From positions 1 to 34,614 of the forward strand of contig JACPZB010000020.1 in the NCBI GenBank assembly GCA_016195725.1: DNA of 34,614 bases, read 5' to 3'. Below are positions 1 to 34,614 of this stretch, in pieces (within the stretch, counting starts at the first letter, position 1; each line of letters starts with the position of its first letter). The notes beneath the pieces were generated by a model. It ran no database searches. It was not told the origin of the DNA and saw only the letters and a program-made list of their open reading frames with translations. Source of the DNA: Deltaproteobacteria bacterium (GTDB lineage: Bacteria; Desulfobacterota; GWC2-55-46; UBA9637). The position numbers were made by a program, and so were the translations under genes.

Positions 1-1
1 A

Positions 2-178
2 CATCAAAATCACTGGGTTTCTGAATTGGTCATAAGAAGCACTAATGGCGTCCAAAAAGAAATTGTACAGATAACGAACGATTTAAAGTCCGCTGCAAGG
101 GCTCAAAAAATTTCTTTTGATAAGGAAGCAATTTTTCAGACGGAAAACCCAAATATCAAGATTGGTATTTCTCTTTAA
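2..178 (+). CDS. 3' end of an unknown protein (partial)
   Basis: An open frame enters from the left edge and stops at TAA 176-178, giving 58 C-terminal residues that begin HQNHWVSELV and end NIKIGISL. Composition is mixed polar with no membrane segment, Cys motif or recognisable domain. A second short ORF begins 26 bases later behind a Shine-Dalgarno, so the two may be co-transcribed. I do not recognise the family. It is most likely real because the frame is open from the edge and codon use matches the neighbourhood, but the fragment is too short to be sure. Confidence 0.45.
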   Translation, partial: HQNHWVSELVIRSTNGVQKEIVQITNDLKSAARAQKISFDKEAIFQTENPNIKIGISL

Positions 179-204
179 TCACAGTATAGAAAGAAGGTGA
201 AAAT

Positions 205-312
205 ATGAAAGGTCAAGAAACTGTTGCAGATAAAAATCTACCGAAGATTAATATTGATGAACTTACAAAGAATGCAAAACCTGGACTGTACCTCCGAGTC
301 TGGACAGATTAA
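205..312 (+). CDS. Small ORF, 35 aa, unknown or truncated
   Basis: ATG at 205 follows a purine-rich Shine-Dalgarno (AAGAAGGTG, 191-199). The product starts MKGQETVADKNLPKINIDE and ends YLRVWTD. It is hydrophilic, without signal or membrane segment. It could be a real small protein translated with the preceding gene, or the 5' stub of a longer gene cut by rearrangement, since no gene follows for about 500 bases. No function can be given. Confidence 0.35.
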   Translation: MKGQETVADKNLPKINIDELTKNAKPGLYLRVWTD

Positions 313-829
313 GTTAGAGTAACCGAACAGGGGTTTAGAGTTTTTGGTTTTCATAACATAGCCTCAAATTCATTGGGAGGACTGTAATCAAGGGTTGTTT
401 GATTAAATGCCAAAATGCACAGATTTTTGTGGTTATTTTTATAGTGGGTGTGCTGATACTTTTATGATTTATGAACTGCTCTTATTATTATGATAAGAAG
501 AAAAGAACAGAAGCCCATAATAATTTTATAGTAAACTTCGTCAGTTTATAAATGTATTTGGTTTTTCGGTTGTTGCTAAGGATTTAGGGTTTTGAACTGA
601 GACTTTCGTGGTATTGAGGCTCTCTAGTAAACAGCATAAATAAGTTGACATGTTTCAGTGCGACCCTTCAGGGTCGCTTTTATGACCAGCACTCAGTCCA
701 CTTGTTTTTAGCGTTTACTATAATTTGCCTGACTTTCAACTCCAAGTCTATCAGAAAAAGACCTTGACAGGATTAATGATAGTTTTCAGCTATCAGTTAT
801 TTATTGTATAGCCTGTCTATTTGATTTTT
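313..829. other. Non-coding stretch before tpiA
   Basis: No convincing gene is seen. The stretch is AT-rich with in-frame stops in all frames, one clear terminator hairpin (660-683) and a TATAAT at 719-724 that lacks a good -35 box but could serve tpiA. TTGACA occurs at 764-769 without a matching -10. In many bacteria gap and pgk lie directly before tpiA. They are absent here, so this looks like a rearrangement border. Confidence 0.5.
660..683 (+). terminator. Rho-independent terminator
   Basis: Perfect 7-bp stem GCGACCC / GGGTCGC with a TTCA tetraloop, followed by TTTTAT. It would end transcription from the left-hand unknown genes before tpiA. Confidence 0.75.
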
Positions 830-1585
830 ATGCGTAAGCCTTTTATAACTGGAAACTGGAAGATGCACATGACCATAAATCAGGCGGAGAGTCTGGTTAT
901 GGCAATGAGAGATGCGTTAAAAGGGGTGGATGATGTGGAAATGGCAATAGCTCCGCCATTTACAGCCCTGCATCATATAAACTATCTCTTGGCAGAGACT
1001 TCTATAAAACTGTGCGGCCAGGATGTATTCTGGGAAAGGGAGGGGGCATACACAGGCGAGATATCACCGAAGATGCTGCAAGATGTTGGCTGCCAGTATG
1101 TTATAATAGGCCATTCTGAGAGAAGGCAGTATTTTCATGAAACGGATGAAATTATAAATAAAAAGATTTTGTCGTCATTAAAGGAAGGTCTAAAACCAAT
1201 ATTCTGCGTTGGCGAGTCTCTAGAGCAAAGAGAAAAAGAGAAGACCATTGCTATTGTAAAAAAGCAAGTGGGAGAAGGCCTAAAAAATATTAGCAACGGT
1301 CAGATGAAGGATGTCACCGTAGCATACGAACCGGTATGGGCCATAGGCACGGGCAAGACAGCTATGCCTGAACAGGCAGAGGAAGTACACAGCGCAATAA
1401 GGGAGCTTTTATACGATATGTTTAATCTTGAGGCAGTTAAGAATATACGAATTATATACGGCGGAAGTGTTAAACCGAACAATATTGACAATATTATGGC
1501 TCAACCAAATATAGACGGTGCATTGGTAGGCGGAGCATCTCTATCAGCGGAGTCATTTTCCAGGATTATAAAATTTGAGAAATAG
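830..1585 (+). CDS. tpiA: Triosephosphate isomerase
   Basis: Interconverts dihydroxyacetone phosphate and glyceraldehyde 3-phosphate in cytosolic glycolysis and gluconeogenesis. The 251-residue product has the standard family length and the three active-site signatures: Asn-Trp-Lys near the N terminus (GNWKM), the electrophilic His in IGHSERR, and the catalytic Glu in AYEPVWAIGTGK (about residue 165). The C-terminal phosphate-binding loops IYGGSV and GALVGGASL are present. I start at ATG 830, giving MRKPFITGNWKM. A TTG nine bases upstream would add three residues not typical of the family. No strong Shine-Dalgarno is visible. secG follows 82 bases downstream, the usual partner in Geobacter-like genomes. 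Confidence 0.97.
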   Translation: MRKPFITGNWKMHMTINQAESLVMAMRDALKGVDDVEMAIAPPFTALHHINYLLAETSIKLCGQDVFWEREGAYTGEISPKMLQDVGCQYVIIGHSERRQYFHETDEIINKKILSSLKEGLKPIFCVGESLEQREKEKTIAIVKKQVGEGLKNISNGQMKDVTVAYEPVWAIGTGKTAMPEQAEEVHSAIRELLYDMFNLEAVKNIRIIYGGSVKPNNIDNIMAQPNIDGALVGGASLSAESFSRIIKFEK

Positions 1586-1667
1586 GGAAGATGGGAGACG
1601 AGGAGTAGTATAGACGAAAATACAATCCTCCCTCACGCTTTCCAAAACTTAGGAGGTAGCAAATAAA

Positions 1668-2024
1668 ATGTACACAGCAGTAATAATACTTCATATCCTC
1701 GTAAGCATATTCCTTGTTATTGTTGTTTTGCTTCAGGCTGGCAAGGGGGCAAGCATAGGGGCAACATTCGGCGGCTCATCAAGCCAGACGCTTTTTGGGA
1801 GCGCTGGACCAGCTACCTTCCTCGGTAAAATTACGGCTGGATGTGCTATTGTATTTATGATAACATCCTTATATCTTACTTACATGGCTGCCCATAAGGT
1901 AACTGGCTCTATTATGAAGGATGCCCCTGCTGCAAAGAAAGAGGTGCAGCAAATTCCGCAGCAGACACAACCAACCGCAGCACCGCAGGATACCTCTAAT
2001 ACAGCTAATCCAGCATCTAAATAG
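1668..2024 (+). CDS. secG: Preprotein translocase subunit SecG
   Basis: Small membrane subunit that assists SecYE in protein export across the inner membrane. The 118-residue product has two transmembrane segments (about residues 3-22 and 50-72). Between them lies the hallmark cytoplasmic loop with [19 protein letters not shown] and [16 protein letters not shown]. The C-terminal 40 residues are a low-complexity Gln/Pro/Ala/Thr tail, as is common in this family. A good Shine-Dalgarno (AGGAGG, 1651-1656) precedes ATG 1668. It lies between tpiA and a tRNA-Leu, a gene order seen in several delta-type genomes, and is probably co-transcribed with tpiA. Confidence 0.95.
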
Positions 2025-2036
2025 CTTGCAGCATAT

Positions 2037-2120
2037 GCCGAAGTGGTGGAATGGCAGACACGCCATCTTGAGGTGGTGGTGGGGAAACCCATGGGGGTTC
2101 GAGTCCCCCCTTCGGCACCA
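2037..2120 (+). tRNA. tRNA-Leu (anticodon GAG)
   Basis: Acceptor arms GCCGAAG (2037-2043) and CTTCGGC (2110-2116) pair perfectly, and A-CCA is encoded. The anticodon stem CCATC / GGTGG encloses loop TTGAGGT, giving GAG. A long class II variable arm and a T-loop TTCGAGT are present. It starts 12 bases after secG. Confidence 0.95.
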
Positions 2121-2371
2121 TTCTTTATAAAATCCGGCTGTTGAATAGCCGCCAGCCTACGGGGGGGGTAATTCACTTTTTAGAAAATATCCAATTAGTC
2201 TGCTTAATATCCAACTTATTAAGTTTACCATTGCAACATATTGATAAATTCCATATAATAGTTTTACCCTTTGTTTATACGCTGTGGTGAGTGTGGTACA
2301 AAGGGGTTTTGTGTCCTTACATCATTAAAATCTTAAACCAAATATTTGACTATAAAAAGGGAGTATGCTTT

Positions 2372-2454
2372 GCGAGGGTGGCGGAACTGGCAGACGCGCC
2401 AGACTTAGGATCTGGTGGGCAACCGTGGGGGTTCAACTCCCCCCTCTCGCACCA
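2372..2454 (+). tRNA. tRNA-Leu (anticodon TAG)
   Basis: Acceptor arms GCGAGGG / CTCTCGC, with ACCA encoded. The anticodon stem CCAGA / TCTGG has loop CTTAGGA, giving UAG. A class II variable arm is present. It lies between the first tRNA-Leu and tig, with no gene in the roughly 250 bases between the tRNAs. Confidence 0.95.
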
Positions 2455-2462
2455 GAGAGACA

Positions 2463-2505
2463 GTTGTTGGTTGTTAAGTTTTAGACTAACAACCAACAAC
2501 CAACA
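2463..2505 (+). repeat. Phrase-type inverted repeat before tig
   Basis: GTTGTTGGTTGTTA is matched downstream by TAACAACCAACAAC, extended by a further CAACAAC. The arms are built from a short repeated word (GTTGTTG). A strong hairpin could form in the tig leader, 25 bases before the start codon. Similar word-built hairpins occur at 5801, 9038 and 13206. Confidence 0.75.
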
Positions 2506-2529
2506 ACTACAATAAGGAGAGGTATTTCA

Positions 2530-3834
2530 ATGAAAGTTTTAGTAGAAGACATCAGCCCTGTAAAAAAGAGGCTGATGATAGAAGTTCCTTCCCAAGATGT
2601 GGATAGGGAGATGGATGCTGTCTATAGGGAGTTGGGGGGAAAGGTTTCCATAGACGGTTTTAGAAAAGGTAAGATACCAAAAACAGTATTAGAGAGCCGC
2701 TATAAAGATTATGTGCTTGGAGAGGTTGTGTCAAAACTGATTGAGCATTCCTATCCTAAGGTTATACGAGAAAAGGACCTCTCCCCTGTTGCCACGCCTC
2801 AGATAGATGTTAAGGCTGGCATAGAAGAAGGGCAAGCTTTCTCGTATACGGCAACAGTGGAGGTGAAGCCGCCTGTACAGGTAGAAGGTTATATCAGTAT
2901 GGAGCTTAAAAGAGAGGCAGTAGCAGTTGCTGAAGATGAAGTGGAAAAGGCTATGGAAATCCTGAGGGAGAGAAATGCATATTACAACGAAGTAGACCGT
3001 CCGGCCCAGGAAAAGGATTTGGCTCTTGTAGATTTTGAAGGATTTATAGATGGCAAGCCTATTAAGAACGGCAAGGCATCTGATTTTTATACAGTAATAG
3101 GTTCCAAAAGACTCGTCCCTGATCTTGAAAATGCCCTGGTAGGTATGAAAAAGGGCGAGGATAAAGAAGTCAAGGCACTATTCTCGAAGGAATATGGTTA
3201 TAAAGAGCTTGCAGATAAAGAGGCCATTTTTAAGCTGAAGCTCAAGACAGTGAAGGAAAGGGCATTGCCTGCCTTAGATAATGAATTTGCAAAGGATTTA
3301 AAGCTTGACAATATTACCCAGTTAAGGGATAAGGTGAAAGAAGGTATAGAGCAACAAAAGAAAACTCATGAAAGGGAAAGGCTCAAGAAAAAGATATTAG
3401 AAAAATTACTTTCAAAGAACAGTTTTGATACGCCTCCTGCGCTGGTGACAGCCTATCTTCAGTCAATGATATCTCAGACAATGGACAATGTTAAAAAGGG
3501 GATAATAAAAGCAGAAGATGGTGCAGATATAACCCCTGAAAAGTTAAAAGAAAAGTATGCAAAGGTAGCGGAAACAAGGGCTAAGGAAGAGATGGTACTG
3601 GATGCTATAGCACGACAGGAGAATATAACTGTTGCAGAAGAAGAGTTAAATGTGAAGATAAAAGAAATGGCAAGTCAGCGTTATCAGAATTTTGATAGTT
3701 TCAGAAAACAGCTTATAGAAGAAGGCGCTGACAGTGTATTAATGGCAGGAATGCGGGAAGAGAAGATTTTTGATTTTATAATAGCAAAGGCAAGAATACA
3801 GGAGTCAGGAGGCAAAAGTCAGGAGGCAGAATAA
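2530..3834 (+). CDS. tig: Trigger factor (ribosome-associated chaperone and PPIase)
   Basis: Binds the ribosome exit tunnel and assists folding of nascent chains, with peptidyl-prolyl isomerase activity. The 434-residue product has the N-terminal ribosome-binding domain with the signature GFRKGKIPKTVLESRY (about residues 43-58). A FKBP-type PPIase domain follows (about 155-235; DLALVDFEGFIDGKP, then FSKEYGYKELADK), then the long helical substrate-binding domain. ATG 2530 follows AAGGAGAGG. It heads the conserved order tig-clpP-clpX-lon-hup. The last 12 residues (ESGGKSQEAE) are encoded by a repeated word, CAGGAGTCAGGAGGC and AGTCAGGAGGC, so the C terminus appears to have been supplied by an intergenic repeat. 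Confidence 0.96.
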   Translation: MKVLVEDISPVKKRLMIEVPSQDVDREMDAVYRELGGKVSIDGFRKGKIPKTVLESRYKDYVLGEVVSKLIEHSYPKVIREKDLSPVATPQIDVKAGIEEGQAFSYTATVEVKPPVQVEGYISMELKREAVAVAEDEVEKAMEILRERNAYYNEVDRPAQEKDLALVDFEGFIDGKPIKNGKASDFYTVIGSKRLVPDLENALVGMKKGEDKEVKALFSKEYGYKELADKEAIFKLKLKTVKERALPALDNEFAKDLKLDNITQLRDKVKEGIEQQKKTHERERLKKKILEKLLSKNSFDTPPALVTAYLQSMISQTMDNVKKGIIKAEDGADITPEKLKEKYAKVAETRAKEEMVLDAIARQENITVAEEELNVKIKEMASQRYQNFDSFRKQLIEEGADSVLMAGMREEKIFDFIIAKARIQESGGKSQEAE

Positions 3835-3863
3835 GATAAAGGGCAAAAGACATGCATGGGAAG

Positions 3864-3896
3864 TTTATTCTGGATTCTGTATTCTGGCTTCTGTTT
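3864..3896 (+). repeat. Word repeat in tig-clpP gap
   Basis: The gap holds TTCTGGATTCTG and TTCTGGCTTCTG as near-direct copies. Together with the CAGGAG words that end tig it resembles one half of the word-built inverted repeats seen elsewhere in the window. It is not coding: clpP starts at 3912 with its own ribosome-binding site. Confidence 0.5.
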
Positions 3897-3911
3897 TATA
3901 AAGGAGACAAA

Positions 3912-4508
3912 ATGACATTAATCCCAATGGTGGTTGAACAGACAGGCCGTGGCGAAAGGGCATATGATATCTATTCCAGGCTTCTGAAGGAGAGGATAAT
4001 CTTTTTAGGCACAGCCATTGATGATAATGTTGCTAATCTTGTTATTGCCCAAATGCTTTTTCTTGAGTCTGAGGATCCTGACAAGGAGATACATCTTTAC
4101 ATAAATTCGCCAGGCGGGATTGTAAGCGCAGGGCTTGCAATATACGATACCATGCAGTATGTAAGGCCAGTTGTTGCAACAACCTGTATGGGACAGGCTG
4201 CCAGCATGGGAGCCCTTCTTTTGGCAGCTGGGGCCCGAGGCAAGCGGTTTGCCCTTCCCCATTCAAGGATTTTGATACATCAGCCGTTGGGAGGGGCCCA
4301 AGGTCAGGCGACAGATATAGATATTCAGGCAAAGGAGATACTGAGACTCAGGGAAGAGTTGAATCTTATACTTGCAAGGCATACAGGCCAACCGGTAGAA
4401 AAGATAAGCAGGGATACTGATCGGGATTTTTTTATGACTGGTGAACAGGCAAAGGAATATGGTATAATTGACTTGGTAATAGAGAAGCGGGTGTCGCTCC
4501 AAGCATAA
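3912..4508 (+). CDS. clpP: ATP-dependent Clp protease proteolytic subunit
   Basis: Serine protease that forms the barrel of ClpXP and degrades unfolded or tagged proteins. The 198-residue product carries the catalytic triad in usual contexts: Ser98 in GQAASMGA, His123 in RILIHQP, and Asp about 172 in SRDTDRDFF. The start is ATG 3912 because AAAGGAG lies just upstream and [23 protein letters not shown] is the family N terminus. The frame is open 60 bases further upstream, but only across the word repeat. clpX follows 22 bases downstream, so the pair is one transcription unit. Confidence 0.97.
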
Positions 4509-4530
4509 CTTATATCTGTGAGGAGGCGTT

Positions 4531-5793
4531 ATGGCAGACCAAAAAAGAGGAAATGATGCGCTGACCTGTTCATTCTGCGGCAAGAGCCAGTTTGAGGCAA
4601 AGAAGCTTATTGCCGGCCCAATGGTTTATATATGCGATGCCTGTGTAGAACTCTGCAATGATATAATTGGTGAGGAATATGAAAACGAGGTAGCATCCCA
4701 TCTCAGAGAGACGGCGGTTCCAAAGCCCGCAGAGATAAAGAAGATTCTTGATGAGTATGTCATAGGGCAGGAAAAGGCAAAGAAAATACTCTCTGTTGCA
4801 GTGCATAATCATTATAAGAGGATTGAAAGTAAGGATAAAAAATTTGACACCGGCGGCGTTGAACTTCAGAAAAGCAATATACTTCTCCTTGGCCCGACCG
4901 GCTCTGGCAAAACGCTCCTTGCCCAGACCCTCGCCAAAATACTCAATGTTCCTTTTACCATAGCCGATGCCACAACATTGACAGAGGCTGGTTATGTGGG
5001 TGAGGATGTTGAGAATATAATCTTAAGCCTGTTGCAGAATTCCAATTACGAGATAGATAAGTGCCAGAAGGGGATTGTCTACATAGACGAGATAGATAAG
5101 ATATCGCGAAAGTCTGACAGCCCCTCTATAACACGGGACGTTTCCGGAGAAGGAGTTCAGCAGGCGCTGCTCAAGATAATTGAAGGGACTATTGCCAATG
5201 TTCCGCCGAAAGGCGGCAGAAAACACCCTCAGCAGGAGTTTCTGCAGGTAGATACAACAAACATACTTTTTATATGCGGTGGGGCATTTGCTGGGTTGGA
5301 GAATATAATACAGCAGCGTATCGGGAGAAAGACCCTGGGGTTTGGCGCAGATATAAAGAAGAAAGCGGAGAGGAATGTAAATGAACTGCTTCGCGAGGTC
5401 CAACCAGAGGATCTATTAAAATACGGTTTAATACCTGAATTTGTGGGTAGACTGCCGGTGCTGGCTGTTTTAGATGAACTGGATGAAACTGCGCTTATAA
5501 AGATACTTACAGAGCCGCGCAATGCGCTGGTTAAACAGTATCAGAAGCTCTTTGAATTTGAGAATGTTAAACTCAAATTCACAGACAGTGCATTGGTTGC
5601 AGTTGCAAGAGAGGCAATGAAGAGAAAAACAGGTGCAAGGGGACTACGGGCAATTCTTGAGAATGTAATGCTTGATGTGATGTATGAGATGCCGTCTCAA
5701 ACGAATATACGGGAATGCCTTGTCAATGAAGATGTGATATTTAGCAAGGGGAATCCGATAATAGTCTACGAGAAGAAGGCAGAGTCGGCATAA
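4531..5793 (+). CDS. clpX: Clp protease ATP-binding subunit ClpX
   Basis: AAA+ unfoldase that recognises substrates and feeds them to ClpP. The 420-residue product has the N-terminal zinc-binding domain (Cys13, Cys16, Cys35, Cys38) and Walker A GPTGSGKT at residues 121-128. Walker B is IVYIDEIDK, a sensor/arginine-finger region follows, and the ClpP-docking loop carries LGF (in RKTLGFGAD), matching the IGF-type loop. The C-terminal domain begins at about [14 protein letters not shown] 4531 is preceded by GAGGAGG. Gene order and spacing indicate a clpP-clpX operon. Confidence 0.97.
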
Positions 5794-5800
5794 AAGATAG

Positions 5801-5851
5801 GGTCAAGGGTCAAGTACCAAGGGTCAAAAATACCTCTTGACCCCTGACCCT
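5801..5851 (+). repeat. Word-built inverted repeat between clpX and lon
   Basis: The word GGGTCAA occurs three times on the left side and its complement TTGACCC, then TGACCCTTG, on the right, forming an imperfect hairpin about 50 bases long. It has no U-tract, so it is not an ordinary terminator. It is the same kind of structure as at 2463 and 9038, built from a different word. Confidence 0.75.
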
Positions 5852-5879
5852 TGCCGCTGACTTAACGAGGTGAGTATAA

Positions 5880-8318
5880 ATGTTTTTTAAAGGCAATAAA
5901 GATATGGATGAAAAAATAAAAGAGATGTCAGTTCCGCTTATACCTTTGCGGGATATAGTAATTTTTCCGCATATGGTTGTGCCGCTTTTTGTAGGCAGGG
6001 ATAAGTCTGTAAGAGCGCTGGAACTTGCCATGTCACAGGATAAGAGTGTCCTGTTGGTGGCCCAAAAAAAGGCAAAAATAGATGACCCCGCAGCTGATAA
6101 TATATATAAAGTTGGCACCCTCGGTAATATATTGCAGCTTTTGAGGTTGCCTGATGGAAGCGTGAAGGTCCTTGTAGAAGGCAAGAAAAGGGCAAAGATA
6201 AAGGAATTTACGCCTTCCAAGGAATGCTTTATAGTAAAGATTGATGAGATAAACGAGGAAATGGATGATACCTTGGAGACAGAGGCGCTCATAAGGAATA
6301 TCGGAAAGGCCTTTGAGACCTATGTGAAACTCAATAAGAAAATACCTCCTGAGATGATTATGTCAGTTTCTTCCATAGATGATCCTGCCAGGCTTACTGA
6401 CACAATAGCTGCACATCTTGTAATCAAACTGCAAGACAAACAAGCCCTTTTGGAACTTACAAATATTACCCATAGGCTTGAGAGACTTTACGGCCTCATG
6501 GAAGGCGAGATAGAGATACTTGAGGCAGAGCAGCGGATAAGACAGCGTGTCAAAAAGCAGATGGAAAAGACGCAGAAAGAATATTACCTGAGCGAGCAGG
6601 TGAAGGCTATTCAGAAGGAGTTGGGTGAGAAAGATGAGTTTAAGGGCGAGCTTCAGGAGCTTGAAGAGCGAATAAAGAATAAAAAGATGAGCAAGGAGGC
6701 CGCGAAAAAGGCCAAACAGGAATTGAAAAAACTCAAGCTGATGTCGCCGATGGCCGCTGAGGCTACTGTGGTAAGAAATTATCTTGACTGGCTGTTATCT
6801 CTTCCGTGGGCAGAGGTGACAGATGAGAAGAAAGATATTAATGAAGCTGAAAAAATTCTTGAAGAAGACCACTATGGGTTGAAACAGGTTAAAGAGAGGA
6901 TTCTGGAACATTTAGCTGTCCATGGTCTTGTAGAGGAGATGAAGGGGCCTATCCTGTGCCTTGTTGGTCCTCCTGGGGTAGGAAAAACTTCGCTAGCAAA
7001 ATCTATTGCAAGGGCAACGAATCGAAGATTTGTTCGGTTATCTTTGGGGGGGGTGAGGGATGAAGCAGAGATACGGGGACACAGAAGGACATATATAGGT
7101 TCTATGCCTGGAAAGATAATTCAGTCTTTAAAAAAGGCAAGTGCCAATAATCCTGTCTTTTTATTGGATGAGGTTGACAAGATGGCCACAGACTTCAGGG
7201 GCGACCCTGCTTCTGCGCTCTTGGAGGTTTTAGATCCGGAGCAGAATTATAGCTTCAACGATCACTATCTGGACTTAGATTATGACCTTTCCAAAGTGAT
7301 GTTTATAACGACAGCCAATAGCGTCCAAGGAATTCCATATCCTTTGCTAGACAGGATGGAAATAATACGAATAGCTGGTTATACAGAGTTAGAAAAGGTA
7401 AATATAGCCAGGGAATTTCTTATACCGAAACAGTTGAAGGCCCATGGCCTTTTTGATGCAAATCTTGAAATCCCTGAAAGCGTAGTATTGGCTATTATAA
7501 GAAGGTATACACGAGAAGCGGGTGTAAGGAATTTAGAACGAGAGATTGCCTCCCTCTGCAGAAAGACGGCTAAAGAGGTTCTCAAAAAAGGCAAGGACAT
7601 AAAGATAAAACTATCTCCTAAGGGTGTAGCGAAATATCTCGGTGTGCCAAAATATCGTTATGGCAAAAAAGAAGAGAAAGATGAGATAGGTGTTGCAACA
7701 GGCCTTGCGTGGACAGAGACGGGGGGTGAACTATTGTCAATTGAGGTAACGGTAGTGCCTGGCAAAGGTAAACTTATTATCACAGGAAAACTCGGCGATG
7801 TGATGCAGGAATCTGCTCAGGCAGCGCTTACCTATATCCGCTCTCGGGCAGATGTTTTGGGTATAGAGAAGGATTTCTACCAGAAGGTTGATATCCATAT
7901 CCATGTTCCGGAAGGCGCTATACCGAAGGATGGTCCGTCCGCAGGGATTGCTATGGCTACCGCAATTGCATCCGCCCTTATGAAAGTTCCTGTACGAAAA
8001 GATATTGCAATGACGGGAGAGATTACCCTTCGCGGCAAGGTTCTTCCCATAGGCGGCTTAAAAGAAAAAATTCTTGCTGCGCATAGAGGTATGATACCAA
8101 AAGTTCTCGTGCCTCAGGAAAATGAAAAGGATATAAAAGAAATTCCTGTCAGTGTCTTAAAAAAGACACAGATTTCTTTTGTGGAGCATATGGACGAGGT
8201 GCTTAAGCAGTCGCTGGTTTTGGAAAAACCAGAAGAGATATTTAAGAAGAAGGGCGATATGTATCAGAAAGAGGATATTGCAGATACATTACCCAGCGAT
8301 AGAGTTATTACGCACTGA
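5880..8318 (+). CDS. lon: Lon ATP-dependent protease
   Basis: Cytosolic AAA+ serine protease for damaged and regulatory proteins. The 812-residue product has the N-terminal substrate domain (from [20 protein letters not shown]), a coiled linker (about 200-300), and Walker A GPPGVGKT at 363-370 with Walker [11 protein letters not shown]. The C-terminal protease domain carries catalytic Ser687 in PKDGPSAG and Lys728 in GGLKEK. ATG 5880 is preceded by GAGGTGAG; an internal ATG at 5904 is possible but lacks a better ribosome-binding site. The final 25 residues are a variable tail. Lon sits between clpX and hup, the classic proteobacterial order. Confidence 0.97.
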
Positions 8319-8416
8319 TTATCCCCTTGATATGCCTGTATTTAAGGCAATAATTTCCTTGACAGAATTTAGGAAAGTTGCTATAGCATTTATGAGAAAA
8401 CCCCATCTGTAAACTT

Positions 8417-8438
8417 CCACGCCAAAAGTTTTGGTGTG
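8417..8438. repeat. Near-perfect palindrome between lon and hup
   Basis: CCACGCCAAAA is followed almost directly by TTTTGGTGTGG, an 11-bp inverted repeat with one G-U type mismatch. There is no U-tract, so termination is doubtful. It lies about 100 bases before hup and could be a protein-binding site or a cruciform. Confidence 0.5.
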
Positions 8439-8539
8439 GGTGGTAAAGGGTGGGAATGAAGAGTCTGAATTGCTTGCAAAGTGAATATGAGATAAGGTGT
8501 GGCAGTTTACAATTCAATTCCTTACAAAGGAGGATAAAT

Positions 8540-8815
8540 ATGACAAAGGGCGAACTCGTTGATGTAATCTCTAAAGAAGCTGGGATTACAAAGGTTGCGG
8601 CTGACAAGGCGTTGACGGCCTTTACAGATGCTGTGACAAAATCTTTAAAGAAAGGCGATACCGTAGGTCTTGTTGGTTTTGGGACATTTTCCGTTTCCAA
8701 GAGAAAGGCAAGGAAGGGCCGTAACCCACAGACTGGAAAAGAGATTAATATCCCTGCTGCAAAGGTCCCAAAATTTAAAGCTGGTAAAGGTCTAAGAGCC
8801 GCAGTAAGGAAATAG
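8540..8815 (+). CDS. hup: HU-family DNA-binding protein
   Basis: Small histone-like protein that bends and compacts DNA as a dimer. The 91-residue product matches the family length and contains the signature [21 protein letters not shown] (split here as [15 protein letters not shown] and RNPQTG), which forms the DNA-embracing arm. ATG 8540 lies behind AAAGGAGG; the frame is open upstream, but that part is not HU-like. Position after lon mirrors lon-hupB of proteobacteria. A terminator hairpin follows at 8878. Confidence 0.95.
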
Positions 8816-8877
8816 ATAATATAAAGTTTGGTTGATATTGGCTGCTGGCATAGATAAGCGGGATGCATCATATTGAG

Positions 8878-8926
8878 AAAATCAGGAATGAGGGAATAGG
8901 TCTTCTTCTTTCCTGATTTCTATTTT
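8878..8926 (+). terminator. Terminator-like hairpin after hup
   Basis: AAATCAGGAA pairs with TTCCTGATTT (8910-8919) over a 21-base loop, followed by CTATTTTA. It probably ends the lon/hup transcript before the tRNA genes. Confidence 0.6.
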
Positions 8927-8950
8927 ATACAGTTGTATTCTTTGTTATAT

Positions 8951-9026
8951 GGGCGGATAGCTCAGTTGGAAGAGCGCAGCCCTTACAAGGCTGAGGTCAC
9001 AGGTTCAATCCCTGTTCCGCCTACCA
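8951..9026 (+). tRNA. tRNA-Val (anticodon TAC)
   Basis: 76 nt with encoded CCA. The acceptor stem GGGCGGA / TCCGCCT has one G-U pair at its end, the D arm is standard (AGCTCAGTTGG), the anticodon loop CTTACAA gives UAC, and the T loop is GGTTCAATC. Confidence 0.95.
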
Positions 9027-9037
9027 TGTAAAGACAG

Positions 9038-9112
9038 TTCATAGTTATTAGTTCGGAGTTTGGAGTATTTACTTTTATCTCCGAACTCAAAACTCCCAAC
9101 TCTCAACTCAAA
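9038..9112 (+). repeat. Word-built inverted repeat between tRNAs
   Basis: The left side reads AGTTCGGAGTTTGGAGT and the right side repeats CAACTC / AACTCCC words (CGAACTC, AAAACTCCCAACTCTCAACT), pairing imperfectly across ATTTACTTTTAT. It separates tRNA-Val from tRNA-Asp. It is the same architecture as 2463 and 5801, with another word. Confidence 0.7.
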
Positions 9113-9117
9113 TAACT

Positions 9118-9194
9118 GGGGCCGTAGTTCAATTGGTTAGAGCACCGCCCTGTCACGGCGGAAGTTGCGGGTTCGAGCCCCGTCGGCCCCGCCA
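9118..9194 (+). tRNA. tRNA-Asp (anticodon GTC)
   Basis: 77 nt with encoded CCA. The acceptor stem GGGGCCG / CGGCCCC is perfect, the anticodon stem CCGCC / GGCGG encloses a loop with GTC, and the T arm is GCGGGTTCGAGCCCCGT. Confidence 0.95.
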
Positions 9195-9202
9195 GATTCT
9201 TG

Positions 9203-9258
9203 CCCCTCTTTGTTTGTTCCAGATTTATCAAATTGGAGCTTGCAAAGGGGGTTTTTTT
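9203..9258 (+). terminator. Terminator after tRNA-Asp
   Basis: CCCCTCTTTG (9203-9212) pairs with GCAAAGGGGG (9242-9251), and TTTTTTT follows immediately. A weaker AT stem lies inside the loop. It would end the tRNA transcript before ftsE. Confidence 0.65.
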
Positions 9259-9334
9259 ATTTAGTATTGACACATAGTTTTGTAATTGGTAGTTTTACTC
9301 AAGAAGAAAACACGGAAACCGCCTGAGGTGAAGT

Positions 9335-9988
9335 ATGATCAATATGTTTCATATTTATAAAAATTATGAGGGGGCAATAACCGCATTAACGGATATAACA
9401 TTGAAGATTGATAAGGGGGATTTTGTTTTTATCACAGGGGCAAGCGGGGCAGGTAAATCTACCTTGTTGAAACTGATGTTTTGCATGGATAGGCCTACCC
9501 AGGGGCAGATTATAATAGGCGGCAAAAATGTGTCACGATTTGCTGAAAGGGATATTCCTCTTTTGAGGCGGAAAATGGGTTTTGTTTTTCAGGATTTTAA
9601 ACTGCTGAACAATAAAACAGTTTTTGATAATATTGCCCTTGCGCTCCGTATTACAGGTATGGACAACAAGGATATCAACAAAAGAGTTCTTAAGGTGCTG
9701 GCCTATTTAGGGCTTCAACACAGGGCAAACTTCAAGCCCTTAACACTTTCAGGCGGTGAACAGCAGAGGGTGGCCATTGCAAGGGCATTGGCAAAAGAGC
9801 CCACCATTCTCCTAGCCGATGAACCTACCGGTAATCTCGACCCGGAGCGGGCTATGGATATCATTCGCCTATTTAATGACATCAATGCAAGGGGAACTAC
9901 CGTAGTTGTTGCTACCCATGACAAGGCTTTAATAGAGAGATTTAGCAAAAAGGCGATCCATCTTGATAAAGGGAGAATAGTCAATTAG
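9335..9988 (+). CDS. ftsE: Cell-division ATP-binding protein FtsE
   Basis: ABC-type ATPase that works with FtsX to control septal peptidoglycan hydrolases at the divisome. The 217-residue product has Walker A GASGAGKST (about residues 36-44), Q-loop VFQDFKLL, ABC signature LSGGEQQRVAIARA, Walker B ILLADEPTGNLD and the switch His in VATHDK. This matches FtsE in length and in the GNLDP context. ATG 9335 follows GAGGTGAAGT. Normally ftsE and ftsX touch or overlap; here 264 bases of repeat DNA separate them. Confidence 0.95.
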   Translation: MINMFHIYKNYEGAITALTDITLKIDKGDFVFITGASGAGKSTLLKLMFCMDRPTQGQIIIGGKNVSRFAERDIPLLRRKMGFVFQDFKLLNNKTVFDNIALALRITGMDNKDINKRVLKVLAYLGLQHRANFKPLTLSGGEQQRVAIARALAKEPTILLADEPTGNLDPERAMDIIRLFNDINARGTTVVVATHDKALIERFSKKAIHLDKGRIVN

Positions 9989-10235
9989 TTTTTTAAACCC
10001 AAAAATGCAGTTGCATTTTTTGACAAACACAACCTTTGGCCAAATACTGCGTCAAATCTAACTGCCCAAATACTCACATACTTAAAATAGTATGCTCCGT
10101 TTTGTCCTTAATAGGTTAGGCGTTCCGCCTGACAACTATGCGTCAGGCAAGGTGCCTGACCTATACTTGTCTTTGGCTCAAATCTTGCGTTTGTCTCGAA
10201 AAATAAAAACCAAATGTATTTTTCGGGTTAAAAAG
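9989..10235. mobile_element. MITE-like inverted-repeat element between ftsE and ftsX
   Basis: The ends are imperfect terminal inverted repeats of about 45 bases. The left end runs TTTTTTAAACCCAAAAATGC to GACAAAC and the right end GTTTGTC to TTTTTCGGGTTAAAAAG. The centre has an AT palindrome (CATACTTAAAATAGTATG, 10075-10092). A second palindrome (GGTTAGGC / GCCTGACC type, 10112-10165) interrupts the right half, so one repeat appears nested in another. There is no coding capacity. It follows the ftsE stop directly and would need to be read through for ftsX expression. Confidence 0.7.
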
Positions 10236-10252
10236 AGTAATGGTGCAATTTG

Positions 10253-11149
10253 ATGAATTATCTTAAATGGCTTATATATTTTTTCTCTGAGGCATTTCAG
10301 AGCATAAAAAATAATCTTTGGACAACAAGCATAACAGTAGTGACTATTGCAATTTCTTTGGCTGTATGTGGATTGTTTGTCGGGATTTTTGTAAATATTA
10401 ATAAAACGCTGAATAACATGGGCGGTCAGATTCAGGTTGTAGCTTACCTAAAAGATGGCCTATCAAATGATGTGGTGGCGAGTACCAGGCAAGAGATTGC
10501 ACGTATGCCGGAGGTGGATTCTTTAGAATATATTTCTAAAGAAAAGGCGTTCTCTCTTTTTAAGAATGACTTAAAAGGGCACAACGGCATTTTGGAAGGT
10601 TTGAATGCAGCCCCTTTTCCTGCTTCATTGGAAATTAGAGTAAAAAAAGAGTTATTGAGAAATCCGGAAGGCATTCATGGTTTCATATCAAAGCTAAAGA
10701 TTTTTAACGGGATAGAAGATGTTCAATATGGTCAGGAGTGGGTAGATAGGCTCTTTGCCTTTATACGATTCGTAGAGGTGTTTGCCTTAATGATGGGTAG
10801 TTTCCTTATCATGGCTACCATATTTATTGTGTCAAATACGATAAGGCTTGCAATATATGCCAGGCGGGAAGAGGTAGAGATAATGAGTCTGCTGGGGGCC
10901 ACCAATGTATTTATAAGAGCCCCGTTTCTCATAAAAGGTATTATTGAAGGTTTTTTAGGGGCATCTCTGGCTACCGGCATGCTTTATCTGGCCAGCTTAA
11001 TCTTGATAATAAAGACGCCTCCTCTATTTGCATCTTTGGTTCTCATGCCATATTCTATTGGCTATATTTCTTTATGGCTTGTTGCAATTGGAGTTATTTT
11101 TGGTATGATAGGAAGTAGCATATCCCTTCGGAAGTTTCTAAAAAACTGA
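10253..11149 (+). CDS. ftsX: Cell-division permease FtsX
   Basis: Membrane partner of FtsE that transmits ATP-driven signals to periplasmic cell-wall hydrolases. The 298-residue product has one transmembrane segment near residues 20-45, a large extracytoplasmic domain (about 50-165), and three C-terminal segments (about 170-198, 220-240, 260-285) with the family motif MSLLGATNVFIRAPF. ATG 10253 is chosen; a TTG one codon upstream is also in frame and no strong Shine-Dalgarno is seen. This fits the loss of normal translational coupling with ftsE through the intervening repeat element. Confidence 0.93.
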   Translation: MNYLKWLIYFFSEAFQSIKNNLWTTSITVVTIAISLAVCGLFVGIFVNINKTLNNMGGQIQVVAYLKDGLSNDVVASTRQEIARMPEVDSLEYISKEKAFSLFKNDLKGHNGILEGLNAAPFPASLEIRVKKELLRNPEGIHGFISKLKIFNGIEDVQYGQEWVDRLFAFIRFVEVFALMMGSFLIMATIFIVSNTIRLAIYARREEVEIMSLLGATNVFIRAPFLIKGIIEGFLGASLATGMLYLASLILIIKTPPLFASLVLMPYSIGYISLWLVAIGVIFGMIGSSISLRKFLKN

Positions 11150-11208
11150 CGGTTTTGTAAAGATCAGCCACAGTCTTTGTCTCATTCGTTAGTTTATACC
11201 AAAAAAAT

Positions 11209-11589
11209 CGCTGAAGTGAGATTGTAAGCCGGATTCTGTTTCCCCCGATATAGCACCGGGGAGATAGCCATTCATCTGGGATGCTGATTGCTCAGCACCT
11301 CAAGCAACCAACCCGAAGGCGCGGACGGGCCATCCTTAAATGCCTTCCTATTTGGTCTTGCTCCGGGAGGGGGTTGCCTAGCCTCCGATGTCACCATCGG
11401 AGCTGGTGGGCTTTTACCCCGCCGTTTCACCCTTACCCCGATGTAACATCGGGGCGGTTTGTTTTCTGTGGTCCTTATCCCTGAGATTGCTCCCGGTCGC
11501 TGTTAGCGACCTCCCTGCCCTGTGGAGTCCGGACTTTCCTCCACCCCGACATGACATCGGGGCAGCGGCTATCTCATCTCACTTCAGCG
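11209..11589 (-). ncRNA. rnpB: RNase P RNA (bacterial type A)
   Basis: Catalytic RNA that removes the 5' leader from pre-tRNAs. On the minus strand the 5' region contains the diagnostic GAGGAAAGTCCGGACTCC followed by ACAGGGCAG, and the 3' end has ACAGAATCCGGCTTACA. The two ends form a perfect closing helix (CGCTGAAGTGAG / CTCACTTCAGCG) followed on the minus strand by ATTTTTTT, so the last helix doubles as a terminator. Four peripheral hairpins use variants of one palindrome (CCCCGATG / CATCGGGG). The 5' end overlaps the stop-codon region of the RNase HI gene. Confidence 0.96.
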
Positions 11590-12132
11590 TGCCATCGTAT
11601 CTATAGCCTGATTTGCAAGCCTGTCTGCTTCAAAATTTTTTTCTCTATCTATATGAATAATATCATATCCTTTGAACCCCATCAACAGAGTTATGGCTTC
11701 TTTATAAAGAGGTTTTAATCCTTCACTTTTTATTTTATATTCGCCTTTAACCTGCTTTACCATAAGTTCTGAATCTGCAAAAACCTTAATTGTTGATACA
11801 CCAATTGTTTTCGCTTCTTTTAATGCGGCAATAAGGGCCTGATATTCTGCAACATTGTTGGTAGTTTTGCCAAGATATCTTCCCATACTCTTTAAAATCT
11901 TACCACCTTCTGACAGAATAAGAATTCCAATTCCAGCGTGGCCTGGATTTCCCCGTGCTGCTCCATCCACATAGATAGTCACTGCTTCTTTTGGTTTAAA
12001 TGTATCGGCAAGTTGGAGAAAGAAAGAATGCATATCCTCCTTCGATACTTCTTGAAAATGTTGCATCGTTCTTGCAATGTCCAAGGTTTCTGCCAATATT
12101 TTTAAAATTTTGTATTTTAGGTTGTCTTTCAC
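11584..12132 (-). CDS. rnhA: Ribonuclease HI family protein
   Basis: Cleaves RNA in RNA-DNA hybrids. The 182-residue product has an RNase H fold from about residue 52. The four catalytic acidic residues are visible: Asp in YVDGAARGNPG, Glu in NNVAEYQAL, Asp in KVFADSELMVKQ and Asp in EKNFEADRLANQA. About 50 N-terminal residues precede the domain and are not a hybrid-binding domain that I recognise. The gene ends within the first bases of rnpB on the same strand, so an RNase H mRNA and RNase P RNA precursor could share one transcript. A zinc-ribbon gene lies upstream. Confidence 0.88.
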   Translation of the reverse strand: MKDNLKYKILKILAETLDIARTMQHFQEVSKEDMHSFFLQLADTFKPKEAVTIYVDGAARGNPGHAGIGILILSEGGKILKSMGRYLGKTTNNVAEYQALIAALKEAKTIGVSTIKVFADSELMVKQVKGEYKIKSEGLKPLYKEAITLLMGFKGYDIIHIDREKNFEADRLANQAIDTMAR

Positions 12133-12164
12133 TGTTAAGCAAAGATGTGCTGTTAGGTAGATTG

Positions 12165-12899
12165 CTATCTGTCTTGTTGAGAATTAGGAGCTTTGGCCAG
12201 CCAATAAAGTATGCGATGACAATGGGGGCAAAAAATAAGATTAGAGGGACCTTTTTGAAGTTGTATATATATTTGAGGCGGTATATTCATATAGCATCCC
12301 TGGCAGGCGTCGCCCTCTACTGAGACTATGGCTATGCCCTGCCTCTTTTGCTTTATTGTCTCATATCGTTTTAAGAGGGAAGGAGAAATATCTTTGGCAA
12401 TTGCTGCCTTTTCCTCTGTCTTTTCTTTGAGGTTTTTTCCCCACCTTTCCTTATTTATTATTAGAGATGCATTATTTTCTTCAAACTTGTTCTTGTCATT
12501 TTGTAATTTGTCTTCTTCTTCTTTGAGAAGCCTTTTCTTTTCATCTACTATTTCATTTAACTTGCTAATTTCACTTTCTTTTGCTTGCCTTCCCTTCTTT
12601 GCTGTATGCAGTTCTTTTGTAACAGCGTTGAACTCCTTATCGTTCTTTATATTTTTAAGTCGGTCATCATTCTTTTTTATTCTCTCTGCGTACAAAGCAA
12701 TTTCATCTTCCACTGCCCGCCTTGCATTCTCTAATTCATCAAGCTCGGTTTTTAATGCCGCCAATTTAGCTTCATGTTCTCTAATCCCTTCCGAAAGCGT
12801 CTCTATATCTGTATTATATTGTTTTTCCTCTTCCTCTATTATGCCTATTTGGATGTCTATTTTCTGAACCTTCTCAAGTAGTAATAATTGGTTTTGCAA
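12165..12899 (-). CDS. Coiled-coil protein with C4-type zinc ribbon
   Basis: 244 residues. Residues about 1-175 are an almost uninterrupted coiled coil rich in Glu, Lys and Leu. The C-terminal part holds two Cys pairs (GDACQGCYMN and LIFCPHCHRI), a zinc ribbon. This architecture matches the widespread C4-type zinc-ribbon family (CT398-like), which is often encoded just upstream of an RNase HI gene and is thought to bind nucleic acid or partner proteins; its exact role is not established. It starts at ATG 12899 and is followed 32 bases on by the RNase HI gene, so the two are probably co-transcribed. Confidence 0.85.
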   Translation of the reverse strand: MQNQLLLLEKVQKIDIQIGIIEEEEKQYNTDIETLSEGIREHEAKLAALKTELDELENARRAVEDEIALYAERIKKNDDRLKNIKNDKEFNAVTKELHTAKKGRQAKESEISKLNEIVDEKKRLLKEEEDKLQNDKNKFEENNASLIINKERWGKNLKEKTEEKAAIAKDISPSLLKRYETIKQKRQGIAIVSVEGDACQGCYMNIPPQIYIQLQKGPSNLIFCPHCHRILYWLAKAPNSQQDR

Positions 12900-12922
12900 A
12901 GAATTCCCCTTGGGTAGTTATT

Positions 12923-12998
12923 TGGTGGGCCCACCTGGACTCGAACCAGGGACCGACCGGTTATGAGCCGGTGGCTCTTCCAACTGAGCTATGGGCCC
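12923..12998 (-). tRNA. tRNA with CAU anticodon (Met or Ile2)
   Basis: 76 nt on the minus strand with encoded CCA. The acceptor stem GGGCCCA / TGGGCCC is perfect, the D arm is AGCTCAGTTGG, the anticodon loop CTCATAA gives CAU, and the T arm is CCTGGTTCGAGTCCAGG. It is not an initiator type, since it has a normal 1-72 pair. Elongator Met is most likely, but a lysidine-modified Ile2 tRNA cannot be excluded. Confidence 0.93.
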
Positions 12999-13067
12999 TT
13001 AAAAATTTTAAAGCATAATATTAAAGAATCCTTATATCTTTGTCAAGGTTTGTGTGATAAATATTAT

Positions 13068-13097
13068 TTGACATCTTTACCAGTCATCAAGTATATT
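13068..13097 (+). promoter_or_regulatory. Candidate sigma-70 promoter
   Basis: TTGACA at 13068-13073 and TATATT at 13092-13097, spaced 18 bases. It would start a transcript near 13104 that runs through a 42-codon ORF to the terminator at 13264-13300. Confidence 0.5.
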
Positions 13098-13108
13098 TAA
13101 AACATCGT

Positions 13109-13237
13109 ATGAAAAAGTCTATAGGTATAAAAACCCCACATATAAAGCATATCAACCTCCATATTGTATGGTGGCAGTGGAAGTGTTTGCCCATAGCCTT
13201 TTTAGTTTGGAGTTTGGAATTCGGAATTCGGGGTTAG
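13109..13237 (+). CDS. Possible small Trp-rich protein, 42 aa
   Basis: ATG 13109 opens 42 codons to TAG 13235. The product starts MKKSIGIKTPHIKHINLHI and contains VWWQWKC and a hydrophobic PIAFLVW. It lies a few bases after the predicted transcription start, so translation would be nearly leaderless; no Shine-Dalgarno is seen. Codon use (ATA, AAG) resembles neighbours, but its 3' end overlaps a TTTGGAGTTTGGAATTCGG word repeat. I do not recognise it. It may be a real small protein, a leader peptide or chance. Confidence 0.3.
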   Translation: MKKSIGIKTPHIKHINLHIVWWQWKCLPIAFLVWSLEFGIRG

Positions 13238-13263
13238 AAAACAAAAACTAAAAAACAAGTTTG

Positions 13264-13300
13264 AAAAGGCCGTGGGCAATGTAAAGCTTGCGGCCTTTTT
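13264..13300 (+). terminator. Strong rho-independent terminator
   Basis: AAAAGGCCG (13264-13272) pairs with CGGCCTTTTT (13291-13300), followed by ATTTTTG. The left arm can instead pair with GCCCATAGCCTTT at 13189-13201 (12 of 13 positions counting one G-U), an arrangement like an antiterminator. Confidence 0.75.
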
Positions 13301-13308
13301 ATTTTTGA

Positions 13309-13540
13309 GTTCACGCTGAAAAAGGCCCATCGTTCGGCTGAGCGTTCGACTGATGGTTCGACAGGCTCACCATGACAGTCACCCTGAGCATGTCGAAGGG
13401 TCACGACGAAGCCTGCTGCGTTGCCTTTGTCGCTGTGCTGCTCACATACCTGTAGCTTGCCCATTTATGGGCGTCTTTAAAAGCGCCGATAAATCGGCAA
13501 ACTACAGCACCTTGCATTTGGGACATTTTTGAGCGTGAAC
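13309..13540. repeat. Composite repeat element with inverted ends
   Basis: Ends GTTCACGCT (13309-13317) and AGCGTGAAC (13532-13540) are perfect 9-bp inverted repeats, extended imperfectly by AAAAAGGCCCA / TGGGACATTTTT. Inside are a TTCGACAGGCTCACCATGAC-type repeat matched by CCCTGAGCATGTCGAAGGG (about 13352-13400), and a pair of inverted TGTAG..TTGCC..TTTAT..GGC units (13451-13506). No coding capacity. It occupies most of the gap before the EamA gene. Confidence 0.65.
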
Positions 13541-13559
13541 CGTATCAAGGGAGAGCTTT

Positions 13560-14450
13560 ATGAAAAACCAAAATACCTCTTTAGCAGGCTATCTGTTGAT
13601 AACCATTTCTGCTGTAACCTTTTCAGCCAAGGGCATTTTTGCAAAAGTGCTGTATAGCTACGGCATTGACCCTGTAACGCTTCTGGCATTGCGCTTTGCT
13701 ATTGCATTGCCATTTTTCTGGGGGCTTCTCTTCATCTATCAATCAGAGCGGGTTGGGAAAAAAGACCTCATTTTAATTATATTAAGCGGTCTTGTCGGTT
13801 TTTATTTTTCAGCGCTTGCTGATTTTTATGGTCTTCTGTATATTGATGCGTCGCTGGAGAGGACAATAATTTATTCATTTCCGACAATGGTGGTGATACT
13901 TACAGCGATTTTATTTAAAGAAAGGATAGATGGCAGAAAACTATCTGCCCTGATGCTGACTTACGGCGGGCTGGTTCTGGCTCTCAAGGTTTTTAACGGA
14001 AATCTGAACGGCCATCTTCTCGGCGCAGGGCTTGTGCTTTTTTCAGCTTTTGTAGGCGCTTTGAGTTATATTCTTACAGAGGCATTGAGCAAAAGGGTTT
14101 CTTCTCTTAAGATTTCCACCTATTCAATAACAGCCTGCGCCTTTGCCTTTATAGGGACATGGCACGGGACTCACATACCGCATGACATGAAGGTGTGGGA
14201 GATACTCTTGTTTCTGGCAATTATCTCCACATTTATCCCTGTGGTAACATTGGCTATGGGAATAAAGAGGATAGGCGCCAGCAGGGCTGCGATTGTCAGT
14301 TCTATCGGGCCTGTGTCCACTGCAATCCTTGCCTATATATTTCTTGGCGAGCAGATGGATTTTATACAGGTAATCGGAATGATATTGGTGATGGCAGGGG
14401 TGTTGGTTATTTCCTACAAAGAGAATAAAGTTCAAGCGGAGGAGATATGA
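13560..14450 (+). CDS. EamA/DMT-family membrane transporter
   Basis: Predicted inner-membrane exporter of the drug/metabolite transporter superfamily; substrate unknown. The 296-residue product has ten hydrophobic segments in two EamA repeats (about residues 8-140 and 150-290). The N-terminal repeat begins GYLLITISAVTFSAKGIFAKVLY and the second ends FIQVIGMILVMAGVLVISY. ATG 13560 follows AAGGGAGAGC. The stop overlaps the start of the next gene (ATGA), so it is translationally coupled to the Fe-S protein, although no functional link is evident. Confidence 0.88.
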   Translation: MKNQNTSLAGYLLITISAVTFSAKGIFAKVLYSYGIDPVTLLALRFAIALPFFWGLLFIYQSERVGKKDLILIILSGLVGFYFSALADFYGLLYIDASLERTIIYSFPTMVVILTAILFKERIDGRKLSALMLTYGGLVLALKVFNGNLNGHLLGAGLVLFSAFVGALSYILTEALSKRVSSLKISTYSITACAFAFIGTWHGTHIPHDMKVWEILLFLAIISTFIPVVTLAMGIKRIGASRAAIVSSIGPVSTAILAYIFLGEQMDFIQVIGMILVMAGVLVISYKENKVQAEEI

Positions 14451-15280
14451 TCAACGTGAAGGAAAGAGAGAGGCGGCAAAGAACATTTGTGGAACAATTA
14501 AAAAAGAGCGGCGCATCTCTCGTTGGCTTTGGAGATGTGTCGGTGGTAAAATCAGAACTGACAAATAAATTTCCCATAGCTGTTGCGCTCGCCGTAAAAT
14601 TTGACGGTGCGGTCGTGGATAATCTCCACAACCATGAACCTGCATTTCACAAGCATCAGCTTGAGGTCAGGGCATTTATGGAGCGGCTTGTAAATGTTGC
14701 TGCGGATTTTTTGCAGGAATGGGATTACGGATATGAAATAGCTCCAAGCAAGGTCATAAACAGCAATGAAGAGCTCTCCCGATTTCAGGAGTTTTCTTAC
14801 AAGACTGCGGCAACCTGTGCTGGACTCGGCTGGATCGGGAAATCGGATTTACTCGTTACGCCGGAGTTTGGTCCCAGAGTGCGGATTGCGGCGATATTGA
14901 CCGATGCGCCGTTCAAAACAGCGGAACCGGTTACCGAAGGAAGATGCGGAAATTGCACGCTCTGCGTGGATGCCTGTCCGAATCAGGCAATCAAGGGCGC
15001 TGCATGGCAAAGAGGAACGGCGCGGGAGGATTTGCTGGATGCCTATGTCTGCAATCAAAAGCGATTGGACTATATTCCCGCAATCGGAAGGAAATACGCC
15101 TGCGGGCGGTGCATACGGGTGTGCCCGGTGGGAAGGGGGAATAATTATGCGCCGCAAAGAAAAAGAGATACAAGACAAAGGGATCATCATAGATGTGCTA
15201 AACCGATGCCACATCGGAAGGCTCGGAGCCATCGGCAGGGACGGTTATCCGATGGTCAAGCCTTTGAACTTTGCTTATAA
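14447..15280 (+). CDS. QueG-like 4Fe-4S double-cluster protein, 3' end probably shifted
   Basis: Related to epoxyqueuosine reductase, which uses two [4Fe-4S] clusters and a cobalamin in tRNA modification; this shorter paralogue has no assigned role. Cluster motifs are CGNCTLCVDACPNQAI (about residues 166-181) and CGRCIRVCP (about 222-230). The frame runs on for about 45 residues of Arg/His-rich sequence that overlap the start of the next gene (ATG 15147). One added G in the run at 15134-15140 would give a stop (GAA TAA) directly after CPVGRG. I infer that the natural end is near 15144 and that an indel or a base-calling error removed it. ATG 14447 overlaps the EamA stop. Confidence 0.75.
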   Translation: MINVKERERRQRTFVEQLKKSGASLVGFGDVSVVKSELTNKFPIAVALAVKFDGAVVDNLHNHEPAFHKHQLEVRAFMERLVNVAADFLQEWDYGYEIAPSKVINSNEELSRFQEFSYKTAATCAGLGWIGKSDLLVTPEFGPRVRIAAILTDAPFKTAEPVTEGRCGNCTLCVDACPNQAIKGAAWQRGTAREDLLDAYVCNQKRLDYIPAIGRKYACGRCIRVCPVGRGNNYAPQRKRDTRQRDHHRCAKPMPHRKARSHRQGRLSDGQAFELCL

Positions 15281-15732
15281 TCCCCCCATCCCCCCTTTAG
15301 TAAAGGGGGGGCGAGGGGGGATTTGGAAGGATTTATTTTCACACGGCAAAGGAAGGAGAAAAGATTGAGGATATTAAAAGAGACAGCAGGGTTTGCTTTG
15401 AAGTGGATTTGCCCATTGCATACATAAAAGCAAAAAACAATCCGTGCGAGGCGGATTATCTTTATCGGAGTGTTATCATCAAAGGCAGGGCGATGATTGT
15501 AGAAGATAGAGACGAAAAAGTTTTTGCCCTCAACTGCCTCATGGAAAAGCACCAGCCGGGCGGCGGATATGATGAATATATGGAAGAGAAATTAAACAAG
15601 GTCGGCATTGTGCGGATAGATATTGAGGAGATGATGGGGAAGGAAGATTTGGGCGACGAAAGAATGAAGGGTATTGCGTTGAAGACATTGCAAGATAAAG
15701 TTCCTCTGCCGATTACGATTGAAAGGGTATAA
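15147..15732 (+). pseudogene. PNPOx-fold flavoprotein (NimA-like), frameshifted by a palindromic repeat
   Basis: N-terminal part from ATG 15147: MRRKEKEIQDKGIIIDVLNR, then CHIGRLGAIGRDGYPMVKPL, the FMN-binding start of pyridoxamine-phosphate-oxidase-like/NimA proteins. The frame then enters a CCCCCCTTTAG..AAAGGGGGG palindrome (about 15279-15324) and stops at 15366. The rest of the domain continues in a different frame from about GRIYFHTAKEGEKIEDIKRD (near 15325) to TAA at 15730: SRVCFEVDLPIAYIKAKNNP, ending TIERV. The phase changes from 0 to +1 across the repeat and a TAG at 15298 closes the other frame, so the full protein cannot be made without frameshifting. Confidence 0.8.
15279..15324. 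repeat. CCCCCTTT/AAAGGGGG palindromic repeat inside the flavoprotein gene
   Basis: AATCCCCCCATCCCCCCTTT is followed by AGT and then AAAGGGGGGGCGAGGGGGGA: two nested G/C-run stems flanking a TTTAGTAAA centre. It belongs to the same family as the copies in mutS2 (21820) and birA (24565). Here the insertion is not a multiple of three. Confidence 0.85.
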
Positions 15733-15756
15733 ATTCACAAGACAGGGGGATAAACT

Positions 15757-16314
15757 ATGGCTGAAACATATCCGGAGTTAAATGAAAGGCTCATAAATTT
15801 TATCAAGACGCAAAAAATCTTCTTTGTCGCTACTGCGCCGGATAATCTGAAAGCCTGTAGTGAGCGAAGCGAATCTAATGAGTATTTAAATTTATCACCC
15901 AAAGGCTATGACACATTGGAGATTCTGGACAGCAAGACAGTTGTATATGCCGATTACCCCGGAAGCGGCAACGAAACAGCAACTCATCTCCGGCAAAATG
16001 GAAGTTTGACAATGATGTTTGCAAGCTTCGATAAAACCCCGATGATTCTCCGTCTTTATGGCAGAGGAGAGGCTGTTGCCCTTGATAGTCCTGCCGGGAA
16101 AGAGCTTAAGGAAAAATTAGGCGGAAAGATTTCGCCCTATATCCGCCAGTTGATAATCCTGCATATAGAAAAGGTAAAGACAAGCTGCGGTTATGGCGTG
16201 CCATATTATCAGTATCTTGGAGAGAGGGAAAACCTGCTTGAGTGGTGCAAAAAGGCAAGCATCACAGGCAAGATTAAAAAATATATGGGATTCCTATGGA
16301 AGGGAGTATTGTAG
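15757..16314 (+). CDS. Pyridoxamine 5'-phosphate oxidase family protein
   Basis: Predicted FMN-binding split-barrel protein of unknown substrate. The 185-residue product has the family core LNLSPKGYDTLEILD (about residues 45-59), then YADYPGSGNETATHL and GRGEAV. ATG 15757 follows AGGGGGAT. Residues about 33-44 (KACSERSESNE) are encoded by a palindromic repeat, CTGTAGTGAGCGAAGCGAAT, placed in frame between the first strand (FVATAPDNL) and the conserved NLSPKG motif. Homologues that I recall run directly from A-D/P-G into NLSPKG. It lies 24 bases after the broken NimA-like gene, in the same orientation. Confidence 0.85.
   Translation: MAETYPELNERLINFIKTQKIFFVATAPDNLKACSERSESNEYLNLSPKGYDTLEILDSKTVVYADYPGSGNETATHLRQNGSLTMMFASFDKTPMILRLYGRGEAVALDSPAGKELKEKLGGKISPYIRQLIILHIEKVKTSCGYGVPYYQYLGERENLLEWCKKASITGKIKKYMGFLWKGVL
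15855..15876. repeat. TGAGCGAAGCGAA-type repeat embedded in frame
   Basis: CTGTAGTGAGCGAAGCGAAT contains the imperfect palindrome around AGCGAAGCG and is translated as CSERSES. It is a second repeat family inserted into coding DNA within this gene cluster. Confidence 0.65.
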
Positions 16315-16442
16315 TCTGCCGATCCCTGCTTAATACTTGCAGGGACAAGTTTATCGGTGTTTGTAACTCAAACCGTCAGGTTTGAATTTTCAAGGCTAAA
16401 GCCTTGAGTTACAAAATACGCCCGACCCAACCTTCGGTTGGG
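16311..16442. repeat. Run of nested palindromes after the PNPOx-like gene
   Basis: Three units. GTAGTCTGCCGAT..TTTATCGG (16311-16358) is interrupted by CCCTGC..GCAGGG (16324-16344). A 50-base hairpin has ends GTAACTCAA / TTGAGTTAC (16363-16412) and inner stems AAACC/GGTTT and CAAGGC/GCCTTG. CCCAACC TTCG GGTTGGG-type hairpin lies at 16426-16442. The first unit is the same family as TGTAG..CTACA at 13451-13506. Confidence 0.75.
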
Positions 16443-16476
16443 TGCCCCGATTGGGCAATTACTATAACAGGTGATT

Positions 16477-17229
16477 ATGAGTGAAATAAAAGTATTTCGC
16501 AAAAGCGATTTGCCATTAAAACCAGATGTCTCCGGCGCTCAGATGTGGGCAGTGGGACTGAAAAAGTCCATGCTCACCTATTTTGAGCTTGAGCCAAATA
16601 CAAAATTTCCTGAGCATTCCCACGAGGCAGAACAGATAACCATGGTGCTGGAAGGTGAATTAACCTTTTCATATGGCGGACAAGAGGTTACATTGAAAGC
16701 CTGCGATGTAATTGCGATTCCTTCAAATGAGGTGCATTCTGCATTTACCGGCAGCCTGTCGTGCAAGGCCGTTGATGCGTGGTCTTCGGTGAGAAAGGAA
16801 TTTTTGGAACCAAAAATAAGCATCAGGCCTGCATCCCCTGTCGATATGCCATTTATCAAGAAGTGCATTGAAAGATTCCGGCTGGATGATGAAGATTTGG
16901 ATTATCGGCAGTTTGTTGTTGCAGTGGAAAGCAAAGAGATAGTCGGCTTCGGAAGGATAAGGCCGCATAAAGAGGTTTATGAACTGGGTTGTGTTAGAGT
17001 TGTTGAGGAGAGAAGAAAACAGGGTGTCGGGAAAATGATTATTGAGTATTTGATAAATAACTTTCCCACAGATAAGGTCTATATTACCACTGATTTACCA
17101 GAATATTTTGAGAGGTTTGGATTTAAAAAGATTGAACCCGGCCCAAAGGATTTGAAGGAAAAATTACAGCGGGTATGCAAATCTAAATGCAGGGAAGGGG
17201 CGGTAGTGATGATGCTTGTAAAGTCCTGA
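16477..17229 (+). CDS. Cupin-GNAT acetyltransferase fusion protein
   Basis: Two domains in 250 residues. Residues about 10-105 form a cupin barrel with metal-ligand motif HSHEAEQITMVLEGE and a second motif ending IPSNEVHSA. Residues about 112-250 form a GNAT N-acyltransferase domain with the acetyl-CoA loop RRKQGVGKMIIEYL and strand VYITTDLPEYFERFGF. ATG 16477 is preferred because AGGTG lies just upstream; a GTG two codons earlier is in frame. The cupin may sense or bind a ligand that the acetyltransferase modifies, but this is inference. I see no linker; domains meet at EFLEPKISIRPAS. Confidence 0.85.
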   Translation: MSEIKVFRKSDLPLKPDVSGAQMWAVGLKKSMLTYFELEPNTKFPEHSHEAEQITMVLEGELTFSYGGQEVTLKACDVIAIPSNEVHSAFTGSLSCKAVDAWSSVRKEFLEPKISIRPASPVDMPFIKKCIERFRLDDEDLDYRQFVVAVESKEIVGFGRIRPHKEVYELGCVRVVEERRKQGVGKMIIEYLINNFPTDKVYITTDLPEYFERFGFKKIEPGPKDLKEKLQRVCKSKCREGAVVMMLVKS

Positions 17230-17286
17230 ACGGTATATCCCTGCAATCATTGAGACGATAATCAAAAGGACATTCAGCCATTGTAT

Positions 17287-17754
17287 TTAAAAAGGTTTAA
17301 AGACAGCCAGGGCTGCAATTATCAAAAAGTTGGGTATATCGAGATAGAGCAAAAAGTTTGCAAGCCTGTTATCCATTGTCGCTGTAAGTTTAGGTGTCAT
17401 AATGCCTTGTTGGGCTGCCTCTCTGGAAAGTTGCATCAGCTTTTTTGAATGGGGTCTGTAATGAGTGATACCTTCGATGACCTCAAAGGCAAAAAGCAAA
17501 GCAAGGGCAAGCAACCAACCTTTAAGAGGATAACCGGCAAGATAAACCATACCTGATCCGCTTAGAAAAAGGGTTATTCCTCCAATCGGGGCAAAGGGGA
17601 TGATGGTTATATAAAGGGTTCTGTATGTCTCCGCTATAAAACGGATATCCTTGCTCCTCCTTGCCCTCATCTGGTGCAGCTGGCCAAATATCAATGCCCC
17701 GCCGAGTATGGTAATTCCTATTATGTGAGCAAAAACCAGTAATTGATAAGCCAT
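17287..17754 (-). CDS. DUF2269-like integral membrane protein
   Basis: 155 residues with four hydrophobic segments (about 4-24, 45-68, 76-95, 130-152) and an N terminus AYQLLVFAHIIGITILGGAL carrying a membrane-embedded His, as in the predicted DUF2269 family. Function is unknown; related small proteins resemble heme- or copper-handling membrane proteins. ATG 17754 follows AAAGGAGGCGC. The gene lies downstream of a MarR regulator on the same strand, and a GTTAGTAT..ATACTAAC operator lies between them, so it is probably part of the MarR regulon. Confidence 0.75.
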   Translation of the reverse strand: MAYQLLVFAHIIGITILGGALIFGQLHQMRARRSKDIRFIAETYRTLYITIIPFAPIGGITLFLSGSGMVYLAGYPLKGWLLALALLFAFEVIEGITHYRPHSKKLMQLSREAAQQGIMTPKLTATMDNRLANFLLYLDIPNFLIIAALAVFKPF

Positions 17755-17768
17755 GTGCGCCTCCTTTA

Positions 17769-17797
17769 GTTAGTATTCTTACCATTCGTATACTAAC
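17769..17797. promoter_or_regulatory. Probable MarR operator 1
   Basis: Perfect 8-bp inverted repeat GTTAGTAT / ATACTAAC with a 13-base spacer, between marR and the DUF2269-like gene and touching the latter's Shine-Dalgarno. It shares half-sites with the palindrome at 18249-18262. Confidence 0.65.
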
Positions 17798-17814
17798 TTT
17801 AATTTTAAAAAAAA

Positions 17815-18240
17815 TTACATCCTGAAGTTATCCCATATCTTCCTTAAGTGTGCCTTGAGAAACTTAATATCTCTATTCTTCATTCCCCTGAAAGCCATTT
17901 GATTTACCTCACTGGCAAATTGCGGCAGATGCTTTTGCAGTTCTCGCCCTTTACCTGTAAGATACACCCTTATTACCCTCCTATCCTCAGGGTCTCGGGT
18001 CTTTTTGACCAGGACCTTTTGTTCAAGGCGGTCTATGATGCCTGTGGCAGTAGGCTTATCAAAGTGGAGGCTTTTCCCCATGACACTGGGTGATTGGCCA
18101 TCCTCCTCCCATAGTCTTGCCAGTATTGCCCATTGAGGGGCTGTAAGACCGTACCGTACGAGCCGCTCCTCCAGCGCCCATCGCATGGCAATGGCAGCCC
18201 TGTTGAGGAGAAACCCCAGGCTTTCATCGAGTCTAAACAT
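17815..18240 (-). CDS. MarR-family transcriptional regulator
   Basis: 141 residues with the winged-helix core: LTAPQWAILARLWEEDGQSP, then the recognition helix region HFDKPTATGIIDRLEQKVLV and the wing KTRDPEDRRVIRVYLTGKG. Such regulators dimerise and usually repress their own and neighbouring genes until a ligand binds. A palindrome, GTTAGCATACTAAC, lies 9 bases upstream of its start, and a spaced version lies downstream before the DUF2269-like gene. TTGACA on the minus strand at 18270-18275 abuts the palindrome, so occupancy would block the promoter. The tautomerase gene is divergent. Confidence 0.9.
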   Translation of the reverse strand: MFRLDESLGFLLNRAAIAMRWALEERLVRYGLTAPQWAILARLWEEDGQSPSVMGKSLHFDKPTATGIIDRLEQKVLVKKTRDPEDRRVIRVYLTGKGRELQKHLPQFASEVNQMAFRGMKNRDIKFLKAHLRKIWDNFRM

Positions 18241-18248
18241 GGTATATG

Positions 18249-18262
18249 GTTAGCATACTAAC
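18249..18262. promoter_or_regulatory. Probable MarR operator 2
   Basis: GTTAGCATACTAAC is a 14-base palindrome (GTTAG / CTAAC) between a minus-strand TTGACA (18270-18275) and the marR start codon. Its half-sites match those at 17769-17797, which supports autoregulation. Confidence 0.65.
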
Positions 18263-18282
18263 TATATCCTGTCAATGGGATT

Positions 18283-18311
18283 TTTAAACTTCTATTTGCA
18301 TAAGATATAAT
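18283..18311 (+). promoter_or_regulatory. Candidate promoter for the tautomerase gene
   Basis: TATAAT at 18306-18311 with TTTAAA 17 bases upstream. The expected start near 18318 leaves a short leader containing the AAGGAGGTGA ribosome-binding site. Confidence 0.45.
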
Positions 18312-18354
18312 CCTTATGATAAATGATGATATAGTTTATTAAGGAGGTGAGTGA

Positions 18355-18570
18355 ATGCCTATCATAAATATCAAAATGGCAAAGGGCAGGGATATTGAAC
18401 AGAAGAGAGAATTGGTTAAAGTTTTTACTCAGGATGCCGCAAGGATTATGGATGTTAAGCCTGAATGGATAACGGTTATCATTGATGAGTATGAAAGGGA
18501 AAACTGGGCGAGTGAAGGGAAACTTCATGTAGATAAATTTGGGCCAGGATTTGGAAAGAAAAACCAATAA
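18355..18570 (+). CDS. 4-oxalocrotonate tautomerase family protein
   Basis: 71 residues beginning MPIINIKMAKGRDIEQKREL. After Met removal the N-terminal Pro1 is the family's catalytic base. The short beta-alpha-beta unit with TVIIDEYERENW matches small tautomerases that assemble as hexamers. The substrate is not predictable. It has a near-ideal Shine-Dalgarno (AAGGAGGTGA). It is divergent from marR and shares its intergenic region, so it may be controlled by the same regulator. Confidence 0.88.
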   Translation: MPIINIKMAKGRDIEQKRELVKVFTQDAARIMDVKPEWITVIIDEYERENWASEGKLHVDKFGPGFGKKNQ

Positions 18571-18700
18571 CAGAAAGTCTGCCCCGGTCTTTGGCTGAGC
18601 GCCCAGTGCGGCATTAAAAAATAAAGCCTCTTTGATATTGCAGAACAAAGCAAGACATATATTGATTGCAAATTGGATTTTGTTATGATCCGGCTATGCG

Positions 18701-18759
18701 GTATAACGGTGTAGCTCAGCGGCGGGCTATTGCCCGTCCGCTGGAGTGTTTTGTTAGGC
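18701..18759 (-). other. Integron attC recombination site
   Basis: Read on the minus strand it begins GCCTAAC and ends GTTATAC (plus strand GTTAGGC at 18753-18759). The arms CAGCGGACGGGC and GCCCGCCGCTG pair with a single unpaired A, the extrahelical base typical of folded attC sites. At 59 bp it has the usual length. It sits at the 3' end of the toxin-antitoxin pair, and the antitoxin stop codon lies inside it, as expected for a gene cassette. Confidence 0.8.
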
Positions 18760-18973
18760 GCTGTGTCGTTTTCGTCAAATCAAGTAAAGACCTCAATGCT
18801 TCATTTACTGCATCTGAATCTACAAATGACTTGGCAACATCCGGCTCAAGCATTACAACATTAGCCCCTTCGGATAGAAGACGTTTGTAATACTTACCGC
18901 GAACAGCTTTTGAATAATCAAAATCATATTCGGAACGCAATTCATCACTGATTTTCTTTTCTTTAGCTTTCAT
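18716..18973 (-). CDS. Antitoxin partner of BrnT-type toxin
   Basis: 85 residues. The body EYDFDYSKAVRGKYYKRL and NVVMLEPDVAKSFVDSDAV matches the small antitoxins often encoded after BrnT-like toxins; the C-terminal SDAVNEALRSLL helix is typical. The last 15 residues (RLTKHSSGRAIARR) are translated attC sequence. The gene overlaps the toxin gene by 11 bases, so expression is coupled. It would bind the toxin and, in this family, repress the shared promoter (inference). Confidence 0.8.
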   Translation of the reverse strand: MKAKEKKISDELRSEYDFDYSKAVRGKYYKRLLSEGANVVMLEPDVAKSFVDSDAVNEALRSLLDLTKTTQRLTKHSSGRAIARR

Positions 18974-19232
18974 GTCGTTTCCTTTCGTGCGCGGTTGCAG
19001 TCCGCGCGCTGATTATACGTATTGTCTTTCCCCTCTCGGTATGTGATACCACAAGCAGACGACTACGAGAGGAGTAGCCTATAGTTATAAGTCTTTCCTC
19101 ATCGGTAGAGTGATCTGGGTCATCAAAAGTTGCTGATAAGGAGTCATAAAATACTGTCGTGGCTTCTTCAAATGAAACCTTATGCTTTCGCAAGTTTGAG
19201 CTTGCTTTCTTATGATCCCACTCAAATTCCAT
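18963..19232 (-). CDS. brnT: BrnT-family ribonuclease toxin
   Basis: 89 residues: MEFEWDHKKASSNLRKHKVS, then FEEATTVFYDSLSATFDDPD, SHTERGKTIRIISARTAT and AHERKRHE. This is the full BrnT/DUF497 pattern. BrnT proteins are RelE-fold RNases that arrest translation under stress and are neutralised by a co-encoded antitoxin. Start ATG 19232. A promoter with an extended -10 lies just upstream. With the antitoxin and the attC site it forms a complete integron-type toxin-antitoxin cassette on the minus strand. Confidence 0.9.
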   Translation of the reverse strand: MEFEWDHKKASSNLRKHKVSFEEATTVFYDSLSATFDDPDHSTDEERLITIGYSSRSRLLVVSHTERGKTIRIISARTATAHERKRHES

Positions 19233-19260
19233 TCCTACCGCCCTTTAACTATTCGTGAAT

Positions 19261-19269
19261 ATTATATCA
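19261..19269 (-). promoter_or_regulatory. Extended -10 promoter of the toxin-antitoxin pair
   Basis: On the minus strand the sequence reads TGATATAAT, a TGn extended -10 with consensus TATAAT. A -35 box is poor (GCAATT at 17 bases). The start would lie about 20 bases before brnT. Confidence 0.5.
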
Positions 19270-19390
19270 GAAAACGGCTGACTAATTGCATCTAAAACTT
19301 TAACCATCTCCTTTAAATAAATCTGTCCCCTTTTTCATCATACTTTTTCATATTCATTTGATACCTCCTGTAAATAAGAGATTTGGGGTG

Positions 19391-19702
19391 TCAAGGGACT
19401 TGCGGTTTAAGTTCGCCTTCTGAAGACACACAACGGAATTTAAGGGTTGCGTTTGCATTTCTCACAAACATCTTGCCATCGTTGGTTTCTTCCGATATTT
19501 TTTCAACAGACATATTGTTTTTGGCACAGTATTCGTTTGCCTCTATGTATAGTTTGGCGAGTACTTTGGCCCCAGTGTGCCACACATCGCCCATATCGGT
19601 TTTTGAAATCATATATTCGTTGCGGCCTGTCGGCACAATTCCTGTAGACGCGCAACCCGTTAGAATAAATATAAACATAAGACCTGCCAGTAGTTTTCTC
19701 AT
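19391..19702 (-). CDS. Small lipoprotein of unknown function
   Basis: 103 residues. N-terminal signal MRKLLAGLMFIFILTGCAST has a lipobox (LTGC), so the mature protein is predicted to be lipid-anchored in the cell envelope. The mature part includes EANEYCAKNNMSVEKISEET and LKFRCVSSEGEL, with two Cys that could form a disulfide. ATG 19702 follows AGGAGAT. I recognise no family beyond small envelope lipoproteins. It lies in the accessory strip between the toxin-antitoxin pair and the HEPN-like gene, all on the minus strand. Confidence 0.75.
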   Translation of the reverse strand: MRKLLAGLMFIFILTGCASTGIVPTGRNEYMISKTDMGDVWHTGAKVLAKLYIEANEYCAKNNMSVEKISEETNDGKMFVRNANATLKFRCVSSEGELKPQVP

Positions 19703-19789
19703 TTTGAAATCTCCTATTTAATAGCAATTTGTATATGCTGTTGAACCAATAAAATTGGTGAATCGAACCACTGAAGCTCATCTAAGAGC

Positions 19790-19852
19790 CAAAAACTGAT
19801 TCGCTGGCATCGAACCGAACACATGCCAAAAAAGTCTCGTGCGGTTCGATTT
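19790..19852. repeat. Hairpin between lipoprotein and HEPN-like gene
   Basis: CGCTGGCATCGAACCG (19802-19817) pairs with CGGTTCGAT (19842-19850) and an outer CAGCG, around a 24-base loop. ATCGAACCG / CGGTTCGAT is a perfect 9-bp arm. It has some attC-like layout but no clear core sites, so I list it only as a hairpin. Confidence 0.45.
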
Positions 19853-19867
19853 CACTGCAGCGTATGG

Positions 19868-20422
19868 TTATGTCAATTTTTTAAATTCCTTTTCTACTTT
19901 TAGTCCTTTCTTCATAAGGCAGTTTTGTAGTCTTTGGAGATAAACTTGGATATTCGTAGCTTCATCAATCAAGCGATTAACACCAGAAGCAGAATATCCA
20001 TGAACTTCTAAATCAGCACCTTTGTTTTGTTTCGATCTAAATCTTACGGTTGTAGGATACAATTCTGATTGAGCGGATTCAGACCAGAAATTCCAAGAAG
20101 AATGAAGTAGGATATTACGCTGATGTGCTAACTTAGAAATATTTTTCAGAAGATCTTTAACCATTTTTCGGTCTTCATTATCTTGATCTCTCAATTCGTT
20201 ATATAAAGCACCTAATATTTCTTGAAGTTCTGAGATAGTTTTATCCCCTATAATTACATGGGCAAGGCCTTGGTTCTTAAGACCTTCTCTCATGAAGATA
20301 CAAATAATGTCGTAACGCATTTGTTCACAAACTTGCTCAAAGGCAATTACAAACTTTCCCAATGAAGCAATAAACTCCTCCGCTTGTTTTTCATGCTTTT
20401 CATCAGCGTAATGTTTAAACAT
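19868..20422 (-). CDS. Unknown protein with HEPN-like RNxxxH motif
   Basis: 184 residues from ATG 20422, chosen because GGAAGGATAAT lies directly before it; an upstream ATG at 20452 has no such site. The protein is mainly alpha-helical. It begins MFKHYADEKHEKQAEEFIAS and contains LGKFVIAFEQVCEQMRYDI and then LAHQRNILLHSSWNF. The RNILLH sequence fits the RNxxxH signature of HEPN ribonuclease-type domains, which occur in toxins and defence proteins. The assignment rests on this motif and helical context only; nuclease activity is not shown. It lies in the accessory strip near the toxin-antitoxin cassette. Confidence 0.6.
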   Translation of the reverse strand: MFKHYADEKHEKQAEEFIASLGKFVIAFEQVCEQMRYDIICIFMREGLKNQGLAHVIIGDKTISELQEILGALYNELRDQDNEDRKMVKDLLKNISKLAHQRNILLHSSWNFWSESAQSELYPTTVRFRSKQNKGADLEVHGYSASGVNRLIDEATNIQVYLQRLQNCLMKKGLKVEKEFKKLT

Positions 20423-20475
20423 ATTATCCTTCCGATAAGGGAGACCCAACATTCACTTTTATACTTATTCTAAGT

Positions 20476-20706
20476 TCAGCCATAGAATACAAAGGTAATA
20501 CCGAAAAAGTCAAGAAAATCTACCCAAAAGGTTATACCCAAAAATAGCGATTGATTTTTGGGTAAACTGGTAAGTTGGCTGCCAGATAAGGCAGCGGCCA
20601 TTTTTGCAACGAGCCGTATGTTCATCAATACGGTGAGGAGAAAAAATGCGCCGATAACGAAGTATGGCAGCCAAATCGCCAGTTTGTAAAATAGCGAGAG
20701 CTTCAA
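20476..20706 (-). CDS. Possible small membrane protein, 76 aa
   Basis: Open frame from TTG 20706 with two hydrophobic stretches (about residues 10-32 and 52-75): KLAIWLPYFVIGAFFLLTVL and SLFLGITFWVDFLDFFG. No Shine-Dalgarno precedes the TTG, and the start lies inside a perfect palindrome (TAAAATAGCGA / TCGCTATTTTA, 20687-20717). No family recognised. The uniform hydrophobic pattern suggests a real membrane protein or a remnant of one. Confidence 0.4.
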   Translation of the reverse strand: MKLSLFYKLAIWLPYFVIGAFFLLTVLMNIRLVAKMAAALSGSQLTSLPKNQSLFLGITFWVDFLDFFGITFVFYG

Positions 20707-20727
20707 TCGCTATTTTACGGTTATAAT

Positions 20728-20754
20728 TGATTACATAAAAATTTCTGTTATAAT
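20728..20754 (+). promoter_or_regulatory. Candidate promoter upstream of the PHP remnant and mutS2
   Basis: A perfect TATAAT at 20749-20754 with a weak TTGATT (20728-20733, spacing 15). The predicted start falls at about 20761, the ATG of the PHP-domain remnant, which would make that message leaderless. Confidence 0.4.
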
Positions 20755-20760
20755 CCCTCC

Positions 20761-20844
20761 ATGCGTTTTATTGCCGACCTTCACATCCATTCAAAATATT
20801 CAAGGGCAACCAGCAGGGCTATGACTGAGAATACGGAAAGGTAA
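20761..20844 (+). pseudogene. N-terminal remnant of a PHP-domain (EndoQ/UvrD-like) gene
   Basis: 27 codons encode MRFIADLHIHSKYSRATSRA followed by MTENTER and TAA. FIADLHIHSKYSRATS is the characteristic N terminus, with the metal-binding HxH, of PHP-domain endonuclease Q-type proteins, which are normally several hundred residues long. Everything after residue 20 is missing and mutS2 starts seven bases later. I infer a deletion that joined the gene's first codons to the mutS2 leader. Confidence 0.65.
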
Positions 20845-20850
20845 AAATCT

Positions 20851-23334
20851 TTGATTCCCCAAAACTCCCTTGACCTGCTTGAATTCAATAAACTCCTTGA
20901 GATAATAGCTCAGCGCGCAAAGAGCGATGCCTCACGTAATGCTATTCTCTCCATTAAGCCTCTTTCCAGCAGGGACGAGATTCAAAGGCGGTTCTCCTTA
21001 ATAGGAGAGATACGGAGGATGTCCCAGGATGATAGGCCGCTCTCTATCCTGCCTTTTAATGATATTGCCCCTGTTTTGCAAAAAGTCCGTCCCGAAGACG
21101 CCATGCTTGAGCCTTCTGAGCTGGTGTGGCTGATGGACTTTTTCATGGCTGGACGCGAGGCAGCATTGCAGATTAGAGCATGGGTTGATTTAACCCCCAC
21201 TCCTGTAAAATCTATCCTTAATGAACTTATTTCAAATTTAACCGGCAGGCCGGAACTCTTGCGCATTCTGAATCGTACTGTTGACAGAGATGGAAATATT
21301 CTTGACAGCGCATCGCCTATGCTTGCAGAACTTCGGTCTGAAAAAAGAAGACTTGAGAACAAGATAAAAAAACAGCTTGAGAAGATTATACAGGATGAAA
21401 AGACCGCAGTATTTCTGCAGGACACCTTCATCACCCAGAGGTCAGGAAGATGGGTGCTTCCTGTGAGAATGGATTCCAAGGGGCAGGTGCCGGGCGTTGT
21501 GCATGATGTGTCAAGGACCGGCGAGACCGCATTTGTAGAGCCTATCGCTGTCATAGGCCTTTCCAATGAATATGAAAATATTGTTGCCGAGGAAAAGGCC
21601 GAGGTGATGAGGATTCTGAGGGAGCTGGGTTCTCGTGTAAGGGAAATAACTCATGAGATTGAAGGTGAATTCAAAACCCTTGTCTTTCTTGACCTTCTTA
21701 ATAGCATTGCAGGGATTGCGGAAGAATTTCATATGCAGATGCCTAAAATTAACGAGCAGAATGTTTTGCACCTCGTAAATGCAAAACATCCCCTGTTGTT
21801 GCATGCCGCTATGAAGAAGAATCCCCCTGTATCCCCCTTTTCCAAAGGGGGAGTTAAAGATTTCCCCCCTTTATCAAAGGGGGGTGAGGTGGGATTTTTA
21901 GATGAAATCAGCCCGATAGATGTCCGATTGGGCGGGGATAAGCCTGTCCCTGCAAGTTTTAAGCAGGGAACGGTCATGGTGATAACAGGCCCGAATGCAG
22001 GAGGCAAGACCGTTGCCATAAAGACCATCGGCCTCTTATCGGCTATGGCAGTGTCAGGCATACCTGTGCCGGCAGACAGTTCAACGAGTATTCCGCTTTT
22101 TCATAATCTGCTTGTTGATATAGGCGACAGGCAGTCTATAGCGGATAATCTTTCCACATTCACAGCCCATCTTGCGAATATGAAGGAATTTCTCAGCAAG
22201 GCGGATTCCAAAACCCTTGTGCTGATAGATGAAATGGGCACAGGCACTGACCCTGAGGAAGGAGCTGCCCTTGCCTGCGCAATTCTCAAAGAACTCAAGG
22301 AAAAGGATTCCATGATTTTTGCCACAACGCATCTTACGGATATAAAGGTTTTTGCCCATAAGCAAGATGGGATGCTCAATGCATCTATGGAATTTGACCA
22401 AAATACCCACGCGCCTCTTTACAGCTTAAGAACCGGCGAGCCGGGGCAGTCCTTTGCCATTGAAACGGCAAAGAGATATGGATTGCCGGAAGGCCTTATA
22501 CAATCCGCAAAGATGATGCTCGGCAAAAGAAAGGCTGACTTTGAAAGCCTCATCCAGAGTCTTGACCAAAAGAGAAAAGAATATGAAGGATCCCTTGAAC
22601 AAGTTATGAGGCAAAAAGCGGAATTGAAGGCAAGAGAAGAACAGGCAGAGAAATTGATAGGTGACGCAGAAGTCCGCAGAAAAGAAATGCTTGCGAATGC
22701 ATATAAAGAGGCGTCTGAGATTATCGTTGACATAAAAAGGCAGATGCAGGCCATTTTTGAGGAGATAAAAAAGAGCAGCAAGGATAAGGCCAAAGAGTTG
22801 CTCAAAGATGCTGTATCCGCGCAGGAGCAGGTTATTGAAAATATAAGGCAATATGAAGCGGTTGAAACCGAGCCTCTTTCCATAGATGAACTTAAACAAG
22901 GGGATGTTGTGTTCGTAAAATCTGTGGGCTATGATGCAACTATCGTAAAAATTCTTAAAAAGAAAAATCGTCTGAAGGTGAAGGCAGGCAATATGGAGAT
23001 GGAAATGCCTTTGTCTGATGTGAGAGTGAAGAAAGGCATAGGTATAGAAAAAGGTAAAGGTGAGATTAAGATAAGTATCCCTGAGAAGGCAGTAGAGAGT
23101 CAGATAAACATTATCGGCTTGAGGGTTGACGAGGCGCTTCCCAAGCTTGAAAAATTTTTAAATGATGCAACACTCGCCGGACTTTCTGAAGTTATCATAA
23201 TTCACGGGGTCGGCATGGGTATCCTTGCAAAGGCTGTGCAGGGGCACCTATCAGAACATCCTCTGGTAAAAAGTTTTAGAGGCGGAGAGCAGTCAGAAGG
23301 CGGGGGAGGGGTGACGGTGGTGAGTTTGAAGTGA
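20851..23334 (+). CDS. mutS2: MutS2 DNA-binding ATPase with Smr domain
   Basis: MutS paralogue acting in recombination control or rescue of collided ribosomes, depending on species. The 827-residue product has the MutS core (about 1-320), Walker A ITGPNAGGKT near residue 378, Walker B TLVLIDEMGTGTDPEEGAA, a long coiled coil (about 510-640), and a C-terminal Smr domain (about 745-827) with IIHGVGMGIL. The start is TTG 20851, preceded by GGAAAGG. Residues about 324-350 (NPPVSPFSKGG..FPPLSKGGEVGF) are encoded by two tandem CCCCCTTT/AAAGGGGG repeats, inserted in frame just before the conserved PIDVRLGG segment that leads to Walker A. Confidence 0.95.
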   Translation: MIPQNSLDLLEFNKLLEIIAQRAKSDASRNAILSIKPLSSRDEIQRRFSLIGEIRRMSQDDRPLSILPFNDIAPVLQKVRPEDAMLEPSELVWLMDFFMAGREAALQIRAWVDLTPTPVKSILNELISNLTGRPELLRILNRTVDRDGNILDSASPMLAELRSEKRRLENKIKKQLEKIIQDEKTAVFLQDTFITQRSGRWVLPVRMDSKGQVPGVVHDVSRTGETAFVEPIAVIGLSNEYENIVAEEKAEVMRILRELGSRVREITHEIEGEFKTLVFLDLLNSIAGIAEEFHMQMPKINEQNVLHLVNAKHPLLLHAAMKKNPPVSPFSKGGVKDFPPLSKGGEVGFLDEISPIDVRLGGDKPVPASFKQGTVMVITGPNAGGKTVAIKTIGLLSAMAVSGIPVPADSSTSIPLFHNLLVDIGDRQSIADNLSTFTAHLANMKEFLSKADSKTLVLIDEMGTGTDPEEGAALACAILKELKEKDSMIFATTHLTDIKVFAHKQDGMLNASMEFDQNTHAPLYSLRTGEPGQSFAIETAKRYGLPEGLIQSAKMMLGKRKADFESLIQSLDQKRKEYEGSLEQVMRQKAELKAREEQAEKLIGDAEVRRKEMLANAYKEASEIIVDIKRQMQAIFEEIKKSSKDKAKELLKDAVSAQEQVIENIRQYEAVETEPLSIDELKQGDVVFVKSVGYDATIVKILKKKNRLKVKAGNMEMEMPLSDVRVKKGIGIEKGKGEIKISIPEKAVESQINIIGLRVDEALPKLEKFLNDATLAGLSEVIIIHGVGMGILAKAVQGHLSEHPLVKSFRGGEQSEGGGGVTVVSLK
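21820..21898. repeat. Two tandem CCCCCTTT/AAAGGGGG palindromes inside mutS2
   Basis: The first unit runs AATCCCCCTGTATCCCCCTT to AAAGGGGGAG and the second from TTTCCCCCCTTTATCAAAGG to GGTGGGATTTTT. Same family as in the NimA-like gene and birA. The insertion keeps the frame and adds about 27 residues rich in Pro, Gly and Lys. Confidence 0.88.
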
Positions 23335-23361
23335 GGATATGGACATCTTCCTATCTAAATT

Positions 23362-23916
23362 TTAATATGGCATAACGCCCGCGGTGAGCAGCCGCGGCGA
23401 GCGCATGCGAGCCAGCGGTCTGCCCGACTGCGTTGTTAGGCGTTTCCATTTCTCAAGGCTATTCATTGAGAAACAAATCAAGCACGTGCCGTGCATTTTT
23501 CGCATTGCGTTGCAGTGCGCCATGTCCTTCGTCCGGATCTTCGATAGTCTCAATGACGGTTGCGCCTGCTCCCGCAGCCATGCGGCTGTTCGCTTCATTC
23601 CGGGAATGCCATCGCGGTCTGGATTTGGATCGCGCGCGCCGGCTACGGTTATCCAGCGTGTGCTTCGTAACGGGTGGTCACCGAATGCACCCGCAAGAAT
23701 CGCACGCGTTGGAGGGTAATCTATGCCGACACCGCCAGAGCTGGCGACAGAGAGTGAAAAGTAGTGTTTGCCCCGGCCTGCGTCAAGAGCGGCAACGGCG
23801 TAGGAATTGGCGGAACCGCGACTGAACCCGTGCAACATTACCGTACCGGGTTGCACGCCGCGTTTCTGGAGCGCAATATCAATCCCACGATAGATTTGCA
23901 TTGGTGTGTAGTAGGA
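23362..23916 (-). pseudogene. 5'-truncated alpha/beta hydrolase gene cassette
   Basis: Minus-strand frame with an alpha/beta hydrolase core: nucleophile elbow [15 protein letters not shown] (Ser in GFSRG), an acid in AGARDPNPDRDG and a His in KDMAHCNAM. GC content is far above that of the neighbouring genes, a sign of foreign origin. Real hydrolase sequence starts about at [15 protein letters not shown]; upstream of that the frame lies antisense to an integrase remnant, so the N-terminal strands are deleted. The C terminus ends SLEKWKRLTTQSGRPLA and continues as translated attC. Cassette orientation, opposite to intI, is the normal integron layout. Confidence 0.75.
23370..23441 (-). other. 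Integron attC site 2
   Basis: On the minus strand it begins GCCTAAC and ends GTTATGC (plus strand GTTAGGC at 23435-23441). The inner arms GCAGACCGCTGGC and GCCGCGGCTGC pair except for extrahelical A and T. 72 bp, GC-rich. It follows the truncated hydrolase cassette, whose frame reads through it. Confidence 0.8.
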
Positions 23917-23919
23917 CTT

Positions 23920-24042
23920 GACGGTTACGACATCAGGACGATTCAGGAACTTTTGGGGCACAGCAACCTGCAGACCACCATGATTTATACCCATGTTGCT
24001 ACAAAAAATATTCTGGGTGTGAGGAGTCCGCTGGATAAATGA
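23920..24042 (+). pseudogene. intI: C-terminal remnant of an integron integrase
   Basis: 40 codons encode [20 protein letters not shown] followed by [20 protein letters not shown] and a stop. This is the end of an integron tyrosine recombinase, with the LLGH histidine, the nucleophilic Tyr in IYTHV and the characteristic GVRSPLD tail. About 280 N-terminal residues and the attI site are missing; upstream the sequence switches near 23917 to the reversed hydrolase cassette. The stop overlaps the birA start (ATGATG at 24039). It is inactive by itself. Confidence 0.8.
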
Positions 24043-25097
24043 TGAAAACCAATACAATATCTACAGAACAGAAAATCCTCGGGCTGCTTAAAAAGAAAAC
24101 CTTTTCTTATCTCTCTGGCCAGGCCTTGAGTAAAACCTTCGGCCTGTCAAGGACTGCAATCTGGAAGCATATTAAGGCAATAAAAGAGATGGGTTATGCT
24201 GTAGAGGCAAGCCCTGCCAAAGGATATAGATTAAACCTTCAGAATTTGCCTTTCAATGCTTTGGAAATTAGCTCTAATCTTAAAACATCTTTTATCGGTA
24301 AAGACATTTCCTTTTATAAAGAGGTAGATTCAACCAATGAGACTGCGCGGGAGCTTGCCTCAAAAGGCGCTGCTGAAGGTTTCGCTGTTGTGGCTGATTG
24401 TCAGAAGAAAGGTAAAGGCAGACTTGGCAGAAGATGGGAATCGCCTGCCGGAGTGAATATTTATACATCCGTTGTTCTGCGTCCAAACATAATGCCCGTA
24501 TTTGCCCCGCAGCTTACTCTTGTTTCTGCTGTTGCAGTGGCAGAGACTATTGCAAGGTTTTTAAATCCCCCACTTCCCGTTGCAATGCTCCGCAGCAACG
24601 GGAGCCCAGCCCCCTTTGATAAAGGGGGGCAGGGGGGGTTTTTATCAGTCAAATGGCCAAATGATATCCTGGTCAATTCAAAAAAGGTTGCAGGTATCCT
24701 GACAGAGATGAACTCCGAGATGGACAGGATAAACTTTGTCGTAGTTGGGGTAGGTGTGAATGTGAATATGACAAAAGAGATGTTTTTGGAAGAGTTGGAG
24801 TTTATTGCAACATCCTTGAAACAAGAGGGCGGCAAAGAGATTTCAAGGACAGACTTTATTCAAACACTTTATTTGAATCTGGAAACATGGTATGCTCAAT
24901 ATTTAAAAGGCGGCTTTGAACCTGTGCGTAAGGCATGGACAAGCTATTTTAATATGGCGGGTAAAACAGTCAGAGTACAGCAGATGGATAGAGTTATTGA
25001 AGGTGTTGCCACCGGGCTTGATAATGACGGAATGCTTCTGCTGAGAGAAAAAAATGGAAATATTGCAAGAATAATATCAGGAGATGTGGCAATTTAA
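24039..25097 (+). CDS. birA: Biotin--protein ligase / biotin operon repressor BirA
   Basis: Attaches biotin to acetyl-CoA carboxylase carrier protein and, through an N-terminal winged helix, can repress biotin genes. The 352-residue product has the helix-turn-helix domain (about 5-65; [18 protein letters not shown]), the ligase motif GKGRLGRRW (about 124-132), [10 protein letters not shown] (about 203-212), and a C-terminal SH3-like domain. Residues about 176-202 ([20 protein letters not shown], then GQGGFL) are encoded by a palindromic repeat inserted in frame just before the conserved KWPND segment. A second palindrome (CCCGTTGC..GCAACGGG) is nested within it. The start at ATG 24039 overlaps the intI stop, so birA now sits behind integron debris. 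Confidence 0.94.
24565..24643. repeat. Nested palindromic repeats inside birA
   Basis: The outer CCCCCTTTGATAAAGGGGGG unit with flanking AAATCCCCC and GGGGGGGTTTTT is split on its left side by a CCCGTTGC..GCAACGGG palindrome (24573-24601). Same outer family as at 15279 and 21820. The frame is preserved. Confidence 0.85.
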
Positions 25098-25110
25098 TAG
25101 TAATAAAACC

Positions 25111-25140
25111 AGATTCCCGCTAAAATCCTGCGGGAATGAC
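25111..25140. repeat. ATTCCCGC/GCGGGAAT repeat after birA
   Basis: AGATTCCCGC and GCGGGAATGAC flank TAAAATCCT, giving an 8-bp perfect stem. No U-tract follows. It is a short dispersed-type palindrome in the birA-dapF gap. Confidence 0.65.
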
Positions 25141-25200
25141 AATCTTAATAAGCCATACGACCTCGAATGTTTCTATTGTGGGTGAAAGAGGTATTTTCAG

Positions 25201-26064
25201 GTGAAAATCAATTTTACAAAGATGCACGGTCTGGGAAATGATTTTATCGTCATTGACTGCCAAAAGAAGAAGATTAAAGGACTTTCAAGGCTGATAAAAA
25301 AACTTTCTCACCGTCAATTTGGCATCGGCTTTGACCAGGCACTTATGCTCCTCCCCTCCAAAAGAGCTGATTTCAGGATGGATATTTACAATGCGGACGG
25401 CGGAATGGTTGAGATGTGCGGCAACGGCATCCGATGTTTTGCAAAATATATCTGGGACAGAAATTTATCCAGAAAGGATGTTCTGGAGATTGAAACCCTT
25501 GCCGGCATCATAAAACCACAAAGGGCAGGAAACTTAATAAAAGTGGATATGGGAGTGCCGATATTGGAGGCAAAAGATATACCAGTGAATTTAAGCGGCA
25601 AAGTAATAAAGTATCCATTAAAAATTGAAAAAGTAGAGGATTTTCCAAACCTTCAGCCTCCAGCTTCCAGCCTCTCACCTTTTGAAATAACCTGCGTCTC
25701 TATGGGAAATCCTCACTGCGTTATATTTGTGGATGATGTAACTATGTTTCCTGTAACACGATACGGCCCTATAATAGAAAATCATTCCTTATTTCCCAAA
25801 AGGACCAATGTGGAGTTTGTAGAGATCGTAAGCAAAAAAGAACTTAAGATGCGGGTTTGGGAAAGAGGAAGCGGAGAAACCCTTGCCTGCGGCACAGGGG
25901 CATGCGCCTCAGCTGTGGCTGCCAATCTGAATAAACTTGCCGACAAAATAGTAATTGTTAATCTATTAGGTGGAAACCTTAAGATTGAGTGGTCTGAAAA
26001 GGATAACCATGTGTATCTGACAGGCCCTGCAGCGGAGGTGTTTGAAGGGGTAGTGGAGCTATAA
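25201..26064 (+). CDS. dapF: Diaminopimelate epimerase
   Basis: Converts LL- to meso-diaminopimelate for lysine and peptidoglycan synthesis. The 287-residue product has both catalytic Cys in conserved contexts: NADGGMVEMCGNGIRCFAKY (about residues 64-83) and SGETLACGTGACAS (about 224-237). The N terminus KINFTKMHGLGNDFIVID is standard. The start is GTG 25201 behind AGAGGT. Between EKVEDF and FEITCVSMGNPHCV lie about 12 residues (PNLQPPASSLSP) encoded by TTCAGCCTCCAGCTTCCAGC, a word repeat of the type seen between genes. I infer that it was inserted in frame into a surface loop. Confidence 0.95.
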   Translation: MKINFTKMHGLGNDFIVIDCQKKKIKGLSRLIKKLSHRQFGIGFDQALMLLPSKRADFRMDIYNADGGMVEMCGNGIRCFAKYIWDRNLSRKDVLEIETLAGIIKPQRAGNLIKVDMGVPILEAKDIPVNLSGKVIKYPLKIEKVEDFPNLQPPASSLSPFEITCVSMGNPHCVIFVDDVTMFPVTRYGPIIENHSLFPKRTNVEFVEIVSKKELKMRVWERGSGETLACGTGACASAVAANLNKLADKIVIVNLLGGNLKIEWSEKDNHVYLTGPAAEVFEGVVEL

Positions 26065-26088
26065 ATACCTTATACTGATTTAAGTGAA

Positions 26089-26143
26089 ATATCCGCATTG
26101 CGTCTATCCAGCCAGATTGGAAAGATATCCGCAATGCGGATAT
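26089..26143 (+). repeat. Inverted repeat after dapF
   Basis: ATATCCGCATTGCG (26089-26102) and CGCAATGCGGATAT (26130-26143) form a perfect 14-bp stem with a 27-base loop. No U-tract follows. It could protect the dapF mRNA 3' end or be another dispersed palindrome. Confidence 0.75.
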
Positions 26144-26181
26144 GAACCGTTGTCGGCCATGCAACTTAAGGAAGATTTTTT

Positions 26182-26298
26182 ATGAAAGAGGTTGCTATAG
26201 ATAATCTGTCTGTATTCTTATTGCCAGCCGTATCATGGCTGCAGTGTCGCAGGGGCGTAGAGGAGGAGATAAATAAAAAACAGAGGATACAGTTTTGA
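26182..26298 (+). CDS. Small ORF (38 aa) overlapping the diguanylate cyclase start
   Basis: ATG 26182 follows AAGGAAG at a good distance. The product starts MKEVAIDNLSVFLLPAVSWL and ends with a basic Glu/Lys-rich tail. The stop TGA (26296-26298) overlaps the TTG start of the downstream gene (TTGA), an arrangement that favours translational coupling. It may be a leader peptide that lets ribosomes reach the weak TTG start. No family recognised. Confidence 0.4.
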   Translation: MKEVAIDNLSVFLLPAVSWLQCRRGVEEEINKKQRIQF

Positions 26299-28421
26299 AA
26301 TCCAAAATAATATTCTTATTCATAGCTGTTCTGTCAATTCTTATTTCAATAGGCTTTTTTAATGGCGTATCATCTATAGATATTGCAAGTCTTCTGACGC
26401 TGCTGTTCTCAACCGCATACCTTGCTTATATTGCGGTGTCGTATTTCAAGGATGAACCCCCCTCCTTTTCTGACGAGATTAGCCTGGGACTTCTTTTTCT
26501 TGTAACCGCAAAGGCGGCCTTCTTAGCTGTTGCTGGAAATCTTTTAAACCCATATCCCCTCGACATTTTATTCATCATGATATTTGCCTACCTTCAGCCG
26601 TTATTACATGCTGTTATATACGCCTCATTCATCTCAGCAATAGACATAATCCCATCGGTTCTTCAGCCTGATAAAGAGGCCTTGCGGCCGGTCTTCAGCC
26701 TTCAGTCTGTTTTTGCTGTTAGCATGATGCTCATTACGGCATTTGCTGTTAATGTGGTATCTAACAACGGAAGAAAGGCCAAGAAGAGGTTGGAAGGAAT
26801 GATTAAAAGCATGCAGACAAGCGCCAGACTTGTAAACCAGCATGAATCTGCGGAAGCAGTGGTACCTGCAATATCCAGAGACGAAACAGAAAGGGTTTCT
26901 TCCGACTCTGTCCACAAAGTAGCTGATTCAGTGGCGAATACCTTAGAACTGTTAAAAAAGACCCTCAACTGCCATAATTGCATACTTTTTGAGGCAGGTC
27001 ACGCTAAGCGTGAAGGCAAAAAAGTGCTTACCATTATCGCATCTGCTGCTCCCGATAAAGATATAAATTATGAAATTGCTAATGAAAGTGCCGGTAATCT
27101 CCTGGGATGGATAGCGGAACATAAGGTTCCCCTGCGGATTGCCAATATCAGAGATATAAAAGGTGTAAGTTATTATGGGAGAGATGAAGCTATTAATTCC
27201 TTCATAGGTGTTCCTGTAGTGAATGAAAGAGATGAACTTAAGGCCATCCTCTGTGCAGACAGCAAGGAAAAGGACGCCTTTAGTGCGGAAGCAGAGCGGC
27301 TTTTGATGCTATCTGCCCATGGCATTTCAAAGCTTTTGGAAAACATTTCCATTCTCCGCAAGATGAGGACAGAGACAGCAGAGTTTACGGCATTCTATGA
27401 ATTGAGTAAGAAGTTAAGTTCAACCCTCAAGTTTGGTGAAATCCTGGATATTGCACTCAACTCCAGCAAAGAGATTGTTGACTATGATATGGCTGCATTC
27501 ATCCTTAGAGAGGGTTCAGAGGCATTAAAGGTCGTATCGGCTAAAGGGTTGAAGGCATCTGATGTCATGCATAAGATATTTAAAACCGATGAGAGTATCG
27601 CAGGGTTAGTTATAAAAAATGGCAAACCGCTGTCTTTTTCAGATTTTCAGGAGGGTAAAAGAGATATTCAAATATTTCCAGGTATATTCCTGCCAATTCG
27701 TTCGGTAATCTGCCTTCCTTTGCTGGTAAAAGACGGCCCTATCGGCGTATTTATAATGGCAAGCAAAAAAGAGAACTTGTTTTCGTCGTATGAAACAAAG
27801 ATATTTGAAGTTGTTGCAACGAATACTGCTGTTGCGCTATCCAATGCCCGGGCTTATCTGCAGATGGAAAAGATGGCTACGATTGATGGTCTTACTGGGT
27901 TGCTGAACCACAGGTTTTTTCAAGAAAGGCTGTCTCATGAAATAGAAAGGGCAGAAAGGTATAAAGAAAGGCTTTCACTGCTTTTGGTCGATATAGATTA
28001 TTTTAAAAAAGTCAATGATACCTATGGTCATCCGGCAGGTGATAAGATTTTAAAAGACATATCAAAAATTTTAGTTTCGGCCATAAGAAGTGTTGATGCG
28101 GCTGCGAGATATGGGGGTGAAGAGTTTGCCATTGTATTGGTTAATACAGCGGGAAGGGGTGCATTAGATACAGCCGAGAGGATTCGTAAAATAATAGAAA
28201 ATAACGAATTTGATATAGGCGCTGCCTTTATAAAAGTGACTGCAAGCATAGGTGTTTCAGCTTTTCCAGATGATACAGGCTTGCTTGACGATGGCGGCAG
28301 TCAAAGGCTTCTCATCTCAAAAGCTGACAGCGCTTTATATACGGCAAAAAGGGAAGGTAGAAACAGGGTATATCTATTTAAAGATGTGTCAGATAGGGTA
28401 GAGGATAATAAGGCAGTGTAA
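26295..28421 (+). CDS. Membrane diguanylate cyclase (GAF-GAF-GGDEF)
   Basis: Makes cyclic di-GMP from two GTP. The 708-residue product has about five or six N-terminal membrane helices (residues about 3-165), two GAF-like sensor domains (about 205-350 and 365-530), and a GGDEF domain (about 540-700). Signature RYGGEEFAIVL has GGEEF at 607-611, and the product-inhibition I-site RSVD lies at 598-601, so it is probably active and feedback-inhibited. The metal-binding Asp lies in LLLVDIDYFKKVNDTYGH. It starts at TTG 26295, overlapped by a 38-codon ORF. It probably senses a membrane or cytosolic signal through GAF domains; the ligand is unknown. Confidence 0.92.
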   Translation: MKSKIIFLFIAVLSILISIGFFNGVSSIDIASLLTLLFSTAYLAYIAVSYFKDEPPSFSDEISLGLLFLVTAKAAFLAVAGNLLNPYPLDILFIMIFAYLQPLLHAVIYASFISAIDIIPSVLQPDKEALRPVFSLQSVFAVSMMLITAFAVNVVSNNGRKAKKRLEGMIKSMQTSARLVNQHESAEAVVPAISRDETERVSSDSVHKVADSVANTLELLKKTLNCHNCILFEAGHAKREGKKVLTIIASAAPDKDINYEIANESAGNLLGWIAEHKVPLRIANIRDIKGVSYYGRDEAINSFIGVPVVNERDELKAILCADSKEKDAFSAEAERLLMLSAHGISKLLENISILRKMRTETAEFTAFYELSKKLSSTLKFGEILDIALNSSKEIVDYDMAAFILREGSEALKVVSAKGLKASDVMHKIFKTDESIAGLVIKNGKPLSFSDFQEGKRDIQIFPGIFLPIRSVICLPLLVKDGPIGVFIMASKKENLFSSYETKIFEVVATNTAVALSNARAYLQMEKMATIDGLTGLLNHRFFQERLSHEIERAERYKERLSLLLVDIDYFKKVNDTYGHPAGDKILKDISKILVSAIRSVDAAARYGGEEFAIVLVNTAGRGALDTAERIRKIIENNEFDIGAAFIKVTASIGVSAFPDDTGLLDDGGSQRLLISKADSALYTAKREGRNRVYLFKDVSDRVEDNKAV

Positions 28422-28623
28422 GCCCAGAGCGAAGCAGGTCAAGAATCCCTTGCCTATCAATTACATACACAGTGTAATTTAGATAATGCCGCTGTTGAGC
28501 TATGGAATAGTTACTGACAAAGGCACGCCGTGTTAGAAAAGGAAAGCAGTGCAGGTAATGATTGTCTTTTCTGAGGTCTCTAATGGGGAAGCCGAAGAGT
28601 GGCGGGAAGTAAGACTGTTTGTT

Positions 28624-30411
28624 TTAGCCTCTTTTTTTAGAGAGATAAGATTCTGTTAAAACCTTAAAGCTTTCCATATCACCCGCCTTCTCTGCGTCTG
28701 TAAATTTTTTCAAAAGAAGGGAGGTTTCCTTTTTAAGCCTGCTTTCCATAATCACCTTTTTACAGCAATCCTCCAATATCTTTTTGGGTTCTTCTTTTAT
28801 TGAAACATCATCGTGAATAGAATTTTTGACCAGCCATGTCTTTGCCTTCTCGTCATGAGCTGCATCAATAAGGGAAGATAATTCTATCTTGCCGCTTCCT
28901 TTTTGTAAGACGTCTATAATCAGTCTGCCAGCCTCTTTTAAAAAATCTGTGTTAAATATCTCTACAGTCCTGCTGATGGAGTCATTGTATAAAGAAGGAT
29001 ATGCAAGCAAAACCTTTAATATTTTTTCTTCTGTTTTGCTAAAATCTACTTTATTTAATATTTCATTTGCAGTAGGAATATGGTGGCGCTGTTGGTCTTT
29101 AAGTCCTTCTGCCTCTTTACTATAGAGGGGGATTTTAGCTGCCCTTACTGTTGATAAAACTATATCCGGTCCGATATGAAGAACATTGGCAATCTTTTCA
29201 ATATAGATATCTCTTTCTACTATATTCTTGATATTTGCAATATAAGGCGCAGCCTCTTCTAAGAAGGCGACCTTGTCATGGAGAGTTTCTATATTTAATT
29301 TTGCCTTAAGGGAATTCAGAAAGAAATCCATAAGTGGTTTGGCTTTCTGGATATAATGGGCCATCTTAGGGGCGCCCTCTTTTTGGAGAAGGTCATCTGG
29401 GTCTAACCCTGCGGGTATGAGAACAACCTTGCCGTGAATATCCTCTTCAAGAAACAGGGGAAGGCTCTTTATAGCCGCTGCCTTGCCTGCTTCGTCTGAA
29501 TCAAAAAGGGTGTAAATTTCTTTTGTATATCCTTTGAGCTTTCTCAGATGATTTATTGTGAGAGCGGTACCCAGTGTAGCAACAGTGTTTACAAATCCGT
29601 ATTGGTGCAGCATCAGAAGGTCGAAATATCCCTCTACCACCAGCACAAAGCCTTCTTTGGATGCAACGTTCTTGGCCTGATACATACCGTAAGCAACATC
29701 GCCCTTTTTAAAGAGAGGCGATGTGGGGGAGTTTAGATATTTAGGTTCTTCGCTCCCAAGAGACCTTCCGCCAAAACCAATAACCCTTGCTCTAGTGTCC
29801 ATTATAGGAAACATGATCCTATTTCTGAATCTGTCATAAGAATCTTTGTCCTTTGTGCTTACAAGACCAACCTTTTCAGCTAACTCCAGCGATATTCCTT
29901 TATTTCTCAGAAATTTTGCAAGACCGTCCCGCCCTGCCGGCGCATAGCCTATTTTAAAATCTTTTATAATCTCGGGTTTTAATCCACGCTTTTTAAGATA
30001 CATCTGCGCATTTTCTGCAGCAGGCGATGTGAGGAGGTTTTGGTGATAAAAATCCATAGCCACATGATTGGCTAAGAACATAATCTCCCGCTGATTTTCT
30101 TCGTTTGAAGGTTTTGTGTCCAGAGGCATATCTATGCCCAGTCTTTTAGCAATGCTTCTTACGGCCTCTGGAAATGAAAGATTTTCCTGCTTCATCAGGA
30201 ATGTAAATGCATTTCCGCCTGTGCCGCAGCCAAAGCAGTAGAATATCTGCTTCTCGTCATTTACGGTAAAGGACGGTGTCTTTTCTGAATGGAATGGACA
30301 AAGCCCAATGTGATTCCTTCCGCTCTTCTTGAGAGGAAGATATTCTGAGACTATCTGAACAATGTCGGCTCGTTCTCGTATTTCATCTATCTTTTCCTGA
30401 GGGATCATCAT
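28624..30411 (-). CDS. dnaG: DNA primase
   Basis: Synthesises RNA primers at the replication fork with DnaB helicase. The 595-residue product has the N-terminal zinc finger (CPFH at about 39-42, CFGCG near 60), the RNA polymerase core with VVEGYFDLLML and the TOPRIM acidic residues (TLFDSDEAGKAA), and a C-terminal helicase-binding region (about 440-595). It starts at one of two adjacent ATGs (30411 or 30408); no clear Shine-Dalgarno. rpoD, which follows dnaG in many bacteria, is absent; a convergent diguanylate cyclase lies there instead. Confidence 0.95.
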   Translation of the reverse strand: MMIPQEKIDEIRERADIVQIVSEYLPLKKSGRNHIGLCPFHSEKTPSFTVNDEKQIFYCFGCGTGGNAFTFLMKQENLSFPEAVRSIAKRLGIDMPLDTKPSNEENQREIMFLANHVAMDFYHQNLLTSPAAENAQMYLKKRGLKPEIIKDFKIGYAPAGRDGLAKFLRNKGISLELAEKVGLVSTKDKDSYDRFRNRIMFPIMDTRARVIGFGGRSLGSEEPKYLNSPTSPLFKKGDVAYGMYQAKNVASKEGFVLVVEGYFDLLMLHQYGFVNTVATLGTALTINHLRKLKGYTKEIYTLFDSDEAGKAAAIKSLPLFLEEDIHGKVVLIPAGLDPDDLLQKEGAPKMAHYIQKAKPLMDFFLNSLKAKLNIETLHDKVAFLEEAAPYIANIKNIVERDIYIEKIANVLHIGPDIVLSTVRAAKIPLYSKEAEGLKDQQRHHIPTANEILNKVDFSKTEEKILKVLLAYPSLYNDSISRTVEIFNTDFLKEAGRLIIDVLQKGSGKIELSSLIDAAHDEKAKTWLVKNSIHDDVSIKEEPKKILEDCCKKVIMESRLKKETSLLLKKFTDAEKAGDMESFKVLTESYLSKKRG

Positions 30412-31092
30412 AATAAATGCAGGTTATGGGTTATAGGTTTTTCTAATCAGCTATCGCCCAATGCCCTCGCCTGTCTTTTTACAATTCTGACAGGTAAGAT
30501 TTTTCGGGTTATTGATGGCAAATCTGGGCTGCTCTCCAGCGCTGCTTCCCACACATCCAATAAGAGCATCCGCTGTTCATTTGCTTAAATTTTATTGAGA
30601 AATTAACATGAAGACAATAAACAAGTCAAGGAGATGTATATGGTTGATATATCTGATCCATAATTTGATGTCCAATAATATGCATTAAATATACAACTTC
30701 GGCAGCAAGGTATCCTGCATGTTCCATCTGGGCAGGGTACTTCAAAAAAGGCTGAAAAACGCTACCCTAATGTAACTTTGTCTTATAACACAAAAGCAAT
30801 TTTATAACAACTGACAAACGGACAGTTGCTAAGGGGGCAATTATTTACTAAGCTGGTCAAAATTTATCCAGGAGAGGTTTGGTTACGCCAAAACAAACAG
30901 CGAAGGGCAAGGCAAAAATCCCCTTGCTTAGCGGAAAAAAGGAGGTGATGAACTATAAGATAAAGATGCGTATCGTGAAAGGAGGTGATGAACCATAAGA
31001 TAAAGATGCGTATCTATGTGAAGAGAAAGGTTTTTATGGTTAGTAGATAATACTAATTAAAACAAGTTTCTAACTAAAAAAGGAGGCATTCA
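30412..31092. other. Gene-poor stretch upstream of dnaG
   Basis: No full gene is supported. On the minus strand, 30451 to about 30573 stays open for 41 codons with protein-like composition and a Cys pair (FAINNPKNLTCQNCKKTGEG), perhaps the 3' remnant of a lost gene; it has no start with a ribosome-binding site. 30600-30900 is AT-rich with stops in all frames. 30938-31014 holds a tandem direct repeat described separately. The promoter of dnaG must lie at the left end of this stretch, but I could not pick one out. Confidence 0.5.
30938..31014 (+). repeat. Tandem 37-bp repeat containing perfect anti-SD complements
   Basis: Two copies of a 37-base unit (30938-30974 and 30978-31014, period 40, one mismatch) each begin AAAGGAGGTGATGAAC, whose first 12 bases match the complement of the 16S rRNA 3' tail. 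Each copy opens a mini-ORF at the ATG inside GGTGATG: 16 codons (30948-30998) and 20 codons (30988-31050), starting MNYKIKMRI and MNHKIKMRI. The SD-to-ATG distance is only two bases, so translation from these ATGs is uncertain. A third Shine-Dalgarno, AAAGGAGG, precedes the gene at 31093. Confidence 0.85.
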
Positions 31093-31806
31093 ATGGAAGC
31101 AAATTTTAAATTGTCAATCTTATCTAATCCATCTTTTGCGGAGTTTAATAAGTTCGTTGGGGTTTATAAATTTGGCGATCCAGTCGCTCTTTTGTTTTCT
31201 GCAGCAGAAAGCTTTGTCAATTGCGAGATTTTACATCGTAAAGCGGAAAGGGCAAAAATACTGGATTTGCCGCAAGGATCCGGCGAGTATTATGAAAGGC
31301 TTTCTACACTTCATAACACCCAAGGATTACGCAGGCTAAAAAGAGCCAGCATTGCGGTAAAGAAGGCGATAGAGATGTATCCCAATGTCTTAAAAAAAGA
31401 GGATGAACTGGTATCGGGTGAGGAAATGAAAGAAATCCTCAAGGACTATGACATAATGATCAAAAATGAAATATTTGAAATGGATTTGACATCTGAGGAG
31501 GCCAAGGAAATTTGGGGAGAATATGTTAAAGCGAGGAAAATGACAGATGAAAAGGGGATGAGTGGAACAATAACTTACCTTGGCTTAAAACTCGAAGAAT
31601 TAATAAGGGCGAGAACTGACCTTAAGAAGGGAAGAGAACATGCTAGTCCTTTGCCGTGGTGGAAGATCGTTATTGTCGCAGTTGCACTGGTAGTCTCTAT
31701 TGGTGCGGTTGTTTATTGTTATAAGAAGTCAGATTGTAAGTGGGTGTGGGAGATGGTTAAAGCTATCGGAGGAGCAGTGTTTCAAATAGTTAAAAGTGGG
31801 TGCTGA
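31093..31806 (+). CDS. Unknown protein with C-terminal membrane anchor
   Basis: 237 residues from ATG 31093 behind AAAAAAGGAGG. Residues 1-185 are mostly helical and charged. A single membrane segment at about 192-212 (WWKIVIVAVALVVSIGAVVY) is followed by a short Cys-containing tail (CYKKSDCKWVWEMVKAI, ending GC). This suggests a large cytoplasmic domain with a C-terminal anchor and a disulfide-capable tail outside. I recognise no family. It stands alone on the plus strand between the minus-strand dnaG and glyS, behind a duplicated Shine-Dalgarno region. Codon use is ordinary for the window. Confidence 0.75.
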   Translation: MEANFKLSILSNPSFAEFNKFVGVYKFGDPVALLFSAAESFVNCEILHRKAERAKILDLPQGSGEYYERLSTLHNTQGLRRLKRASIAVKKAIEMYPNVLKKEDELVSGEEMKEILKDYDIMIKNEIFEMDLTSEEAKEIWGEYVKARKMTDEKGMSGTITYLGLKLEELIRARTDLKKGREHASPLPWWKIVIVAVALVVSIGAVVYCYKKSDCKWVWEMVKAIGGAVFQIVKSGC

Positions 31807-31900
31807 ATATTTTCTTCTATAATTGCCAAACAAAACAGTCGCCTAAGACACGGCTTTGCGCTGCTCCCGGATTTTATTAGATTTTTAAGCGGTAGTTGTT

Positions 31901-31981
31901 CCATGCCGCCCTGTGAATTTCGATTGCATTAGGTGGGCGGCATGGAGCAAAATCTGGGGTATCGCTCTGTCTCAGATTTTG
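31901..31981. repeat. Two hairpins between the unknown membrane protein and glyS
   Basis: CCATGCCGCCC (31901-31911) pairs with GGGCGGCATGG (31935-31945), an 11-bp perfect stem. CAAAATCTG (31948-31956) pairs with CAGATTTTG (31973-31981), a 9-bp stem. They lie between two converging genes and may end one or both transcripts, although U-tracts are poor. Confidence 0.7.
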
Positions 31982-31990
31982 ATATTAACT

Positions 31991-31998
31991 CCTCCTTT
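31991..31998 (-). promoter_or_regulatory. Orphan Shine-Dalgarno after glyS
   Basis: On the minus strand, just after the glyS stop, AAAGGAGG is followed seven bases later by ATC rather than ATG, and the frame closes at once inside the hairpin at 31973-31981. It looks like the start region of a gene that once followed glyS and has been cut off at its first codon. Confidence 0.45.
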
Positions 31999-32000
31999 CT

Positions 32001-34172
32001 CTATCCCGCCACTCTTGACATATCTGCAATCTGATAGTAAAGGTTTCTAATCATGTTCAGCAATACCAAACGGTTGCGCCGGATTTTTTCGTCATCCACC
32101 ATGACCATGACCTTGTCAAAGAAGGTGTCTATCGTGCCTTTGAGCGATGCCAATGTTTCAAAAAGTTTTTCGTAGTTTCCCTCTTTTCCGTATTGTTCAA
32201 TTTCCGGCGCTATCCTCTCCGCTGTTTCAAAAAGCGCTTTTTCATTCACATCTTCAAAAAGAGCGGCATCCGGTCTTTCATTTTTGAGATCACCGCCCTT
32301 CAATATGTTTGAAACTCTTTTGAACGCAACAACCAGCGCGTTGCACGCAGGATTTTTCTTGAATTCCTCCAGCGCCTTCACCCTTTTTACCGCATCGTTT
32401 ATGTCATGCCACGGCGCTGACAGCACGGCGTCCACGGTATCAAAGAAATAGCCTTGAGGCATAAGTTGATTCCGCAATCTCTCTTTGAAAAACTCAAGCA
32501 CATCTTTTTTAACATCAGCAGGCGTTCTCGTAAGTTTGGTATTAAGAAGTGAGATTGATTTGTCAATAATCTTATCTATGCCCACGGGAAAGCCCTTTTC
32601 AATTATTATGGCAATTATGCCAAGCGCCTGCCTTCTCAGCGCATACGGGTCTGCCGCGCCCGTTGGATTTTGTCCTACAGCAAAGCAGCCACAGATCGTA
32701 TCCATTTTATCCGCAATGCTGATAACTGCGCCTGGAATGCCTGAAGGGAGCTTACCGCCTGCTTGGGTTGGAAGATAATGCTCATAGATTGCCCTTGCAA
32801 CATCCGTGCATTCTCCTGAAATCAGCGCATATTCCATGCCCATGACGCCCTGCAATTTGGGAAATTCTCCGACCATGCCGGATGTAAGATCTGCCTTGCA
32901 GAGCATGGCAGCGCGGCCAACCACCATCTTATTAAATAATTTCGGGCCAATGCTGAATGAGTCAAACGCCTTTGGGTTATAGTCTTCCCCTAAAAATTCT
33001 TCTACCTTTTCTTCCGGCCTGAATGGTTCGCATTGGTCTAACATTGCTCCAATAAAAACAGCAAGTTCTGTAAATCTTTCCACCTTTTCATACGATGTGC
33101 CGAGCTTTGCCTGAAAAACAACCCCTCTTAATTGGTCTACCCTTTCGGTAAGCGGGATTTTTATATCTTTGTCAAAATAAAATTTTGCATCAGAGAGCCG
33201 CGCCTTCAGCACCCGTTCGTTTCCCTTAATAACAACCTTGGGGTCTTTTGTCTTTGTATTTGCAATGGTAATAAAATAAGGAAGCAGATTGCCGTTTTTG
33301 TCAACAACGGAAAAATATCTCTGATGCTCCCGCATGGCGTTTACAACCACATCTTTGGGAAGGGATAAAAATTCCTTATCAAAACCGCCGCAAAGCGGCA
33401 CAGGATATTCCACGAGATTGGCAACCTCATCCAGCAGACCATTGTCCTGCAAGACAATTCCTTTGACCGCCTTTGCCTCTTTTTCAATGCCTTTTTGTAT
33501 CAGCTTTTTCCGCTCTTCCGGGTCTGCAATCACATATGCGGCCTTTGTCTTTTTCAGGTAGTCTTTAAATCCGGTTATTTTAAACGGCTGCGGTTTCATA
33601 AACCTGTGACCGCAGGAAGCTGCGCCGGACTTGATATTTCCAACCTTAAACCGAATTATATCTTTGCCGAACAGGGCAACAATCCAGTGGATAGGCCGCG
33701 CAAAATATATATCACCACTTCCCCAACGCATGGTTTTTGGGAAAAATTCGCTGCTCGCTATCAGTTTTGGCAGGACATCTTGCAGTATGTCTTTTGTTTT
33801 CTTTCCTTTAACTACTTTTCTTACAGAGATGTATTCACCCTTTGGAGTTTGAATAATTTTTAAGTCTTTAATCTTTACTCCCTGGCTTTTTGCAAAACCT
33901 TCGGCTGCCTTTGTCGGTTTCCCATGCTCATCAAAGGCCGCGCGCTTTGCCGGGCCTGTTGCCTCAACAACCGTGTCAGCCTGCTTTTCAGCCATGCCTT
34001 TTATAAAGATGACGAGCCTCCTCGGTGTTCCAAGGGCGCTGACATCTTTAAAGCCGAGGCGGTTATCCTCCAATGCCTTTTTCAAAAGCCCTTGCATTGA
34101 TTCAAGGGCCTTTGGAATAAATCCGGCCGGCATCTCTTCTGTCCCTATTTCCAAAAATAGATCTTTAGGCAT
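32001..34172 (-). CDS. glyS: Glycyl-tRNA synthetase beta subunit
   Basis: Beta chain of the alpha2beta2 glycyl-tRNA synthetase, needed with GlyQ to charge tRNA-Gly. 723 residues from ATG 34172, chosen because AGAGGAGAAT lies directly before it and MPKDLFLEIGTEEMPAGFIP is the family N terminus. The frame extends ten codons upstream only by entering the end of a MITE. Family motifs include RFPKTMRWGSG-like FFPKTMRWG, an EYPVPLCGGFD segment, QGVMGMEYALISGE and the C-terminal anticodon-binding part ending MSRVAG. glyQ is not directly upstream as it usually is. Confidence 0.95.
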   Translation of the reverse strand: MPKDLFLEIGTEEMPAGFIPKALESMQGLLKKALEDNRLGFKDVSALGTPRRLVIFIKGMAEKQADTVVEATGPAKRAAFDEHGKPTKAAEGFAKSQGVKIKDLKIIQTPKGEYISVRKVVKGKKTKDILQDVLPKLIASSEFFPKTMRWGSGDIYFARPIHWIVALFGKDIIRFKVGNIKSGAASCGHRFMKPQPFKITGFKDYLKKTKAAYVIADPEERKKLIQKGIEKEAKAVKGIVLQDNGLLDEVANLVEYPVPLCGGFDKEFLSLPKDVVVNAMREHQRYFSVVDKNGNLLPYFITIANTKTKDPKVVIKGNERVLKARLSDAKFYFDKDIKIPLTERVDQLRGVVFQAKLGTSYEKVERFTELAVFIGAMLDQCEPFRPEEKVEEFLGEDYNPKAFDSFSIGPKLFNKMVVGRAAMLCKADLTSGMVGEFPKLQGVMGMEYALISGECTDVARAIYEHYLPTQAGGKLPSGIPGAVISIADKMDTICGCFAVGQNPTGAADPYALRRQALGIIAIIIEKGFPVGIDKIIDKSISLLNTKLTRTPADVKKDVLEFFKERLRNQLMPQGYFFDTVDAVLSAPWHDINDAVKRVKALEEFKKNPACNALVVAFKRVSNILKGGDLKNERPDAALFEDVNEKALFETAERIAPEIEQYGKEGNYEKLFETLASLKGTIDTFFDKVMVMVDDEKIRRNRLVLLNMIRNLYYQIADMSRVAG

Positions 34173-34188
34173 ATTCTCCTCTTTAAAA

Positions 34189-34550
34189 TGTAGTCTGCCC
34201 ATTTACCCCGTTTAGAGATAAAAGGTTCTTTCGTAATTTAGTTGAAAAGCAGCCTAAAAGCGGCATGTGAATTTTTCAGCCAAAACACATTTGTACATTG
34301 CCGATAGAACGGCAGCGCAAAATAAAATCAGTAAAAAATCAGACCCCACTGCACTCGCCTTAACAAAGGCTATGGAAATCTGCCTGCACAGGCAAAATAC
34401 GAAGGTGCTGGGGTCTCAATGATGCACGGAAGAACCTTGTTTTGGCTGAAAAATTCACATGCCGCTTTCCAACAGAGTTTTTTAAATAAAATCACCTTTT
34501 TTACGAAAGAACCGAGATAAATCTCTAACAGGGTAAATGGGCAGACTACA
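34189..34550. mobile_element. MITE with long terminal inverted repeats upstream of glyS
   Basis: 362 bases with perfectly inverted 20-bp ends (TGTAGTCTGCCCATTTACCC at 34189-34208 and its complement at 34531-34550). The inverted repeat continues imperfectly for about 110 bases per side, including GGTTCTTTCGTAA / TTACGAAAGAACC and AGCGGCATGTGAATTTTTCA with its complement. The centre has another hairpin with arms AGACCCCA / TGGGGTCT. No transposase is encoded. No convincing target duplication is seen. It ends 16 bases before the glyS start codon. Confidence 0.85.
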
Positions 34551-34613
34551 ATTATTATAAAAATTATATATCAGGTAACATCCGGCATCTTCAATGCCTT
34601 CTTCCTGTAGCTT
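34482..34613 (-). CDS. 3' end of an unknown protein running into the MITE (partial)
   Basis: A minus-strand frame enters from the right edge: KLQEEGIEDAGCYLIYNFYN, then crosses the MITE end (CSLPIYPVRDL) and stops at TAA (34482-34484) inside the element. The first 21 residues look like normal coding sequence and the last 22 are translated MITE. It is not the C terminus of GlyQ that I would expect upstream of glyS. I infer that insertion replaced the original end of this gene. Confidence 0.4.
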   Translation of the reverse strand, partial: KLQEEGIEDAGCYLIYNFYNNCSLPIYPVRDLSRFFRKKGDFI

Positions 34614-34614
34614 A

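What the first reader, a model, noticed from the sequence alone, without database searches (positions are those of the whole stretch)
30938..31092. Duplicated perfect Shine-Dalgarno units before an unknown membrane protein
Two 37-bp tandem units each carry AAAGGAGGTGATG, an extended match to the 16S tail, and open mini-ORFs starting MNYKIKMRI and MNHKIKMRI. A third strong Shine-Dalgarno precedes the gene. Possible meanings are ribosome standby sites, decoy or leader peptides, or very recent duplication under selection for high translation.
Basis: partly seen in the sequence, partly recalled or inferred. Interest (0 to 1): 0.55.

Follow-up and report, generated by a model that had tools for sequence, protein, structure and literature searches.

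The report
Twin ribosome-docking sites in mRNA leader
Two near-identical, unusually strong ribosome-binding sequences sit in the leader of an orphan bacterial gene, too close to their own ATG to start translation well; similar stand-alone sites recur ahead of other genes in related bacteria and may protect the messages from decay.

Summary
Two 37-nt units (30938-30974, 30978-31014; 36/37 identical, period 40) each carry AAAGGAGGTGAT, a perfect 12-nt match to the 16S tail; they are the two strongest anti-SD matches in the window. A third, ordinary SD starts ORF237 (31093-31806), an orphan gene in a 1.59-kb insert between glyS and dnaG, which abut in six relatives. The units are poor initiation sites: the ATG lies 2 nt after GGAGG (commonest spacing here 8). 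They belong to a wider pattern: of 115 AAAGGAGGTGA sites in 10 related genomes, 25 lie 52-284 nt upstream of a gene that has its own SD, with no excess of start codons behind them. Ahead of a cytochrome-cd1 gene, AAGGAGGTGA is present 90-190 nt upstream in 6 of 6 close orthologues, although most spacers are no more alike than shuffled sequence; 4 of the 6 were found without using the motif. Best reading: non-initiating 30S-docking sites that shield mRNA 5' regions, working like the STAB-SD of Bacillus cry3A (an RNase J gene is present). Leader peptides are disfavoured. Function is inferred, not shown.

The parts
30938..30974 (+). unit 1: stand-alone extended SD (AAAGGAGGTGAT at 30938-30949) and tail
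30978..31014 (+). unit 2: second copy, 36/37 identical (SD at 30978-30989)
30960..31019 (+). predicted hairpin: arms 30960-30974 and 31005-31019, made by pairing copy 1 with copy 2; the SD of unit 2 lies in the loop
   Evidence: -18.8 kcal/mol, z -4.1; GATGCGTATC pairs with itself
31075..31092 (+). ordinary SD of ORF237, GGAGG 6 nt before ATG
31093..31806 (+). ORF237, orphan protein, hydrophobic C-terminal stretch
30412..32000 (.). lineage-specific insert between dnaG (28624-30411, -) and glyS (32001-34202, -)

Best explanation
The two units are non-initiating ribosome-binding sites in the 5' leader of ORF237. A 30S subunit (or idle ribosome) docks on AAAGGAGGUGAU by full pairing with the 16S tail but initiates poorly, because the only start codon nearby is 2 nt away and partly inside the pairing. 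The docked particle shields the leader from 5'-to-3' decay by RNase J (or 5'-end-dependent cleavage), keeping the downstream SD and the ORF237 message alive: the way the STAB-SD of Bacillus cry3A works. Doubling the unit, 40 nt apart, adds a second docking site and makes a hairpin that presents the second SD in its loop. Shown: sequence, pairing strength, poor initiation geometry, recurrence in related leaders, motif conservation ahead of a cd1 gene, an RNase J gene. Inferred: transcription, 30S binding, protection, benefit of doubling.
For: Strongest anti-SD matches in the window. Of 115 AAAGGAGGTGA sites in 10 genomes (reversed-pattern control 9), 66 sit at ordinary spacing before an ORF of 40 aa or more, 10 before ORFs of 15-39 aa, and 25 (both window units included) lie 52-284 nt upstream of a gene with its own SD. 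No excess of start codons behind the 25 (7 observed, 10.1 expected). Ahead of the cd1 gene, AAGGAGGTGA lies 90-190 nt upstream in 6 of 6 close orthologues; 4 of these (G002, G004, G006, G007) were found by protein alone; spacer identity is within 0.03 of shuffled in 12 of 15 pairs and clearly above it only in three pairs among G004, G005, G006. One stand-alone site lies just 5' of a cobalamin riboswitch, so in a leader RNA. RNase J gene present, 649 bits. Reviews state that a strong SD without a start codon can stabilise Bacillus mRNAs (passages in PMC4113751; PMC3997798).
Against: No transcript, 5'-end or ribosome data. No promoter excess upstream of the 25 sites (mean score 7.08, shuffled 7.01), so closeness to an mRNA 5' end is unproven; no promoter-like site was found on the + strand between 30400 and the units. 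ORF237 and its leader have no orthologue, so conservation cannot be tested for these two units themselves. Three more distant cd1 orthologues (G008, G009, G010) lack the upstream site. The documented cases I read of are in Bacillus.
Confidence: 0.5

Rival explanations
1. Standby or local-concentration sites: 30S docks at the units and is handed on to the ORF237 start, raising initiation rather than mRNA life.
For: Strong docking sites upstream of a gene with its own SD; the hairpin shows the second SD in a loop.
Against: Distances of 107 and 147 nt here, and 52-284 nt over the 25 sites, are long for hand-over; the ORF237 SD is not strongly closed by structure (mean unpaired 0.56).
Confidence: 0.2
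2. Leader peptides or upstream ORFs: the units start MNYKIKMRI... and MNHKIKMRI..., whose translation controls ORF237.
For: Open mini-ORFs of 16 and 20 aa; two orthologous stand-alone sites (L043, L058) do have an ATG at 8 nt with 7- and 4-aa ORFs.
Against: ATG only 2 nt after GGAGG; no start-codon excess behind the 25 stand-alone sites; the single difference between units changes the peptide (Tyr/His).
Confidence: 0.1
3. No present function: an SD left behind by gene turnover in a young insert, then doubled by slippage.
For: Orphan gene in a lineage-specific insert; no orthologous leader to show constraint; near-identity of the copies fits a recent duplication.
Against: Recurrence of stand-alone sites far above the reversed control (25 sites, against 9 reversed-pattern hits of any kind) and the 6 of 6 conservation before the cd1 gene show that such sites are kept elsewhere.
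Confidence: 0.2

Closest known systems
STAB-SD of Bacillus thuringiensis cry3A mRNA (Agaisse and Lereclus 1996; known here through passages of PMC4113751 and PMC3997798)
   Same: SD-like sequence far upstream of the start (cry3A transcript end at -129; here 107 and 147 nt), able to pair with the 16S 3' end, not the site that starts the gene, in a cell with an RNase J gene
   Different: Here doubled, with 12-nt pairing, with an ATG 2 nt behind, in an unnamed bacterium; no mRNA end or stability data
Mini-ORF ribosome-binding site that protects a T3SS mRNA from RNase E (Lodato et al. 2012; only its title seen, in the reference list of PMC3997798)
   Same: Ribosome binding in a leader protects mRNA
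   Different: There, by its title, the site belongs to a mini-ORF; here initiation geometry is poor
Ribosome standby sites (recalled, no call)
   Same: Ribosome docking upstream of the true start
   Different: Usually unstructured stretches near a structured start region; here strong SDs more than 100 nt away

Membership tests
STAB-SD | SD-like sequence complementary to the 16S 3' end | tested here: met
   12 contiguous pairs, -18.9 kcal/mol; tail read in G002 and G003
[quoted passage not shown]
   ATG at 2 nt, against 8 as commonest of 66 initiating sites; no start excess behind 25 stand-alone sites; no experiment
[quoted passage not shown]
   No promoter excess upstream of the 25 sites; single good candidates only
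STAB-SD | Stabilises mRNA by blocking a 5'-3' exonuclease | not testable with these tools
   RNase J gene present; activity needs an experiment
Leader peptide / attenuation ORF | Start codon at initiating distance from the SD | tested here: not met
   ATG 2 nt after GGAGG in both units (sequence)
Ribosome standby site | Serves a start region closed by structure | tested here: inconclusive
   ORF237 SD mean unpaired probability 0.56
Known structured RNA family (Rfam) | Match above gathering score in the leader | tested here: not met
   none in 30400-32000 (best near the units CRISPR-DR57, 22.6 bits against 39)

The most novel reading that the evidence does not exclude
A lineage other than Bacillus uses stand-alone, full-length Shine-Dalgarno sequences as a general 5' mRNA-protection device, conserved as a bare 10-nt motif in otherwise randomised leaders (for example before a cd1 cytochrome gene), and here the device has been doubled to make a two-ribosome dock with a hairpin-displayed second site.
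Probability: 0.4. Interest if true: 0.65.

Novelty: new variant of a known kind. Interest (0 to 1): 0.45.

Why it matters
If stand-alone SDs protect mRNA here, a mechanism known mainly from Bacillus would be at work in a distant lineage with RNase J. It would change how leaders and start sites are annotated in such genomes and would give a simple sequence rule for finding long-lived messages. The natural one-copy and two-copy leaders are a ready test of dose.

Tried and rejected
Leader peptides: weakened by spacing and by the lack of a start-codon excess.

HicB-like gene relic: the third 13-mer lies before a 70-aa ORF upstream of a hicA gene (the 70-aa ORF itself has no Pfam match, so 'hicB-like' is recalled), but the window mini-ORFs match nothing in Pfam.

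Mobile element: no second copy of 30590-31120 in its own genome and none in 58 relatives; repeats inside the insert are short, with no convincing terminal inverted repeats.

CRISPR repeat: weak Rfam match below threshold.

Homologues of ORF237: none in 146 relatives, genome contigs, viral contigs, phages, plasmids, Pfam or NCBIfam (nothing above a cut-off); best PHROG E 0.036. Single-sequence structure model mean pLDDT 43.5, too poor for a fold search.

Promoter excess next to the 25 sites: none.

The exact unit elsewhere: AAAGGAGGTGATGAACYATAAG gave 1 hit in genome contigs (Scalindua rubra, 174 nt upstream of a flagellin gene with its own SD) and 0 in viral contigs; with up to 2 mismatches it was in 2 of 63 genomes of the class, own included; AAAAGGAGGTGATGAAYNWTAAG was in 2 of 395 genomes of the phylum draw, own included. 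So the unit as a whole is rare; the wider pattern concerns the shorter AAGGAGGTGA core.

Full report
What is there. The window holds two direct repeats, 30938-30974 and 30978-31014, 36 of 37 bases identical with a period of 40. Each starts AAAGGAGGTGATG. In the 2.07-Mb genome this 13-mer occurs three times and its reversal never. Against GAUCACCUCCUUU both units give 12 contiguous pairs and -18.9 kcal/mol, the two strongest sites in the window on both strands; the next is -17.0, and ORF237's own SD scores -11.8. The 16S of this genome matches only to model position 1335, near a contig end, but the tail was read in two relatives (L126, L140). ORF237 follows at 31093 with its own SD, GGAGG 6 nt before ATG.

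Surroundings. ORF237 has no relative in any collection searched: 0 of 146 other related genomes, genome contigs, viral contigs, phages, plasmids. Of eight relatives' regions fetched, six show glyS and dnaG next to each other with 5-13 nt between the aligned ends (L018-L023; in L023 dnaG is cut by the contig end); the two more distant regions (L024, L025) gave no dnaG match. In the window the gap is 1589 nt. So leader and gene are a lineage-specific insert, with ORF237 on the strand opposite to its neighbours.

Can the units start translation? The ATG in each lies 2 nt after GGAGG. Among 66 AAAGGAGGTGA sites that precede an ORF of 40 aa or more, the commonest spacing is 8 nt (32 of 66). The units are therefore strong docking sites with poor start geometry. 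The resulting peptides (16 and 20 aa) match nothing in Pfam (the first was padded with X).

Is this a wider pattern? I examined every AAAGGAGGTGA reported in 10 genomes (own plus nine relatives): 115 sites, against 9 for the reversed pattern (sequences also; classification). By my rules 66 are ordinary SDs of ORFs of 40 aa or more, 10 precede ORFs of 15-39 aa, 25 lie 52-284 nt upstream of a gene with its own SD, 6 are at contig ends, 4 have no called gene, 2 are inside coding sequence and 2 are the 16S tail. One of the 25 (L114) may be an N-terminal extension. The 25 include both window units and another close pair (L052, 49 nt apart). Behind the 25 there is no excess of start codons at 4-12 nt: 7 observed, 10.1 expected from the same leaders. 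By a crude rule 20 of 23 distinct downstream genes, and 49 of 66 ordinary ones, have a hydrophobic N-terminal stretch, so the stand-alone sites are not special in this. Families seen among the downstream genes include cytochrome cd1, cytochrome c, multicopper oxidase, hemerythrin, beta-helix and Band 7.

Conservation test. The cd1-type gene of this genome (L041) has a stand-alone site 190 nt upstream. A protein search of 13 genomes found matches in 11; six are close orthologues (78-100% identity; G000, G002, G004, G005, G006, G007), and all six have AAGGAGGTGA 190, 90, 103, 91, 103 and 117 nt upstream in addition to their own SD. G000 and G005 had been found through the motif; the other four had not. 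The spacers between the two SDs are mostly at shuffled-level identity (12 of 15 pairs within 0.03 of shuffled, e.g. G000-G002 0.35 against 0.34); only pairs among G004, G005 and G006 are clearly above it (0.66, 0.69, 0.96). Against this, three more distant orthologues (G008, G009, G010) lack the site, and G001 and G003 have no cd1 match. In G003 a multicopper oxidase gene with a similar N-terminus has the site 105 nt upstream.

Structure and position. The units' near-palindrome GATGCGTATC lets copy 1 pair with copy 2, giving a hairpin with the second SD in the loop (-18.8 kcal/mol, z -4.1). Leader spacers of the 25 sites are more structured than 66 control stretches (mean z -2.14 against -0.88, p 0.01), but lengths differ and some leaders overlap, so this is a hint only. 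Promoter-like sequences are not enriched upstream of the 25 sites. One site lies directly 5' of a cobalamin riboswitch (L086, 80.7 bits), which places that one in a leader RNA. A distant case: in Scalindua rubra the exact 22-mer lies 174 nt upstream of a flagellin gene with its own SD.

Mechanism. [quoted passage not shown] This genome has an RNase J gene (649 bits; Pfam RNase J domains). The simplest mechanism is the same kind of protection. Binding, protection and the effect of doubling are inferred.

Known or new. Searches of the paper library for STAB-SD (31 papers, 20 listed; further term searches) listed mainly Bacillus work, with a few papers on other bacteria. I saw in these listings no paper about stand-alone SDs as protective sites in a lineage like this one; the library lacks most subscription journals, and the organism here is unnamed. 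I call it a new variant of a known kind. It may work like a STAB-SD; membership stays open because two defining features (5'-end position, mRNA stabilisation) could not be established.

Noticed in passing
window 30412-32000: About 1.59 kb inserted between glyS and dnaG, which abut in six relatives; no second copy of 30590-31120 in the genome.
   Followed up: partly
window 31896-31950: 16-nt inverted repeat (94% complementary, 23-nt gap) downstream of ORF237, possibly a terminator or palindromic repeat.
   Followed up: no
L127 (G003): A multicopper oxidase gene whose N-terminus resembles that of the cd1 cytochrome of relatives and which has the same kind of leader; G003 gave no cd1 match. Possible enzyme swap behind a kept leader and signal peptide.
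   Followed up: partly
L086:1457-1654: AAAGGAGGTGATGAA sits about 10 nt 5' of a cobalamin riboswitch.
   Followed up: partly
L060, L133, L136, L137 (G001) and L147 (G002): Five loci share a GGGGCAGACC...GGTCTGCCCC-type hairpin, then a stretch ending TCACAG or CCACAG, then AAAGGAGGTGA; four lie at contig ends, so probably a repeated gene family.
   Followed up: no
L048 (G006): Two tandem genes for 30-aa proteins, 188 nt apart, each with the extended SD at ordinary spacing.
   Followed up: no
L001:1518-1912 (G000): Small ORF with the third copy of the 13-mer as its SD, followed by a hicA toxin gene.
   Followed up: partly
window 30451-30552, minus strand: Short frame with a CxxC pattern (TCQNCKKTGEG) upstream of dnaG, perhaps a zinc-ribbon gene remnant.
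   Followed up: no
spacers of the stand-alone sites, e.g. L041, L043, L058, L065, L147: Many leaders carry unrelated perfect palindromes (REP-like) between the stand-alone SD and the gene's own SD.
   Followed up: partly
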